Part shown: positions 1 to 59,187 of the stretch, piece after piece
How the letters are laid out: each line of letters begins with the position of its first letter
How positions within the stretch are numbered: the first letter of the stretch is position 1
Assembly: GCA_028278645.1 (NCBI GenBank)
Contig: JANQDZ010000098.1
Span: 1-59,187, forward strand
Direction of reading: 5' to 3'
Origin: Longimicrobiales bacterium
GTDB taxonomy: Bacteria; Gemmatimonadota; Gemmatimonadetes; Longimicrobiales; Gaopeijiaceae
DNA length: 59,187 nt
Notes under the pieces: model-generated
Databases searched by the model: none
Told to the model about the DNA's origin: nothing
The model's input: the letters and a program-made list of their open reading frames with translations, nothing else
Position numbers and translations under genes: made by a program

Positions 1-252
1 TACCACCGGCCCACTTCGGGGCCGATGGCTCCTTCACCCCCGGCCCAGAAAGGCTCCAAATCTAACCTATCGGGTGGACTCGCTTTGGGGGCAACCGCAG
101 GAAAGAGGAGTGTGAGACAGTAGGTGGTACCGTGAGTGGGGGCACCTCACTGAGTATCCGTCACACGTGCCTCGGGAGGCCGAGTGAGAATACCACCATG
201 CCGGAGTGTGCGGATTCAGGTTACTCCGATAGTGCGTCGGTCAGGAGGCACC

Positions 253-1512
253 GTGCCAACACTTACCAGGGCAGGTTCAGTCCTCCTCCTTTCTCTTCTT
301 ATCAAAGGCTGCTCACCGACGGAGAGGGGTGTTGGGACCATCTTTGTCGACTCCGCCGGAGTGACCTGGGCTACCGCCGAGGCTCCTGCTTGGAAACCGG
401 GTGAGGGTTGGCGGATTCCCGAAGAGCCCCATCTCCAAATCGGCGTCCTGGACGGGCCCGAGGAATACATTTTCTCGGACCTGGTTGGTGCAGTTCGTCT
501 AATCGATGGCCGGATTGTGGTAGCAGACCGGGGCTCAGCGGACCTCCGGTTCTACAGTCCCACGGGGGAGTTCTTATCCAGGACCGGAGGCGAGGGAGAG
601 GGTCCGGGGGAGTTTCGGAGCCTCGATTACATAGGGCTTTTGCCCGGAGATTCGCTTGTTGCCTTCGACGGACGATTGGGAAGGATCCAGGTATTCGACC
701 CCAGCGGAACCTTCCTCCGATCCCTGCGGGTGGAGTCTTCGTGGCCCCAGTTTATTCCAGAGATGATGATCGGTGTGTTGAACCATGATCGAGTCGTCAT
801 GGAGTTCGGAGGTTTCGCCACCGAAGTGCCCACAGGAATCGTCAGGTGGCCGCCGGAGATGGTGGTTTCCGTTGATATCAGAACTGGCACCGTGGACTCA
901 CTCTTGGTAGTGCCAGGGCGCGAGGCATCGGTTATCGACCGGGGCGGAGGAGGCTATTCGCAGGGAACGGTGGCTTTCGGCAAGGCAAATGAGTTCGCCT
1001 CTGGCTTCGGGCAGGTCGCGGTCATTAGCACAGAGGCTATTGCCGTCCACCTCTTCGGCGCTACCGGACGCCCCCGGAGAATCGTCAGGCGTCTCATGGT
1101 GGCGGAGGCCGTGACCCAGGAGCACGTGGACGATCTCGTTGAGGGCATCGTTGGGCTGGTATTTCCCCAGGATAGTGACCCGCCTACAGAGGACGTAGCC
1201 AGGTTACGGCAGATCTGGGAGGAAACCCCACGGGCGCCCACCCTGCCCCTGGTCCGCTCTGTGCACTTCGATGTCGAGGGCAATCTCTGGCTGGAGCAGT
1301 ATTTCCACATGGGTGCTCCACCAGCTCCTTTCCAAGTGTTCTCTTCGGAGGGGGTATGGCTTGGTCAGGTAACTCTCCCACCACGTCACCATCGAGGTGT
1401 TCATCCTCGCCGAGCCCCATCATTTCAGATCGGCGAGGACTTCATTCTCGGAGTATGGACCGACGAGATGGACGTTCAGTACGTCAGGATGTATGGGCTA
1501 GAGAAGGGCTAG
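253..1512 (+). CDS. 6-bladed beta-propeller lipoprotein
   Basis: Predicted secreted lipoprotein of about 419 residues with an NHL/6-bladed beta-propeller fold; the ligand is unknown. A hydrophobic segment (LLLSLLIKGC) ends in a lipobox cysteine. The body has propeller-type repeats (DGRIVVADRGSADLRFYSP, then GEGEGPGEF, then DGRLGRIQVFDPSGTF), and the C-terminus ends in the family signature GVWTDEMDVQYVRMY. I chose GTG 253 because AGGAGG lies at 243-248 and translation begins directly at the signal peptide. An ATG at 184 is in frame but has no comparable ribosome site and adds 23 non-signal residues. It converges with a paralogue ending at 1599. Upstream (1-252) I see no gene, only a GC hairpin near 7-24. 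Confidence 0.8.
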   Translation: MPTLTRAGSVLLLSLLIKGCSPTERGVGTIFVDSAGVTWATAEAPAWKPGEGWRIPEEPHLQIGVLDGPEEYIFSDLVGAVRLIDGRIVVADRGSADLRFYSPTGEFLSRTGGEGEGPGEFRSLDYIGLLPGDSLVAFDGRLGRIQVFDPSGTFLRSLRVESSWPQFIPEMMIGVLNHDRVVMEFGGFATEVPTGIVRWPPEMVVSVDIRTGTVDSLLVVPGREASVIDRGGGGYSQGTVAFGKANEFASGFGQVAVISTEAIAVHLFGATGRPRRIVRRLMVAEAVTQEHVDDLVEGIVGLVFPQDSDPPTEDVARLRQIWEETPRAPTLPLVRSVHFDVEGNLWLEQYFHMGAPPAPFQVFSSEGVWLGQVTLPPRHHRGVHPRRAPSFQIGEDFILGVWTDEMDVQYVRMYGLEKG

Positions 1513-1598
1513 GAGGTTGAAGGGCAAAAGGGAAAGGCTGTGGTGGACTTTCGGCCACCTATTGTGAGGAAGTGACAGAGGCTTGAGAGTCGCCTGGC

Positions 1599-2801
1599 TC
1601 ACCCACCCCGGTCCAACGGGTACATCCTCACGTGTTCGACATCGAACTCGTCGCGCCATACTCCCAGTAGCCAGTCAACACCGATTTCGAACGGCTTGAA
1701 CTTTTCCGGTGTCTGGATCGAGCCCATCCACTGGCCGTCCGGACTGAAGACCTCCCAGTTCCTTGGCTCAAAGTAATTTCGTAGTGACTGGGTCTCCCCA
1801 GCCCACAGAAAACCTTCAGCATCAACTAAAAAATCGGAGTAAGCTGGACGGGAATCCGGCACTGGGAGCTGGGCGACCAATTCCTTGCGGAACGCAGATG
1901 GATCGGGCCCGAGAAGGGATGCTTTTTCAGCTTCCACGGTAGGCGGATCGAGAGCGAGGTCATATCCAGGAACCCTCACGATCCGGAGGGGCCGACCACT
2001 CGAATCGAGGACCTGGTATTCCATTGCTTCGGAAGTACCGACCAAGACCGAGGACCCATAGACGGACATCGCGACCACCTTTCCGAAGAGCGGCCTAGCC
2101 GAACCCCGCCTATCGCCGGAAGAAAACATGAACTCCTCGAACCCTGGCCCACGCCAAATCGTATCTTCAACTGCCCCCTCTCGGGTTCTTCGGACGATCG
2201 AGGCCGGTGCGCGGATGAGCTGGCTGGCGCCCTCATACTCAATGACGGAGGCGAACACCTCCAGATCGATGAACTGCCCGCCTTCTAGCGCATAAGGCCA
2301 GTTGGCCCGATCACCAAGCCGGAGGGTGGTCACGAGGGACAAGTCCGGAGCCAGCAGGGTCATCTTCGTGGGCCAGGAAAAAACTCCAACCGTATCATTC
2401 CCAAGTCGAACCACCTTCATGATCTGGTGGTATTCACCCGGTCCTTCACCTTCTCTCCCTACCTGAGAGAGGGCTGTGCCCGTACGAGAGAAGGCTCTGA
2501 TCTGGCTGGATCCGGCGTCCGCCACAATGATGCGGCCGTCGGAGAGGATGGTGGCATCGGCCACCCTATAAAACTCGTGGCTCGGACCTGAGCCGGACTC
2601 AGCCAGGTCCACCAGCGGTTCGCTCCCGATACTCCAAAGCCGAGAAGCGTCGGTATCCCAGAGTGCAGCGGTGGAGGTGGAAATCAGTATCCCAGCGCTG
2701 TCCCGGACGGTGAAGGTGGTTTTGGGCATTTCGGACTCTTCGCATCCCGATGAGATAGCCAGCGGAAGAGCGAGGACGGGAACCAAGAGCCTTCGGTCCA
2801 T
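1599..2801 (-). CDS. 6-bladed beta-propeller lipoprotein (paralogue)
   Basis: Paralogue of the gene at 253-1512, about 400 residues. It has the same architecture: signal peptide with lipobox-like ISSGC near residue 20, propeller repeats including DGRIIVADAGSSQIRAFS and GREGEGPGEY, and the C-terminal signature GVWRDEFDVEHVRMYPLDR. ATG 2801 is preferred: it starts the signal peptide directly and follows a TGGAG at suitable distance. The open frame upstream to 3053 lacks signal-peptide logic. It faces the gene at 253 tail to tail and is divergent from the half-length paralogue at 3151, so this is a local gene family expansion. Function unknown; probably an envelope binding protein. Confidence 0.8.
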   Translation of the reverse strand: MDRRLLVPVLALPLAISSGCEESEMPKTTFTVRDSAGILISTSTAALWDTDASRLWSIGSEPLVDLAESGSGPSHEFYRVADATILSDGRIIVADAGSSQIRAFSRTGTALSQVGREGEGPGEYHQIMKVVRLGNDTVGVFSWPTKMTLLAPDLSLVTTLRLGDRANWPYALEGGQFIDLEVFASVIEYEGASQLIRAPASIVRRTREGAVEDTIWRGPGFEEFMFSSGDRRGSARPLFGKVVAMSVYGSSVLVGTSEAMEYQVLDSSGRPLRIVRVPGYDLALDPPTVEAEKASLLGPDPSAFRKELVAQLPVPDSRPAYSDFLVDAEGFLWAGETQSLRNYFEPRNWEVFSPDGQWMGSIQTPEKFKPFEIGVDWLLGVWRDEFDVEHVRMYPLDRGG

Positions 2802-3150
2802 GCGACGACTCCAGCGGAGAAGAAAAGGCCGCGGGGAACCTACGAATCCAGGGCTGCGCAGGCTACGGCGATCGGATGCTGGCGAACAGTGGGTCCCTCT
2901 TTTCATCGGCCCTTGTTTGGGTCCGCTGAGTCGGGGCCCACACATCACCACATATGTAGTACTATGGCAACGATCATCAACTTGGACCTGCGCAAGCGCA
3001 TGACGGTTGAGCCCGGCAGCATCCGACACGTTGGTGACGGGAGCGGTCCCCATAGACCCTGACGGTTTTTGCGCCGATCCCGATCAACTCCCACAATGCG
3101 GTCTTGGGACAACCGAACGGCCACGAGCCCGAACAGCCAATGGAGACCAG
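2802..3150. other. Divergent intergenic region between propeller genes
   Basis: A stretch of 349 bases between two outward-facing lipoprotein genes. It must carry both promoters, but I find no convincing -35/-10 pair. Near 2951-2967 there is a short near-palindrome centred on TAGTACTA that could be an operator. A 32-codon open frame (2964-3062) lies inside but has no ribosome site and no recognisable family. Confidence 0.4.
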
Positions 3151-3729
3151 ATGACCGATGATTCCTGGGCCCCGAGGCGGAACCAACCAAATCGACTGGG
3201 AGCCGGGGTCCTCTTCTTCGTAGTTGTCGCTGGGTGTCGCGGCCAAAACACGGAGGGTGCCCTTAGTACCGAGGCCCTGGTCTTAGCCGAAACCTTGTCA
3301 GTGGGAGTACTGGACGGTTCCGAAGAGTATGTCCTAGGGTCCGTTCGCGATGTCCGGGCGCTGCCAGACGGGTCTTTCCTGTGGGAAACGGTTGTGGCGA
3401 ACCTACAGCCGGAGAAATACACCGTGGAGGAGGGGAGACCCCCAGGTTTTCAGAACCCCACCGAAGGAGCACACGTCGCCGCGTCTGCGGTGAGGTTGAG
3501 TTCCGAGAGCATTCTCGTGCAATTCCGCTTTTGGGTGGGAGATCGGAGGAATCCAGACCTGCTCCGAATTGATTCGATTGAACTGGCCCTTGCCGACGGG
3601 CAGGAGCTTTCGAGACAGGACAACCTCCCTCGGATAACGGATATCTCCGACGGCGTATTTTTCAGCTATGAGAACGATCCATTTTCCAGGGTCAGGGTGC
3701 TTCGGCCCATCCAGCCCGCAGGCGACTAG
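3151..3729 (+). CDS. Half-length beta-propeller-like lipoprotein
   Basis: Protein of about 192 residues with a lipoprotein signal (FFVVVAGC near residue 28). Just after it, VGVLDGSEEYVLGSV matches the opening of the neighbouring 6-bladed propeller (IGVLDGPEEYIFSDL). The rest does not carry the GEGEGPGEF repeat; it ends in SYENDPFSRVRVLRP, a plausible analogue of the family's VRMY end. At under half the family length it cannot form a full six-bladed propeller, so it may be an internally deleted paralogue or a shorter independent domain. ATG 3151 is preferred over the upstream 3007 because TGGAG sits 5 bases before it and the signal peptide follows. Confidence 0.6.
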   Translation: MTDDSWAPRRNQPNRLGAGVLFFVVVAGCRGQNTEGALSTEALVLAETLSVGVLDGSEEYVLGSVRDVRALPDGSFLWETVVANLQPEKYTVEEGRPPGFQNPTEGAHVAASAVRLSSESILVQFRFWVGDRRNPDLLRIDSIELALADGQELSRQDNLPRITDISDGVFFSYENDPFSRVRVLRPIQPAGD

Positions 3730-3822
3730 GCCGGAGTGGGTGGTGGTCGACCATAGCAGTTCTTCTGTAGGATCGGCCTCCCCCCGCTCCCGGAGTGCGG
3801 CTTATCAGCGGAACCTCGTGCC

Positions 3823-3850
3823 AGGGGACCTGTAATAACACGAAGCCCCT
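3823..3850 (+). repeat. Hairpin displaying CCTGTAATAACACG
   Basis: AGGGG (3823-3827) pairs with CCCCT (3846-3850), placing the AT-rich 14-mer CCTGTAATAACACG (3829-3842) in the loop; CTTTTC follows. The identical 14-mer occurs at 45305-45318, again in a hairpin loop between genes. It could be a weak terminator for the gene ending at 3729 or a regulatory site for the GTG at 3887. Confidence 0.35.
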
Positions 3851-3886
3851 CTTTTCACACCGTTGGTCCTCAGCCTGGAGGAAAGC

Positions 3887-4591
3887 GTGGGAAAAAGGGC
3901 GTTCCGGGGGATTATCTTCGTAGCATTGGTATGTCTATCACCGTTTCCCCTCTCCGCTCAGATCATCACTGGGACCGTTAGGGACAGTCTCTCAAGAGAA
4001 AAAGTCCCCAATGCCCTCGTAGTTCTCCTCACACCTGATAGCACTCCCTTAACTCGGACAACCACGGACCGGAGTGGCACCTTCCGGCTTCCCGTTCCAT
4101 CTCCTGGGGGTTATCGGGTTTTTGTGTACGGGATGGGATATGCTGAGGAGGTCTCTCCCATCCTGACCGTCCTAGACAGGGAAGGAACCGAGATCACTCT
4201 TCTCCTGAGACCTGACCCGGTCGCGCTGGATTCCCTCGAAGTCGTCACCGAAGCGCGGACGAGGCAACTGGAACTCGCGGGGTTCTACAAACGGAAGGAC
4301 ATGGGGTTCGGGTACTTTATCGAGAGAGAAGAGATCGAACGGTCGTCATACATCCAGACTACCGACCTGCTGCTACCGCTCCCACGGCAAGGAGCACCCC
4401 GTCCTGGGTGCGCCGGAGGCAGGGCATTCGTCCTCGACGGGCATGTTGTGGACACCTCGCTCATCAACGTAGTGGTGCACCCGAGTTGGATTGAGGCTCT
4501 TGAGGTCTACCCGGGCCCAGCAGGAGTTCCGGCCCAGTATCGGATTCCAGGAAGGTCGTGTGGGGCCATCCTGATCTGGACGCGGCGGTAG
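3887..4591 (+). CDS. CarboxypepD_reg / TonB-plug protein without barrel
   Basis: Secreted protein of about 234 residues. A signal peptide ends at LSAQ, followed by a carboxypeptidase-regulatory-like (Ig-fold) domain (IITGTVRDSLSREKVPNALV) over roughly residues 27-110. A region resembling a TonB-receptor plug then ends in IEALEVYPGPAGVPAQY and GRSCGAILIWTRR. There is no 22-strand barrel, unlike SusC/TonB receptors. GTG 3887 is chosen because GGAGG lies 5 bases upstream; TTG 3863 is in frame but has no such site. The next gene (4595) is a paralogue starting 3 bases after the stop, so the pair is co-transcribed and likely a tandem duplication. The plug part is shorter than in its partner. Role unknown. 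Confidence 0.75.
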   Translation: MGKRAFRGIIFVALVCLSPFPLSAQIITGTVRDSLSREKVPNALVVLLTPDSTPLTRTTTDRSGTFRLPVPSPGGYRVFVYGMGYAEEVSPILTVLDREGTEITLLLRPDPVALDSLEVVTEARTRQLELAGFYKRKDMGFGYFIEREEIERSSYIQTTDLLLPLPRQGAPRPGCAGGRAFVLDGHVVDTSLINVVVHPSWIEALEVYPGPAGVPAQYRIPGRSCGAILIWTRR

Positions 4592-4594
4592 TCC

Positions 4595-5410
4595 ATGAAA
4601 TGGCGGGTGTATCTCGGTGTGGTTTCTTCCTGCTTTGGTTTTGCCGGCTTCCCCGATTGTACAGCTTCCCAGCAGATCAACGGAACGGTTTTTGAGGACC
4701 CCTCGGGCAACCCTATCAGCGGAGTGGAGGTCATCCTTCTAGACGCCGCGGGGAGAGAACAGACTGAGACTTTGAGTAATGATCTCGGCCGGTTCGAGGT
4801 AAGTCTCCCCGATCCAGGTGGGTACTACCTGCTTGTGAGGCGCATTGGCTATTCGACCGTGAAAAGCGATCTCTTCCTCGTCGGTCCGAGCGACGCTCCC
4901 ACCGTGGAAATCTTCCTCACCATTAACCCGATCGCCATGGATTCTCTTGAAGTGGTGGGCGAAGCCAGGGTTCCTCACCTAGAGATAGCGGGATTTTACA
5001 CCCGCCAGGAAAGAGGTCTCGGTCACTTCCTCCTTCGGGAGGAGATTGAGATGCGGTCGCCTCAAAGGGTGACGGATGTCCTCTACGGGCTACCCGGTGT
5101 TCGAGTCAGCACCGTCAATTCCCTAGCGGGGGAGTATGATGTCATAATGAGTGGGGGTTCAACGATGTTCTTTGGTGGCACCTGTTATCCCAGTATCTCC
5201 GTGGATGGTATGGTGGTCCGGCGCGGCGGGGGTCACGTTCGGAGGGGGAAGGACGCGACCAAACCGGCGCAGTTGGGCACCTGGAACGAGCTTGTCCATC
5301 CTGCCGAGATTGAGGCAATAGAAGTCTACCCGGGGGCAGCCGGGTTGCCTGTCCAGGTGGCAGGGACGGTAAGCCCCTGCGGGGCAATCTTAATATGGAC
5401 CCGTCGGTAG
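4595..5410 (+). CDS. CarboxypepD_reg / TonB-plug protein without barrel (tandem copy)
   Basis: Paralogue of the preceding gene, about 271 residues. It has a signal peptide, an Ig-like CarboxypepD_reg domain (INGTVFEDPSGNPISGVEV), the shared linker MDSLEVVGEARVPHLEIAGF, and a fuller plug-like segment (VTDVLYGLPGVRVSTV, then CYPSISVDGMVV, then IEAIEVYPGAAGLPVQ). It ends in the same CGAILIWTRR. It lacks any barrel. Spacing of 3 bases after its partner implies one operon. It converges with the dioxygenase-like gene ending at 5494. The SLEVVGEAR stretch resembles the link between peptidase-regulatory and plug domains in true TonB receptors; function is unproven. Confidence 0.75.
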   Translation: MKWRVYLGVVSSCFGFAGFPDCTASQQINGTVFEDPSGNPISGVEVILLDAAGREQTETLSNDLGRFEVSLPDPGGYYLLVRRIGYSTVKSDLFLVGPSDAPTVEIFLTINPIAMDSLEVVGEARVPHLEIAGFYTRQERGLGHFLLREEIEMRSPQRVTDVLYGLPGVRVSTVNSLAGEYDVIMSGGSTMFFGGTCYPSISVDGMVVRRGGGHVRRGKDATKPAQLGTWNELVHPAEIEAIEVYPGAAGLPVQVAGTVSPCGAILIWTRR

Positions 5411-5493
5411 TCCCGCTGGGCTTTGCTGGAGCGGGCGCAGGCCCATTCAGTAAGGCCCACTCGGGCATCCGGGTTCGGAAACCGGATTGGAAT

Positions 5494-6171
5494 TCAGCGC
5501 CTTCGGTATCCGGGGATCCCTCGGCCCAGGTGGATGTCCCGTGTTACGATCCAGACGCCCTCCTCGTTCCGCCGCGGTGTGACTAGACCATTTCCCCCAC
5601 GCCCATGGATGGCCTGCTCTCTGTCTTCGGCGGTCAGGAGCGGATCGTCGGTGAACTCAACCGAGGATATGTAGTAGGTGCAACATCCCTCTTCAATGAC
5701 GTGCATGTGGACGTGTTCTGGATTTTCCCGGTTGGGATAGCTACCTGGACGGATGGTTTGGAACTCGTAGCCTCCTTCTTCGTCGGTTCGGGCCCATGCT
5801 CTGAGACGGCCATGGCGGAAAGCTTCCGTGCCCCTTGACCCTTCAGCGATGGGATAGACACCGTCGGCGTTCGTTTGATATGCATAGACTATGACCCCGG
5901 GAGCCGCCCGACCTTCAGGATCGAAAACAGTTCCCCTGATCACCATTGGCTGGCCGGGCTCACCTTCTGGGGCGACCCTGGCGGTTGCCGCGAAGGTTGT
6001 TGGCAACCCGACAAACACACCTTCACAGCCCTCACAAGGCCCACCGATTACAGGCTCTCGTTCTACCGTTTGCGATCCCGCTTGACCGCAGGCGAGGAGC
6101 ACGGAAATCAGGAGGACAGAAGGAAAGATCATCGATCCTCGGCTGATTCCTCCCTGGGTATTTTTCACCAT
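5494..6171 (-). CDS. Secreted intradiol ring-cleavage dioxygenase-like lipoprotein
   Basis: About 225 residues, related to the protocatechuate/catechol intradiol dioxygenase catalytic fold. The segment VIVYAYQTNADGVYP corresponds to the family region carrying the first iron-ligand tyrosine. RPGSYPNRENPEHVHMHV corresponds to the region with the second tyrosine and two histidines that bind Fe(III). The N-terminus has a lipoprotein signal (VLLISVLLACGQ), so the protein acts outside the cytoplasm, unlike classic cytoplasmic catabolic enzymes. ATG 6171 is fixed by AGGAGG 6 bases upstream; the longer frame to 6348 is rejected. No aromatic catabolic genes are nearby, so the substrate is unknown. Confidence 0.75.
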   Translation of the reverse strand: MVKNTQGGISRGSMIFPSVLLISVLLACGQAGSQTVEREPVIGGPCEGCEGVFVGLPTTFAATARVAPEGEPGQPMVIRGTVFDPEGRAAPGVIVYAYQTNADGVYPIAEGSRGTEAFRHGRLRAWARTDEEGGYEFQTIRPGSYPNRENPEHVHMHVIEEGCCTYYISSVEFTDDPLLTAEDREQAIHGRGGNGLVTPRRNEEGVWIVTRDIHLGRGIPGYRRR

Positions 6172-6294
6172 GACGTTCCTCCTCGCTTGTAGAGCGCCGG
6201 CCCTGGGGTAGCACTGTTGGTCCAGAAGCCTGCGAGGGAATACCCTTAAGCCGTGAGGAAGGTCATTGTTCGAGGGGAGAATGCGAGGCCCCGC

Positions 6295-6317
6295 CCAACG
6301 GTGGGCTGGTCCGTTGG
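6295..6317. other. Inverted repeat in divergent promoter region
   Basis: CCAACGG (6295-6301) and CCGTTGG (6311-6317) form a perfect 7-bp inverted repeat with a 9-base spacer. It lies between the divergent dioxygenase-like gene and the BNR protein. It could be an operator or an RNA hairpin in the BNR gene leader. Confidence 0.35.
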
Positions 6318-6374
6318 AGCCGCCCATCGTAATCTCCCGGAACTCCACAACCTATCAAGCCGCGAGATTTGGTC

Positions 6375-9300
6375 ATGAAAAAGCCAGCCATGCTTGTTTC
6401 GATTCTCTCCCTCTTGCTGATTTCCGGCACGGCCTCGGCGCAGCAGACGTCCTTGAACGAGGCGGACCTCTCCGGCCTCTCCCTCCGAGAAATCGGTCCG
6501 GCACTGAACAGTGGCAGAATCGCCGATATCGATATCCACCCCAAGGACCCGAGCGTCATGTACGTGGCGGTGGGCTCCGGTGGGGTGTGGAAGACGACGA
6601 ATGCCGGGACCACGTGGGAGCCCGTCTTTGATGGGGAGTCGTCGTACAGTATCGGATCCGTGGCCATCGATCCGAGCGCCCCGGACGTCATTTGGGTCGG
6701 CACCGGCGAGGACGTGGGCGGCCGGCACGTCGGATACGGTGACGGGATCTATAAGAGTACCGACGGGGGCCAGACGTGGGAGAACATGGGTTTGGACGGC
6801 ACGGAGCACCTGTCCACCATCATCGTGCATCCAGAGGATTCGGACGTGGTCTGGGTGGCGGCCCAGGGCCCGCTTTGGAATTCCGGTGACGAGCGGGGTC
6901 TCTACAAGACTATGGACGGCGGAGAGACCTGGCTGAAGGTCCTGGGCAACGATGAGTGGACCGGCGTCACGGACGTCGTCATGGATCCCCGCAACCCGGA
7001 CCGGCTCTATGCCGCCACCTGGGATCGGCATCGAACGGTGGCGGCATACATGGGGGGCGGTCCCGGTTCCGGCGTATGGAAGACCGAGGATGGAGGGGAG
7101 ACGTGGAAGCAGCTCCGGACCGGCTTGCCCGGCGGGCCGCTGGGCAAGATCGGGCTGGCAATCTCACCACAGAAGCCCGACATCGTCTACGCGGCCATCG
7201 AGACGATCCGCGCCGAGGGCGGCGTATGGATGTCCGAGGACCGGGGCGAGTCGTGGCGGCAGATGTCCGATGCCGTGTCAAGCGCCACGGGTCCCCACTA
7301 TTACCAGGAGCTGTTCGCCTCGCCGCACAAGTTTGGCCGGCTCTTCCTGGTGAGTGCCACCACCCTCGTCAGTGACGACCATTTCGCTACGTATTACGGG
7401 CTCAACAACGAGGACAAGCACGGCGACGATCACGCCATCGCATTCCGTAAAGGTGATCCTGACTACATTCTCTTCGGGTCCGACGGCGGATTGTACGAAA
7501 GCTACGACGACATGGAGACCTGGCGGTACATGGCCAACCTCCCAGTGATGCAGTACTACAAGATCGCCGTGGATGACTCCGGGCCGTTCTACAAGGTTTA
7601 CGGTGGCACCCAGGACAACGGGTCCAACGGTGGGCCCATTCGGACCCCAAACGTCCATGGAATTCGCAACGCGGATTGGTTCACGACTCTGGGGGCCGAC
7701 GGGCAGGACCAGGCCGTGGAGCCGGGCAACCCGAACATCCACTACGGCGAGTTCCAGCAAGGCGTGATGTGGCGGACCGACCGGACTACGGGGGAGGCAG
7801 TGTTCATCCAACCCCAGGCCCGGGAGGGCGAGCCCTTCGAGCGGTTCAACTGGGACACCCCAATCGAGGTGAGCTTCCATCAGCCCACGCGGATCTTCAC
7901 CGGATCGTACCGGTTGTGGCGGAGCGACGATCGGGGCGACAGCTGGACGCCCATCTCCGGCGACCTGACACGGAGCCAGGAGCGAGTCGAACTCCCCATC
8001 ATGGGGCGCGTCCAGAGCTGGGATGCCGCCTGGGACGTGGGCGCCATGTCCAACTACAACACCGTCACTTCCATCGGCGAGAGCCCGCTTGACGAGAGCC
8101 TGATCTACGCGGGGACCGATGATGGCTTAATCTGGGTGACGGAGGACGGGGGCGGAGACTGGCGCCGGATCGAGGTCGGGGCCATGGCGAATGTGCCCGA
8201 TATGGCCTTTGTGAACGACGTGAAAGCCAGTCACCACGATCCGAACACGGTTTTTGTGGCTTTGGACAACCACAAATCCGGTGACTTCTCACCCTATCTC
8301 GTGAAGAGCGCGGACAAGGGTCAGACGTGGACGTCCATCGCCGGCAACCTCCCGGACCGGCATTTGGTCTGGCGGGTGGTCCAGGACCACGTGGACCCGG
8401 ACCTCCTCTTTGCAGCCACGGAGTTCGGCGTGTTCTTCACCGTGGACGGAGGCGAGGTGTGGACCGAGCTCCCCGGCGCGCCCACGATCTCTTTCCGGGA
8501 CATCGTGATCCATCGGGACCAAGAGGACCTGGTTGCCGCATCGTTCGGGCGCGGCATCTTCGTCCTGGACGACTACACCCCGTTGCGTGAAGGGGCAAAT
8601 GGACTGAACGGCGAGGCCATGCTCTTCGATACGCGAAGAGCGCTTTGGTACCAGCCGAAGGTGCTCCAGCACTCGCAGGGCGCGGACCAGTGGACCGCCG
8701 AGAACCCGCCTTTTGGTGCAGTCTTCACCTACTGGCTCCGGGACTCCTTTAAATCCCTTGAAGACGAGCGGAAGGCAGAGGAGAAAGAGATCCCGGCGGA
8801 CCAGGACATACCCTTCCCGGGGTGGGATGCTCTAGAGGCCGAAATGCGGGAACAGGGTCCAGCGGTCCAGGTGGTGATCCGGGACCGGAACGGCACGGTG
8901 GTCAACCGGGTGGACGGTCCCGTGTCCGCGGGGGTCCACAGGATCGCTTGGGATTTCCAGTATTCATCGGACGCCCGGATCGGTCTGGGCACCACCGATG
9001 AATTCAGCGGCGGGGTCCTGGCGCTGCCGGACACCTACACGGCCACCCTCATAAAGGTCGACGAGGGGGAGGTGACCGAGTTGGCCGGTCCGGTAGAGTT
9101 CCAGGTGGAGCCAGCCTTTGAGGGTGCCCTGCCCAGGGTCCCACCCAATGTCGTGGCTGCCTTCCGAGAGGAGGTCCAGGCATTGGCCGACGACCTCACG
9201 GAGGCTTCGGATCTCCTTCAGGAGCAGATCCGGAAGGTGGAGGCCATGCAGACGGCGCTGAGTCGGGCCGATTCCGTGGCTCCGGAATTGACCCGTCGGG

Positions 9301-9611
9301 TTTACCAGGCCCGCCTCGAACTCCTCGAGCTCAGGGAGCAGATGGAGGGGAGCGAAGCAAGGGGCGAGATCGGCGAACGGAGCCCTCCGACGCCGGGCGA
9401 CAGGCTTGGCGTGGGCTTTAACGGGATCAACACCACCTACGGCCCCACCGACATGCACCAACTGGCCGTCGATGCTGGACGGGCCGAGTTGGCTCCGATC
9501 CGCTTAGAGATCGATCGTTACGCCGAGGAGGTGGTGCCGGCGCTGGAGCGGGCCCTGGAGGGTATCGGGGCCCCTCCCATACAAAGAAGGGGTGGAGGCG
9601 GACGGGGCTGA
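6375..9611 (+). CDS. Secreted BNR/sortilin (VPS10)-like repeat protein
   Basis: A large exported protein of about 1078 residues. A signal peptide ends at ASAQQ. At least nine Asp-box/BNR motifs follow, for example TTNAGTTW, STDGGQTW, TMDGGETW, TEDGGETW, SEDRGESW, SDDRGDSW and SADKGQTW, typical of a multi-bladed sortilin/VPS10-like propeller. The last third has a FlgD-like Ig segment (VVIRDRNGTVVNRVDGPV), an alpha-helical, probably coiled-coil stretch, and a Gly/Arg-rich tail. Such proteins are common in Gemmatimonadota and Bacteroidota and are often annotated as glycosyl hydrolases, but no catalytic residues can be assigned. ATG 6375 is preferred to TTG 6369, which is two codons upstream; the ribosome site is weak in either case. 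Confidence 0.8.
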   Translation: MKKPAMLVSILSLLLISGTASAQQTSLNEADLSGLSLREIGPALNSGRIADIDIHPKDPSVMYVAVGSGGVWKTTNAGTTWEPVFDGESSYSIGSVAIDPSAPDVIWVGTGEDVGGRHVGYGDGIYKSTDGGQTWENMGLDGTEHLSTIIVHPEDSDVVWVAAQGPLWNSGDERGLYKTMDGGETWLKVLGNDEWTGVTDVVMDPRNPDRLYAATWDRHRTVAAYMGGGPGSGVWKTEDGGETWKQLRTGLPGGPLGKIGLAISPQKPDIVYAAIETIRAEGGVWMSEDRGESWRQMSDAVSSATGPHYYQELFASPHKFGRLFLVSATTLVSDDHFATYYGLNNEDKHGDDHAIAFRKGDPDYILFGSDGGLYESYDDMETWRYMANLPVMQYYKIAVDDSGPFYKVYGGTQDNGSNGGPIRTPNVHGIRNADWFTTLGADGQDQAVEPGNPNIHYGEFQQGVMWRTDRTTGEAVFIQPQAREGEPFERFNWDTPIEVSFHQPTRIFTGSYRLWRSDDRGDSWTPISGDLTRSQERVELPIMGRVQSWDAAWDVGAMSNYNTVTSIGESPLDESLIYAGTDDGLIWVTEDGGGDWRRIEVGAMANVPDMAFVNDVKASHHDPNTVFVALDNHKSGDFSPYLVKSADKGQTWTSIAGNLPDRHLVWRVVQDHVDPDLLFAATEFGVFFTVDGGEVWTELPGAPTISFRDIVIHRDQEDLVAASFGRGIFVLDDYTPLREGANGLNGEAMLFDTRRALWYQPKVLQHSQGADQWTAENPPFGAVFTYWLRDSFKSLEDERKAEEKEIPADQDIPFPGWDALEAEMREQGPAVQVVIRDRNGTVVNRVDGPVSAGVHRIAWDFQYSSDARIGLGTTDEFSGGVLALPDTYTATLIKVDEGEVTELAGPVEFQVEPAFEGALPRVPPNVVAAFREEVQALADDLTEASDLLQEQIRKVEAMQTALSRADSVAPELTRRVYQARLELLELREQMEGSEARGEIGERSPPTPGDRLGVGFNGINTTYGPTDMHQLAVDAGRAELAPIRLEIDRYAEEVVPALERALEGIGAPPIQRRGGGGRG

Positions 9612-9672
9612 TATGGGCAAGCGGCTCTCACCCAGGGGCCGTTTCTACCTGCGACTTGACCATGGAGTAGGG

Positions 9673-9930
9673 ATGACCGTGACTGACCACATGAAGATCG
9701 AGATCGAGTACTGCGTCCAATGAAACTTCCTCCCCATGGCCGCCAGTTTGGCGGCGAGGATCGAGGATGAGTTCGGGATCGTACCGGAGCTCATTGGAGG
9801 CGGCGGCGGCATATTTGAGTTGACCATCAACGACACTGTTGTCTTTTCGCACCGGGGTTCGAGCAGTCAGATCCCAACGGATGAACGGCTCCTCCAGGAA
9901 ATCCGGAAATATCTGGACGGGCTTTCATAA
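9673..9930 (+). CDS. selW: SelW/Rdx-family selenoprotein with in-frame TGA (Sec)
   Basis: Small thioredoxin-fold redox protein of the Rdx (SelW/SelT/SelH) family, 85 residues when TGA 9721-9723 is read as selenocysteine (residue 17). Upstream of the TGA the frame reads KIEIEYCVQ and downstream NFLP, giving the family's CxxU redox motif. After it come LAARIEDEFGIVPELI, GGGGGIFELTINDTVVFS and a C-terminal helix, all in family register. GGAG at 9664-9667 supports ATG 9673; in-frame GTG 9679 and ATG 9691 are alternatives. A bacterial SECIS hairpin follows the TGA. Read conventionally, only a 64-codon fragment starting at ATG 9736 inside the SECIS would be seen, and that would lack the active site. 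Sec insertion requires SelA/B/C/D, none of which is in the window. Confidence 0.88.
9728..9760 (+). promoter_or_regulatory. Bacterial SECIS element
   Basis: Stem-loop just downstream of the Sec TGA. GCCGCCA (9739-9745) pairs perfectly with TGGCGGC (9749-9755) around a GTT loop. TCCTC (9728-9732) pairs with GAGGA (9756-9760) below a 6-base bulge. The apical loop begins 23 bases after the TGA and starts with G, matching the known bacterial SECIS geometry (loop roughly 16-37 bases downstream with a conserved loop guanosine for SelB binding). Confidence 0.85.
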
Positions 9931-10043
9931 AAGAGGAGTTCTGCTAGCGATCTCTTACGGGCTTATGGTCGTTCTCTGGAACACCAGGACGTCTCGGGCA
10001 GTAGGAACAGCGTATCAGCGGGAGACCCCACCGGGAGGCGTTG

Positions 10044-10475
10044 ATGAGACCACACGACTGGAAGGTCCTGGCTCTGATCGCTGTTTGTGCCGTTCCCAGC
10101 CTGGCCTTCACAGCCATGCTCACCGCTCGATCACAGGGAACCGAAGGCGGGGTCTCCGATGTTATTCGGACTCAAGAGCGGCGTATTGGGGTAGGCCTTT
10201 TCTATATCCGATCTGATGGAACGATTGTCCCGGCCGAGAGGACGATTAGGGGTCGGCCCTATTCTTTCCCGCCCGAAGTGATAAAAGTGCTTCCCCTCAG
10301 GAAAACTCCCATCGAGTACGATTTCCAGTTCGTGCCGAAGAAAGTCGAAGCCCTCCCCCACGGGAAGACTCGCATCGAATTCTTCTCCGAGTTTCCGCTC
10401 GTTCCAGGCGTTAGGGCCCCTGGAATGCCCCCGGATTACGGAGATGCGATTCGCTTCGCGCCAGCGGGTGGATAA
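10044..10475 (+). CDS. Small exported/anchored hypothetical protein
   Basis: About 143 residues. The N-terminal hydrophobic helix (VLALIAVCAVPSLAFTAML) is a signal peptide or anchor. The remainder is hydrophilic with near-repeats (VIKVLPLRKTPIEYDF and KVEALPHGKTRIEFFS) suggesting two related beta-rich units. I do not recognise a family. ATG 10044 is supported by GGGAGG at 10033-10038. It precedes three other small envelope genes on the same strand, of which the first starts 21 bases after its stop. Confidence 0.6.
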   Translation: MRPHDWKVLALIAVCAVPSLAFTAMLTARSQGTEGGVSDVIRTQERRIGVGLFYIRSDGTIVPAERTIRGRPYSFPPEVIKVLPLRKTPIEYDFQFVPKKVEALPHGKTRIEFFSEFPLVPGVRAPGMPPDYGDAIRFAPAGG

Positions 10476-10496
10476 AAAACGGGCCTTCCTGAGGTC

Positions 10497-11399
10497 ATGG
10501 TTTCGGTGAGCCCCGCGCGCAGACCGTTCCGTTTGACCCTTTCCGCCGTCGTAGCATTCTGCCTTGCCGTTCTTCCCACCTCCCTCACAAGTCAGAGCGT
10601 CGAAAAAAGGCTCGAGTTCCTCGACACCTTCTTCGCCCCCGAAGAAGAGAAGCCGGAGGTGTGCCGGAGGGGAGGGAGTACCCCGTCTCCGGGACCAGAA
10701 GCGCCAGCAGACACGATCAAGCCAAAGATCAAGATCGCTGGGCCGAACTTCTTGGGTTCAAAGAGACCGTTGTACGTCTTTTTTGTCGACGGAAGAAAGG
10801 TGGTTGGGGGAAAGGCTGACCAGATCTTGAAGAGCATCGCACCGGAAGACATCGAGAATATCCGGGTGATCAGGGGCGCGAAGGCCCTGGAGGAGTACGG
10901 CTCAGACGGGGACGATGGGGTGGTCGAGATCACCCTCAAGAGGCTCGATGCGAAACACCTGTGGGGTCACCACCTTCACCTCACCCCCACTTTCACAAGG
11001 GCCCTTGGTCACGACCCGCCCGACTATGGTTTCGGATTGGTAGTGGACTGGCTGGTTAGTGACCGGTTCGGGATCTGGGCTTCTGGGTACCCGTATCACG
11101 ATTCCGACGATTGCCCGCTTTTATTCAGTCCCTGTCCTTCCGGCGAGTGGATGGGCTCGGTGGGCGCCAGCGTTCACTTCAGGGTCGCCGGGTTTCGCCC
11201 CTTTTTAGGTATCGGGCGAGGAGCTGCACGCTACGAAGATGGGACTTGGGACAAAAGCCTCTGGAGTCTCAGAGCCGGGATCGACTTCACGGGCGACAAA
11301 TGGTTTGGTCTGAGGGCCGAACTGGTGGGCCAGGTAGCATCATATTGGCAGCTGGGCCTCGGTATACCCCTGGGCGTCATTGGGCGATCGACACCATGA
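10497..11399 (+). CDS. Exported protein: TonB-plug-like segment plus small beta-barrel
   Basis: About 300 residues. The signal peptide ends near PTSLTSQ. After a proline-rich linker, LYVFFVDGRKVVGG followed by IAPEDIENIRVIRGAKALEEYG and DDGVVEITLK resembles the end of a TonB-receptor plug. The C-terminal 150 residues (alternating aromatic/hydrophobic strands, for example PDYGFGLVVDWLVSDRFGIW and FRPFLGIGRGAARY) look like a small 8-12-strand outer-membrane barrel. A plug-like segment coupled to a small barrel is unusual. The stop overlaps the next gene's start (ATGA at 11396-11399), implying coupling. Function unknown. Confidence 0.6.
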   Translation: MVSVSPARRPFRLTLSAVVAFCLAVLPTSLTSQSVEKRLEFLDTFFAPEEEKPEVCRRGGSTPSPGPEAPADTIKPKIKIAGPNFLGSKRPLYVFFVDGRKVVGGKADQILKSIAPEDIENIRVIRGAKALEEYGSDGDDGVVEITLKRLDAKHLWGHHLHLTPTFTRALGHDPPDYGFGLVVDWLVSDRFGIWASGYPYHDSDDCPLLFSPCPSGEWMGSVGASVHFRVAGFRPFLGIGRGAARYEDGTWDKSLWSLRAGIDFTGDKWFGLRAELVGQVASYWQLGLGIPLGVIGRSTP

Positions 11400-11881
11400 T
11401 CCGCCTCCCAGAACCTCCCCACCCCTGGCCTGGTGTAATCCTCGCGGTCCTCTTCCTTCTTCCTGGCTGCTCCTCTTCGGAGAACAGGTCCTGGCCAGTC
11501 GTTGAGGACGCCGTTGCAGTCATGCTCACGGAGCTTCCGAAGGCTCCGGACGCTCCCGGCAGGACCCCGTTCATCTGGGGAGTATGGGAGACCGGAAAAC
11601 GGGATGGTGATTCCATTCCTGGGGAACTCCTCCAAAAGATCACTGATAGAACAGGGATTCGTGTCCACACGGAGGATCTGCAACTTCCTCGGGACAGTAC
11701 CGTCGTTCTCACAATCTTCGAACCACGCATCTTTCCCCCGGATACTACTGCCTTGTTGGCGACCTGGGTGTTCCTTGGAAAGGAGGGTGGTTGGTTCGGC
11801 CGAGAGTATATCTTCCGCTTTAAGTGTTCTTGGGTTGGATGCAAGAGGCTCGATTACCATCTCACCGCGATATTGAATTGA
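11396..11881 (+). CDS. Hypothetical lipoprotein
   Basis: About 161 residues. A lipoprotein signal (LAVLFLLPGCSSSE) gives a lipidated Cys near residue 24. The mature domain contains WPVVEDAVAVMLTEL and ends with a stretch bearing two Cys (RFKCSWVGCKRLDYHL). No family recognised. The start at ATG 11396 overlaps the upstream stop by 4 bases, and its own stop overlaps the next start as TTGA (11878-11881), so three genes appear translationally coupled. Confidence 0.6.
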   Translation: MIRLPEPPHPWPGVILAVLFLLPGCSSSENRSWPVVEDAVAVMLTELPKAPDAPGRTPFIWGVWETGKRDGDSIPGELLQKITDRTGIRVHTEDLQLPRDSTVVLTIFEPRIFPPDTTALLATWVFLGKEGGWFGREYIFRFKCSWVGCKRLDYHLTAILN

Positions 11882-12417
11882 ATCACGGCCGGGGGAGGTT
11901 TGCTCTCGTGCTGGTCGGGCTACTGCTCCTGTCTTCTGAGCAGCTATCCGCTCAGGATCGTTGGGTTGCCGTGCTCCCAGAGGTAGGGTTTGCATGGGGC
12001 TCCCAAGGGAATTCCGTCAACCGCGGGATCCGGGTGGAAGTGGGTCTGAAAGGGCCTCTACGTGCGGCGGCCCGTTGGGCTCGTCGAACGAGAGTTTTGT
12101 GCGCCGACGACGCGCCGTGTCCCACGGACGCCGAGTTCCTGGAGGCTGGGATCGGTGTACGACTTGGCGGAGCCGAGAAGGTGGTCCCGTTTGCGGACCT
12201 CCTCGTAGGAGCGTCCTGGGAGGGGCAGCCCTACCGGCCTGTGACCACGCCCTACACATCGGCTTCGGTCTCTTTGGGGGTGGACCTCCGCATCGTCCCG
12301 CCGGCGACCCTACGCCTGGGAATCCGGCACCAGGAGGTTTTTGGGACGAACCGATGGGATGGGAGGCGGGGCAGTACCAACGGAGTAATCGCAGGCCTAG
12401 GGATCACCATCCATTAG
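11878..12417 (+). CDS. Outer-membrane beta-barrel-like exported protein
   Basis: About 179 residues: signal peptide (FALVLVGLLLLSSEQLSAQ) followed by alternating strands (VAVLPEVGFAWG, GIRVEVGLKGPLRAAARW, AEFLEAGIGVRLGG, SASVSLGVDLRIV, GVIAGLGITIH) typical of a small 8-strand outer-membrane barrel. The start is uncertain. TTG 11878 overlapping the upstream TGA gives a complete signal peptide with a basic n-region. An in-frame GTG inside the hydrophobic core has a good GGGGGAGG upstream but would remove the basic residues. It is the last gene of the four-gene envelope group. Confidence 0.55.
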   Translation: MNHGRGRFALVLVGLLLLSSEQLSAQDRWVAVLPEVGFAWGSQGNSVNRGIRVEVGLKGPLRAAARWARRTRVLCADDAPCPTDAEFLEAGIGVRLGGAEKVVPFADLLVGASWEGQPYRPVTTPYTSASVSLGVDLRIVPPATLRLGIRHQEVFGTNRWDGRRGSTNGVIAGLGITIH

Positions 12418-12434
12418 CCGGGACCGACCCAGGG

Positions 12435-12584
12435 CCTCCCCGGTACCCCTGCGGGGGTATCCGACGCGGCCCGGCGCGAAAAAAAATGAGTTAAGGAGTA
12501 GGAAGCGGGGCCGCAGTAGCTAAGCGAGCCCCGAAGGTGTTCGGGGCAGGGAGGCGAGCGGCCCCCGAAGGGGTACCGGGGAGG
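12435..12584. repeat. 150-bp imperfect palindromic hairpin-rich element
   Basis: Between two convergent genes. Arms 12435-12457 and 12562-12584 are inverted copies matching at 22 of 23 positions; the outer 16 bp (CCTCCCCGGTACCCCT) are perfect. Inside are an A8 run (12479-12486) and a 7-bp hairpin CCCCGAA/TTCGGGG (12529-12546). It may work as a two-way terminator or be a small palindromic repetitive element. The flanks 12418-12434 and 12585-12672 hold nothing I can name. Confidence 0.5.
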
Positions 12585-12672
12585 GACTGAAGCAACGGGC
12601 AGCACCAAGCACCAAAACGCCCCCCACGGCCTGAACCGCAGGAGGCGCTCTTTATTTTGGGACCGGTCGGGT

Positions 12673-15399
12673 TCAGTCGCCCAACGCCGGCTCCAGCTCC
12701 TCGGCCAGCTCCACCTTGCACGCACAGCACTTGTACTCTGCCGTGCGGGTAATGTTGTCGAAGGCGTCGTTGGTCAGGAGGTTGGTGGAGGTTTCCGCGA
12801 AGTGGAATGGCATCCACACGGCACCCGGCCGGGTCCTGTCAGCCACCCGGGCCAACACGACCACAGAACCCCTCCGGGTGGTCACCCGCACCCGGTCTCC
12901 GTGCCTGATCCCGAGCCTCTCGGCGTCTTTTGGGTTCACTTCGACGAAGCTTTCCGCTTCCTTCTGGTTAATGACCTCACTGCCTCGGGTCATGTTGCCG
13001 ATGTTGTAGTGATAGAGCGTCCGGCCGGTGGACAACACCAGCGGATAATCGCCATCGGGCACCTCATCGGGGGGCCGGAAGGTGATGGGGTTCATCAGGC
13101 CTTTGCCCCGGGTGAACTGCCCCTGGTGCAGGAACTCGGTCCCCGGGTGGTCGTCGGACGGACACGGCCACTGGAGGCCGACGTCGTCGATCCGCTCGTA
13201 CGACATGCCGCCATAGCTGGGCGTCAGGCTGGCCATCTCGTCGAAGATTTCGCTGGGGGACTCGTAGCTCATGGGGTAACCCATGGCTGTCGATACGTCG
13301 CAGAGGATCTGCCAATCGGGGCGAGCCAGACCGGGAGCATCCACGGCCTTTCGGACACGCTGTACCCGCCGCTCGGAGTTGGTGAACGTGCCGTCTTTCT
13401 CGGCGAAACAGGTGGCCGGAAGCACCACGTCAGCGAGCTTGGCCGTCTCGGTCATGAAGATTTCCTGGACCACGATGAAATCCAGCTTCTTCAGGTTCTC
13501 GATGACCTTCGTCTGGTTGGGCTCACTCCGGACCGGGTCCTCTCCAAAGGCATAGAGCCCCTTCAGCACGCCTTCACCGGCCTTCTCCACGAAGTCCGTG
13601 ATCCGGCCGCCCCGGTTCGTGGGAATCTCCACACCCCAGGCTGAACCGAACTTCTCCCGTACAGCTTCGTCGGCGACTTTCTGGTAGCCGGGGAAGACCG
13701 AGTGGATGGCGCCCATGTCGCAGCCACCCTGGACGTTGTTCTGGCCCCGGAGGGGATTTACGCCGGAGGACCGCTTCCCGATGTGACCGGTCAGCATGGC
13801 CAGGTTGGCCAGGTTCATGACGTTCTCGGTCCCACAGGTGTGCTCGGTGATGCCCAGAGTGTAGAAGATGGCCGATGGGGTTCCCTTGGCGTACATCTCG
13901 GCCGCCGCCCGGATGTCATCGGCGCTCACGCCGCATCCCTCAGCCGCGGCCTCGATGTCGAAGCCCTTGAGGTTCTCCACAAACGCTTCGAAGTTTTCGA
14001 CGCGCTCGGCGACGAACTCTTTGTCGTAGAGCTCAATGTCGAGGAGGTGCCTCATCATGGCGTTGATGAGGAGGTTGTCGGAGCCGTGGGCCTGCTGAAT
14101 GTGGATGTCGGCCCGCTTGGCGACCCAGGTCTTTCTTGGATCGCAGACGATCATCTTGGCGCCCTTCCGTAGCGCCTTCTTCATCTCATACCCGATGATG
14201 GGGTGGGCCTCGGTTGGGTTGGAGCCGATGATGAACAGCGTCTCGACGTCTTTGATCTCGTCGATGGAGTTGGTCATGGCTCCGGACCCGAAAGCTGTAG
14301 CCAACCCGGCCACGGTGGGTGCATGACAGGTGGTGGCGCACTGGTCGATGTTGTTCGTTTGCCCAGCCGTGCGGGCGATCTTCTGCATCAAGAAGTTCTC
14401 TTCGTTGGTGCAGCGGCAGGAACTCAGGAAGGCGATGCCCTCCGGCCCGTGATCGTCCCGGGCTTTGGCCAGGCCCTCGCCAGCGACCTTCAAGGCCTCT
14501 TCCCAGGAAGCTTCCCTGAACTCACCGTTCTCACGGATGAGGGGGGTGGTCAGTCGGTCAGGGGAGCTCACGAACTGGGCTCCGAACCGACCCTTCACAC
14601 ACGTGTTCCCGTCGTTGACCACCGAGCCGGCCTCACTGGTCACCCGGACGATCCGGTTGGTCTTGGTGTTGACGTTCAGGTCGATCTGACAGCCCACCCC
14701 GCAGTACGTACAGGTCGTCCTGACCTTCTCCAGGTCTTTCGCCCGACCCTTGCCGACCGCGGCGCTCTCCCAGAGGGCGGCCGTGGGGCACGCACTCACA
14801 CAGAGGCCGCAGAGCTCGCAGGTCGTCTCGTTGAGGGGTAGATCGAACGCAGTGCTGATCCGGACGTCCAGGGCCCTTCCTTTCAGGGCGAGGGCGTCGA
14901 CCATGGCCACCTCTGAGCAGATCTTCACACAGAGCTGGCATCGCACGCACTTGGCTGGATCGTAGATGATGCCACGGTTCCCTCCGGTGTACACCGGCCC
15001 CGACTCTTCGGGGACGAGGGAGCCGAAGTGCCCAAGGTCGGCCCCGTACTCGTAGGAGTAATCCTGCAGCAGGCAGTCGCCGTCCGAGTCACAGCTCGTG
15101 CATCGGGCGTCGTGCTCACTCAGGAAGAACTCGAGGGTCATCTTCCGGGAGGCCCTGATGGTGGGGGTTTCGGTCTCGACCTTCATCCCCTCCTCCGCCA
15201 ACCGAGTGCAGGACGTCTGCAGGCCGTTCTCTCCCTCGACTTCCACCACACAAAGACGGCACGAGCCCGTCGCGGACACGCGGGGGTCATAGCAGAGACG
15301 GGGGATATGTATGTCGTTGGCCAATGCCACCTCGAGAATCGACTGGTTCTCCTGGGCGACGACTGCTTGGCCGTTAATCGTCAGATTTTTGGTGCTCAT
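12673..15399 (-). CDS. fdhA: NAD(P)-linked formate dehydrogenase catalytic subunit (complex 1)
   Basis: Molybdo(tungsto)-bis-PGD formate dehydrogenase of about 908 residues that oxidises formate to CO2. Order: NuoG-like [2Fe-2S] domain (CYDP, then GSCRLC); His-Cys cluster HDARCTSC...GDC; two ferredoxin-type clusters (CVRCQLCVKIC, CELCGLCVSAC); the [4Fe-4S] motif CTYCGVGC; then the large catalytic body. The active-site residue is cysteine in CATTCHAPTVAGL, at the place of Sec in E. coli FdhF (U-H-G-P). The start at ATG 15399 follows GGGAGAAG. It ends a nuoE, nuoF-gltD, fdhA operon (gap 16 bases), making a soluble cytoplasmic complex. It needs FdhD and MobA, encoded at 38-39.6 kb. Confidence 0.9.
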   Translation of the reverse strand: MSTKNLTINGQAVVAQENQSILEVALANDIHIPRLCYDPRVSATGSCRLCVVEVEGENGLQTSCTRLAEEGMKVETETPTIRASRKMTLEFFLSEHDARCTSCDSDGDCLLQDYSYEYGADLGHFGSLVPEESGPVYTGGNRGIIYDPAKCVRCQLCVKICSEVAMVDALALKGRALDVRISTAFDLPLNETTCELCGLCVSACPTAALWESAAVGKGRAKDLEKVRTTCTYCGVGCQIDLNVNTKTNRIVRVTSEAGSVVNDGNTCVKGRFGAQFVSSPDRLTTPLIRENGEFREASWEEALKVAGEGLAKARDDHGPEGIAFLSSCRCTNEENFLMQKIARTAGQTNNIDQCATTCHAPTVAGLATAFGSGAMTNSIDEIKDVETLFIIGSNPTEAHPIIGYEMKKALRKGAKMIVCDPRKTWVAKRADIHIQQAHGSDNLLINAMMRHLLDIELYDKEFVAERVENFEAFVENLKGFDIEAAAEGCGVSADDIRAAAEMYAKGTPSAIFYTLGITEHTCGTENVMNLANLAMLTGHIGKRSSGVNPLRGQNNVQGGCDMGAIHSVFPGYQKVADEAVREKFGSAWGVEIPTNRGGRITDFVEKAGEGVLKGLYAFGEDPVRSEPNQTKVIENLKKLDFIVVQEIFMTETAKLADVVLPATCFAEKDGTFTNSERRVQRVRKAVDAPGLARPDWQILCDVSTAMGYPMSYESPSEIFDEMASLTPSYGGMSYERIDDVGLQWPCPSDDHPGTEFLHQGQFTRGKGLMNPITFRPPDEVPDGDYPLVLSTGRTLYHYNIGNMTRGSEVINQKEAESFVEVNPKDAERLGIRHGDRVRVTTRRGSVVVLARVADRTRPGAVWMPFHFAETSTNLLTNDAFDNITRTAEYKCCACKVELAEELEPALGD

Positions 15400-15415
15400 G
15401 TTCTTCTCCCGATCC

Positions 15416-18400
15416 CTAAGACCGCAGTTTTTCGAGGTCACAACGGAGGCAGCGGTTGGCTTCGGCACAGGCTCCCTCTTTGCCGAACCCGTGGACAACC
15501 TCACGGAAGTCGCTCAGACGGTCGGCCAGGGCCACCATGGGCTCCTCTGCCATGGGAGGCGCGTTCTCCAACTCTTCGTCCGAGGCCCGATGGATGCTCA
15601 CGAGCATGTCCGGGGGCAGGACGCCGGGGCCACCCAGGTACCGGTCGATGGAGAGGGCCGCGATCTGGCCGTCTGCGATAGCCTTGATCACCGTGCTTCC
15701 GCCGTTGTTCACGTCACCACCGGAGAACACGCCCTCTTCTGACGTGGCCAGCGTCAGTTCGTCGCTCACCATGGTGTTCCACGGAGTGATCTCGAGCCCG
15801 TCCGCCGCCTCGATGGAGGCCCTCTGCCCGATGGCGGGGAGGACCATGTCACATTCGACGACGAACTCGCTCCCTTCCAGAGGAACCGGGCGCCGGCGAC
15901 CGCTGTCGTCGGGTTTACCAAGCTCCATCCGGATCATCTCGATGCCCGTCACCTTGCCGTCCTCGCCAATCACCCGGCTGGGAGCCACCAGCTCATGGAG
16001 TTCACAGCCTTCCAGCAGTGCTTCCTCGATCTCCTCTTCGTAGGCCGGCATCTCTTCCCGGGTCCGCCGGTAGAGGATCAAGACATCTTCTGCTCCCAGG
16101 CGCACGGCCGAGCGGGCTGCGTCGATGGCTGCGTTCCCGCCTCCGATGATGACCACTCGTTTTCCGCACTCTGGGTTCTGGCCCAGGCCCCGGGCCCGAA
16201 GGAACTCGAGGGAGTCGGCTACGCCTTCGAGATCTTCACCCTCGATCCCCATCTTCCGGCCTTTCTGGGCCCCCGTGGCCATGAAGATGGCCCGGTATCC
16301 CTCGACCTTCAGTTGCTCGATGCTCTCGACGGGCGTGTTTGTTCTGAGGTCAACGCCGTGGCGGACGATGAAATCAACGTCCTTCTCGATCATGTCCTTG
16401 GGAAGTCGGTATTCGGGGATGCCCAGGGCCAGCATTCCCCCGGGGATCGGCTGCTTCTCGAAGACCACCGATTTCCGCCCCATGACGGCCAGGAAGTAGG
16501 CACAGGTGAGGCCCGCAGGGCCCGCGCCGATGATAGCCACCTCGGGATCCCCGGTGGTAGGCGGTCCTACGGTTGGGGATAGCCCGGTTGCGTTGTCGGC
16601 GGCGTACCGTTTGAGCGCCCGGATGGCGATAGGGTCGTCCAGGTCGGCACGACGACAGCGGGATTGGCAGGGGTGATCACAAACCCGGCCGCAGACCGAC
16701 ACGAAGGGGTTCCTGCGGCGGATCACGTCGACCGCGTCGTCGAGCTTTCCTTCGGCGACCAGGCCGATGTACTGGGGCACATTCACATGGGCCGGACAGG
16801 TGTGGGAGCAGGGCGCATCCACCAAGTGATCACAGACGGCTGCCCGACAATGCTTGTGCTTGATGTGCTCTTCGTATTCCTCCCGGAAGTACCGGAGGGT
16901 GGTCAAAACCGGATTGGGAGCCGAGGTCCCGAGGCCACAGAGGGAAGCCTCCATGATGTGCTCGGCCAGGGCCTCCAGCTCATCCAGGTCCTCCATCTTG
17001 CCTTGGCCCCGGGTGATCCGGTCCAGGATATCGTACATGTGGCGGGTGCCCACCCGGCACGGTACACACTTCCCGCACGACTCGTCCTGGGTGAATTCCA
17101 GGAAGTACTTGGCGATGTTCACCATGCAGGTGCTCTCGTCCATGACAATGAGACCACCTGAGCCCATGATGGCGCCGGCCTCCTGCACCGAGTCGTAGTC
17201 GATGGGAAGGTCGAGGTACTGCATGGGGATGCAGCCACCGGAGGGGCCACCGAGCTGCGCGGCTTTGAAGGGTTTGTTGTTGGGGATCCCGCCGCCCACG
17301 TCGTAGATCATCTGTCGCAGGGTTGTCCCCATGGGGACTTCAACCAGGCCGGTGTTGTTCACCTTCCCGGCCAGGGCGAAGATCTTCGTGCCGGTGCTGC
17401 CCTCAGTTCCGATACCCCGATACCAGTCCTTCCCGTTGAGGACGATGAGGGGGAGGTTGGCCAGGGTTTCGACGTTGTTTATGCAGGTCGGCTGGCCTTC
17501 GTACCCTTTCACCACCGGGTAGGGGGGGCGTGACTGGGGCATCCCCCGCTCACCCTCCAGGGAGGCGATGAGGGCGGTTTCCTCACCGCAAACGAAGGCG
17601 CCGGCGCCTTCCCGGATGTCTACGTCGAAAGCGACCCCTGTACCGAGGACATCGTCACCCAGGAGCCCCGCTCGCCGGGCTTCTTCGATGGCGAGTCTGG
17701 TGTTGGTCACGGCCAGGGGGTATTCGGCCCGGACGTAGATGATGCCCTTTGTGGCGCCGATGGCGTAGCCCGCGATCATCATCCCTTCGATGATGGCGTG
17801 AGGGGTACCCTCCAAGAGGGAGCGGTCCATGAACGCGCCCGGGTCCCCTTCGTCCGCGTTACAGATGATGTATTTCTGGTCGGCCGGAGACTTCCGGGCC
17901 AGACCCCACTTCACGCCGGTGGGGAATCCGGCTCCGCCGCGGCCCCGGAGGCCGGCCTCCGTCACCTCTTCCACGACCTCATCAGGGGTCATTTCCTCGA
18001 GGGCCTTGATGGCGGCCGCGTAGCCGTCATGGGCCACATAGTCCCCAAGAGCTGTCGGATCGATGAGACCATTCAGCCGGAAGACCAACCGCTCCTGTTT
18101 GGCGTAGAAGGGCACTTCGTGGTCCAGTATGATCTTTGATTTGGTGGCCGGATCTACATAAAGGAGCCGGTCCACGACCTCTCCGCCCAGGATCGTCTTC
18201 TCGACGATCTCGGTGGCGTCTTCGGCCTGGATGCTGGAGTAGAACACCTTGTCCGGCTGTGTGACGACCACCGGGCCCTTCTCACAGAGGCCGTGACAGC
18301 CCGTGGCTTTCACCTTGACACTGTCCTGGGCGCCGGCCTTCTCGATGGCGTTCTCGAAGGCCTCCTCTACGACTTGTGCCCCGAAGGCCGTACACCCGGT

Positions 18401-18499
18401 GCCGCAGCAGATGGTCACTTCCTTTTTTTCCGGATCGAGAGCTGCCTTGAGGGCGGTTTGCCACTCCCGGAAGTCCGAAACCGACGAGAGGCTGGCCAT
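15416..18499 (-). CDS. NuoF-GltD fusion flavoprotein subunit of formate dehydrogenase
   Basis: A 1027-residue fusion. Residues ~1-110: thioredoxin-like [2Fe-2S] domain (CCGTGCTAFG and CHGLCEKGP). Residues ~140-560: NuoF-type FMN/NADH domain (GLRGRGGAGFPTGVKW, CNADEGDPGAFMDR) with its [4Fe-4S] site (ESCGKCVPCRVGTRHM). Residues ~590-1027: glutamate-synthase small-subunit-like module with N-terminal cysteines (CGRVCDHPCQSRCRR), an FAD Rossmann motif (IIGAGPAGLTCAYFL) and a second nucleotide motif followed by LYRRTREEMPA, typical of NADPH-binding GltD/NfnB proteins. ATG 18499 follows AAGGAGGAG and overlaps the nuoE stop as TAATG. Having both NADH and NADPH sites suggests transhydrogenation or flavin-based electron bifurcation coupled to formate; that part is inference. 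Confidence 0.88.
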   Translation of the reverse strand: MASLSSVSDFREWQTALKAALDPEKKEVTICCGTGCTAFGAQVVEEAFENAIEKAGAQDSVKVKATGCHGLCEKGPVVVTQPDKVFYSSIQAEDATEIVEKTILGGEVVDRLLYVDPATKSKIILDHEVPFYAKQERLVFRLNGLIDPTALGDYVAHDGYAAAIKALEEMTPDEVVEEVTEAGLRGRGGAGFPTGVKWGLARKSPADQKYIICNADEGDPGAFMDRSLLEGTPHAIIEGMMIAGYAIGATKGIIYVRAEYPLAVTNTRLAIEEARRAGLLGDDVLGTGVAFDVDIREGAGAFVCGEETALIASLEGERGMPQSRPPYPVVKGYEGQPTCINNVETLANLPLIVLNGKDWYRGIGTEGSTGTKIFALAGKVNNTGLVEVPMGTTLRQMIYDVGGGIPNNKPFKAAQLGGPSGGCIPMQYLDLPIDYDSVQEAGAIMGSGGLIVMDESTCMVNIAKYFLEFTQDESCGKCVPCRVGTRHMYDILDRITRGQGKMEDLDELEALAEHIMEASLCGLGTSAPNPVLTTLRYFREEYEEHIKHKHCRAAVCDHLVDAPCSHTCPAHVNVPQYIGLVAEGKLDDAVDVIRRRNPFVSVCGRVCDHPCQSRCRRADLDDPIAIRALKRYAADNATGLSPTVGPPTTGDPEVAIIGAGPAGLTCAYFLAVMGRKSVVFEKQPIPGGMLALGIPEYRLPKDMIEKDVDFIVRHGVDLRTNTPVESIEQLKVEGYRAIFMATGAQKGRKMGIEGEDLEGVADSLEFLRARGLGQNPECGKRVVIIGGGNAAIDAARSAVRLGAEDVLILYRRTREEMPAYEEEIEEALLEGCELHELVAPSRVIGEDGKVTGIEMIRMELGKPDDSGRRRPVPLEGSEFVVECDMVLPAIGQRASIEAADGLEITPWNTMVSDELTLATSEEGVFSGGDVNNGGSTVIKAIADGQIAALSIDRYLGGPGVLPPDMLVSIHRASDEELENAPPMAEEPMVALADRLSDFREVVHGFGKEGACAEANRCLRCDLEKLRS

Positions 18500-18993
18500 T
18501 ATGACTCCTCCTTCAAGATCTCTTTCAACAGCAATTCGGTGCGGCGGGGCGTCATTTTCCCGTAGTATGTGTTGTCCATGACCATGACGGGTGCCAACGC
18601 GCAGGCCCCGAGGCAGGCCACCGTTTCCTGGGTGAATCGCATGTCTTTGGTGGTTTCCCCGTCCCGGATCCCGAGGGTCTTTTCGACCGTGTCCAGGACT
18701 CGGTTTCCTCCTCGGACATGGCAGGCCGTGCCCTTGCAACAGCGGACCGTGTGCTTCCCTTTGGGTTCCATCCCGAACTGGGAGTAGAAGGTGGCCACAC
18801 CGAAGACCTTGCTGGCGGGAAGGCCGGTTTCCTCACAGACGGAGAGAACGGCTTCCGGGGGCAGGTATCCGTAGGCGTCCTGGATGCGTTGGAGCAGTGG
18901 GATGATGTCGCCGCTGGTGACCGGGGACATCTCCTCGACAATGCCCATGGCGGGCGACAAATCCAAGGATTCGGCGTTTTGGGCGGTGCTCAC
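18499..18993 (-). CDS. NuoE-like [2Fe-2S] subunit (complex 1)
   Basis: Thioredoxin-fold [2Fe-2S] electron-transfer subunit of about 164 residues, equivalent to NuoE/HylC/FdsG. Cluster ligands are visible as CKGTAC and CLGAC; the helical N-terminus (LQRIQDAYGYLPPEAVLSV) and ASKVFGVATFYSQF are family landmarks. GTG 18993 is preferred, since AGGAGG lies 5 bases upstream; the in-frame ATG at 19017 has no clear site. First gene of the operon, directly below the promoter at 19058-19086, and coupled to the fusion gene by a 1-base overlap. Confidence 0.88.
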   Translation of the reverse strand: MSTAQNAESLDLSPAMGIVEEMSPVTSGDIIPLLQRIQDAYGYLPPEAVLSVCEETGLPASKVFGVATFYSQFGMEPKGKHTVRCCKGTACHVRGGNRVLDTVEKTLGIRDGETTKDMRFTQETVACLGACALAPVMVMDNTYYGKMTPRRTELLLKEILKEES

Positions 18994-19057
18994 GGCAACC
19001 TCCTGTCTCTGACTCATCTATTCCGACCCTACCCAGGGGAATCTTCAATGACTACAC

Positions 19058-19086
19058 GAATAAGGACATCATGACCCATATGTCAA
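19058..19086 (-). promoter_or_regulatory. Sigma-70-type promoter of formate dehydrogenase operon 1
   Basis: On the minus strand a perfect -35 TTGACA (19081-19086) is followed after 17 bases by TTATTC (19058-19063) as -10. Transcription would begin near 19051, giving a leader of about 58 bases to GTG 18993. Confidence 0.65.
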
Positions 19087-19192
19087 AAAGCGGGCCAGGA
19101 ATGGATTAAGTGTGAAGGATTTTGGCCCGGAGGGGGGGTGGGAACAGGGCCGGGGGAAGGGAAGAAGGATCCAACTCGAGTTGAAAAGAAGG

Positions 19193-19229
19193 AGCCCGTC
19201 CCGGTCATACACTGCGACCAGGACGGGCT
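19193..19229 (-). terminator. Rho-independent terminator after TonB receptor
   Basis: Inverted repeat AGCCCGTCC / GGACGGGCT with an inner GGTC/GACC pairing, lying 21 bases after the receptor stop. On the minus strand it is followed by the pyrimidine-rich CCTTCTTTTC. It separates the receptor gene from the promoter of formate dehydrogenase operon 1. Confidence 0.7.
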
Positions 19230-19249
19230 TCTTTTCGGGAGACTCCGGG

Positions 19250-21469
19250 TCAGAAAGACACGGTGTACGAGACCGTGAGGTTCCTCTTTGGTTCTGGCCT
19301 GAAAAACGACGCGTTCGAGAACTCGGCGTACAGTTGATTCGTGAGGTTGGTGACCCGGGCCTCGATACGATGGCGTTGCCCAACGTCCGTGGTGAAGAGG
19401 GTGACCCCTCCACTCACGTTCATCACGGTGAAGCTGGGAAGGATGTCGCCGAGAGGGTTGTCCTGGAGGGTGACGTCCTTCCGGTCTCCGTTGTGCCGAA
19501 CCTCGAAACCGCCCCACCATCGGCCCGAGGGGGCCACATACGTTAAGGCACCGGTGACCCGGCTACTGAAGGACTCTCCAACCGGGATCTCCTCGTCGCT
19601 GGCGTTTTTGGCGTCCAGCCAGGTATACCCGGCTTCGGCCCAAAGCCCTGGATGAAGGCGGACCCGGGCGGCTCCCTCCACCCCTTTGAAGATGAGCTCT
19701 TCGACGTTGGTGTTTTGGAAGGCATCCAGGCCGTTGATCTCAGTGTTTAACGGGGCGATCCGGATCCCGTCTCTGATCGTGTTCCGAAACCCGAATAGCT
19801 CCAGAGAAACGCCGTCGCGAATGTAGCGGGCTCCGAGATCCACGTTGAAGCTGGTCTCCGGTTTAAGGTCCGGGTTCCGGACCTGGTAGCCGTTGCCTTC
19901 GGGGGTTGGGCCGTCAAAAAAACGTTCGATGAGGTTCGGTGACCGGAAGGCCCGGCCGACCGAGCCGACGAGGGAGACCTCGTCTGTAACGTCGAAGATT
20001 CCGTTCAGTGCCGCCACGACGGTTCCGTCAGAATCCGATGTCGGGTCCTGGTCCTCCAGGCCGGGCGTGTCGAATGTTTCCGCCTTCACGTGCTGGAACC
20101 GCCCACCGCCGATCAGCGTGAACCGTTCGGAAGCCGCTAGCTCGGCTTGCAGGAAGGCGCCAAAAGTGAAGAAGGTCGCTTCAGGGAGTTGAGGCCGGTC
20201 CGAGGTCCTCTCCTGGGGTGGGCCGAAACCAGTGACGGTTGTGGCGTTCAGATCGGTGCCTTCGGCTCGATCCTTCACGAGGTCTACGCCGTAGGTGAAC
20301 AGGAGATCGTTCCCCGTGAGTTTCCGAGCTTCCGCCCGGAACCCGTACGTCCGGATATCGGTGTAATTCTGACTTACCTGTGTAAGTAGGCCTGGCCCAC
20401 CCAGGGGCAGAACAAAAGAGAAGTCCAGTTCACGCTCATTATCCTGGCCGTAGGCCAGAACCTCCACCCGGTCGGCCACGGGAAGTCCCAAGTCCTCCCC
20501 CGTATAGCCAAAGGTGAACTTGGACCACTCTTGCATCGGATAAGTGATCACGATTTCCGGAGCCTCTGGATCATAGATCGAGGGGTCAACACCACCAAAC
20601 CCCGCTTCGTCGGCTTCATACCGGGCGAAGCGCCCAAAGAAGCCGTGAGTATCGCCGGGCTCCCACCCGATTCTTATGTCGAGGGAGTTGTCGTCGACTC
20701 CCGTGTTCATCACCTCGGTGTCGTCTTCGAGGGTGATTCCGCCGAAGTCTCCCTTTGGAGCGAGATAGGCGTCGGCGGTGCGGTAGGTGCCGCCAGCCCG
20801 TACCGTCCAATCCCCGAAGCGACCAGATAAACGAGCGGTCCCGGCCTTCTGTGACTCAACGCCGCCGTACTTGAATGACGCCGAGCCGTGCAGGCCTTCC
20901 TGCTCCGGCGTTTGGCTGATGATGTTCACCACCCCGCCAATAGCGTCCGAGCCGTAGAGGACCGATGCCGGCCCCCGGACCACCTCGACCCGGTCGACCC
21001 CGTTGACGTCGACGAGGGCCGGGAGTTCACCGAAGTCTTGTTGTCGCCGGAAACTGTTGAGCCGCATACCGTCCTCGAGAAGCAGGATCCGGGTACCACG
21101 CTGACCCCTGATCTGAGGACGCCCTTGACTGACCCCAACCCCTACTACGTCGAGGCCTGGGAGGGCCCGGAACAAGTCCGTCACCGAGTTAGGAAGCTGA
21201 CGGTCGATGGCCTCCCGCTGAACCACGGAGGCCGGCTGGGGGACATCGGAGAGGAGCCGCGGCCCCCTGGTGGCGGTCACGAGGAGGGGATCGAGTTCGA
21301 AGACGAGGGTGTCGGCCCCGGTCCGGGTAGTGTCGGGGACCTGGGCAATGGCCGAAATCGGGGCCAGCGCCATGCAAGCCAGGGTGGCCGTGAGGAAAGC
21401 CTGCAGCCTGGAACCTCGCCTTGGCGGGTCGGAAAAAGGGGTGCGGCTTCTCGAGGAATGCAGGAACAT
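19250..21469 (-). CDS. TonB-dependent outer-membrane receptor
   Basis: Outer-membrane gated transporter of 739 residues. Signal peptide ends near ISAIAQ; TonB box around DPLLVTATR; plug domain to about residue 190 (NSVTDLFRALPGLDV, GQRGTRILLLEDGMRLN, VEVVRGPASVLYGSDAIGG); then a 22-strand barrel ending in the canonical terminal Phe (TVSYTVSF). The segment FRSPNLIERFFDGPTPEG with VRNPDLKPETS resembles the haemoglobin/haem/transferrin receptor subfamily, so haem or a metal complex is the family-based guess. ATG 21469 follows GGGAG. It sits between two formate dehydrogenase operons on the same strand, with its own terminator and a ~200-base leader; a role in molybdate/tungstate or iron supply would fit the context but is unproven. 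Confidence 0.88.
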   Translation of the reverse strand: MFLHSSRSRTPFSDPPRRGSRLQAFLTATLACMALAPISAIAQVPDTTRTGADTLVFELDPLLVTATRGPRLLSDVPQPASVVQREAIDRQLPNSVTDLFRALPGLDVVGVGVSQGRPQIRGQRGTRILLLEDGMRLNSFRRQQDFGELPALVDVNGVDRVEVVRGPASVLYGSDAIGGVVNIISQTPEQEGLHGSASFKYGGVESQKAGTARLSGRFGDWTVRAGGTYRTADAYLAPKGDFGGITLEDDTEVMNTGVDDNSLDIRIGWEPGDTHGFFGRFARYEADEAGFGGVDPSIYDPEAPEIVITYPMQEWSKFTFGYTGEDLGLPVADRVEVLAYGQDNERELDFSFVLPLGGPGLLTQVSQNYTDIRTYGFRAEARKLTGNDLLFTYGVDLVKDRAEGTDLNATTVTGFGPPQERTSDRPQLPEATFFTFGAFLQAELAASERFTLIGGGRFQHVKAETFDTPGLEDQDPTSDSDGTVVAALNGIFDVTDEVSLVGSVGRAFRSPNLIERFFDGPTPEGNGYQVRNPDLKPETSFNVDLGARYIRDGVSLELFGFRNTIRDGIRIAPLNTEINGLDAFQNTNVEELIFKGVEGAARVRLHPGLWAEAGYTWLDAKNASDEEIPVGESFSSRVTGALTYVAPSGRWWGGFEVRHNGDRKDVTLQDNPLGDILPSFTVMNVSGGVTLFTTDVGQRHRIEARVTNLTNQLYAEFSNASFFRPEPKRNLTVSYTVSF

Positions 21470-21563
21470 CGAACGTCTCCCATCGGTTTTGGAGCGGCCC
21501 GGCCCAACGGCCGCATGGTCTGACTTAGATCGGAGTTGTAGGCCCAGCAGGGGGCTGAGGTTC

Positions 21564-21579
21564 CCACCTGTTCAGGTGG
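21564..21579. promoter_or_regulatory. Perfect palindrome in TonB receptor leader
   Basis: CCACCTG and CAGGTGG separated by TT form a perfect 16-bp palindrome about 95 bases upstream of the receptor start. It may be a repressor operator or an RNA hairpin. I could not match the leader (21470-21669) to a cobalamin or other riboswitch. Confidence 0.4.
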
Positions 21580-21669
21580 ACTCTGCGGGGCCCGGGCACT
21601 CGATCCTTGGAAGCGTACCCGTGGACCGGAGGTGATGGGTGGAGGTCGGGATCACCCAGCGGAACCAAA

Positions 21670-24504
21670 TCAGCTTGACCGGAGAATCTCCCCCTGTTTC
21701 CTGGCACGCTCTTCAAACTCGCGTTGCCACTCCGAACGGTGGGTCGCAGGGGTCACCTCCACGGCTGTGACCTTGTACTCAGGGCAGCTGGTAGCCCAAT
21801 CGCTGTACTCGGTGGTGACGACGTTTGCTCCGGTTTCCGGGTTGTGGAAGGTGGTATAGACCACCCCAGGCTGGACTTTTTCGGTAACGGTAGCCTTCAG
21901 GGTGATCTCCCCTTTCCTACTCGCCAGAGAAACCAGATCGCCCTCCTTGATCCCCCGGGTCTCGGCATCGGCGGGATGAATCTCGAGGAGGTCTTCCTCG
22001 TGCCAGATGTTGTTCGCGGTGCGTCGGGTCTGGGCACCAACGTTGTACTGGGAGAGGATCCGCCCGGTGGTGAGAAGAAGGGGGAACTTACGGTTGGTCC
22101 TCTCCTCTGTGGGGACGTACTCCGTTTCGACAAACAGCCCTTTGCCTCGGACGAACCCGTCCACGTGCATGATGGGGGTCCCGAGGGGAGCGTTTTCGTT
22201 ACACGGCCACTGGACGCTGCCCACTTCATCCAGCAACTCGAAGCTCACATTGGTGAAGGTCGGCGTGAGCTCGGCGATCTCCTCCATGATCTCGGCCGAA
22301 GTTCGATAATCCATGTCGTAGCCCAGGGCACGGGCGAGATCCTGTGTGATCCTCCACTCATCCTTCCCCTGGCGAGGGGGCATGACCGGTCGGACCCGGT
22401 TGATCCGTCGTTCGGCGTTGGTGAAGGTGCCGTCCTTTTCGAGGAAGGAGGTACCGGGCAGGAATACATGGGCGAACTTGGCCGTCTCGTTCAGGAAAAG
22501 GTCCTGTACGACGATGCACTCCATCTTGCTCAGGGCCTCTTCCACATGGAGGGTGTTGGGATCGGACTGGGCCAGATCCTCCCCCTGGATGTACATGCCC
22601 TTGAAGGTGTCGGCGCAGGCGGCGTCGAACATGTTGGGGATCCGATAGCCAGGATCCGGATCCAGGGTGACGCCCCAGTGGTTCTCGAAGTGGCTGCGCA
22701 CCTCGTCGTTTTCGACGGGACGGTACCCCGGCAGCTCGTGGGGAAACGAACCCATGTCGCAGGAACCCTGGACATTGTTCTGGCCCCTCATGGGATTCAC
22801 CCCGGCGCCGGAGAATCCGACGTTCCCCGTGGCCATGGCGAGATTGGCCATTCCCATGACCATGGTGGACCCCTGGCTGTGTTCCGTAACCCCCAGGCCG
22901 TAATAAATGGCCCCTCGTCGGGCCGACGCGTACAGCCGGGCAGCCGCACTGATCTCCTCGGCTGGAACCCCGGCGATCACGGACACCTGTTCCGGGGAAT
23001 TCTCGGGTCGGAGGATGAGAGCCTTCCACGCCTCATACGAATCCATATCGCACCGTTCCCGGATATAGGCCTCGTCCTCCAGACCCTCCGAGAGGACCAC
23101 ATGAGCGAAGGCGTTGATCATGGGGACGTTGGTCCCGGGAAGAAGTGGAAGGTGGTACTCCGCCTCGATCCGCGCCGATCTCACGAGGCCGATCTCCCTG
23201 GGATCCATCACGATCAGCTTCGCTCCCTCTCGGAGCCGCCTCTTCATTTGGGAGGCGAAGACGGGATGGCCGTCAGTGGGGTTTGAGCCGATGACCAGGA
23301 TCACGTCGGCGTCCATGACGGAGTCGAAAGGCTGGGTGCCGGCGGACGTGCCCAGGGTCTTCTTCAGCCCATAGCCGGTGGGAGAGTGACAGACCCGAGC
23401 ACAGGTGTCCACGTTGTTGTTGCCCATGGCTGCCCGGATGAGCTTCTGGACGACATACACTTCCTCGTTGGTGCACCGGGATGAGGTGATTCCGCCGATG
23501 GCCTTTCGCCCGTACTCGCCCTGGATCTGTTTGAACCGTTCGGCCGCGAATGCGATGGCCTCTTCCCAACTCACCTCGCGCCAGGGATCCGTCGTCTTCT
23601 CCCGGACCATGGGATTCAGAACCCGATCGGGATGGGAAGCATACCCCCATGCAAAGCGGCCTTTCACACAGCTGTGTCCGTGGTTGGCCTGGCCGCTCTT
23701 GGACGGTGTCATGCGGACCACCTGATCGCCCTTCATCTCAGCCTGGAACGAGCAGCCCACTCCGCAGTAGGCGCAGGTCGTTTCGACTACATGGTCCGGC
23801 TGACCGTGGTCGACAATGCTCCGTTCGACCAGGGTTGCCGTGGGACAGGCCTGCACACAGGCCCCGCAGGAAACACATTCCGAGTCGAGGAAGGCTTCGC
23901 TGATGCCGGCCGAAACCCGGGATTCGAACCCCCGTCCTTCGATCGTCAGCGCAAAGGTGCCTTGGACTTCGTCGCAGGCCCTTACGCACCGGCTGCAGAC
24001 GATACACTTGCTGGAATCGAAGTTGAAATAGGGGTTGCTGGAATCGACTTCGAGGTCCAGGTGGTTCTCTCCCTCGAATCCGTATCGGACTTCCCGAAGG
24101 CCCACCACTCCGGCCATATCCTGCAGCTCACAATCGCCGTTGGCTGCGCAGGTCAGGCAATCGAGGGGGTGGTCGGAGATATACAGCTCCATGACGTTCC
24201 GCCGGAGCTTCGCAAGGGCATCGGTCTGGGTCCGGATGCTCATCCCCTCTTCCACGGGCGTAGTGCACGAAGCGGGATAACCCCTCCGCCCCTCGACCTC
24301 CACAAGGCACATCCGGCATGATCCAAAAGCCTCGACGCTGTCGGTGCCACAGAGTTTTGGGACGTCCACCCCGGACTCCCGGGCTGCCCTGAGGATGCTG
24401 GTTCCGGCATCCACGGTGGTGGGGACACCGTCGATATCAACGGTGACCTTTTCCAGGCTTGAGACTGCCGGCGTTCCGAAGTCCGCCTGAGTGACTTTAT
24501 TCAT
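21670..24504 (-). CDS. fdsA: NAD-dependent formate dehydrogenase alpha subunit (complex 2)
   Basis: Catalytic subunit (944 residues) of an FdsGBA-type soluble NAD-linked formate dehydrogenase. It has an N-terminal [2Fe-2S] domain (LCGTDSVEAFGSCRMC), the His-Cys cluster HPLDCLTC...GDC, ferredoxin clusters (CIVCSRCVRAC, CVSCGACVQAC), the bis-MGD domain motif CAYCGVGC, and active-site Cys in CARVCHSPTGYGL at the Sec/Cys position. The ATG at 24504 follows GGGGAGGAG and overlaps the end of fdsB by 8 bases. It differs from the FdhA at 12673 throughout its length, so the two are not a recent duplication. It lacks adjacent fdsC/fdsD; the sulfurase partner FdhD is encoded 14 kb away. Confidence 0.9.
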   Translation of the reverse strand: MNKVTQADFGTPAVSSLEKVTVDIDGVPTTVDAGTSILRAARESGVDVPKLCGTDSVEAFGSCRMCLVEVEGRRGYPASCTTPVEEGMSIRTQTDALAKLRRNVMELYISDHPLDCLTCAANGDCELQDMAGVVGLREVRYGFEGENHLDLEVDSSNPYFNFDSSKCIVCSRCVRACDEVQGTFALTIEGRGFESRVSAGISEAFLDSECVSCGACVQACPTATLVERSIVDHGQPDHVVETTCAYCGVGCSFQAEMKGDQVVRMTPSKSGQANHGHSCVKGRFAWGYASHPDRVLNPMVREKTTDPWREVSWEEAIAFAAERFKQIQGEYGRKAIGGITSSRCTNEEVYVVQKLIRAAMGNNNVDTCARVCHSPTGYGLKKTLGTSAGTQPFDSVMDADVILVIGSNPTDGHPVFASQMKRRLREGAKLIVMDPREIGLVRSARIEAEYHLPLLPGTNVPMINAFAHVVLSEGLEDEAYIRERCDMDSYEAWKALILRPENSPEQVSVIAGVPAEEISAAARLYASARRGAIYYGLGVTEHSQGSTMVMGMANLAMATGNVGFSGAGVNPMRGQNNVQGSCDMGSFPHELPGYRPVENDEVRSHFENHWGVTLDPDPGYRIPNMFDAACADTFKGMYIQGEDLAQSDPNTLHVEEALSKMECIVVQDLFLNETAKFAHVFLPGTSFLEKDGTFTNAERRINRVRPVMPPRQGKDEWRITQDLARALGYDMDYRTSAEIMEEIAELTPTFTNVSFELLDEVGSVQWPCNENAPLGTPIMHVDGFVRGKGLFVETEYVPTEERTNRKFPLLLTTGRILSQYNVGAQTRRTANNIWHEEDLLEIHPADAETRGIKEGDLVSLASRKGEITLKATVTEKVQPGVVYTTFHNPETGANVVTTEYSDWATSCPEYKVTAVEVTPATHRSEWQREFEERARKQGEILRSS

Positions 24505-26059
24505 GGATCCGCTCCTCCCCCGCTCCTGCCCCGAAATCCTCCGGGAAATGTTCCACGGCGCTCCGGACAGGAAACGGTGTCATCCCTCCCATGGCGCAAA
24601 GCGATGCGTCCTCCATGGTGTCGCAAAGCTCGGCAAGGAGATCGAGATTCAGCTCTCGGTCCTCACCAGCCACGATCCGGTCGATGACCTCGACACCACG
24701 AACCGCCCCGATCCGGCAGGGCGTGCACTTTCCACAGGATTCAATTGCACAAAATTCCATGGCGAACCGCGCCTGGACCGCCATGTCCACGGTGTCATCA
24801 AAGACGACAATTCCCCCGTGTCCGACGATGGCCCCGATGGCAGTGAAAGCCTCGTAGTCCATGGGGATATCGAGCTGGTCGGCGGTGAGGTATGCGCCAA
24901 GGGGTCCCCCGACCTGGACCGCCCTTACTGGCCGGCCACTAGCGGTGCCGCCCCCCCAGTCTTCGATGAGCTCACGAAGGGTCACGCCGAATGCCTTCTC
25001 GACCAGGCCGCCCCTCTTGATGTTCCCGGCCAACTGGAAGGCCAGCGTTCCTTTTGACTGGTCAACCCCGTAGTCGGCGTAGACCTCGCCACCCAGGTTC
25101 ACGATATCCGGAACGGAGGCCAGTGTGACGACGTTGTTGACCACCGTAGGCTTGCCGAAAAGGCCTTCGTGTGCCGGAAGGGGAGGTTTGTACCGAATCA
25201 TGCCCCGTTTCCCCTCAAGGCTCTCCAGCATCGCCGTTTCCTCACCGCAGATGTAGGCGCCTGCGCCAAGGTGCACGTCGATATCAAAATCGAATCCACT
25301 ACCCCGGATGTCTCTCCCCAGCCACCCGGCGTCCCGAACCTCGTCTAACGCCTCCAAGAGGATCCGGTATGTGATGGGGTACTCGGACCGGAGGTAGATG
25401 TAACCTTTTGTCGCACCGACGGCGTATCCGGCGATAGCCATGCCCTCGAACAGGCTCATAGGATCGCCTTCCATCAGAATCCGATCAGAGAAGGTGCCGC
25501 TATCGCCTTCGTCGGCGTTGCAGGTGATGTATTTCTGGTCGGATTCGGCATCGGCCACGGTTCGCCATTTGATCCCCGTCGGGAACGCCGCCCCCCCTCG
25601 ACCCCTCAAGCCGGACTTGAGAACGGCCTCCAAGACGAATTCGGGACCTTCGGCCAGAGCCTTTTCGAACCCGGTGAAACCCTTGTGATCTTTAAAATCC
25701 TCCACAGAGCCGGGATCGATGGCCCCACACCGGAGGAAACTCCATCGATCCTGATTCGCGAGATAGGGGATGCCCTGGGTCGGGCCCAGCCGGCGCGGAT
25801 GCTCCCCCCCCTGGAGGAACCCGGATTCGAAAAGGGTAGGGACATCGGCCGGCGCGACGTTGCCGTATGCGATCCGTGTGCCCCCCACCTCAACCTCCAC
25901 CAGAGGCTCCAGCCAGGATGCTCCCCAGGATCCGTTTCGAATGATCTGAACTGACTCACCCGTAGCCTGTGCGTGCCGTTCGATTCCCAGGGCGACCTCA
26001 TGGGCTCCGACGGAGACCGCCGTGGTTTCTCGGGGCACATAGACCTTTGTCGTCGGCAT
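24497..26059 (-). CDS. fdsB: NAD-dependent formate dehydrogenase beta subunit
   Basis: NuoF-like FMN/NADH-binding diaphorase subunit (520 residues) of the FdsGBA complex. The N-terminal ~120 residues (KVYVPRETTAVSVGAHEVAL, WLEPLVEVEVGG) are the characteristic FdsB thioredoxin-like domain without cluster cysteines. The FMN/NADH domain follows (SGLRGRGGAAFPTGIKW, CNADEGDSGTFSDR, GAGAYICGEETAMLESLEG), then the [4Fe-4S] site (ESCGKCTPCRIGAVRG). Unlike the fusion at 15416 it has no GltD module. ATG 26059 overlaps the fdsG stop as TGATG, which decides this start over the longer frame to 26173. Confidence 0.9.
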   Translation of the reverse strand: MPTTKVYVPRETTAVSVGAHEVALGIERHAQATGESVQIIRNGSWGASWLEPLVEVEVGGTRIAYGNVAPADVPTLFESGFLQGGEHPRRLGPTQGIPYLANQDRWSFLRCGAIDPGSVEDFKDHKGFTGFEKALAEGPEFVLEAVLKSGLRGRGGAAFPTGIKWRTVADAESDQKYITCNADEGDSGTFSDRILMEGDPMSLFEGMAIAGYAVGATKGYIYLRSEYPITYRILLEALDEVRDAGWLGRDIRGSGFDFDIDVHLGAGAYICGEETAMLESLEGKRGMIRYKPPLPAHEGLFGKPTVVNNVVTLASVPDIVNLGGEVYADYGVDQSKGTLAFQLAGNIKRGGLVEKAFGVTLRELIEDWGGGTASGRPVRAVQVGGPLGAYLTADQLDIPMDYEAFTAIGAIVGHGGIVVFDDTVDMAVQARFAMEFCAIESCGKCTPCRIGAVRGVEVIDRIVAGEDRELNLDLLAELCDTMEDASLCAMGGMTPFPVRSAVEHFPEDFGAGAGEERIHE

Positions 26060-26529
26060 CAGTACCGCTGCTCCCTGCGAGCCACGATCTCGTCGAACCG
26101 CTGGCGATCGATCCGGCCGAAGATGTCGCCGTCCACCATGATCGAGGGCGAGCAGGCGCAGTTTCCGAGACAATACACGGGCTCCAAGGTCAGTTCTTCG
26201 GAAGACTCGTGCATCTTCATCCCCAGGACCGACTCGGCGTGGTTAACGAGCTCGGCGCTGCCCATGGCTTGGCAAGCCTCAGCTTGACAGATCCTGATGA
26301 CTCGCTTCCCCGGGGGCGTTGTTCTGAAGTCGTGGTAGAAACTGACCACACCGTGGACGTCAGCTCGGGACAGATTGAGCTCGTCGGCTAGCTGTCGGAT
26401 GGCTTCCTCGGGGATCCACTCAAAATGGTGGATGAACTCGTGGAGCATCTGAACGAGCATCTCCGGACGTGCGCCATGCCCGGCGATGATGGTGCTCGCG
26501 ACGTCCTTCGAATATGGGATGGCAGTCAT
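26059..26529 (-). CDS. fdsG: NAD-dependent formate dehydrogenase gamma subunit
   Basis: NuoE-like [2Fe-2S] subunit (156 residues). Helical N-terminus (MLHEFIHHFEWIPEEAIRQL), VHGVVSFYHDF, then cluster ligands CQAEAC and CLGNC with the family motif CLGNCACSPS. It is the first gene of the fdsGBA operon, divergent from the DUF454 gene at 26725. The start at ATG 26529 has only a distant GGTGGAG upstream; no better start is visible. Confidence 0.88.
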   Translation of the reverse strand: MTAIPYSKDVASTIIAGHGARPEMLVQMLHEFIHHFEWIPEEAIRQLADELNLSRADVHGVVSFYHDFRTTPPGKRVIRICQAEACQAMGSAELVNHAESVLGMKMHESSEELTLEPVYCLGNCACSPSIMVDGDIFGRIDRQRFDEIVARREQRY

Positions 26530-26724
26530 TTAGGGGTTCGATCTCCACCTTAATCAGGGCTTTCAACAGGCCTGAGTTCACAAAATACCCTCGTCGGCCT
26601 CCAGGTTTCCGTCTGAACCACCGCACGGGACCCGGGGGATTTCCCTCGGCTCCCAGGACCATGCGATCCGGTTTTGTGTACATTTGGACCAGTTGCCATT
26701 TAGAGCCCTAGTGGATTAATAGAT

Positions 26725-27090
26725 TTGAAGCCTCTGCTATTCCTCCTCGGTTGGTGTTTTTTCCTCCTTGGCGCGGTTGGTGTCGTGGTGCCGGGTTTAC
26801 CCACCACTCCATTTATGCTGTTGGCCCTTTGGGCCTTCTCCAAGAGCTCGAAGCGTTTCCACGATTGGCTCTACAACCACCCCTTCTTTGGCCCGCCCTT
26901 GCAGGCATGGGAACGAGATCGGGTCATATCCCTTCCCGTGAAGGTCTTCGCCCTGGTGGCGATGGTGGGGGCTCTTGCTTACATGATTTTTGGAGCCCGT
27001 GTCCCCGCCTGGGTATCCATCCTCACAGCCGTTATCATGGCCTACGGCGCCTACTTCATCCTCACGAAGCCGTCGAAGCCGCCGAACTGA
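26725..27090 (+). CDS. DUF454 (YbaN-like) inner-membrane protein
   Basis: Small inner-membrane protein of 121 residues. It has a first hydrophobic hairpin (FLLGWCFFLLGAVGVVVPGL), the family motif PGLPTTPFMLLALWAFSKSS, an amphipathic loop HDWLYNHPFFGPPLQAW, then two more membrane helices. The family function is unknown. TTG 26725 is the only usable start; an upstream stop closes the frame 9 bases before it. The intergenic region to fdsG (26530-26724) must hold divergent promoters; I cannot define them. Confidence 0.82.
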   Translation: MKPLLFLLGWCFFLLGAVGVVVPGLPTTPFMLLALWAFSKSSKRFHDWLYNHPFFGPPLQAWERDRVISLPVKVFALVAMVGALAYMIFGARVPAWVSILTAVIMAYGAYFILTKPSKPPN

Positions 27091-27106
27091 CTGGCTCGGC
27101 CACTTT

Positions 27107-27122
27107 TTGGCATCTAAGTTGC
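27107..27122 (+). promoter_or_regulatory. Candidate sigma-54 (-24/-12) promoter
   Basis: TTGGCATCTAAGTTGC fits the sigma-54 consensus: GG at -24 and GC at -12 separated by exactly 10 bases. It stands about 80 bases upstream of the first response regulator gene and directly after the DUF454 stop. This is a short motif, so a chance match is possible. Confidence 0.35.
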
Positions 27123-27123
27123 G

Positions 27124-27150
27124 GCCGGCCCCGGGAAGTTTCGGGCCGGC
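27124..27150 (+). other. GC-rich hairpin in leader of signalling cluster
   Basis: GCCGGCCC (27124-27131) pairs with GGGCCGGC (27143-27150) around an 11-base loop. No T-tract follows. It could terminate the DUF454 transcript or be part of the leader of the response regulator operon. Confidence 0.4.
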
Positions 27151-27203
27151 TATGATTGGCCGGTGGACTGACGGGCAACCGCGCACGGTGGGAACCACGA
27201 AGG

Positions 27204-28082
27204 ATGGGTAAGATTCAAGTTCTCCTCGTCGACGACGAGAAAGACTATATCAAACGCCTTTCCGCCCGAATGGCCGAGGACGGAATCGAGGCTAGGGTGG
27301 CGTTCAGCGGAGAGGAGGGCCTCGAAGCCCTGGGCGAGGACCCTCCCGATGTCCTGGTTCTGGATCTGGAAATGCCTGGGATGGGAGGGATGGAGGTCCT
27401 GGAGCGGGTACGCCGGGAGAACCCCCAAACCCAGGTCGTAATCCTGACCGGCCGGGGCGGACCGGCGGTCGAGCGGGAAGCTCGAGCGGGGGGCGCCTTC
27501 GAAGTTCTTGAAAAACCGGCCGACTACCAGGGCCTGAAGGCCGTCGTAAATCGGGCTTGGGGGATCACGAAGAAGATCTCGAAAGCGGTTAAGGACGACC
27601 TGGTGCTCAGCTTTGTCGGTGATATCCCCGTGAGAAGACGGGGCCAAACCCCCGCCTCGGGCTCCGAACTCCGGTCCCTTCCCGGCGATGGTCTCAAAGT
27701 GCTCCTCGTAGATGACAACGAGGAGTTCGTCGAGGGCCTTGCGGGGAGGCTGGAGATGGAGAACCTGGGGAGCGAGATTGCCTTCTCCGGCGAGGAAGCA
27801 CTCTCCCATTTGGGCTGGGGGGTGCCGGACGTGATGGTGCTGGACCTGAACATGCCGGGGTTGGCCGGGATGGAGGTCCTGAAACGCGTGAAGGAGGACC
27901 ATCCCCAAACGGAAGTGATCATCCTGACGGGGTATGGTACGAAGGCCGAAGAGGAAGAGGCCCTCCGCCTGGGTGCAGCCAATTACCTGGAGAAACCCGT
28001 GGAATTCAAGGATTTGATGAGCGCGGTCAGGACAGCGGGACAAAAAGCCAGATTTGATGGTTTCAACGAGGGGTCGAAATGA
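27204..28082 (+). CDS. Tandem-receiver response regulator (REC-REC), no output domain
   Basis: 292 residues with two complete phosphoreceiver domains. Domain 1 (~1-118) has VLLVDDEKDY, VLVLDLEMPG (phospho-Asp), ILTGRGG and EKPAD. Domain 2 (~165-285) has VLLVDDNEEF, VMVLDLNMPG, ILTGYGT and EKPVE. All catalytic Asp, Thr and Lys positions are present. There is no DNA-binding or enzymatic output, so it probably acts as a phosphate relay or sink, or by protein contact. ATG 27204 is used; a GTG/TTG-type start further up would add an unlikely N-terminus. Its stop overlaps the carbonic anhydrase start (ATGA). First gene of a long same-strand cluster of signalling genes. Confidence 0.85.
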   Translation: MGKIQVLLVDDEKDYIKRLSARMAEDGIEARVAFSGEEGLEALGEDPPDVLVLDLEMPGMGGMEVLERVRRENPQTQVVILTGRGGPAVEREARAGGAFEVLEKPADYQGLKAVVNRAWGITKKISKAVKDDLVLSFVGDIPVRRRGQTPASGSELRSLPGDGLKVLLVDDNEEFVEGLAGRLEMENLGSEIAFSGEEALSHLGWGVPDVMVLDLNMPGLAGMEVLKRVKEDHPQTEVIILTGYGTKAEEEEALRLGAANYLEKPVEFKDLMSAVRTAGQKARFDGFNEGSK

Positions 28083-28702
28083 CCCCCTCGGCGCGGGAAG
28101 CCATCAAACGTCTCAGGGCCGGGAACCTCAAATTTATCAATACCGGATCCGGAGAGGGTCCCTCGGGGCTGGCTCCGGTTTCTTTCACCGATCTATCCGC
28201 CGGGCAGGAGCCGTTCGCGGCGGTGCTGGCCTGCGCGGACTCGCGGGTCCCGGTGGAGGCAATCTTCGCCCAGGGCGCTGGAGACCTGTTTGTGGTTCGG
28301 GTGGCCGGTAACATCATCGGCCCCCTCGAGGAGGGCAGCCTGGAGTTTGCGGTCGGCAAACTAGGGGTGCCGGTGGTTTTGATCATGGGCCATTCCGAGT
28401 GTGGAGCGGTAGGCGCCGCCCTGTCCGTCGCTGCCAAAGGAGTACCTGCGGCTCAGGTGCACGGGGGGTCTCTGCCCTCTCTACTGGAGCCTATCATAGA
28501 GGGCTTGGACAGAAAGGCGGGCCCTCAACTGAGGGAAGGGACGCTGGATCCCGCCGAGGCGGTCCGTCTGAACGTGATGGGCGCCTGCGAGGACCTGATG
28601 GGGAGCTCCGAGCTCGTCAGGACCAAGGTCGAATCTGGGGAGCTCCTGGTAGCCGGGGCCGTGTATGAGCTCAGCACGGGCCGGGTGGATTTCCTCGAGT
28701 AG
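28079..28702 (+). CDS. Beta-class carbonic anhydrase
   Basis: Zinc enzyme interconverting CO2 and bicarbonate, 207 residues, cytoplasmic. Zn/catalytic motifs are intact: CADSRV (Cys, Asp-Arg dyad) and GHSECGA (His, Cys). Further landmarks are FVVRVAGN and the LNVM helix before the C-terminus. The ATG overlaps the stop of the tandem receiver gene by 4 bases and is followed 23 bases later by the degenerate kinase gene, so it is embedded in the signalling operon, an unusual context. Confidence 0.9.
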   Translation: MTPSAREAIKRLRAGNLKFINTGSGEGPSGLAPVSFTDLSAGQEPFAAVLACADSRVPVEAIFAQGAGDLFVVRVAGNIIGPLEEGSLEFAVGKLGVPVVLIMGHSECGAVGAALSVAAKGVPAAQVHGGSLPSLLEPIIEGLDRKAGPQLREGTLDPAEAVRLNVMGACEDLMGSSELVRTKVESGELLVAGAVYELSTGRVDFLE

Positions 28703-28725
28703 AACGGCCAGCGATCGAGCAGAGG

Positions 28726-29379
28726 ATGAAACTTTCCGCCAACCCGGAAGCCGCCTTTCTCTCGGAGGTGACGGCCGGCGCCACCCACGAGCTCAGGAAC
28801 GTCCTGGCCATCATCAAAGAATCGGGTGGGTTGATGGGGGACTTGGTCCGACTCCACCCCGACGCCGAGTCCCTGGACCAGGGACGGTTCGGACGAGCCG
28901 TCGACCGTGTCGAGGCCCAGGTTCGGCGGGGGGCTGAGATCCTCACCAAGCTGAACCGCTTGTCTCATTCTCTCGATGTGGACCGGGCCACCCTCGACCT
29001 GAGGGAGGAAGCGGACCTGATCGTGTTCCTGACTGAGCGGAGGGCAAGGAACCGGCGGCACACCCTGGAAGGTCCGGAATCTTCCGCTGACGCTCCATTG
29101 ACCGCTTCTCCTATACATCTCCAGATGGCCCTCTATGCGGTTTTGAATCTGTGCATCGACGAGCTCCCGGAGGGGTCGAACATTTCGGTGGGCGTGGACG
29201 GCGGAAGCCGTGGGCCGTCCGTTCTGTTCAAATGGGACACAGGTGCTGACCAGGCGCCGTCCACCTTCGGGGAAGGGACTTCGTGGGGTGAGGCGCAGGC
29301 CCTGGTGGCGGTAGTTGGGGGCCGGATGGAGCCTTCCCCCGAACGGCAAGGGATCATGATCTCCTTCGGTGCTATCTGA
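28726..29379 (+). CDS. Degenerate histidine kinase-like protein
   Basis: 217 residues, soluble, no sensor or membrane segment. The N-terminal DHp-like helix carries an H-box (ATHELRNVLAII; His21). The C-terminal half follows the order of a HATPase domain but its ATP motifs are eroded: the N-box reads LNLCIDELP, the G1 region is DTGAD and the G2 region GEGTSWGEAQALV. ATP binding is therefore doubtful, while His21 could still accept phosphate from a receiver, making it a candidate phosphotransfer protein or kinase partner. The stretch around its His (ESGGLMGDL) resembles that of the intact kinase downstream (NAGLMKDLL), suggesting common ancestry. Confidence 0.7.
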   Translation: MKLSANPEAAFLSEVTAGATHELRNVLAIIKESGGLMGDLVRLHPDAESLDQGRFGRAVDRVEAQVRRGAEILTKLNRLSHSLDVDRATLDLREEADLIVFLTERRARNRRHTLEGPESSADAPLTASPIHLQMALYAVLNLCIDELPEGSNISVGVDGGSRGPSVLFKWDTGADQAPSTFGEGTSWGEAQALVAVVGGRMEPSPERQGIMISFGAI

Positions 29380-29425
29380 CTATGCGGATCCAAGCGGCAC
29401 GGGTCGGGGCGGGAACGAACACGAA

Positions 29426-29809
29426 ATGAGCAAGATTCGGGTGCTTCTCGTCGACGATGAGGGAGATTATGTAACCGCCCTTGCCGACCGGATGGACCTC
29501 CGCGACCTGCAGAGTCAGACCGCCACCAGCGGAGAAGAAGCCCTCCTCACCCTAAAAACGTCTCCGCCGAATGTCATCGTCCTCGACCTCTGGATGCCGG
29601 GCTTAGGTGGATTGGCGGTCCTTGAGGAAGTGAAGAAACTACACCCGAGCATGGAGGTGATCATCCTCACGGGGCACGGGTCCGATCAAGAAGAGATGGA
29701 GGCGAGGCGCCTCGGGGCATTCGCTTACTTCCGGAAACCGGTTGACATCAACGAACTGGTGCAGGCAGTCCGCAGGGCTGGCGAAGCAACCCACGGCGCC
29801 AGGGTATAA
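29426..29809 (+). CDS. Stand-alone receiver protein
   Basis: 127-residue single receiver domain with VLLVDDEGDY, VIVLDLWMPG (phospho-Asp), ILTGHGS and RKPVD; no output domain. ATG 29426 is chosen over the 29369 frame because the receiver fold begins immediately after it. Its stop lies 7 bases before the ATG of the histidine kinase at 29817. Confidence 0.85.
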   Translation: MSKIRVLLVDDEGDYVTALADRMDLRDLQSQTATSGEEALLTLKTSPPNVIVLDLWMPGLGGLAVLEEVKKLHPSMEVIILTGHGSDQEEMEARRLGAFAYFRKPVDINELVQAVRRAGEATHGARV

Positions 29810-29816
29810 GGAACCC

Positions 29817-31550
29817 ATGTTGGATTTGATCCCGGAAAGCCCGGTTCCTCCTGGTGGAGCTCCTCTCACTGAGGGAGATACCCTCAACTCCAAGTCCAGG
29901 TACCGGCGGATGTTCTGGGCCGGGGTTTTATCGATCTCGGTCCTGGCCCTCGCACCTCTGGGCATCATGACCTGGGTGAACTACCAGGAATACAAAGGAG
30001 CCTTCGAAGAAGAACAAACCCGTCCGCTGATTCGGTTCGTGGCCATCGGGAAACAGTCAGTCGAGGACTTTTTGGAGGCCCGAACCGCCGCCCTGGGCTA
30101 CGTATCCCTTGCACGCACCCACGTCGCCCTGGGGGACCCGGCCATCCTGGCAGGAATCCTAAGGGACCTTCAGGGATCGTTCGGTGGCTTCATCGACCTC
30201 AGTCTCATCGAAGCCAACGGGACCCAGGTCGCCTATGCCGGACCTCTCGAACTGGAGGGAGAGGACTACAGTGACTTCCCCTGGTTCCAGGAGGTAAAAC
30301 GGACCGGGACGGTTGTGAGTGAGGTCTTCCTGGGCCTTAGGTATTCCCCCCACTTTATCATCGCCGTGTACCGGGAGGACCCCCCCGGCCCGGGTTATGT
30401 CTTCCGAGCCACCATCGATACCGAGTACTTCAATCGGCTTGTTCGGACCCTGCTTCACCAGCCGGGTGGCGACGTGTTCCTGATCGATGAGGGCGGGATT
30501 CTACAAACCACACCGTTGTCAGCCGGGGGAGTCCTCGAGCGGGCACCCATTCCCCCTCTCCCGGTTTCAGCCCAGACCGAGACCGTTAGCGTACAGGGGG
30601 CCGATGGTGTCCCCCGGGAGCTGGTTTACGCCTCTATCGCTGGCTCGCCGTTCACCTTGGTCATGTTGGGCGGGGACCCGGATTCAGGGGCTGGATGGGC
30701 GGCGTTGCGCCGGAACCTCCTGATCTTCTTCGGGCTGTCTGCCGTCATGATCCTGGCCGTCGTGATCTGGGGATCCAACTGGGCAGTGAAGCGGGCCAGG
30801 GAGGCCGATCGGGTCAGGGCCTCCGCTTATCACAGGATGGAGTATCAGAACAAGATGGCTGCGCTGGGACGGCTGAGCGCCGGCGTGGCCCACGAGGTCA
30901 ACAACCCGGTGGCCATCATCAGCCAAAACGCTGGGTTGATGAAGGACCTCCTCGTGATGAGCGACACGCCTCCATCCGAAGAACGGCAACTGGAACTCTT
31001 GGACTCCATCATCAAGTCAGCCGAACGGTGCGGCGGGATCACTCACCGTCTCCTGGGTTTCGCGAAACATATGCACGTTCGGACCGAGACCATCGACCTT
31101 GGAGAGTTGCTGGAAGAGGTCCTTGGTTTCCTCGAGAAGGAAGCCGGGTATCGGGACGTCCGGATCGAGTTCGATTTTCCGCAGGAACCTGCTGCCATCG
31201 AGAGTGATCGGGGCCAGCTCCAGCAGGTGTTCCTGAACATCATCAATAACGCATTCGCGGCGGTGGAGGATGGCGGGGAAATCCGACTCGGCATCACTCG
31301 GACCGACGCGGGTGATTTTTCGGTTTGGGTGCAGGACAATGGGGTCGGTATCCCGGAAGAACATCTGAAGCGGATTTTCGATCCCTTCTTCTCGACGAAG
31401 AAGGGGGCCGGGACCGGGCTGGGGCTTTCCATCACTTACGGAATGGTGCAGAAGCTCGGGGGGGACGTATCCGTCCGCAGCCGGGAAGGGGTGGGGACCA
31501 GGTTCGTGGTCACCCTTCCAGGGAATCCCAAAGAGGCCCAGGAGCCCTGA
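29817..31550 (+). CDS. Membrane sensor histidine kinase (dCache-like)
   Basis: 577 residues. TM1 about residues 35-52 (AGVLSISVLALAPLGIM), a periplasmic region of ~240 residues with dCache/PAS-like features (FGGFIDLSLIEANGTQVAYA, GGDVFLIDEGGILQ), and TM2 (FFGLSAVMILAVVIWG). A cytoplasmic DHp domain with RLSAGVAHEVNNPVAII (phospho-His) and an intact ATPase (NIINNAFAAVEDGG, DNGVGIP, GTGLGLSI) follow. RBS AAGGA precedes ATG 29817. Its stop overlaps the next receiver gene (TGATG), so kinase and partner are coupled. It is the only fully equipped kinase in the 27-33 kb cluster and presumably phosphorylates several of the five receivers. The ligand is unknown. Confidence 0.88.
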   Translation: MLDLIPESPVPPGGAPLTEGDTLNSKSRYRRMFWAGVLSISVLALAPLGIMTWVNYQEYKGAFEEEQTRPLIRFVAIGKQSVEDFLEARTAALGYVSLARTHVALGDPAILAGILRDLQGSFGGFIDLSLIEANGTQVAYAGPLELEGEDYSDFPWFQEVKRTGTVVSEVFLGLRYSPHFIIAVYREDPPGPGYVFRATIDTEYFNRLVRTLLHQPGGDVFLIDEGGILQTTPLSAGGVLERAPIPPLPVSAQTETVSVQGADGVPRELVYASIAGSPFTLVMLGGDPDSGAGWAALRRNLLIFFGLSAVMILAVVIWGSNWAVKRAREADRVRASAYHRMEYQNKMAALGRLSAGVAHEVNNPVAIISQNAGLMKDLLVMSDTPPSEERQLELLDSIIKSAERCGGITHRLLGFAKHMHVRTETIDLGELLEEVLGFLEKEAGYRDVRIEFDFPQEPAAIESDRGQLQQVFLNIINNAFAAVEDGGEIRLGITRTDAGDFSVWVQDNGVGIPEEHLKRIFDPFFSTKKGAGTGLGLSITYGMVQKLGGDVSVRSREGVGTRFVVTLPGNPKEAQEP

Positions 31551-31927
31551 TGGAAGCTCTTCGTGTTTTGATCGTCGATGACGAGGAAGAACTCGTCACT
31601 GCATTGGTGGAACGCCTGAATCTCCGGGGATATCAGGCGCATGGTGTCACCGCAGGTGAAGAGGCTCTGACGTTCCTGGGGACCCACCCTTGCGACGTGG
31701 TCCTGTTGGATGTCAAGATGCCCGGATTAGGCGGGTTGGAAGTGATCGAGGAGATCAAGAGCCGGTGGCCGACTTTGGAGGTGGTGCTGCTCACCGGCCA
31801 CGGTTCGGCGCGGGATGTGGAGGACGGCATGGCCCTGGGAGCTTTCGATTTCCTCACGAAGCCCGTGAAGATCGAAGACGTCATGAGGGTATTCGACTCT
31901 GCGGGGTCGACGGACCCTTCTCGCTAA
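31550..31927 (+). CDS. Stand-alone receiver protein
   Basis: 125-residue receiver domain: VLIVDDEEEL, VVLLDVKMPG (phospho-Asp), LLTGHGS, TKPVK. No output domain. Start at ATG 31550 shares one base with the kinase stop (TGATG). Most likely the cognate receiver of that kinase. Confidence 0.85.
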   Translation: MEALRVLIVDDEEELVTALVERLNLRGYQAHGVTAGEEALTFLGTHPCDVVLLDVKMPGLGGLEVIEEIKSRWPTLEVVLLTGHGSARDVEDGMALGAFDFLTKPVKIEDVMRVFDSAGSTDPSR

Positions 31928-31945
31928 ACGAAGGAAAAGGGGTTG

Positions 31946-32377
31946 ATGAACGGTTGCACGGTGTTGTTGGTCGATGATGAGGTGGACTTCGTCGAGGTCC
32001 TGGCGGATCGGCTGGTGGCAAGGAACCTGGATGTTTCTACTGCCACCAGCGGGGAGGAGGCGTTGGCCGCGGCCCGAAACCGGACGTTCGACGCCATCGT
32101 TCTCGACATGGCCATGCCCGGTATGGATGGCCTCGACACCCTCGAGAATCTGCTGGGAATCAACCCGGACCTCCAGGTCATACTCCTGACCGGCCGCGCC
32201 ACCCTGGAGCAAGCCGCGGCGGCCATCAAGATCGGTGCCCTGGATCTTCTGGAGAAACCGGCAGAACTGGATACTCTGGTGGAAAAGATTGAAAGGGCCG
32301 CGACACGGCGTTGGTCGTTGGAAGACAAACGGATCGAGGAGAGGGTTTCCAACATCATGAAGAAGAAGGGATGGTGA
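31946..32377 (+). CDS. Stand-alone receiver protein with helical tail
   Basis: 143 residues: receiver domain with VLLVDDEVDF, AIVLDMAMPG (phospho-Asp), LLTGRAT and EKPAE. A charged C-terminal helix of ~25 residues (LEDKRIEERVSNIMKKKG) may serve contacts or dimerisation. AGGAAAAGGGG upstream supports ATG 31946 rather than TTG 31943. Followed closely by the CBS gene. Confidence 0.85.
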   Translation: MNGCTVLLVDDEVDFVEVLADRLVARNLDVSTATSGEEALAAARNRTFDAIVLDMAMPGMDGLDTLENLLGINPDLQVILLTGRATLEQAAAAIKIGALDLLEKPAELDTLVEKIERAATRRWSLEDKRIEERVSNIMKKKGW

Positions 32378-32403
32378 ACACGGTGGGTGGCAAAGGAGAT
32401 GGC

Positions 32404-32931
32404 GTGAAAAACGAACTGGGACGGGTCCGGGATATCATGATCCCAATCGACGAGTATCCGTGGATCCGGCTTCAGGACACGATCATGGACGCGATCAATG
32501 TCATGGAGGAAGCGTCCCTGCAAGTGGGTCGCCGCCAATCACTACCCAGGGTCCTTCTCGTGTTCGATCACCGTGATGACTTGGTCGGAGTCGTCAGGCG
32601 CCGGGACATCATGAGAGGACTGGAACCCGACTTCGTGACCCAGCAACCTCTCGATCAGCGCGTTACGTATTTTGAGGTCCAACCGGACCCCAACCTGAGC
32701 GTGTTCAGCCTCCAGGCCATGTTGAAGGGCCTTCGAGAACAGTCGAAACGCCCTGTCTCCGATATCCTGAAACCCATATCGACCACGCTCAAACCGTCGG
32801 ATCGTATCATGAAGGCGGTTTACGAGATGGTGTCTTTGAACGAAAGCCTGATCGCGGTGGTGGACCAGGAAGAAGTCCTCGGAGTTGTCCGGTCCGTCGA
32901 TCTACTCAATGAACTGGCTCGACATCTTTAG
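32404..32931 (+). CDS. CBS-domain pair protein
   Basis: About 175 residues comprising two CBS motifs, a module that usually binds adenine nucleotides. Visible elements: RVRDIMIPIDEYPWIRLQDT, LLVFDHRDDLVGVVRRRDIM, VSDILKPISTTLKPSDRIM, IAVVDQEEVLGVVRSVDLL. GTG 32404 is preferred, with AAGGAG ending 5 bases before it; ATG 32371 and GTG 32374 would overlap the receiver gene and add an unconserved leader. It lies between the receivers and the DASS transporter and may regulate that transporter by sensing energy charge; this is inference. Confidence 0.8.
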   Translation: MKNELGRVRDIMIPIDEYPWIRLQDTIMDAINVMEEASLQVGRRQSLPRVLLVFDHRDDLVGVVRRRDIMRGLEPDFVTQQPLDQRVTYFEVQPDPNLSVFSLQAMLKGLREQSKRPVSDILKPISTTLKPSDRIMKAVYEMVSLNESLIAVVDQEEVLGVVRSVDLLNELARHL

Positions 32932-32975
32932 AGAGCCCCCATTCCCCTGACCGCCTCTGTGACAGAGTCCACGAT

Positions 32976-34559
32976 ATGACCCTCGATTCAGCCCCTGGAA
33001 ACGACAAACGGATCAACGGCATGGAACCAGCGACAACGGAAGAGGGATCTGTGTCCACGGCTGAGGAATCCGATTCGAAGAAACACTTCAGAAAAGGTGG
33101 CGAGGAGAAGCCCGGTGAGTGGAAACGCACCGCCCTCATCCTCCTGGGTCTTGTCCTTTTCGCAATCGTCTACCTGAGCCCGACGCCCCCTGACGCCGTG
33201 TCACCCTTGGGTGAGACCTTCAGCCTCGACCGGAACGGGAAAGCGGCCTTGGCCCTCTTCTTCCTGGCGGCTACCTGGTGGGTGACGGAAGTGATCCCCA
33301 TCGGGGTCACCAGTATCACCATCGGAGTCGTCCAGGCCCTGTTCCTCATCCGGGACGCAGAGGACGCATTCACCGACTTCTTCGACCCGTCGGTGTGGTT
33401 CATCTTCGGGTCCCTGATGATCGGCATGGTTTTCACGAAGACCGGCCTGACGCGGCGCCTGGCGTACAAAATGTTGTACTTCGTGGGGGAAAAGACGAGC
33501 ATGATTTACCTCGGCTGTTTCCTCATGACGTCTGCGTTGACACTGATCATGGCCCACACGGCGGTTGCGGCCACCATCTATCCCTTGTTGGTGGCCGTTT
33601 ATGCGCTATACACCGACGAGACCACGCCCACGAAGTTCGGTAAGGGGCTGTTCATGGGCATGGCCTTTGTGGCTGGGGCCGGGAGTATCATCACCCTCCT
33701 CGGGGCCGCCCGGGGGGCCGTGGCCATCGGGTTCTACGCCGAGACCGTGGGAAGGACCATCGGCTTCTTCGAGCTCACCTGGTACATGTGGCCCGTTGGC
33801 CTGGTCATGACCCTTCTCCTCTGGGGTTTCTTCATGGTCTACTATCCCCCAGAGGAGAAGACGATTCCGGGACTGAGGGAAAGGGTGGCCCGCCTCAATA
33901 AAAGCCAGGGCCCCATCACCAAGGATGAGATCCTGGCCCTGGTTTTTGTTTTGGGTGCCATCGCGCTTCTCAGCGCCCGGTCCTTCGTGCCGTCGGACAA
34001 CCCGCTTGCCCTCATCGACAAGGGCGCCATCATCCTCGTCCCAACGATCCTCCTCTTCCTCTTCAAGGTCCTTTCTCTTGAGGAGTTGGAAGGGACCTCC
34101 TGGAACATCGTGTTCCTGTTCGGTGGAGCCATGAGCATCGGGCTGTGCCTGTGGGAAACTGGGGCGGCCAATTGGATGGCCATCCATTGGCTCACCCTCT
34201 TCGAAGGGGGTCACTGGCTCCTCTTCGTCATGGGGATGTCGGCGTTCGTATTGGTCATGACGAACCTCATCATGAACGTGGCTGCTATCGCAATCACGAT
34301 GCCGGTGGCGTTGGTTATGGCACCCTATTTGGGTGTGGCACCGGAAGTCATCCTGTTCGCTTCACTGGTGGTTGCCGGAATGCCTTTCTTGCTCCTCGTG
34401 GGCGCGGCCCCCAATGCCATCGCCTACGCCAGTGGTCAGTTCACCACCCAGGAGTTCTTCAAGGCCGGGATCCCGGCCAGCATCCTCCTGCTGGTCGTGC
34501 TGGCCATTTTTGTGTGGATCATCTGGCCGTTGATGGGGATGCCGGTGCTTACGGGGTAG
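32976..34559 (+). CDS. DASS/SLC13-family anion transporter
   Basis: Inner-membrane secondary transporter of 527 residues with about 11-12 membrane helices and a charged ~45-residue N-terminal extension. It belongs to the divalent-anion:sodium symporter family (sulfate, di- and tricarboxylates). The two hairpin regions are recognisable (TWWVTEVIPIGVTSI; PNAIAYASGQFTTQEFF), but the usual Ser-Asn-Thr motifs are replaced by MAHTAVAATIYPL and MTNLIMNVAAIAITMP. The substrate may therefore not be a standard dicarboxylate. It follows the CBS gene by 44 bases and is probably the transport end of the signalling cluster. The ATG at 32976 has a weak site; M16 is an alternative. Confidence 0.85.
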   Translation: MTLDSAPGNDKRINGMEPATTEEGSVSTAEESDSKKHFRKGGEEKPGEWKRTALILLGLVLFAIVYLSPTPPDAVSPLGETFSLDRNGKAALALFFLAATWWVTEVIPIGVTSITIGVVQALFLIRDAEDAFTDFFDPSVWFIFGSLMIGMVFTKTGLTRRLAYKMLYFVGEKTSMIYLGCFLMTSALTLIMAHTAVAATIYPLLVAVYALYTDETTPTKFGKGLFMGMAFVAGAGSIITLLGAARGAVAIGFYAETVGRTIGFFELTWYMWPVGLVMTLLLWGFFMVYYPPEEKTIPGLRERVARLNKSQGPITKDEILALVFVLGAIALLSARSFVPSDNPLALIDKGAIILVPTILLFLFKVLSLEELEGTSWNIVFLFGGAMSIGLCLWETGAANWMAIHWLTLFEGGHWLLFVMGMSAFVLVMTNLIMNVAAIAITMPVALVMAPYLGVAPEVILFASLVVAGMPFLLLVGAAPNAIAYASGQFTTQEFFKAGIPASILLLVVLAIFVWIIWPLMGMPVLTG

Positions 34560-34606
34560 CTCGCTCCGATGGTGGGCGCGCAGGAACCCGAACCTGAGAA
34601 AGGCGC

Positions 34607-35380
34607 ATGGTCACAAAGCTAGACCTGGCTCGTGAGTGGCTCCACCGGTATACCGGGATGGACATCGACAAGTACGGGGACTATGTCTTGCTCACGAACT
34701 TCGAGAATTACTTCATCAGGTTCGTGACAAGGTTCGACTGCGACGTCTACGGGGCTGGGCGACCCATGCAGGCCGCCACCAATTCCGACGGCCTTTCCAT
34801 GGTCAACTTCGGGATCGGATCCCCGAACGCAGCCACGATCATGGATCTCCTCACAATCAGGGAGCCGAAAGGGGTCCTATTTCTTGGGAAATGCGGAGGA
34901 CTGAAGCGCTCGACGGAGATCGGGCAGTTCATCCTTCCCATCGCCGCCATCCGGGGTGAGGGTACTTCCGACGACTACCTTCACCCCATGGTTCCCGCCC
35001 TTCCATCCTTCAAGCTCCACAAGTTCGTATCGGAAAAACTGGTCGAGCGGGATCTGGAATACCGGACAGGCGTGGTTTATACCACCAACAGACGTGTATG
35101 GGAGCACGACGACGAGTTCCGTGACCAACTCCGAAAGATGACGGCCATCGCCATCGATATGGAGACCGCCACGATCTTCGTGGCGGGGCACCGGAACCAG
35201 ATCGCCCGAGGTGCCCTCCTTCTGGTGTCCGATCTCCCCATGACCCCGGAAGGGGTGAAGACTGAAGAGAGTGACCGCCAGGTCACTCGGGAGTGGGCCG
35301 ACGTCCACCTGGAGCTGGGAATCACCTCTCTGTCCGAGATCGGGCAGAAGGGCGAGACCATCAAGCACTACCGGTACTGA
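34607..35380 (+). CDS. amn: AMP nucleosidase (short form)
   Basis: 257-residue phosphorylase-fold enzyme hydrolysing AMP to adenine and ribose 5-phosphate, cytoplasmic. Matches the catalytic half of E. coli Amn: VLLTNFENYFIRF, FGIGSPNAATIMDLL, FLGKCGGL, IRGEGTSDDYLHP, IDMETATIF and SDLPMTPEGVKT. The N-terminal regulatory domain of the ~480-residue enterobacterial enzyme is absent, as in other short homologues. GAGAAAGG precedes ATG 34607. It is 47 bases after the transporter and may be co-transcribed. Confidence 0.88.
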   Translation: MVTKLDLAREWLHRYTGMDIDKYGDYVLLTNFENYFIRFVTRFDCDVYGAGRPMQAATNSDGLSMVNFGIGSPNAATIMDLLTIREPKGVLFLGKCGGLKRSTEIGQFILPIAAIRGEGTSDDYLHPMVPALPSFKLHKFVSEKLVERDLEYRTGVVYTTNRRVWEHDDEFRDQLRKMTAIAIDMETATIFVAGHRNQIARGALLLVSDLPMTPEGVKTEESDRQVTREWADVHLELGITSLSEIGQKGETIKHYRY

Positions 35381-35402
35381 CCCCGAGGTGTGAGCCCGGG
35401 TC

Positions 35403-35858
35403 TCAGCCTCTCAGGACCTCCGGCTCCACGAGCTCAGCGAAGTCCCGGTAGGACATCCTGATGAGCTCTGTGTGGGTCCCCGCGTTGAAGGCGATCTCTT
35501 TGTCTTCGGTGAGAGATTCTTCCACCAGGGTCCGCATGTCGTAGAGGTTCCCAAAGGGCGGCATCGCCCCCACCTCACAGTCGGGGAACCGCCCTTTGAA
35601 CTCGTCTTCCGATGCAAGCTCGACCGTGTCGGCCCCCGTCTCTTCCCGGAGGTGGTTCATTCGGACCATCTCAGGCGCCGGGAGTACGACCATGGCCATG
35701 ACCCCGTCGAGCTTCACGACCACGGTTTTGGCGACCTCTTTCCCCGGAATATGGGCGGAAGCGGCTACTTCCTGAGCAGTGAAAGCGGGGGAGTGTTTGA
35801 TCGAGACGTAGCGGACCCGGCGTTTCTCCAGGTACTCCTGCAGCTTGGCGCAGGCCAT
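35403..35858 (-). CDS. YbaK/ProX-type aminoacyl-tRNA editing domain protein
   Basis: 151-residue stand-alone editing-domain protein related to YbaK/EbsC, which deacylate mischarged tRNA. Visible family segments: VRYVSIKHSPAFTAQEVAAS, GKEVAKTVVVKLDG, VLPAPEMVRMNHLRE, CEVGAMPPFGNLYDM, FNAGTHTELIRMSYRDF. AAGGAGG 5 bases upstream fixes ATG 35858; the longer frame to 35981 is not used. It is convergent with amn. Specificity cannot be told from sequence. Confidence 0.85.
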   Translation of the reverse strand: MACAKLQEYLEKRRVRYVSIKHSPAFTAQEVAASAHIPGKEVAKTVVVKLDGVMAMVVLPAPEMVRMNHLREETGADTVELASEDEFKGRFPDCEVGAMPPFGNLYDMRTLVEESLTEDKEIAFNAGTHTELIRMSYRDFAELVEPEVLRG

Positions 35859-36029
35859 GGCGGCCTCCTTTCTTGCAGAGGCGGGAGGGGAGAGAAGGGC
35901 CCCTGGGTCCCGCCATATATCTGCGCCGTCCTCCCGGGAAGGACGGATGATGCTCATAAGCTGATAGGGAGCTGACATCAAGATCGGGTTTTCTCCCGGA
36001 TCTCGAAAGGAGTTTCTTTGGGCGGGCCT

Positions 36030-37328
36030 TCAGAGGCCCGGATCGAGGCTTGCGGCTTGACCCGTGGCGGTGAGCTCCATGTCGAAGAAGACCGGGAAAA
36101 AAGCTTCCAGAGCCTCCGCTAGGGCTTCCGCGAACGCCTGGCGGTTCGCGTCGGTATCGCGGACTCCAGGGTAGTTACACTCGATTTGCACTCCACTTAC
36201 CGTACCGCCGTCTCTCGACCCGTGTCTTCCCGTGTTGTATCCGCCCGAAAAGAAGGGATCGCTCCCGGGGTTCGGTTGGTTCAGGCTGGGGACCGCCGGG
36301 AATCCGAGGCCTTCGAACAGGCTCCCCAAGCTGGACGGTCCGCGAATGAGGCTCGTGAAAGCGATCCCCGGTTTCTGTGCTAGCGCCCGAACGCTGCTTT
36401 TGTTGACGTAGGATTGCGCCGAGAGGTTCTGGTCGGTGTTGGCCAGATCGGAGGCGGAGAGCATGTACCCCAACTCAAGGCGGTCGATGGGATGGCCGTG
36501 TCCGTGGAGGTCGATATAAAAGCCCTCGCCGTAGGCTTCGGTTACCAGCCTTTCCGCCTCCTCGATATAGGTCTGGAATTCCCACCAGGCACGTTCGGAC
36601 TCCGGGTCTCCCTGAGCTGCCTCCACGATTTCGCGGTTGGGATCCAACTTGGTGCGGTGGAGTCTGGAGAGAATGACGTAGGGGTAGAACCCAGTCCGGG
36701 CCTTGACCGCATTCCGGATCTTCAGAGCCAGATCCAGAGTGTTCCGATCCTGAGCCATGGTGCCGTAGGTACGATCGGGGATCTCTGCGGGTCTCTGGTC
36801 CCCGCCGTGAGGTGCGCTAACGACCAACGGTAATTCCCCAGGGAGGTATTCAGTATATCCGTTCCGGCCCAAATAACTCTCGCCAGGGAGTGCCTCAATA
36901 GTGTGAGCCTCGAAAACCACTGAGAGGCCCCCGACACTGGCCGTGAGGCGTTGGGTCGTCCCCGGGACAATGCCCAGAAGCCAAGGGATCCGGACCTGGC
37001 CCTGGGCGTTGGTGGTGCGACGGGAGACAAGGGCGGTCCCTCCTCCTCCGGAAACCTGGAAGGAGACTGCTTCCCCGGAAATCGGTTTCCCGTTCTGGTC
37101 CAGCACTTCCACGGTCGGTCCAGCTGGGAGGACGGTTCCGGCCGGTGCCTGGAGGCCTATTCCCTCCACCGCATTAAGGGTGGTGACGGCCCTCCGAAGG
37201 TCCGTGGGTCCCGATGAATCTCCGCAAGCACCGAAGCTTGTGACTGCGAGGAGGAGGCCGCAGGCCACGCTGGCCCGAGAAGGTTTTATGTCGCGGAGCT
37301 TTCTGGTGCCATCGATTAAAAGAGTCAT
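36030..37328 (-). CDS. Ig-like domain + N-formylglutamate-amidohydrolase-like lipoprotein
   Basis: 432-residue predicted lipoprotein (signal GLLLAVTSFGACGDSSG). Residues ~45-145 look like an invasin-type bacterial Ig domain (GPTVEVLDQNGKPISGEAVS, then TNAQGQVRIPWLLG). The C-terminal ~280 residues match the N-formylglutamate amidohydrolase/zinc-peptidase-like fold: LPLVVSAPHGGDQRPAEI, LSRLHRTKLDPNRE, YIDLHGHGHPIDRLELGY and VQIECNYPGVRD, with candidate metal ligands His (PHGG), Glu and His (DLHGHGH). Being external, it is probably a surface amidase or peptidase rather than a histidine-catabolism enzyme. ATG 37328 is favoured over a TTG two codons upstream; the ribosome site is unclear. Confidence 0.72.
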   Translation of the reverse strand: MTLLIDGTRKLRDIKPSRASVACGLLLAVTSFGACGDSSGPTDLRRAVTTLNAVEGIGLQAPAGTVLPAGPTVEVLDQNGKPISGEAVSFQVSGGGGTALVSRRTTNAQGQVRIPWLLGIVPGTTQRLTASVGGLSVVFEAHTIEALPGESYLGRNGYTEYLPGELPLVVSAPHGGDQRPAEIPDRTYGTMAQDRNTLDLALKIRNAVKARTGFYPYVILSRLHRTKLDPNREIVEAAQGDPESERAWWEFQTYIEEAERLVTEAYGEGFYIDLHGHGHPIDRLELGYMLSASDLANTDQNLSAQSYVNKSSVRALAQKPGIAFTSLIRGPSSLGSLFEGLGFPAVPSLNQPNPGSDPFFSGGYNTGRHGSRDGGTVSGVQIECNYPGVRDTDANRQAFAEALAEALEAFFPVFFDMELTATGQAASLDPGL

Positions 37329-37520
37329 GAGCAAAAGCTAGAATCGTATCAGGGGTTTTGCCAGGAATTCTCAGGAACTCCGGGGTCCTGGAGGGGGGAA
37401 GGACCTCCACACCTGGGAAGGGGTTCTCTCAAATGCGGTGCCGCCGGATTTTGCCGCCTCCAGCCGTACCCCTATTTTACGGGAGACCGTCCTCCTCCCT
37501 CCCCACCAAGGAGATAAGAA

Positions 37521-38033
37521 ATGGCCCAAGGCGATTTAGTGCAGCGAATGCTCGGTGCGGCCACTTTAAACATCGACACCTACGAGGAGGTTGAAGCCGA
37601 CGAAACCGCTACGATGCAGGCTGCTGCGGTTGTAGCCATGGTGGCGGTTGCGTCCACAATCGGGGGAATGGGGGGTGAGGAAACCTCTTTATTCTTCGCT
37701 CCCGTCGCCCAGATACTCGGATGGTTGATCTGGGCCGGCGTGACCTACCTCATCGGCGCCAAAATCTTTGGAGGCACCGCGACATGGGGTGAGCTCCTCC
37801 GAACCCTCGGATTCGCCCAATCACCTGGGGTTCTTTACCTCGCGGCGGTCCTCCCCGTCGTCGGTGGGCTCATCAGGCTTGTTGTGCCGTTCTGGATGTT
37901 GTGGGCCGGGATCGTGGCCATCCGACAGGCCCTGGATTTCAGCACGGGTAAGGCGATCCTGACGGCAATCGTGGGTTGGCTGGCCATGGCCATTCCGGCG
38001 GCCATCCTGGGGGGGCTCATAGCCTTTGGGTAG
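37521..38033 (+). CDS. Yip1-domain inner-membrane protein
   Basis: 170 residues with about five hydrophobic segments (AAAVVAMVAVASTIGG, VAQILGWLIWAGVTYLIG, GVLYLAAVLPVVGGLIRLV, FWMLWAGIVAIRQAL, AILTAIVGWLAMAIPAAILGG) and the FGGTATWGELLRTLGFAQSP motif typical of bacterial Yip1/DUF1282 proteins. Function unknown. An AAGGAG site precedes ATG 37521. It lies 18 bases upstream of fdhD. Confidence 0.75.
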   Translation: MAQGDLVQRMLGAATLNIDTYEEVEADETATMQAAAVVAMVAVASTIGGMGGEETSLFFAPVAQILGWLIWAGVTYLIGAKIFGGTATWGELLRTLGFAQSPGVLYLAAVLPVVGGLIRLVVPFWMLWAGIVAIRQALDFSTGKAILTAIVGWLAMAIPAAILGGLIAFG

Positions 38034-38051
38034 TCACCGCTTCAGGTTGGG

Positions 38052-38933
38052 TTGGGAGGTAGGCTTCTGATATCCCCGAAGCGTGGAACACAGGGACTGA
38101 AACTCCAGCGCCTCGAGCCGGGCCGAAGGAAGGTCCGAAGTGACCAGGTGGCGGTAGAGGAACCCCTGGAGATTCGAATCGAATACCACGAGTCCGGTTC
38201 CTGGAAAACCCGGAGTGTATCGGTCACGATGAGGACCCCGGGGTCCGACTTCGAGTTGGCGGCGGGTTTCTTGTTCACCGAGAACATCCTTGGGTCCCGA
38301 AACCAGGTCCGGGAGATCTCCTACTGCCAGGGCGAAGGACTCCAAGAGTACAACGTTCTCTCGGTCCGCCTTCGGGAAGAAGTCACCTTTGATCCGGGCC
38401 TTCTCACCCGGAACTTCTACATGTCCTCCAGCTGTGGCGTGTGTGGGAAAGCGTCCATCGAAGCCGTGGAGGTCCGAGGGTGCCAGCCCCTTCCTGCCGG
38501 ATCCTTTCAACTGGCGGCCCCTGTTCTGTCGGGGCTCCCGGACCTCCTTCTGGCAGGTCAGGCGGGGTTTCAGAGAACGGGTGGCCTCCACGCTGCGGGG
38601 GTTTTTGACGCGGCTGGAGAGCCAGAGTCGATCAGGGAAGACGTTGGTCGCCACAACGCCGTGGACAAGGTGATCGGAACGGGGTTCCTGAACGGGGACC
38701 TACCCTGGCATGAGCGGGCTTTGGTCGTGAGCGGGCGCACGTCGTTTGAAATCATCCAAAAGGCCGTGGCTGCGGGGATCCCGCTTGTCGTGGCTGTCGG
38801 GGCTCCCTCCAGCTTGGCCGTGGACCTCGCCCGAAGATTTAACATGACCCTGGTAGGGTTCGCCCGCCCGGGTGGCTTTAACCTCTACTCGGGAGAGGAG
38901 CGGATTCTGGATTGGGAGGCCCCAAGCCTTTGA
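38052..38933 (+). CDS. fdhD: Formate dehydrogenase sulfurtransferase FdhD
   Basis: 293-residue sulfur carrier that passes sulfur from a cysteine desulfurase to the Mo-bis-PGD cofactor of formate dehydrogenase. The essential CxxC is in SSSCGVCGKAS. Other signatures: VAVEEPLEIRIEY, MRTPGSDFELAAGFLFTENI, GGLHAAGVFD, REDVGRHNAVDKVIG, VVSGRTSFEIIQKAVAAGIP. The start is uncertain: TTG 38052 gives a complete N-terminus, but no ATG exists before the conserved EEPLEI and the ribosome site is poor. It overlaps mobA as TGATG. It presumably matures both FDHs at 12.7-26.5 kb. Confidence 0.9.
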   Translation: MGGRLLISPKRGTQGLKLQRLEPGRRKVRSDQVAVEEPLEIRIEYHESGSWKTRSVSVTMRTPGSDFELAAGFLFTENILGSRNQVREISYCQGEGLQEYNVLSVRLREEVTFDPGLLTRNFYMSSSCGVCGKASIEAVEVRGCQPLPAGSFQLAAPVLSGLPDLLLAGQAGFQRTGGLHAAGVFDAAGEPESIREDVGRHNAVDKVIGTGFLNGDLPWHERALVVSGRTSFEIIQKAVAAGIPLVVAVGAPSSLAVDLARRFNMTLVGFARPGGFNLYSGEERILDWEAPSL

Positions 38934-39607
38934 TGGCAGACGGATCGCGGTCTGCGGCGCCAGGAATCCCGTTGCCTCTGGGCGTTGTCCTGGCGGGAGG
39001 AGCAAGCAGACGTTTCGGGTCCGAGAAGTCTCTGTTTCCCCTGGCCGGACGTCCCATGGCCGCTTGGGTCCTGGATGCCCTGAGGCCGTGGACCTCGGGC
39101 CAGGTCCTGATCACACCGAGCACCGCAGCACCAGAAACCTTGGGTGTCCCCGGCCGGCCCGATCTCGTTCCGGGGTTGGGTCCGATAGGAGGTCTTGAAA
39201 CCGCTCTCGCTTGGGCTGAGGAGCTGGGCCACCCAAGGATCCTCCTTCTCGCCTGCGATCTCCCCCTCCTGACCTCGGACCTCGTTGGACGGCTCCTGCG
39301 CGAATGGCCCCCCGGAGTTCACGCTGTTGTACCCGAGAGCCCCGGCCCCCTTGGATACGAACCTCTGTGCGCCGGCTTCGAGGTTGCCGGGAGACCTGTT
39401 CTCGAGAAGGTGATCGATAAGGGAGGGCGTTCGATGGAAAGGGGGCTCGAGGCCCTGGGCTTCCATCGAATTCCCATGGAGCGGATGGGGACGAAGGAGG
39501 AGCTGGAAAGGGCCTTCACGAATGTGAACCATGCGGAGGGGATGGCCGAGGTGGAGCGCCTCCTCCAGACAGGAGCGCCTGCTCGGAATGGGGGCGGAGA
39601 CAGGTGA
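38933..39607 (+). CDS. mobA: Molybdenum cofactor guanylyltransferase
   Basis: 224-residue cytoplasmic enzyme attaching GMP to molybdopterin to form (bis-)MGD. GTP-binding signature LAGGASRRFGSEKSLFPLAG, the acidic metal motif LLACDLPLLTSDLV, and VNHAEGMAEVERLL at the C-terminus. ATG 38933 shares one base with the fdhD stop, and its own stop overlaps mobB (GTGA), so fdhD-mobA-mobB are translationally linked. This fits supply of bis-MGD to the formate dehydrogenases. Confidence 0.9.
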   Translation: MADGSRSAAPGIPLPLGVVLAGGASRRFGSEKSLFPLAGRPMAAWVLDALRPWTSGQVLITPSTAAPETLGVPGRPDLVPGLGPIGGLETALAWAEELGHPRILLLACDLPLLTSDLVGRLLREWPPGVHAVVPESPGPLGYEPLCAGFEVAGRPVLEKVIDKGGRSMERGLEALGFHRIPMERMGTKEELERAFTNVNHAEGMAEVERLLQTGAPARNGGGDR

Positions 39608-40164
39608 CCTCTGCCAATCCACCGATCGTTTGCATCAATGGTCGGAAGAATTCCGGGAAGACCGAACTGACGGTGGCCCTTGGGGCGGAACTGAATCGCC
39701 GAGGGTTCCGTGTCATGACTGTAAAACACGGGCACGGCTTCCAGATCGACCAACCCGGAAAAGACTCCTGGAGGCACAGGCACGAAGGAGGTGCCGCCCG
39801 AACAGTGTTGGCTAGCCCTGGCCTTTTCGCGGTTGTGGGGTCGTGGCCGAGCGAGGAACTCTCCCTATCGGAGTTGGTGGGCCGGTTCCTTTCCGATGCC
39901 GACATTGTCCTGGCCGAAGGATTCAAAGAATCACCGGAGCCAAAGGTGGAGATCGTGAGGGGAGGGCCCGGGTCGATCCCGACTTCCGGCTCCGATCCGG
40001 GGCGGACCGAGACCACTATAGCTCTCGTGACCGACCGGGATGCCGCTCGGGTACCAATCCCGGTCTTTGACCTTCGTGACCCGGGATACGTTGCCGGGTT
40101 GACTGATCTACTGGTGGCACGGTTCCTCGAAACCTCCCCCGGGCGTGACGGCGGCCCGGTATGA
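39604..40164 (+). CDS. mobB: Molybdopterin-guanine dinucleotide biosynthesis adaptor MobB
   Basis: 186-residue P-loop GTPase assisting MobA. Walker A INGRKNSGKTELTVAL, followed by MTVKHGHGFQID and the family stretch HRHEGGAARTVLASP; LSDADIVLAEGFKESPEPKVEI is the conserved SDxxLxEGfK segment. GTG 39604 overlaps the mobA stop by 4 bases. Confidence 0.88.
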   Translation: MTSANPPIVCINGRKNSGKTELTVALGAELNRRGFRVMTVKHGHGFQIDQPGKDSWRHRHEGGAARTVLASPGLFAVVGSWPSEELSLSELVGRFLSDADIVLAEGFKESPEPKVEIVRGGPGSIPTSGSDPGRTETTIALVTDRDAARVPIPVFDLRDPGYVAGLTDLLVARFLETSPGRDGGPV

Positions 40165-40221
40165 CGGATGGGGCCAGGGATCAGGCGGAGGAGTGTACGG
40201 CATGACGGCGGAGTCAACGGC

Positions 40222-41334
40222 ATGACGGAGCGGGAGCTTCCAAAAGGCAGGTTGTATTCCCTCGACGCTTTTCGGGGTTTGACCATCGCCGGGATGATCC
40301 TGGTGAACAACCCGGGAAGCTGGAGCCACGTCTATGCCCCTCTGCGGCACGCCGAGTGGCACGGGTGCACGCCGACGGACCTGATCTTTCCCTTCTTCTT
40401 GTTCATCGTCGGGGTAGCGGTACCCTTTTCCTTCGGGAAGCGACTTGAAAGGGGTGACTCCAGGGGCCGAATGGTCCTACACGTAACCCGCCGGGCCGCG
40501 ATTCTCTTTGCTTTGGGCCTTCTCATGCGTGCCGTTCCCCATTTCGATTTCGCGACTCTTCGGATCATGGGGGTCCTGCAACGGATCGGGCTCGTCTACC
40601 TGGTCGCCGCCCCTGCATACCTCTTCCTCGGTGTCCGTGGAAGAGGGGGGCTGACTGCCGGCTTGTTGCTGGGGTATTGGGCTCTCATGGCGCTGGTCCC
40701 GGTTCCAGGGTACGGAGCCGGGGACCTCTCCCCGGACGGGAACCTGGCAGCCTACCTGGACCGGCTGATCATGCCGAATCGACTCTGGGCAGGCACCTGG
40801 GACCCTGAGGGGCTCCTCAGCACGCTCCCGGCCATCGCCACCACCTTGCTGGGCATCTTCACCGGGGAATGGCTCAGGTCTGATGGGTCCTACGGTCGGA
40901 AGCTGAGTGGCCTCCTGCTAACCGGCGTTCTGCTCATCGTGTTGGGGCTGATCTGGGGCGCGGCTTTCCCCGTCAACAAAGCCCTCTGGACCAGTTCTTA
41001 CGTCCTGTACACAGCCGGCGCCGGACTCCTCTTGCTCGGGTTTTTCTACTGGGTCATGGAGATGTTGGGCTACACCGCATGGGCAAGGCCCCTTGTCATC
41101 TACGGCATGAACGCCATCGCCGTGTTTGTCGCCTCGGGGATGGTGGCGAAGCAAATCGGCTTGATCCGGGTAGGATCGGAAGGGCAGTCCATGAAGGCCT
41201 GGATCTATGAGGCCCTATTTGCCTCCTGGGCTGGCCCGTTGAACGGATCGCTTGCCTTTGCTCTGTCGTACGTCCTGGCATGGCTGGCGATCATGTGGAT
41301 CCTCTACCGAAGAAGGATCTTCATCAAGATCTGA
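40222..41334 (+). CDS. HGSNAT/DUF5009-like acyltransferase-family membrane protein
   Basis: 370-residue inner-membrane protein with about 11 helices. It starts with the family signature LYSLDAFRGLTIAGMILVNN, then HAEWHGCTPTDLIFPFFLF and RRAAILFALGLLMR, as in heparan-alpha-glucosaminide N-acetyltransferase-like bacterial proteins, thought to transfer acyl groups across the membrane to sugars. The substrate here is unknown. ATG 40222 has GGCGGAG upstream; the leader holds two near-copies of ACGGCATGACGG, so a start slightly upstream at 40202 in another frame is a decoy. The stop codon's last base is the first base of the MITE-like element. Confidence 0.8.
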   Translation: MTERELPKGRLYSLDAFRGLTIAGMILVNNPGSWSHVYAPLRHAEWHGCTPTDLIFPFFLFIVGVAVPFSFGKRLERGDSRGRMVLHVTRRAAILFALGLLMRAVPHFDFATLRIMGVLQRIGLVYLVAAPAYLFLGVRGRGGLTAGLLLGYWALMALVPVPGYGAGDLSPDGNLAAYLDRLIMPNRLWAGTWDPEGLLSTLPAIATTLLGIFTGEWLRSDGSYGRKLSGLLLTGVLLIVLGLIWGAAFPVNKALWTSSYVLYTAGAGLLLLGFFYWVMEMLGYTAWARPLVIYGMNAIAVFVASGMVAKQIGLIRVGSEGQSMKAWIYEALFASWAGPLNGSLAFALSYVLAWLAIMWILYRRRIFIKI

Positions 41335-41682
41335 AAGGGTGATGCGAAAAGGGGGTGCGGCCCCGCACGACCACTGCTTCGCAGTGGTGCCCGGCTTGCG
41401 GATGCTAGACAAGGAAGGACGACGAATGCGATGCTGAAGTATCGGGGAGGAGTTCTGACGCGGTATAGCGCCGCAACCTCCCCATGCCCTTCGGGTTACG
41501 ACGGCACGGGGCCGGGCACCGCGCGGAGCGTGGTCTCATCGTTGAGACTTCTCGACGTAGCGCATGGCTATGCGATGACCTCGCTTCACTCGGTCGTCTC
41601 GCAAGCTCGGCTCGAAGCCCCGCCTCGCATATGGCCCCGTGGCGTTCGTAACGTGGCTCGCCCCCTTTTCGCAACACCCTTT
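41334..41682. mobile_element. MITE-like element with terminal inverted repeats
   Basis: A 349-bp gene-free stretch bounded by 22-bp terminal inverted repeats, 41334-41355 and 41661-41682, matching at 21 positions (core GCGAAAAGGGGG). Inside are many hairpins: ACCACTG/CAGTGGT around 41370-41388, GGGGAGG/CCTCCCC (41444-41450 with 41477-41483), GTCTCA/TGAGAC (41533-41548) and CGCAT/ATGCG near 41560-41574. It fills the gap between the stop of one gene and the ATG of the next almost exactly. I find no transposase and no clear target-site duplication, so a non-autonomous element or a structured repeat are both possible. Confidence 0.5.
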
Positions 41683-41687
41683 TCGCC

Positions 41688-43559
41688 ATGAGCCAGGAAC
41701 CCACCCGGTGGAATAGGCGGAAAAAAGGCCGACTTCGGGAACGAAGGGGAAAGGCCCGGTCCGCCCAACCCGGGCGATCGGCTGCATGGGCCACAGGCCT
41801 GGCGCTCCTCTTTCTTTTCCTCACGCTTTTGGCCTTGGTCCTGGTACCGATGCGCCTCGAACAGGACGTAGAAGTGGTTCGAGAGCAGATCGCCACCGTT
41901 TTTGACCCCGCCGAACGGCTTGTGGAAAGAGCGCAGTTCTGGCAGGGAAGGCAGATGGAAGCCTTCTACTCCTTCCTTCTCGTTGGGGATTCCGAATCCA
42001 GGCTTCGGTACCGTGTCGCGCGGGAAGCAGAGGACGCGACCATTGACACGCTCCTGGCCATCACGGAAGGGATGTCCGTGGAGGTCAGGGAAAAGATGGC
42101 CAACCTGGTTCCCCTCTCCTTCTCCTGGCACCTGGGCCACCAGGAGATGTTGAGTCAGGAGCTTACTCCCGAAGGGCTCACACCTGAAGACATTACCCCG
42201 GTCCCCTCGGATGAAGACGTGGCGGAGAGGCTGAGGCTCGACCGTGCCACATACGCCGAAGTGGTGGCGGCCGGGGAGGGCCTGAAAGAGGTCCTGGCAG
42301 TCGAGAGAGCTGCCATCGAAGGGGATATGGAGCGGGCGAGGTTTTTCCAAACGGAATACACCCAGATCCTGGTGTTCCTGGGCCTCTCGGCGACCTTGGT
42401 GGTGCTGGTCCTGGCCTGGCGCCTCCGGGCCCTCATGAAAGAGTCGGAGGCTCGACGCTGGGAAACCCTGAGAGCCCGGAGGGAAGCGAACGGCCTTCTC
42501 AGGGCCACCGGGGACGGCGTGTTGGGGATGGACATGGAGGGGAAGTGTACGTTCCTCAACCGGGCCGGGGCTGAACTCCTGGGATATTCGGCCCGGTCGG
42601 TGGAGGGTAGGGACGTTCATCACCTGCTCCATCACTCCACCCCCGAAGGGAGCCCGCTTCCTCGGGAAGAGAGCTCCATCATCAAAAACCTGGCCTCAGG
42701 CGAGCCCATCTCCGGCCTGAACGAAACTCTCTGGAGGGCTGGGAAGAAACCGTTCCCGGTTCAGCTCTCAATGCGGGCAATGATGGATGGCCCAACACCC
42801 AGGGGGGCAGTCTTGAGCTTCACGGACATGACCGAAACCCGAGCCGCGGAGGCTTCCCTCCGGCAGGCGGTCCAGGCCAGAGACGAGGTGCTTGCGGTGG
42901 TCTCCCACGACCTCAGGAACCCGGTGGGGACGATCTTCTCGGCCGCCAGCCTGCTCCTGACTTTCGATCCTCCACCGGAAAAGCGGGAAGAACACCTTAG
43001 GGCAGTGAAGCGGTCTGCCGAGCGGATTAACCGATTGATCCAGGACCTCCTTGATGTTGCTCGAATGGAGGCCGGGGCGCTGACGGTCCACCCTGCAGCC
43101 TTCGAGGTGGAATCCGTCATACTCGAGGTAAAGGACTCCCACACGCCTTCGGCGGAGGAAAAGGGGATCACCCTCCAGGTCGAGGTCCCTCCGGATTTCC
43201 CCAAGGGGTGGGGCGACCGCCACCGGGTCATCCAGGCCCTCACGAACCTGGTTGAGAATGCAGTCCGTGAAACGCCTGAGGGAGGTCACGTCACGCTGGG
43301 GGCCCAGAAGGACGCGGATGGGGAGACCATCCTCTGCTTCGTCCAGGACACCGGGGCCGGGATCCCACCGGAGGATCAAGACCGACTCTTTGACCGGTTC
43401 TGGCAGGTGAGTCGAAAGGACAAAGGTGGCGCGGGGTTAGGCCTCTCGATCGTAAAAGGGATCGTAGATGCCCATGATGGGCAGGTTTGGTTGGAAAGCT
43501 CGGAAGGGAAGGGGAGCCGGTTCTGGTTTTCCCTCCCGAGCGGAGGCTGCCAGGACTAG
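41688..43559 (+). CDS. PAS-domain membrane sensor histidine kinase
   Basis: 623 residues. A basic N-terminus, TM1 (WATGLALLFLFLTLLALVLV), a ~165-residue external helical sensor region, and TM2 (ILVFLGLSATLVVLVLAW). Then a PAS domain (LRATGDGVLGMDMEGKCTFL ... SFTDMTETRAAE), DHp with VVSHDLRNPVGTIF (phospho-His), and an intact ATPase domain (LTNLVENAVRETP, DTGAGIP, GGAGLGLSI). It has no neighbouring response regulator, so its partner is elsewhere. The ATG lies only 5 bases after the MITE-like element with no Shine-Dalgarno sequence, so insertion of the element may have replaced its leader. Confidence 0.85.
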   Translation: MSQEPTRWNRRKKGRLRERRGKARSAQPGRSAAWATGLALLFLFLTLLALVLVPMRLEQDVEVVREQIATVFDPAERLVERAQFWQGRQMEAFYSFLLVGDSESRLRYRVAREAEDATIDTLLAITEGMSVEVREKMANLVPLSFSWHLGHQEMLSQELTPEGLTPEDITPVPSDEDVAERLRLDRATYAEVVAAGEGLKEVLAVERAAIEGDMERARFFQTEYTQILVFLGLSATLVVLVLAWRLRALMKESEARRWETLRARREANGLLRATGDGVLGMDMEGKCTFLNRAGAELLGYSARSVEGRDVHHLLHHSTPEGSPLPREESSIIKNLASGEPISGLNETLWRAGKKPFPVQLSMRAMMDGPTPRGAVLSFTDMTETRAAEASLRQAVQARDEVLAVVSHDLRNPVGTIFSAASLLLTFDPPPEKREEHLRAVKRSAERINRLIQDLLDVARMEAGALTVHPAAFEVESVILEVKDSHTPSAEEKGITLQVEVPPDFPKGWGDRHRVIQALTNLVENAVRETPEGGHVTLGAQKDADGETILCFVQDTGAGIPPEDQDRLFDRFWQVSRKDKGGAGLGLSIVKGIVDAHDGQVWLESSEGKGSRFWFSLPSGGCQD

Positions 43560-44305
43560 GATCTCCCCACACGCCAGGCGAGGAGCTCTTCCACCTCGTC
43601 CGTGACGATCCGAGAGACCCCCACCCCCGCCACCTCCGTCGCGACGGCGCTCTCGTTCACCGTCCAGGTCATGACCTCAACGCCCTCCCTCATGGCCTCT
43701 TCCATGGTTGAGGGATTGGCCAAAACGACATCGAATCCCAGGCTGAGAAGGGCGCCCTCGTCCAACACTGCCCGATCCAGAGCATCTTTCAGGGTATCCA
43801 GACCTTCGGCCAGGTACGATCTCTTGATTTCGGGAGCCACCCGGCGGAGCCGATCCATGATGGCCCAGTCCGAGGACGTGAAGACCGTAGAGTCGGCCAT
43901 CTCCCTTTCCCTGGTGATGCTGACCATACGATCCAGGTCTTCGATTTCCCTGTAGCCTTTTATGTCCTGATAAACCCGAAAAACGCGCCCTTTCAGGTTG
44001 GCAAGAGCTTCGTCCTGGGTGGGAATCCTCTCGCACGAGAACTCGGTGCCGAACCAGCTACCCGCGTCCAGTGCCTTGAGGTGAGCTAGAGGGCGTCGCC
44101 GCAGCGGGCCCACGCCGTTTGTCGTCCTACCCAGCATGGAATCATGAAAGAGGACTGGAGTCCCGCATGCCGCGGTGTGAAGGTCGAACTCAACCGACTC
44201 CACCCCGGTTGCGAGGGCCGCCTCCAGGGCGGCGAGAGTATTCTCCGGCGCCTTGGCGCTAAAGCCTCTGTGGGCAATGATCTCGGGCTTCGGCCTGGAG
44301 TTCAT
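43556..44305 (-). CDS. Glycerophosphodiester phosphodiesterase
   Basis: 249-residue TIM-barrel GDPD enzyme hydrolysing glycerophosphodiesters to glycerol-3-phosphate and alcohols; no signal peptide, so cytoplasmic. Catalytic motifs: AHRGFSAKAPENTLAAL (His-Arg, Glu), EFDLHTAACGTPVLFHD (Glu, Asp, His). Conserved VMTWTVNE near the end. Its stop and that of the kinase share one palindromic CTAG (43556-43559). The start overlaps the upstream small gene's stop (ATGA). Confidence 0.87.
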   Translation of the reverse strand: MNSRPKPEIIAHRGFSAKAPENTLAALEAALATGVESVEFDLHTAACGTPVLFHDSMLGRTTNGVGPLRRRPLAHLKALDAGSWFGTEFSCERIPTQDEALANLKGRVFRVYQDIKGYREIEDLDRMVSITREREMADSTVFTSSDWAIMDRLRRVAPEIKRSYLAEGLDTLKDALDRAVLDEGALLSLGFDVVLANPSTMEEAMREGVEVMTWTVNESAVATEVAGVGVSRIVTDEVEELLAWRVGRS

Positions 44306-44610
44306 GGGGAGGACGGCCCACTCTTTTCTGGTTCGGATCCCGAACGAAGTTGGGCGTCGAAACTGGAGGTTTCCCGGATCTGTTTCATGGAGCTTTCAAG
44401 GCCCTCCATCTGGGTCTCCAGAAGGGCCAACCTCCGTTCAACGATTTGGAGGGATTCGTCCATCCCACGGGTTTGGAGGACGTTGGCCAGGGCTTCCACC
44501 ACAGGTTTTAAAGCGAATCTGGCGGTCAGGCCGATCACCGGAATGAGAATGATCGAGATACCCATTACGACTGCGATCATACCAGTGAGATCGACGGGCA
44601 TGACTTCCAT
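44302..44610 (-). CDS. Small membrane protein with coiled-coil tail
   Basis: 102 residues: one hydrophobic helix near the N-terminus (MIAVVMGISIILIPVIGL) and a cytoplasmic heptad-like helix (ESLQIVERRLALLETQMEGL). No family assigned. ATG 44610 is preferred, with AGGAG 9 bases upstream; GTG 44616 is only 3 bases from that site. It overlaps the GDPD gene by 4 bases and is probably co-expressed with it. Confidence 0.6.
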   Translation of the reverse strand: MEVMPVDLTGMIAVVMGISIILIPVIGLTARFALKPVVEALANVLQTRGMDESLQIVERRLALLETQMEGLESSMKQIRETSSFDAQLRSGSEPEKSGPSSP

Positions 44611-44820
44611 TGCCACGGACTCCTATTCGAAAGGACCTCTGTGCCCGAGTGCTCTACGCTGAGCCTAGAAATGGTGGCTTAGACTCCCCGTTTCGCGCAA
44701 GGATCTTTCGACCCCGGAGCCGGGAATTCGGGCCTGCCCCTTTCCAAGTTCTTTCCGAATAGAGAACCTTTCCTCTGGCATTAGGCACCACGTGCTGCAA
44801 CCCGTCGAAGGAGCGCCCCC

Positions 44821-45264
44821 ATGCGGCCCGAAGCTTCTGACTTCACGTTCTGGGTGCCGGTGGACATCCGGTTCAAGGACATTGATCTCGGCGGCCACGC
44901 CCACCACTCCATGGCGCTGGTCTACTTCGAGGAGGCACGGGCGGCGTATTGGAGGGAGGTTGTGGGGCGGGACGATGATGAAGCCGTGGACTTCATTTTG
45001 GCCGAAGCTCGGGTTCGCTACCACCAGCGGGTGCTTTACCCCCAGAAGCTGAGTGTCGGCGTCAGGGTCTCGCTCCTGGGGAGGAAGCACTTCCTGATGG
45101 AGTACCTTGCATTGGGGGAGGACGGCGCCGAGCTCCTCTCCGGTGAGACCACCATGGTGATGTTCGACTACATCGAAGGGAAGACCAAACGGGTACCTTC
45201 AGAGGTGAGGGCTGCGGTAGAATCCCACGAGGTTGAAGTGAAAACCGCCAGCCGGCGACGGTGA
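44821..45264 (+). CDS. Hotdog-fold acyl-CoA thioesterase (YbgC/4HBT type)
   Basis: 147-residue hotdog-fold protein. IRFKDIDLGGHAHHSMALVY corresponds to the catalytic-Asp region of 4-hydroxybenzoyl-CoA/YbgC thioesterases; ARVRYHQRVLYPQKLSVGVR and the SGETTMVMFD strand match the central helix and sheet. Probably cleaves short or branched acyl-CoAs in the cytoplasm; the substrate is not deducible. GGAG lies 10 bases before ATG 44821. The 204 bases between it and the divergent small gene hold no gene. Confidence 0.78.
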   Translation: MRPEASDFTFWVPVDIRFKDIDLGGHAHHSMALVYFEEARAAYWREVVGRDDDEAVDFILAEARVRYHQRVLYPQKLSVGVRVSLLGRKHFLMEYLALGEDGAELLSGETTMVMFDYIEGKTKRVPSEVRAAVESHEVEVKTASRRR

Positions 45265-45394
45265 TTGCCAGAGGGCGCCCATCGAGGACCTTTTGGCCGA
45301 AGTGCCTGTAATAACACGTGAGGCTTCGGAGTAATTAACTAAGAGGAAACAGGTGTATGTCGGGGCCGGAGTGAGGGCATTTCAGGATCACGGT
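45265..45394. other. Intergenic part with loop-motif hairpin
   Basis: First part of a 305-base gap. A hairpin at 45297-45329 pairs CCGAAG..CCT with AGGCTTCGG and shows CCTGTAATAACACG (45305-45318) across stem and loop, the same 14-mer as at 3829-3842. Nothing else is recognisable before the promoter at 45395. Confidence 0.35.
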
Positions 45395-45422
45395 TGACCT
45401 TAACTCTTGCCTCCATATAGAT
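45395..45422 (+). promoter_or_regulatory. Sigma-70-type promoter of TPR gene
   Basis: TTGACC (45395-45400), 16-base spacer, TATAGA (45417-45422). Start of transcription near 45429 would leave a leader of about 140 bases before ATG 45570; that leader has no further recognisable feature. Confidence 0.5.
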
Positions 45423-45569
45423 TTTCGGACTTTATGAGGGGGAGTGGGCCGGTTTCCGGGGGGGCTACTCTTCCTGAGGGGGATCGCCAAGGTCCTCCGT
45501 TCCGCCTGCGCGAACCGCGCGGCTTCCCCCGGTAGCGCGTTGTTGGACCCATTTCAGGGAGAAGGTACA

Positions 45570-47297
45570 ATGAACGGACGGCTCCGGCTCGGGCTTCTGG
45601 CCCTGGTCTCTGCCTGCCTTGCGGCTATTCCCCTCCACCCTCAAGAGGCTTCCGCTCAGGAGCCCACCGCACGGTTCCGTGTGATGGTCCCAGAGATCCA
45701 GCCTCTGAACGGAGCGGACAAGAAGTTCGGCGAACGTCTAGCGGATCAGCTCCGGGATCTCATCAATGAGATGTTGACCCACCAGCCCATCGAGGAGCGG
45801 GAGCTGAAGCGGTCGTTGAATGAGTACGATGTCGATATGGAAGACCTGGACTGCATTCGGGCCAAGCAGCTTGCCGGCCTTATCAATGCCCAGGTGGTCT
45901 TCTGCGGCAACTACACCCCCGAGGGCGAGAACTTCCGTGTGGAGACGAAGTTCATCGACTCCTCCGGGGAAGAGTTCCCCGTGGACCCCATCACGGTGCC
46001 CGAGAGGGGCCAGGAGGAAGCTGCGGAGCACATCTATCAGGCTCTCCAGCGCCAGTCCGACCAGGCCCGGTTTGCGCAGTTCTGCGGGGATTACGCTTCC
46101 AGCCAGCAGTGGCAGGATGCCGAGACCCAGTGCAGCCAGGCCATCGAGCTGAACCCGAGCGCCGTGAGTTCCAGGTATACTCTCGGGGTGGTCTATAGGG
46201 AAACCGACCGACCCGAAGAAGCTCTGACTCAGTTCCAAGCGGTCCTCGAGATTGACCCCCTTCATGAGGAGGCCATGCAGTTCGCCGGCTACCTCTCGGC
46301 TCTCATGGGTCGGGATGAAGAGGCACGGTCCTATTACCAACAGTACCTCCAGCTGAACCCCGCCAACGCAAATGTCCGGATGAGGGTAGCCTATGAGCTG
46401 GCCCAGGCCGGTGACGCCCTGGGAGCCATGCAGTTCATCGAGGAAGGCCTGGCGGTCGACGGTGAGAACGTGGACCTCCTCAAACAGCACGGAGGGTTTG
46501 CCTTCACGGCTGGTGCCGAGCTGAACCAGGGTCAGGAAGAGATGCCGCCAGAGGCAGCTGACCTTTTCCGAAAGGCTTTGGCTTCCTTCAGCCAGGTGTA
46601 CGCCATTGAGGGCGCCGAGATGGACGTGGCTCTCCTCAGAAACATGGTTGCGGCCAACATCAACCTGGATGATGCCGGAGAAGCGGTCACTCTCGCGGAG
46701 CGGATCCTCGAGACCCACGGCGGGGAGTCCACCATTTGGGCCATCTATGCCGACGCTCTCCGGGCGAATGAGAATCTCGATCAAGCCATTACGGCCCTTG
46801 ATCGGGTCATGGAATTGGATCCGGAGTACCCGAATATTGCTGCCCGGAAGGGTAGCTGGCTCCTACAGGAAGGTCGGGTGGATGACGCTATTCCGACCCT
46901 CCAGGGTGCTGTGGAACGTGGCGAGCAGTCGGCGGACGCCGTGGCTGACCTGGTATTCGCCAACGCGGTGAACGAAGGGGTCCAGAAACAGGATTGGCCT
47001 CACGCCATCCGTACCCTCCGACTCGCCAAAGAGTTCGAGGTTACAGACCTGACGGGCCAGAAGCTGGATTTCTGGCTTGGGTACGCGATCTTCCAAAGTG
47101 CTCGGGCCCAACAGGAGCCCCAGACCCTGGAGACCGCCAGGGCAACCCTGCCCCGGTTCCAGGAAGTTCTCCGCCTCATGCGGGCGTGCGGAGACTACGC
47201 CCAGAGGAACAACCGGGAATCTAATCGCCAGGAGCTCCTGACGGCTACCAACACATTCATCGAGATCCAGGACGCCATTATCCGTCGGGGTCGCTGA
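45570..47297 (+). CDS. Secreted TPR-repeat protein
   Basis: 575 residues. The signal peptide ends at QEASAQ. An N-terminal domain of ~130 residues (RFRVMVPEIQPLNGADKKFG, LAGLINAQVVFCGNYTPEGE) resembles FlgO/TolB-N-type outer-membrane assembly domains. At least six tetratricopeptide repeats follow, for example AETQCSQAIELNPSAVSSRY, EALTQFQAVLEIDPLHEEAM and AITALDRVMELDPEYPNIA. It probably scaffolds an envelope complex. ATG 45570 is chosen because AGAAGG precedes it and the signal peptide starts there; the longer frame to 45444 is rejected. It has its own promoter and a strong terminator. Confidence 0.85.
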   Translation: MNGRLRLGLLALVSACLAAIPLHPQEASAQEPTARFRVMVPEIQPLNGADKKFGERLADQLRDLINEMLTHQPIEERELKRSLNEYDVDMEDLDCIRAKQLAGLINAQVVFCGNYTPEGENFRVETKFIDSSGEEFPVDPITVPERGQEEAAEHIYQALQRQSDQARFAQFCGDYASSQQWQDAETQCSQAIELNPSAVSSRYTLGVVYRETDRPEEALTQFQAVLEIDPLHEEAMQFAGYLSALMGRDEEARSYYQQYLQLNPANANVRMRVAYELAQAGDALGAMQFIEEGLAVDGENVDLLKQHGGFAFTAGAELNQGQEEMPPEAADLFRKALASFSQVYAIEGAEMDVALLRNMVAANINLDDAGEAVTLAERILETHGGESTIWAIYADALRANENLDQAITALDRVMELDPEYPNIAARKGSWLLQEGRVDDAIPTLQGAVERGEQSADAVADLVFANAVNEGVQKQDWPHAIRTLRLAKEFEVTDLTGQKLDFWLGYAIFQSARAQQEPQTLETARATLPRFQEVLRLMRACGDYAQRNNRESNRQELLTATNTFIEIQDAIIRRGR

Positions 47298-47328
47298 AAC
47301 CCGCGGCGACCTTTTCCCTGGTTTTTCA

Positions 47329-47367
47329 GCGCCCTGGGGCTTCCGGCCCCAGGGCGCCTTTTCTTCC
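47329..47367 (+). terminator. Strong rho-independent terminator
   Basis: Perfect 12-bp GC-rich stem GCGCCCTGGGGC / GCCCCAGGGCGC (47329-47340 and 47346-47357) with a 5-base loop, followed by CTTTTCTTCC, 31 bases after the TPR gene stop. Confidence 0.9.
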
Positions 47368-47550
47368 TCCCTGCCGGGGCCCCAACCTCCCTCACATCGG
47401 CTCCGCGGTGCCCCTTACCGAGATAGAAAACCGGGTCAGACCGGGGGAACTCCCCGCTGCGAGTGTCCAGGAGCGAAGCGGATGGTTCTCTCACGAGGGT
47501 AGGCTCCCGGGCAGACCCTCAACTCCTACGGAGAACCCGCAAAGGCCATG

Positions 47551-47565
47551 TGGGGAGAAGTGGGG
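47551..47565 (+). promoter_or_regulatory. Candidate MraZ-binding repeats
   Basis: TGGGG (47551-47555) and TGGGG (47561-47565) are direct repeats with exactly 10-bp periodicity, matching the TGGGN-N5 repeats bound by MraZ upstream of dcw operons in other bacteria. They lie about 230 bases before mraZ, farther than usual from the promoter I favour, so a second promoter near 47570-47600 is possible. Confidence 0.5.
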
Positions 47566-47715
47566 CACCAGAATTTTTCCCGAATATAACCCGAAGACAA
47601 TTCCATGCTGATAGCCTGAGGTGACCCGAAAACCCCAATAAAACTGCAGTTTTCAGCCTTCCCAGTTGGCCGAGAACCCCAGCCTGGCTTCGAGAACTTT
47701 TTGCAAAAAAACCTC

Positions 47716-47744
47716 TTGCGCTCCTTATGGGCGCACCCTATTAT
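47716..47744 (+). promoter_or_regulatory. Promoter of dcw operon
   Basis: TTGCGC (47716-47721), 17-base spacer, TATTAT (47739-47744). Transcription would start near 47751, 43 bases upstream of the mraZ GTG. Confidence 0.6.
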
Positions 47745-47793
47745 GGGTTTCAGTACCACTTTATACCACTTTTACCCACTGAGTGCCCACAAA

Positions 47794-48225
47794 GTGAGCG
47801 GATTCCTCGGTCGGTACGACTTCCAAATGGACGAGAAGGGACGCGTCTCCCTTCCTGCAGCTTTCCGAAAGGAAGCTGGAGGGGAGCGGTTCATCCTGGT
47901 CCAGTGGGAGAAGCCGTATCTGACCCTCTTCCCGGAGGACGTTTGGAAAGGAGTCCAGGAGAGGCTCTTGGAGTTCCGCCGGAAGGAACCCGCTGCCTGG
48001 AACTACGTCAGGGAAATCACCGCCAACGCGGTTGAGGTCTCTCCCGATAAACAGGGTCGAATCCTGATTCCCGCCTGGCTGCAGGAGGCCGCGTTCCTTC
48101 AGGGGACTGTGGTCCTGAGCGGCGTCATTGACCGGGTGGAGATCTGGGACCCGGAGAGGTTCCAAACGGCCATCGAAGAGAGGGCGGAAGAGTCGCAACG
48201 CTTCCGTCACCAGATCTTCGGATGA
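47794..48225 (+). CDS. mraZ: Transcriptional regulator MraZ
   Basis: 143-residue DNA-binding protein controlling the division/cell-wall operon. Two AbrB-like half-domains each carry the family motif: MDEKGRVSLPAAFR and PDKQGRILIPAWLQ. GTG 47794 is chosen because it yields the canonical short N-terminus (SGFLGRYDFQMDEKGR) and lies after the promoter; the longer frame from 47701 would begin upstream of the -10 box. First gene of the dcw cluster. Confidence 0.9.
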   Translation: MSGFLGRYDFQMDEKGRVSLPAAFRKEAGGERFILVQWEKPYLTLFPEDVWKGVQERLLEFRRKEPAAWNYVREITANAVEVSPDKQGRILIPAWLQEAAFLQGTVVLSGVIDRVEIWDPERFQTAIEERAEESQRFRHQIFG

Positions 48226-48280
48226 CCGCGGCTCCCGAACCAAGGGGGCCGCGGCCTCTTTCGGGTGGGGGCCGACCGCT

Positions 48281-49225
48281 GTGACGGAGGTGGAAGGGGC
48301 GGAAGCCTACCACGAACCGGTCATGGTGGAGGAGGTCCTGGAGGCCCTGGAGGGTGCGAACAGTGGGACGATTCTGGACGGAACGCTGGGGGGTGGGGGA
48401 CACGCCGAGGCCATGCTCTCTCGGTGGCCCGACTGCCGGGTGATTGGAGTGGACAGGGATCCAGAGGCAGTAAACGCAGCACGGAAAAGACTTCAACCTT
48501 TTGCAGATAGGCTCCGCGTTCTCGAAATGAGATTCGACCAAGCCCTGGACGACGCGCAACTGAACCAGGATGGCCTCCAAGGGGCTCTCCTGGACCTTGG
48601 TGTGTCCTCCCGGCAGCTGGATGCAGATCGCAGAGGGTTCGCGTTCCGACGGGGTCTCCCCTTGGACATGAGGATGGAGGGTGACGCAGGGGGGATTACG
48701 GCTGCGGATATCCTGAACCAGACCAACGAACAGGAGTTGGCCCGGGTCTTTCGTGAGTATGGGGAGGAGCCCAGGGCAAGGGGATTGGCCGGAGAGGTCA
48801 CCAGAAGGCGGGGGAAAAGCCCTTTTGGCTCCAGCGATGACCTGGTCGCGGCTTTTGCCGCGGTTCTGGGGCGGACGCCCCGCCCCAACGAAATGGCCAG
48901 GGTTTTCCAGGCACTCCGGATCGTTGTGAACCAGGAACTCCCCGTTCTGAGCCAGGCTCTTCCTCGGATAAGGGACGCCTTGAGGCCCTCGGGCGTCCTG
49001 GTGGTGATCTCCTACCACTCCCTGGAGGACCGGATCGTAAAGACCTCCTTCCGGGACTGGAGCTCCGACTGCGTGTGTCCTCCCGGGCTCCCGGTCTGTG
49101 CCTGCGACCAGGTGCCGCAGGGGGAGCCCCTTCATCGGAAGCCTCGGCGCCCGTCGGAGAAAGAGGTCCGAATGAACCCTCGGTCCAGGAGCGCCCTCCT
49201 GAGGGCTTGGAGGAAAGCCGCGTGA
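48281..49225 (+). CDS. rsmH: 16S rRNA (cytosine-1402-N4)-methyltransferase
   Basis: 314-residue SAM-dependent methyltransferase. Motifs: YHEPVMVEEVLEAL, DGTLGGGGHAEAML (SAM binding), GVDRDPEAVNAARKRL, LLDLGVSSRQLD, RGLPLDMRM, ALRIVVNQEL, ISYHSLEDRIVKTSF. The C-terminal extension carries the cysteine group CVCPPGLPVCAC. GTG 48281 gives a normal N-terminus; a GTG three codons later is an alternative. The stop overlaps ftsL as GTGA. Confidence 0.9.
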   Translation: MTEVEGAEAYHEPVMVEEVLEALEGANSGTILDGTLGGGGHAEAMLSRWPDCRVIGVDRDPEAVNAARKRLQPFADRLRVLEMRFDQALDDAQLNQDGLQGALLDLGVSSRQLDADRRGFAFRRGLPLDMRMEGDAGGITAADILNQTNEQELARVFREYGEEPRARGLAGEVTRRRGKSPFGSSDDLVAAFAAVLGRTPRPNEMARVFQALRIVVNQELPVLSQALPRIRDALRPSGVLVVISYHSLEDRIVKTSFRDWSSDCVCPPGLPVCACDQVPQGEPLHRKPRRPSEKEVRMNPRSRSALLRAWRKAA

Positions 49226-49506
49226 AGCGCCTCGCCGGCACGAGCATGGTGGCTTTGGCCGTCGCCGCCTTCCTGGCATCCCTGAGCCTGGTGTCCTGGA
49301 GACAGCGGCAGGCATTGGACACCATGAGAACCCTCGAAACCCTCCAGGAGGAGACCGCCCTCGAGGTTGGGGCCAGGGATGAACTCCAAGCTCGGATCCG
49401 TCACCTGGAAAGCAGGGGGAGGGTGGTTCCGGAAGCCGAAGCCCGGCTCGGAATGCACACGGCCCTGGACTCTGAGTCCTTCCTCCTAGCGGGAGCAGTT
49501 CAGTGA
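49222..49506 (+). CDS. ftsL: Cell-division protein FtsL
   Basis: 94-residue bitopic membrane protein, identified mainly by position between rsmH and ftsI. One TM helix (SMVALAVAAFLASLSLVSW) followed by a periplasmic coiled coil (TMRTLETLQEETALEVGARD). GTG 49222 overlaps the rsmH stop and has GGAGGAAA upstream; its own stop overlaps ftsI by 4 bases. Part of the FtsQLB-FtsWI divisome module. Confidence 0.78.
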   Translation: MKRLAGTSMVALAVAAFLASLSLVSWRQRQALDTMRTLETLQEETALEVGARDELQARIRHLESRGRVVPEAEARLGMHTALDSESFLLAGAVQ

Positions 49507-51467
49507 AGGCGGACGGTGTGGTCCGGCATCGGTGGCGCCGCCGACTCCTCTTGGCAGGCTGGGTCCTGGCGTGCCTGATCATCCTCGCCCGTTCGGCCAG
49601 CATCCAGCTCCTTCAGGGCTCCTATTGGGCCTCGACTGGCCAGAACCAGCATGAGACGGCGCTGGAGGTAAAAGCACGCAGAGGCTCCATCCTGGACCGG
49701 AGGGAGAACCCCCTTGCCGAAAGCACCGGGACGATCCACGTGGCCGTGGCTCCCCGGGAGCTGGTACCGGACACCCGGGACCAGGTTGTGTCCCTCTTGA
49801 CCTCCGAGTTGGGGCTGAGCCGCGACGCTCGCGCGCGAATCGCGGACCCGGAACGGGCTTGGGTCGAGCTCCAAAAGGGTTTCCCTCCGCAGGTGAAAGA
49901 GGCCTTGGACACGCTCCGAGGGGTCTATCTCACCCCGGATTGGACCCGACATTCCAACTACGGCGATTTGGCACAGGATGTCCTGGGCTACATCAAGGAC
50001 GGGTCCGGGTCGGGCGGGATCGAGGGTCGGTACGATGAACACCTCCGTGGTACGGCCGGTGAGAAGATCCAGGCTCGGGACAATCTCCAAAATCCCATCC
50101 CGGGCCAGACCGTCCAGATAAAGGCCCCGGTTCCCGGTGGGGACGTGATCCTGACATTGGACCGGGACCTCCAGGAGATCGGACACGAGGCTCTGGCTTC
50201 GGCCATAGAAGAGACCGGAGCCCGAGGCGGGGAACTCATCGTCTCCGTACCAAAGACCGGGGAGATCCTCTCCCTGGTGTCGATCCAGAAAGACGGTCCC
50301 GGAAACGTCTCGGCCATCACCTCTCCGTATGAACCGGGATCCACCCTGAAACCCTTCACGGTGGCCTCGATCCTCCTCCACTCCGTAGGTACCCTGGCGG
50401 ACAGTGTCGACGGCGAGAATGGGACATGGGTGGCCGGGGGTAAGCCCCTGAGGGACGTTCACCCCCACGGCATGATGACGCTGGGTGACGCCTTGAAGTT
50501 CTCCTCCAACATCGGGGTCGCCAAAGTAGCAGAAGGGCTGAGCCCCTCCCAGCAGTACCAGATGCTGCGGGACTTCGGCTTCGGGGCTCCCACCGGGATC
50601 GACCTCCCGGCTGAAGGAGCCGGGATCCTACCCCGGCCCTCCCGTTGGTCCCGGAGCACCGCATCCCGCCTGGCCATCGGCTATGGCGTTTCGGTTACCC
50701 CTCTCCAGATGGCCATGGCGTACGGGGCTCTGGCCAACGGCGGGAAACTCATGGAACCCCGCATCATCAAGGAGCTCCGGGACAACGAGGGCCGGACGGT
50801 ATTTAAATCGAAGCCCCGTGTGGTCAGGGAAGTCATCCCGGGGCGTCTAGCTCGTGAGATCTCTGAAGTTCTGGTGGACGCGGTAGACGACGGCACAGGG
50901 TCGGAAGCTCAGCTGGCTACCTACAAGGTGGCCGGAAAGAGTGGGACCAGCAGGGCTAACGAAGGTGGGGTTTATGTCAAAGGCCACTACGCCTCGTTCG
51001 CTTGTTTCGTGCCTGTCGAAGATCCCCAGTTCGTCATTTTTGTGAAGTTGGATCGGCCCGAAGGCGCCTACTACGGTGGCTCCACGGCCGCTCCAGTTAC
51101 CCGGGCGACGATGGAGGCGGTGCTTGCCGCCCACCATGCGCCCATTGACTGGGAAGTCATGGCTTCCCACGACCGGCGGCAGCCGAGGAATAAACCTCTT
51201 CCGGGGGCTCAATTCGCCTCAAGCAACCTCTCCGAATCTCCTACCGTCCGCACGTCCCGGACCACCCCACCACCAGAGACGGGCGCGGTCGTCCCCGACG
51301 TCTCCGGTCTATCTCCTCGGCTGGCCGTCCGCCGGTTGCATGCACGTGGTTTCAGAGTTTTGCTGGATGCCGCAGGTCCTGTAGTCGGGACCGACCCACC
51401 TCACTCCACCCCGCTCCTTCCAGGCGACACCGTTCGGATTCTGGTCGGAAGGAACGGGGATGGTTAG
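49503..51467 (+). CDS. ftsI: Division transpeptidase (PBP3) with C-terminal PASTA domain
   Basis: 654-residue class B penicillin-binding protein crosslinking septal peptidoglycan. One N-terminal TM (LLLAGWVLACLIILARSASI), a dimerisation/pedestal domain (RRGSILDRRENPLAE), then the transpeptidase with active-site SxxK (PGSTLKPF), SxN (KFSSNIG) and KTG-type (AGKSGTSRA) motifs. A C-terminal PASTA repeat (VVPDVSGLSPRLAVRRLHAR) follows a Pro/Thr-rich linker, an arrangement common outside Proteobacteria. GTG 49503 overlaps the ftsL stop. It overlaps murE by 8 bases. Confidence 0.92.
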   Translation: MKADGVVRHRWRRRLLLAGWVLACLIILARSASIQLLQGSYWASTGQNQHETALEVKARRGSILDRRENPLAESTGTIHVAVAPRELVPDTRDQVVSLLTSELGLSRDARARIADPERAWVELQKGFPPQVKEALDTLRGVYLTPDWTRHSNYGDLAQDVLGYIKDGSGSGGIEGRYDEHLRGTAGEKIQARDNLQNPIPGQTVQIKAPVPGGDVILTLDRDLQEIGHEALASAIEETGARGGELIVSVPKTGEILSLVSIQKDGPGNVSAITSPYEPGSTLKPFTVASILLHSVGTLADSVDGENGTWVAGGKPLRDVHPHGMMTLGDALKFSSNIGVAKVAEGLSPSQQYQMLRDFGFGAPTGIDLPAEGAGILPRPSRWSRSTASRLAIGYGVSVTPLQMAMAYGALANGGKLMEPRIIKELRDNEGRTVFKSKPRVVREVIPGRLAREISEVLVDAVDDGTGSEAQLATYKVAGKSGTSRANEGGVYVKGHYASFACFVPVEDPQFVIFVKLDRPEGAYYGGSTAAPVTRATMEAVLAAHHAPIDWEVMASHDRRQPRNKPLPGAQFASSNLSESPTVRTSRTTPPPETGAVVPDVSGLSPRLAVRRLHARGFRVLLDAAGPVVGTDPPHSTPLLPGDTVRILVGRNGDG

Positions 51468-52983
51468 CGCTGCCATCCCGTTGGCTTCCGTGACCCAACG
51501 GCTCGAGGACGCCGGGTTGGTCCTCGGTACCCAAGGGCCCCAGGGCACCTTCGTGACAGGTGTATCACAGGATTCCCGTGCGGTCACACCGGGAGACCTG
51601 TTCTTGGCCTGGAAGGGCGTAGATCACGACGGACACGACTACGTAGGAGCGGCTGTAGAGGCGGGGGCCCTGGCCGCGGTGGTCGAGCAGGTACTTCCGA
51701 CCCTCGAAGTACCCCAGATCCATGTAAGCAACGGACGCCGGGCGGGAGCTCTGGCTGCCGATGAAGTTTTTGGCTCGCCGTGGACAGACCTCTTCTTGGC
51801 TGGCGTAACCGGCACCAATGGAAAAACCACGGTTGCGGTCCTTGCTCGGCACCTCCTGGGTGAGAGCGGGCCGGCGAGAGCCTTCGGGACCTTAGGCCTT
51901 CTTGAAGAGCATGGGAACGTCCGGCACGGAACCGAGGGTCTGACGACTCCCGGTCCGGTCCAGATCGGACAGTGGCTCCGGGAGATGGTGGACCAAGGCA
52001 TCCGTTCCGGAGTGTTCGAGGCCTCCTCTCATTCTTTGGCTCAGCATCGGCTGGACGGGTTCCGTCTGGACACGGCCGTGTTCACGAATCTCACCCAGGA
52101 CCACCTGGACTACCACGAGACTCTGGCCGAGTACCGGGACGCGAAGGGGAAACTCCTGGACCTCCTTAAACCGGGGGGCTGGGTGGTGGTGAATCGGGAC
52201 GATGGAAGCTGGGACTCGCTCCCATTCGATCCGGACCGGACGGTGTCATTCGGCATGGAAGGCGGCCCAGGAAACCTCACCCTCCATGAGGGGGTCGTTG
52301 GTACCACGCTGGTCGCGTCGGATCTGGAAGTCCTCCCCGACGGGACGACCTTCACCCTCCACCGAGGGGCCGAGAAGGCCAGGGTCAACCTGCCCCTTCT
52401 GGGCCGTTTTAACGTAGAGAACGCACTGGCGGCGGCGGGGGTGGCTCTCACCGCTGGCCTGACGCTGACCCAGATCGCCAATGGCCTTTCCGCAGCGCCG
52501 CAGGTGTCGGGACGGTTGGAGAGGGTGGCCGAGGGGCCCGTCACCGTCCTCATCGATTTTGCTCACACGCCGGATGCCCTGGAACGGGTTCTGAAGACTC
52601 TCAGGCCGCTGGTCCAGGGCCGGCTCCTGGTGTTGTTCGGGGCCGGGGGCGACCGCGACAAGGGGAAGCGTCCTCAAATGGGTGAGGTGGTCGCTCGTCT
52701 GGCCGACCTCTCTTTCGTGACTTCGGACAACCCGCGGACCGAGGATCCCGAAGTCATCATCGACGACGTGGTCGCAGGAATGGGAGAGGCTCCGGTTCAC
52801 CGTGTGGCGGACCGGAGGGCAGCCATCGCCGACGCCCTGGAAGTGGCCCATCCGGGAGACCTCCTGCTCCTGGCCGGGAAGGGTCACGAGACCTACCAGG
52901 TGATCGGCCTGGAAGCCCAACCTTTCGACGAGGCCGCCATCGTCAAACAGCTCCTGGATCTCCCTGAAGGGGGGCGGCCATGA
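51460..52983 (+). CDS. murE: UDP-MurNAc-tripeptide synthetase (meso-DAP adding)
   Basis: 507-residue cytoplasmic Mur ligase adding the third stem-peptide residue. ATP motif VTGTNGKTTVAVLARHLL; UDP-binding N-terminus (VSQDSRAVTPGDLFLAWKG); the C-terminal specificity motif SDNPRTEDP (DNPR) indicates meso-diaminopimelate rather than lysine. Also IDFAHTPDALERVL and GAGGDRDKGKRPQMG. RBS AAGGAAC precedes ATG 51460. Confidence 0.93.
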   Translation: MVSAAIPLASVTQRLEDAGLVLGTQGPQGTFVTGVSQDSRAVTPGDLFLAWKGVDHDGHDYVGAAVEAGALAAVVEQVLPTLEVPQIHVSNGRRAGALAADEVFGSPWTDLFLAGVTGTNGKTTVAVLARHLLGESGPARAFGTLGLLEEHGNVRHGTEGLTTPGPVQIGQWLREMVDQGIRSGVFEASSHSLAQHRLDGFRLDTAVFTNLTQDHLDYHETLAEYRDAKGKLLDLLKPGGWVVVNRDDGSWDSLPFDPDRTVSFGMEGGPGNLTLHEGVVGTTLVASDLEVLPDGTTFTLHRGAEKARVNLPLLGRFNVENALAAAGVALTAGLTLTQIANGLSAAPQVSGRLERVAEGPVTVLIDFAHTPDALERVLKTLRPLVQGRLLVLFGAGGDRDKGKRPQMGEVVARLADLSFVTSDNPRTEDPEVIIDDVVAGMGEAPVHRVADRRAAIADALEVAHPGDLLLLAGKGHETYQVIGLEAQPFDEAAIVKQLLDLPEGGRP

Positions 52984-54368
52984 GCTTTCGCTGGACTGAT
53001 AGCGAGGTCAGGGCGGCCTTGGGCCTCGCGGGAAGAGGAGAGGGAAGGGACGTGGAGTACACCCGGATCTCCACGGATTCCAGGACGGTGAAAGCCTCCG
53101 ATCTCTTTGTGGCCCTTTCTGGGGATCAGTTCGATGGGCATGACTTCGCTCTGGACGCTCTCGAACGGGGGGCGGCCGGGGCCGTGGTGTCCGAGGACGT
53201 GGTCTCCAACGAAGACCGCCGCTTCTACACGGTTCCGGATACCCTCGTGGCCCTGGGGAACCTGGCCCATCACCGAAGGAAGAGGTTGTCCTCCCGGGTT
53301 GTGGGCATAACAGGATCCGCCGGAAAAACCACGACCAAAGACCTATTGGGCGAAGTTCTCCGGGGGACCTTCTCGGTGCACCAAACCCAGGGGAACTTCA
53401 ACAACCGAATCGGCCTACCCCTCACCCTCCTGGCCACGCCCAGCGAGGTCGATGTCCTGGTTCTGGAGATGGGCACCAACGAGCCGGGGGAGATTCGGGC
53501 CCTCACCGGCATTGCCGAGCCCTACGTCGGCGTCATCACTACGGTCAGCGAGGCCCACCTCGAAAAGCTCGGCTCCATCGAGGGTGTGATGGAGGAGAAG
53601 CTGGACCTCATCAGAGGTCTCCCGAGGAACGGGCTGGCGGTGGTTGGAGACGAGCCCCCCGCCCTGGAGTCCGGAGCCCGAGCGCTCTTTCCCGAGGTCG
53701 TTGTGTCAGGATGGAGCGATCGCGTGAGGCCCGAAGACCGCCCCGAAGCTCCTGTGGCTTCCGACGATGGGTGCTATCGGTTCCAGTGGAGGGGCGAGGA
53801 GGTGAAGCTGAGCCTTCCGGGGCGCCATTCCGTAACCAACGCCCTTTTGGCCTTGGCAGTAGCCGAAGCACTGGGTGTCCCGGCCGGGGATGCCGCCCGT
53901 CGGATCGGATCCGTGGAGCCAGGAAGCATGCGGAGTGAGATCCGATCCGTGGGAGATCTGACCCTCCTCGTGGACTGTTACAACGCAAACCCACAGAGCC
54001 TTAGAGCTGCCTTGGAGCTGCTTTCCACCGTAAGGGCTGCCGGCCGAAGGGTGGCCGTGCTGGGGAGCATGCTGGAACTGGGAGAGGAGGCGGAGGCCCT
54101 TCATCGACATGCTCTGGAGGAGGCCCTTTCTTTCCCGCTGGATCTTGTCGTGGCCACCGGCCTCTTCGCCGACGCTGCACGAACGACCCCGGTGCCTACC
54201 GGCCATGCCGAGCTACTGGTCGCTCCCGGGTTGGAACAGGCTAGAGAAGCTCTGCTCAAGGCCCTGGAGGGATCCGAGGTCGTGTTGCTGAAAGCGTCCC
54301 GGGGCGTGGCCATGGAGTCGTTGATTCCTAGCCTGGAATCCCGATTCGGCAAGGTGGAGCTGGACTGA
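52980..54368 (+). CDS. murF: UDP-MurNAc-tripeptide D-Ala-D-Ala ligase
   Basis: 462-residue Mur ligase completing the pentapeptide with D-Ala-D-Ala. N-terminal domain ISTDSRTVKASDLFVALSGD; ATP motif ITGSAGKTTTKDLLGEVL; GNFNNRIGLPLTLL; LEMGTNEPGEI; VDCYNANPQSLRAALELL; AVLGSMLELGEEA. ATG 52980 overlaps the murE stop by 4 bases. Confidence 0.93.
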   Translation: MSFRWTDSEVRAALGLAGRGEGRDVEYTRISTDSRTVKASDLFVALSGDQFDGHDFALDALERGAAGAVVSEDVVSNEDRRFYTVPDTLVALGNLAHHRRKRLSSRVVGITGSAGKTTTKDLLGEVLRGTFSVHQTQGNFNNRIGLPLTLLATPSEVDVLVLEMGTNEPGEIRALTGIAEPYVGVITTVSEAHLEKLGSIEGVMEEKLDLIRGLPRNGLAVVGDEPPALESGARALFPEVVVSGWSDRVRPEDRPEAPVASDDGCYRFQWRGEEVKLSLPGRHSVTNALLALAVAEALGVPAGDAARRIGSVEPGSMRSEIRSVGDLTLLVDCYNANPQSLRAALELLSTVRAAGRRVAVLGSMLELGEEAEALHRHALEEALSFPLDLVVATGLFADAARTTPVPTGHAELLVAPGLEQAREALLKALEGSEVVLLKASRGVAMESLIPSLESRFGKVELD

Positions 54369-54369
54369 C

Positions 54370-55476
54370 ATGCTGTTCCATCTTCTGCCGCAATTCGCCG
54401 ACGTGCACATCGTCTTCAACCTGTTCGGGTACATCACCTTCCGAGCGGCCGGGGCCGTGGTGACCGCACTCCTGCTGGCGTTTGTCCTGGGGCCTGCCAC
54501 CATCCGATGGCTCACCCGCATGAAGGTTGGCCAGATCGTCAGGGACGACGGGCCCGAGACACACCTGGAGAAAGCAGGGACTCCCACGATGGGGGGGGTC
54601 CTCATCATCATGGCGGCCGGGTTCTCGACCCTGCTCTGGGCTGACCTCACAAACGGTTTCACCATCGTCGCGTTGGTGGCCCTTTTCTGGATGGGGCTCC
54701 TGGGTTTCCTGGACGATTACCTGAAGGTGGTCCAGAAAAAGTCTCGAGGCCTGGTGGCCAAGTACAAGATGGCGGGCCAGGTACTCTTCGGACTCGGCCT
54801 CGCTCTTTTCCTCCTCCAGTGGCCCATCTGGCCCGTCCCCACCACCTGGACCCAGGTCCCCTTCTTCGCCGAGTGGGTGGCGGTGTTTTGGGCTCCGGCT
54901 TACGTGGCGTTCGTTCCTGTCGTTGTTGCAGGGACTTCGAACACGGTGAATCTCACCGACGGGTTGGACGGACTGGCGGCCGGCCTGGCGGCTATCGCCG
55001 TCCTGGTTTTTGGGGTTTTCGCTTACTTCATGGGTCGCGTGGATGCCTCGGCCTACCTGGGCCTCTTCTACCTACCGGGAGCCGGGGAGCTGACCATCTA
55101 CGCGGCCGCATTGGCCGGATCGGCCATCGGGTTCCTTTGGTACAACGCCCACCCTGCGACGGTTTTCATGGGGGACACGGGATCTCTCGCTCTGGGGGGT
55201 GCCATCGGGGTGATGTCTATCCTCCTGAAAGTCGAATTCCTGCTGGTGATCGTCGGGGGCGTGTTCGTCATGGAAGGCCTGTCGGTGATCATCCAGACGG
55301 GCTGGTTCAAATACACGGCTCGGAAGTACGGGGCCGGAAGGCGCGTGTTCCTCATGGCGCCGATTCACCACCACTTCGAAAAGCTGGGCTGGGCCGAAAG
55401 CAAGATCGTGGTCCGGTTTTGGATTCTGGGAATCCTCTTCGCGATGATCGGCTTCTCCACGCTGAAAATCCGATGA
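54370..55476 (+). CDS. mraY: Phospho-MurNAc-pentapeptide transferase
   Basis: 368-residue integral membrane enzyme making lipid I, with about ten helices. Signature residues: HLEKAGTPTMGGVLII, WMGLLGFLDDYLKV (catalytic Asp pair), NTVNLTDGLDGLAAGL, NAHPATVFMGDTGSLALGG and APIHHHFEKLGWAE (His cluster). ATG 54370 begins 2 bases after the murF stop. Confidence 0.94.
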   Translation: MLFHLLPQFADVHIVFNLFGYITFRAAGAVVTALLLAFVLGPATIRWLTRMKVGQIVRDDGPETHLEKAGTPTMGGVLIIMAAGFSTLLWADLTNGFTIVALVALFWMGLLGFLDDYLKVVQKKSRGLVAKYKMAGQVLFGLGLALFLLQWPIWPVPTTWTQVPFFAEWVAVFWAPAYVAFVPVVVAGTSNTVNLTDGLDGLAAGLAAIAVLVFGVFAYFMGRVDASAYLGLFYLPGAGELTIYAAALAGSAIGFLWYNAHPATVFMGDTGSLALGGAIGVMSILLKVEFLLVIVGGVFVMEGLSVIIQTGWFKYTARKYGAGRRVFLMAPIHHHFEKLGWAESKIVVRFWILGILFAMIGFSTLKIR

Positions 55477-55530
55477 GGGGGAAAGAGAGGATAACCGGCG
55501 GGCAGGGGAACCACGCCCCCGGGGCGGCAG

Positions 55531-56919
55531 ATGAAGCCTTTGGAAGGAAGCACGATTTCAATCCTCGGACTGGGGGCCAGCGGTGTGGCCGCGGCCCGGT
55601 TGGCCCTTATCAAGGGAGGAAAGGTTTATGTCTCGGATTCGCAGGTTGAACCCTCAGCTGCAGCTGGTGCAACCGAGCTGCGGAGCATGGGAGCCCGAGT
55701 GGAGCTCGGAAGGCACGATCTGGAACGAGTGGCCGGAGCAGACACCGTGGTGGTTAGTCCTGGAATCCCCCCCGACGCTCCAGTGCTCAAGGCCCTCAAG
55801 GCTGCTGGACGAGGATGGGTATCCGAGCCTGAATTCGCCTTTCGGTTCCTCAATGGTCCACTGATCGCCGTGACTGGAACGAACGGGAAGACCACCACCG
55901 CCGCCATGACGGCTCACCTCCTCCAGGAATCTGGGGCTGAGGTGGGCCTGGGTGGGAACATCGGGGCGGAGTTCGGGCCTCCGGCCTCAGGCTTGGCCCT
56001 GATGGACCCGACCCCGGATTGGTTCGTGGTGGAGGTCTCTTCGTTCCAGCTGGCTGGCATCGTGGACTTCAAACCGACCATCGGAGTAGTGACGAGCCTG
56101 GCCCCGGACCATCTGGACCGGTACCCGTCGGTGGCGGCCTACTACCGGGACAAAGGGCGTTTGTTCGAGAACGCCGATCCGGGAAGCCAATGGGTGCTCA
56201 ATGGGGACTCTACAGCCGTGGAGGAGCTGGCTGGGGACGCCCAGGGCATCCGTTACCGGTTCAGTTTATGGGAAACGGGAGACGTAGCGCCCCCGTCGGA
56301 AACCCACGCTTTCCTCATGGACGGAGACCTGATCCTCCGACTCCCGGGTGAGGACGCCGAGGTTCTCCTCCCGGCCGGAGATCTGCCCACCCTGGGACTC
56401 CACAATGTCGGGAACGCCCTGGCGGCGGCTCTTACCACCGGCCTCACGGGGCAGGGGGCAAGTTCCATCGGCGCGGGACTGAGGACCTTCCGCCCCCTCC
56501 CGCACCGGCTGGAGGTGGTGGCGGAAGCTGATGGCATCACGTGGGTGAACGATTCCAAAGCGACCAACGTGGCCGCCACTTCCGGAGCGCTGAATAGCCT
56601 GGCTGGTCCCTTGGTACTCCTCCTTGGTGGAAAGGACAAAGGGGAGGATCTGAGCCCCCTTCGGGAGGCTATGCACGGGGGGGTTCGCCGTGTGGTCGTC
56701 TTCGGAGAGGCCAGGCACAGAATCGCCGCGGGCCTGGAAGGCCACGTCGAGTTGACCCTGGTAGACGGCACCTTCGAGTTGGCTGTGGACCTTGCGCGGG
56801 CCTGTTCGGAAGAGGGGGACATCCTACTCCTCTCTCCGGCATGCTCCAGCTTCGACATGTTCGCCAGTTATGAGGCCCGTGGAGACCGGTTCTCGGCCCT
56901 GGCCCGGGGAGAAGCCTAG
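55531..56919 (+). CDS. murD: UDP-MurNAc-L-alanine:D-glutamate ligase
   Basis: 462-residue Mur ligase. N-terminal Rossmann-like UDP-binding domain (ISILGLGASGVAAARLAL), ATP motif VTGTNGKTTTAAMTAHLL, VVEVSSFQLAGI, WVNDSKATNVAATSGAL, LLLGGKDKGEDLSPL, LLLSPACSSFDMFASYEARG. The gap to mraY is 54 bases, the second largest inside the operon. Confidence 0.93.
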   Translation: MKPLEGSTISILGLGASGVAAARLALIKGGKVYVSDSQVEPSAAAGATELRSMGARVELGRHDLERVAGADTVVVSPGIPPDAPVLKALKAAGRGWVSEPEFAFRFLNGPLIAVTGTNGKTTTAAMTAHLLQESGAEVGLGGNIGAEFGPPASGLALMDPTPDWFVVEVSSFQLAGIVDFKPTIGVVTSLAPDHLDRYPSVAAYYRDKGRLFENADPGSQWVLNGDSTAVEELAGDAQGIRYRFSLWETGDVAPPSETHAFLMDGDLILRLPGEDAEVLLPAGDLPTLGLHNVGNALAAALTTGLTGQGASSIGAGLRTFRPLPHRLEVVAEADGITWVNDSKATNVAATSGALNSLAGPLVLLLGGKDKGEDLSPLREAMHGGVRRVVVFGEARHRIAAGLEGHVELTLVDGTFELAVDLARACSEEGDILLLSPACSSFDMFASYEARGDRFSALARGEA

Positions 56920-56920
56920 A

Positions 56921-58099
56921 ATGGCGCCCCCGCCTTCCAATGTGGCCCGAATGGGCCCGGCGTCTGTCCCCGATGTCGGCTTGGGAAAGGGTTGGGAGCC
57001 CGCCGTCCTCATGGGCGTCACTCTAGCTCTGTTTACCTTCGGGCTGGTCACCCTTTCCAGCGCCACCACGTTCCTCGCTCACCAGGCCGGAGACCAGGCC
57101 CCCAGGTTCGTCCTCCAGCAGGCGTTTGGAGGAGCACTGGGGCTGGCGGCTCTCGTCGTATTTTCTCGAGTGCCCCTCTCGTGGTGGCGGACCATGGCCT
57201 GGCCGCTGCTGGGATTCTCCTGGCTCCTCCTCGTCATCCTCATCCTGCCCGGTACGGAGGCCATCGCCCCTCGGATCAACGGGGCGCGCCGATGGCTCGT
57301 TACGCCCATCGGGAGGTTCCAGCCGTCCGAGTTGGCCAAGATGGCCATCATCTTCTGGACGGCTGCTTTGGCGGTGAAGAAGCAGGTCCATTTCAAAAGC
57401 CTACGAAAGGGGCTCTTGCCGTTCCTGGTGGTGTGGGGAGCCGTGCTCCTGCCCATCGCCGCGGAACCCGACTTCTCGACGGCCTGCCTGGTCGGGATCT
57501 TGGCCGGGATCGTGGTCTTCACCGCCGGAGGCCGCATCGGACACTTCGTGTTCCTGGGACTTTTTGTTCTTCCCGTGGTGCTGGCGAAGCTCGGCGAGGG
57601 ATTCCGTGTCGATCGGATGCGAGCCTTCTGGGACCCGACTTTTGACCCAGCGGGGGCTGGGTATCAGGTGAGGCAGTCCCTGGTGGCCATTGGATCCGGG
57701 GGGCTCACGGGGGTCGGCTTCGGGGAGGGTAGGCAGAAGTTCGGATTTCTCCCCGAGCCCCACAACGACTTCATCTTCGCCATGATCGGGGAGGAGTGGG
57801 GATTGCTGGGTGTCCTCTTCGTTGTGAGCCTCTTCATCACCCTGATCCTGGTAGGCTTCCGAATCGCCCAGCGGGCCCCGGACCTGTTCAGTGAACTCTT
57901 GGCCGTCGGTTTCACCAGCCTTATCGCCCTGCAGGCCACACTCCACATGAGCGTCGGTCTCGGCCTGGTGCCCAACACCGGATTGGCCCTGCCCCTGATC
58001 TCCTACGGCCGGTCCAACCTGGTGGTTACCCTCGCTTCCATTGGCGTCCTTATCGCCATCGCCCGGGCTCAGCCGGAGATGGGGAGGAGCCATGGTTAG
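56921..58099 (+). CDS. ftsW: Septal peptidoglycan polymerase FtsW
   Basis: 392-residue SEDS-family glycosyltransferase with about ten membrane helices that polymerises lipid II at the septum together with FtsI. Landmarks: TLSSATTFLAHQ, GARRWLVTPIGRFQPSELAK, LLPIAAEPDFSTACLVGI, GYQVRQSLVAIGSGGLTGVG, KFGFLPEPHNDFIFAMIGEE, GLVPNTGLALPLISYGRSN. ATG 56921 follows GGGGAGAAG; the longer frame overlapping murD is rejected. It overlaps murG by 8 bases. Confidence 0.93.
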   Translation: MAPPPSNVARMGPASVPDVGLGKGWEPAVLMGVTLALFTFGLVTLSSATTFLAHQAGDQAPRFVLQQAFGGALGLAALVVFSRVPLSWWRTMAWPLLGFSWLLLVILILPGTEAIAPRINGARRWLVTPIGRFQPSELAKMAIIFWTAALAVKKQVHFKSLRKGLLPFLVVWGAVLLPIAAEPDFSTACLVGILAGIVVFTAGGRIGHFVFLGLFVLPVVLAKLGEGFRVDRMRAFWDPTFDPAGAGYQVRQSLVAIGSGGLTGVGFGEGRQKFGFLPEPHNDFIFAMIGEEWGLLGVLFVVSLFITLILVGFRIAQRAPDLFSELLAVGFTSLIALQATLHMSVGLGLVPNTGLALPLISYGRSNLVVTLASIGVLIAIARAQPEMGRSHG

Positions 58100-59187
58100 T
58101 CCGTTGGGTCAGCGCACCGTGGCGGTTTTTGCCGGTGGGGGAACGGGCGGACACCTCTACCCGGCACTGGCCCTGGCCGACGCCCTGACCGGGCTTCGAC
58201 CGGATGTGGATCCGTTTTTTGTGGGGTCTGAGCGGGGCCTCGAAGCCAGGGTCCTACCGGAGCGGGGCCTGGACCACCATCTCCTTCCTGTCCGAGGGTT
58301 CCGGAGGGGAAGGATCCTGGAGAACCTGGGAGTGCTCTGGGCACTGGTGCGTTCTTTGGTCTCCACCGGCCTCCTGTTCTCCCACCTCCGGCCGAGCATC
58401 GTTGTGGTCACGGGTGGGTACGCTGGTGGGCCGGCTGGTCTGGTGGCGGCGGTCATGGGAATCCCCATGGCCCTTCAGGAACAGAACGCACGGCCGGGAT
58501 TCACCTCCCGGGTCCTCTCCCGGTGGGCGCGGCAGATCCACTTGGCCTTCCCAGAAGCGAAGGACGCCGTTCCATCGGGGGCTCGAGCTCGAAGCCTTCT
58601 GTCGGGGAATCCGGTTCGAGAGGTCGTGTTCCACGAAGCTGGCGCGGCCAAAGCCCGCTTCGGGGTGGAGGAAGGGGCGAGGATGGTCCTGGTGGTGGGC
58701 GGTAGCCAGGGAGCCAGAGCCCTCAATAACGCTTTGCTCGAGGTGGTCAGGCGGGTATCTGAAGGGAAGCTCGAACGCCCGAAGGATGTGAGTCTCCTAT
58801 GGGCCACCGGGCCGAACGACCTGGAGCGGGTCGAGGAGCAGGTCCAATCGCTGGGTGATCCGGACTGGGTCCGTGTCGTGGGCTACATACAGGAGATGCC
58901 GGAAGCTCTCAGTGCGGCCACCCTGGCCATCACACGGGCTGGAGCAATGACCACCTCGGAGCTCCTCGCCTGGGGTGTGCCCGCGATCCTGGTGCCCCTG
59001 CCAACCGCCGCAGCGGATCATCAAACCCGGAATGCGGAGAGTCTGGCGGAAGCCGGGATGGCTGTTCATCTCCCTGAAAAGGACATGACCGGCGACACTC
59101 TCTGGGGGAAGGTCCTCTCCGTCCTTTCTTCTCCGGCAACGCTGGCGTCCATGGCGAAAGCGGCCTCTAGCCTCGGTCGACCCGAGG
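58092..59187 (+). CDS. murG: UDP-GlcNAc:lipid I N-acetylglucosaminyltransferase (partial)
   Basis: GT28 enzyme converting lipid I to lipid II at the inner membrane. The 365 codons present lack only the last part; the frame is open to the window end. Motifs: AGGGTGGHLYPALALAD (lipid I binding loop), VVVTGGYAGGPAGLVAAV, MALQEQNARPGFTSRVLS, LVVGGSQGARALNNALLE, ITRAGAMTTSELLAWGVPAI and PTAAADHQTRNAESLAE (UDP-GlcNAc binding). ATG 58092 has GGGGAGGAG upstream. Confidence 0.93.
   Translation, partial: MVSPLGQRTVAVFAGGGTGGHLYPALALADALTGLRPDVDPFFVGSERGLEARVLPERGLDHHLLPVRGFRRGRILENLGVLWALVRSLVSTGLLFSHLRPSIVVVTGGYAGGPAGLVAAVMGIPMALQEQNARPGFTSRVLSRWARQIHLAFPEAKDAVPSGARARSLLSGNPVREVVFHEAGAAKARFGVEEGARMVLVVGGSQGARALNNALLEVVRRVSEGKLERPKDVSLLWATGPNDLERVEEQVQSLGDPDWVRVVGYIQEMPEALSAATLAITRAGAMTTSELLAWGVPAILVPLPTAAADHQTRNAESLAEAGMAVHLPEKDMTGDTLWGKVLSVLSSPATLASMAKAASSLGRPE

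Follow-up and report, generated by a model that had tools for sequence, protein, structure and literature searches.

The gene at positions 9673–9930 on the forward strand of the window, the whole 59,187-nt stretch of DNA analysed here, is predicted to encode a SelW-like selenoprotein of the Rdx family, with UGA 9721–9723 decoded as selenocysteine (Sec). We assign this reading a probability of about 96%. Because the genome carries the full Sec machinery and the RNA signal that follows the codon is conserved in relatives, the apparent stop in the active site is almost certainly a Sec codon. The initial annotation had proposed a SelW/Rdx selenoprotein read through an in-frame TGA, and this proposal, with Sec as the predicted residue, is supported by the family match, the machinery, 19 other genomes with the same TGA and a covarying hairpin. 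The locus comprises the following features.

9664–9667, forward strand: possible ribosome-binding site GGAG, read directly from the sequence
9673–9930, forward strand: predicted SelW-like (Rdx family) selenoprotein gene of 85 codons, TGA read as Sec, stop TAA 9928–9930, alternative start ATG 9691
9712–9723, forward strand: redox motif C-V-Q-U (Cys14 ... Sec17), both positions invariant Cys/Sec in a 14-sequence protein alignment in which Sec is written as C
9721–9723, forward strand: in-frame TGA, the predicted Sec codon; elsewhere in the order this codon is TGA in 19 genomes and TGC in two
9739–9755, forward strand: bacterial SECIS-like hairpin GCCGCCA-GUU-UGGCGGC, with a 7-bp stem (9739–9745 with 9749–9755) and a loop (9746–9748) that has G first

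The frame was verified on the sequence and runs, as the initial annotation had it, from ATG 9673 through the TGA to TAA 9928–9930. Read with TGA as U, it gives a product of 85 residues, MTVTDHMKIEIEYCVQUNFLPMAASLAARIEDEFGIVPELIGGGGGIFELTINDTVVFSHRGSSSQIPTDERLLQEIRKYLDGLS, in which the TGA falls at residue 17. ATG 9673 is favoured as the start because the GGAG sits 5 nt upstream of it; the gene could instead start at ATG 9691, the codon for Met7, which is the position at which the relatives start in the protein alignment. In the window, 712 TGA codons have an upstream start, and 28 of these combine a CxxU, CxU, UxxC or UxC motif with at least 30 codons downstream. Of these 28, the frame through TGA 9721–9723 was the only one assigned to a protein family; the remaining 27 were inspected by eye. 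Since this is also the sole TGA with the conserved hairpin geometry, the Rdx frame is not a product of chance.

Rdx-family sequence had been claimed on either side of the TGA, and a search with the full 85-residue product returned a full-length match to Pfam Rdx (PF10262) that spans both sides, residues 8–79 aligning with profile positions 1–74 of 74 (2.9e-13; 50.3 bits against a cut-off of 22.6). The product also scores above the cut-off of TIGR02174, CXXU_selWTH (5.5e-11; 42.6 bits against 34.2). It matches NF041051, SelTWH_Campy, at 9.2e-16 and 57.9 bits, below the curated equivalog cut-off of 88, and so lies outside that sub-group. The TGA does occupy the second redox position of a CxxU motif, as proposed: the motif C14-V-Q-U17 lies near the N-terminus, with U17 aligned with Cys in relatives. 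Relatives with solved structures include 3dex, 2fa8, 2ojl, 2oka and C17orf37 (2ljk), and the U position is Cys in both printed alignments with solved structures. From the sequence match to these Rdx proteins we infer a thioredoxin-like fold, and what is known of the family makes a small redox protein the most likely role. Cys-form Rdx proteins were widespread in a scan of named genomes, in which Cys was back-translated as TGY and thus only Cys forms were detectable.

UGA is normally read as a stop under translation table 11, and an ATG (9736) follows it shortly, from which exactly 64 codons can be read, the length that the initial annotation had given for the fragment. Termination at the UGA, leaving either a pseudogene or this fragment as the only product, is nonetheless exceedingly unlikely. 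The fragment would be without the CxxC/U active site, Rdx sequence is kept on both sides of a single TGA in an otherwise undamaged frame, relatives have kept the TGA, and the genome has a complete Sec machinery.

The source genome is a 4.9-Mb draft in 103 contigs (95.6% complete, 1.9% contamination). A search for selA, selB, selC (tRNA-Sec) and selD in the rest of this genome had been proposed as a check, and all four were found above their curated cut-offs; selB and selC, whose absence had been named as evidence against a selenoprotein, are both present. The single tRNA-Sec scores 75.4 bits (Rfam cut-off 47) and was confirmed by ARAGORN as tRNA-SeC with anticodon tca, while selB scores 317.8 bits (cut-off 242), selA 532.7 bits (cut-off 268) and selD 377.1 bits (cut-off 125). 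The SelB protein has the winged-helix domains PF09106 and PF09107 at its C-terminus, and in known SelB proteins the C-terminal winged-helix domains bind the SECIS. The selD gene has one in-frame TGA of its own.

G000:C84:26928–27851, reverse strand: selD (L015), with the in-frame TGA at the catalytic position, motif HGSGUACK

This motif aligns with HGAGCGCK of the solved SelD 3u0o. With its TGA at the catalytic position, the selenophosphate synthetase would itself be a selenoprotein. A second, independent gene of the source genome thus also appears to use Sec, which indicates that Sec is used in at least two genes, the selW-like gene, present in one copy, and selD.

When the protein was searched against 154 genomes from the order, 24 gave matches, and these were read codon by codon. 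The codon at the CxxU position is TGA in 20 genomes, the source included, and TGC in two (L036 in G008 and L035 in G140), such that this position is held by either UGA or Cys in relatives; one match was set aside and one is not an Rdx protein, and both are left out of the TGA-Rdx counts. The match that is not Rdx, L042 (G045), was rejected since it has no CxxC/U motif. The one set aside, L039 (G055:C229:8756–8962), is an Rdx-like frame that contains two TGAs and whose motif region is shifted (FCKTUASYRPRAAR ... GEFTVU); one extra residue follows the first TGA, and the second may be an ordinary stop. We found selA in all 20 TGA-Rdx genomes versus 86 of the 134 others (Fisher p = 4.5e-4, a value that includes the effect of genome relatedness). 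A tRNA-Sec was matched in 17 of the 20 and was not found in G003, G054 and G153, all three of them drafts and all with selA. As for the TGC forms, G008 has both tRNA-Sec and selA, and G140 is absent from both lists.

Identity between the window protein and its nearest TGA relatives is only about 40%, and no close orthologue is available among the genomes of the order. The two same-genus genomes G051 and G052 (90% and 67% complete) gave no Rdx match, so the gene is patchy; this suggests that loss or transfer has shaped its distribution, or that the drafts are incomplete. In neither congeneric genome did we find a syntenic locus, the flanking genes showing scattered similarity only. G051 has tRNA-Sec and selA despite its missing Rdx match.

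The stem of the hairpin, a feature absent from the initial annotation, begins 15 nt past the last base of the UGA, the spacing from UGA to loop is 22 nt, and positions 9718–9760 have a fold energy of −17.5 kcal/mol. The bacterial SECIS model calls for a small loop with G first and then U, a stem of 4–16 bp, a spacing of 16–37 nt and a stable fold (PMC13188914), and the hairpin satisfies these constraints with its GUU loop, 7 bp and 22 nt. Fit to this general model is weak evidence on its own, because a loose form of the rule (at least 7 bp, any spacing of 16–37 nt) fits 7.9% of the TGA trinucleotides in the window. The exact geometry occurs at one of the 1,613 TGA trinucleotides in the window, TGA 9721–9723, and in our reading of the sequences it is the fixed register and the covariation that carry the weight. 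When 19 TGA sequences (18 distinct) were aligned without gaps over 48 nt from the TGA, the same hairpin was predicted unprompted, and 98.4% of cells across the 19 sequences pair on this structure in a fixed register. Both bases differ in three of the seven pairs: eight sequences have U-A in place of G-C, one has U-A in place of C-G, and one has G-C in place of C-G. One further pair shows a C-G/U-G exchange. These counts are of sequences rather than independent events, and a single event may account for most of the eight-sequence change. None of 500 shuffles reached the covariation score of 0.270, with kinship among the sequences left in, and all slid registers scored far lower. The hairpin does not form in either of the TGC relatives. 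The window had no hit in an Rfam scan, a result that counts for little against an element as short as a SECIS. A tentative and rather doubtful interpretation is that the lineage has a divergent SelW-like branch, with a compact SECIS (7 bp, 3-nt loop) that stays in register across families within the order, and that this branch may have arrived by horizontal transfer, given the two same-genus genomes that gave no match.

These data also bear on whether the TGA is a sequencing or assembly error for TGC or TGT in the gene of an ordinary Cys Rdx protein. Such an error would take a single base, in a draft genome of 103 contigs, and Cys forms occur both in the same order and widely elsewhere. It would have to be set against 19 other genomes with TGA at the same codon, and against a covarying hairpin of a kind expected only after Sec codons, which neither Cys relative shows and which a base error would not create. 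Taken together, the conserved TGA, the machinery and the covarying hairpin make sequencing error very unlikely, as they do a pseudogene or an ordinary stop.

The evidence for readthrough is the reading frame, not an observed inserted residue, which is the point in favour of UGA being read by a route other than Sec, either near-cognate suppression or reassignment of UGA across the whole genome. We give this minimal probability, as table 11 suits the long open reading frames of the window, relatives have Cys at this position, and a SECIS hairpin and the Sec machinery are present. In the selenocysteine reading that we prefer, Sec-tRNA(Sec) with anticodon UCA, carried by SelB, would decode UGA 9721–9723, and SelB would bind the mRNA hairpin at 9739–9755 just downstream. 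The CxxU product, with its predicted thioredoxin-like fold, would most likely cycle between selenylsulfide and thiol/selenol forms. Both the insertion of Sec and the redox role are inferred from what is already established about the bacterial Sec system and the family.

Two other genes of the window were also considered.

6369–9611, forward strand: 1080-aa open reading frame immediately preceding the predicted selenoprotein gene, with Sortilin/Vps10 and BNR-type repeats
12673–15504, reverse strand: formate dehydrogenase alpha subunit (TIGR01591, 837.9 bits)

No selenium link was seen for the upstream reading frame. The active site of the formate dehydrogenase appears to hold Cys (QCATTCHAP) and not Sec, at what we take to be the active-site position from FdhF, and the enzyme is thus apparently Cys-using although the genome can make Sec.

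Bacterial SelW-like CxxU selenoproteins have been known since at least 2005. They formed the most abundant selenoprotein family in the Sargasso Sea set, with 48 genes (PMC1088965), and a 2026 review places them under PF10262 as a prokaryotic selenoprotein family whose prediction is of high confidence (PMC13188914). Misannotation of selenoprotein genes is common, since UGA is taken as a stop (PMC1088965, PMC13188914). The initial annotation's description of the gene as hidden holds insofar as a standard-code reading misses it, but misannotation of this kind was already on record in both sources. The gene is real and standard annotation, which would lose the active-site half of the protein, would miss it; SelW-like CxxU selenoproteins are already well known, and existing knowledge of selenoproteins is left unchanged. 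Further selenoproteins overlooked in this order could be sought with the simple geometric rule that the covarying SECIS provides.

Compared with known SelW-like (SELENOW-like) bacterial selenoproteins, the window protein is alike in family (PF10262), CxxU motif and size, and has in common with them a single predicted Sec at the second redox position and a SECIS directly after the UGA; beyond its identity of only about 40% to the nearest TGA relatives in the order, we saw nothing distinctive about it. With the Cys-containing Rdx proteins, such as Atu0228 (PDB 2fa8) and SAV_2001 (3dex), it shares the domain and the position of the motif, but these carry CxxC where the window protein has CxxU.
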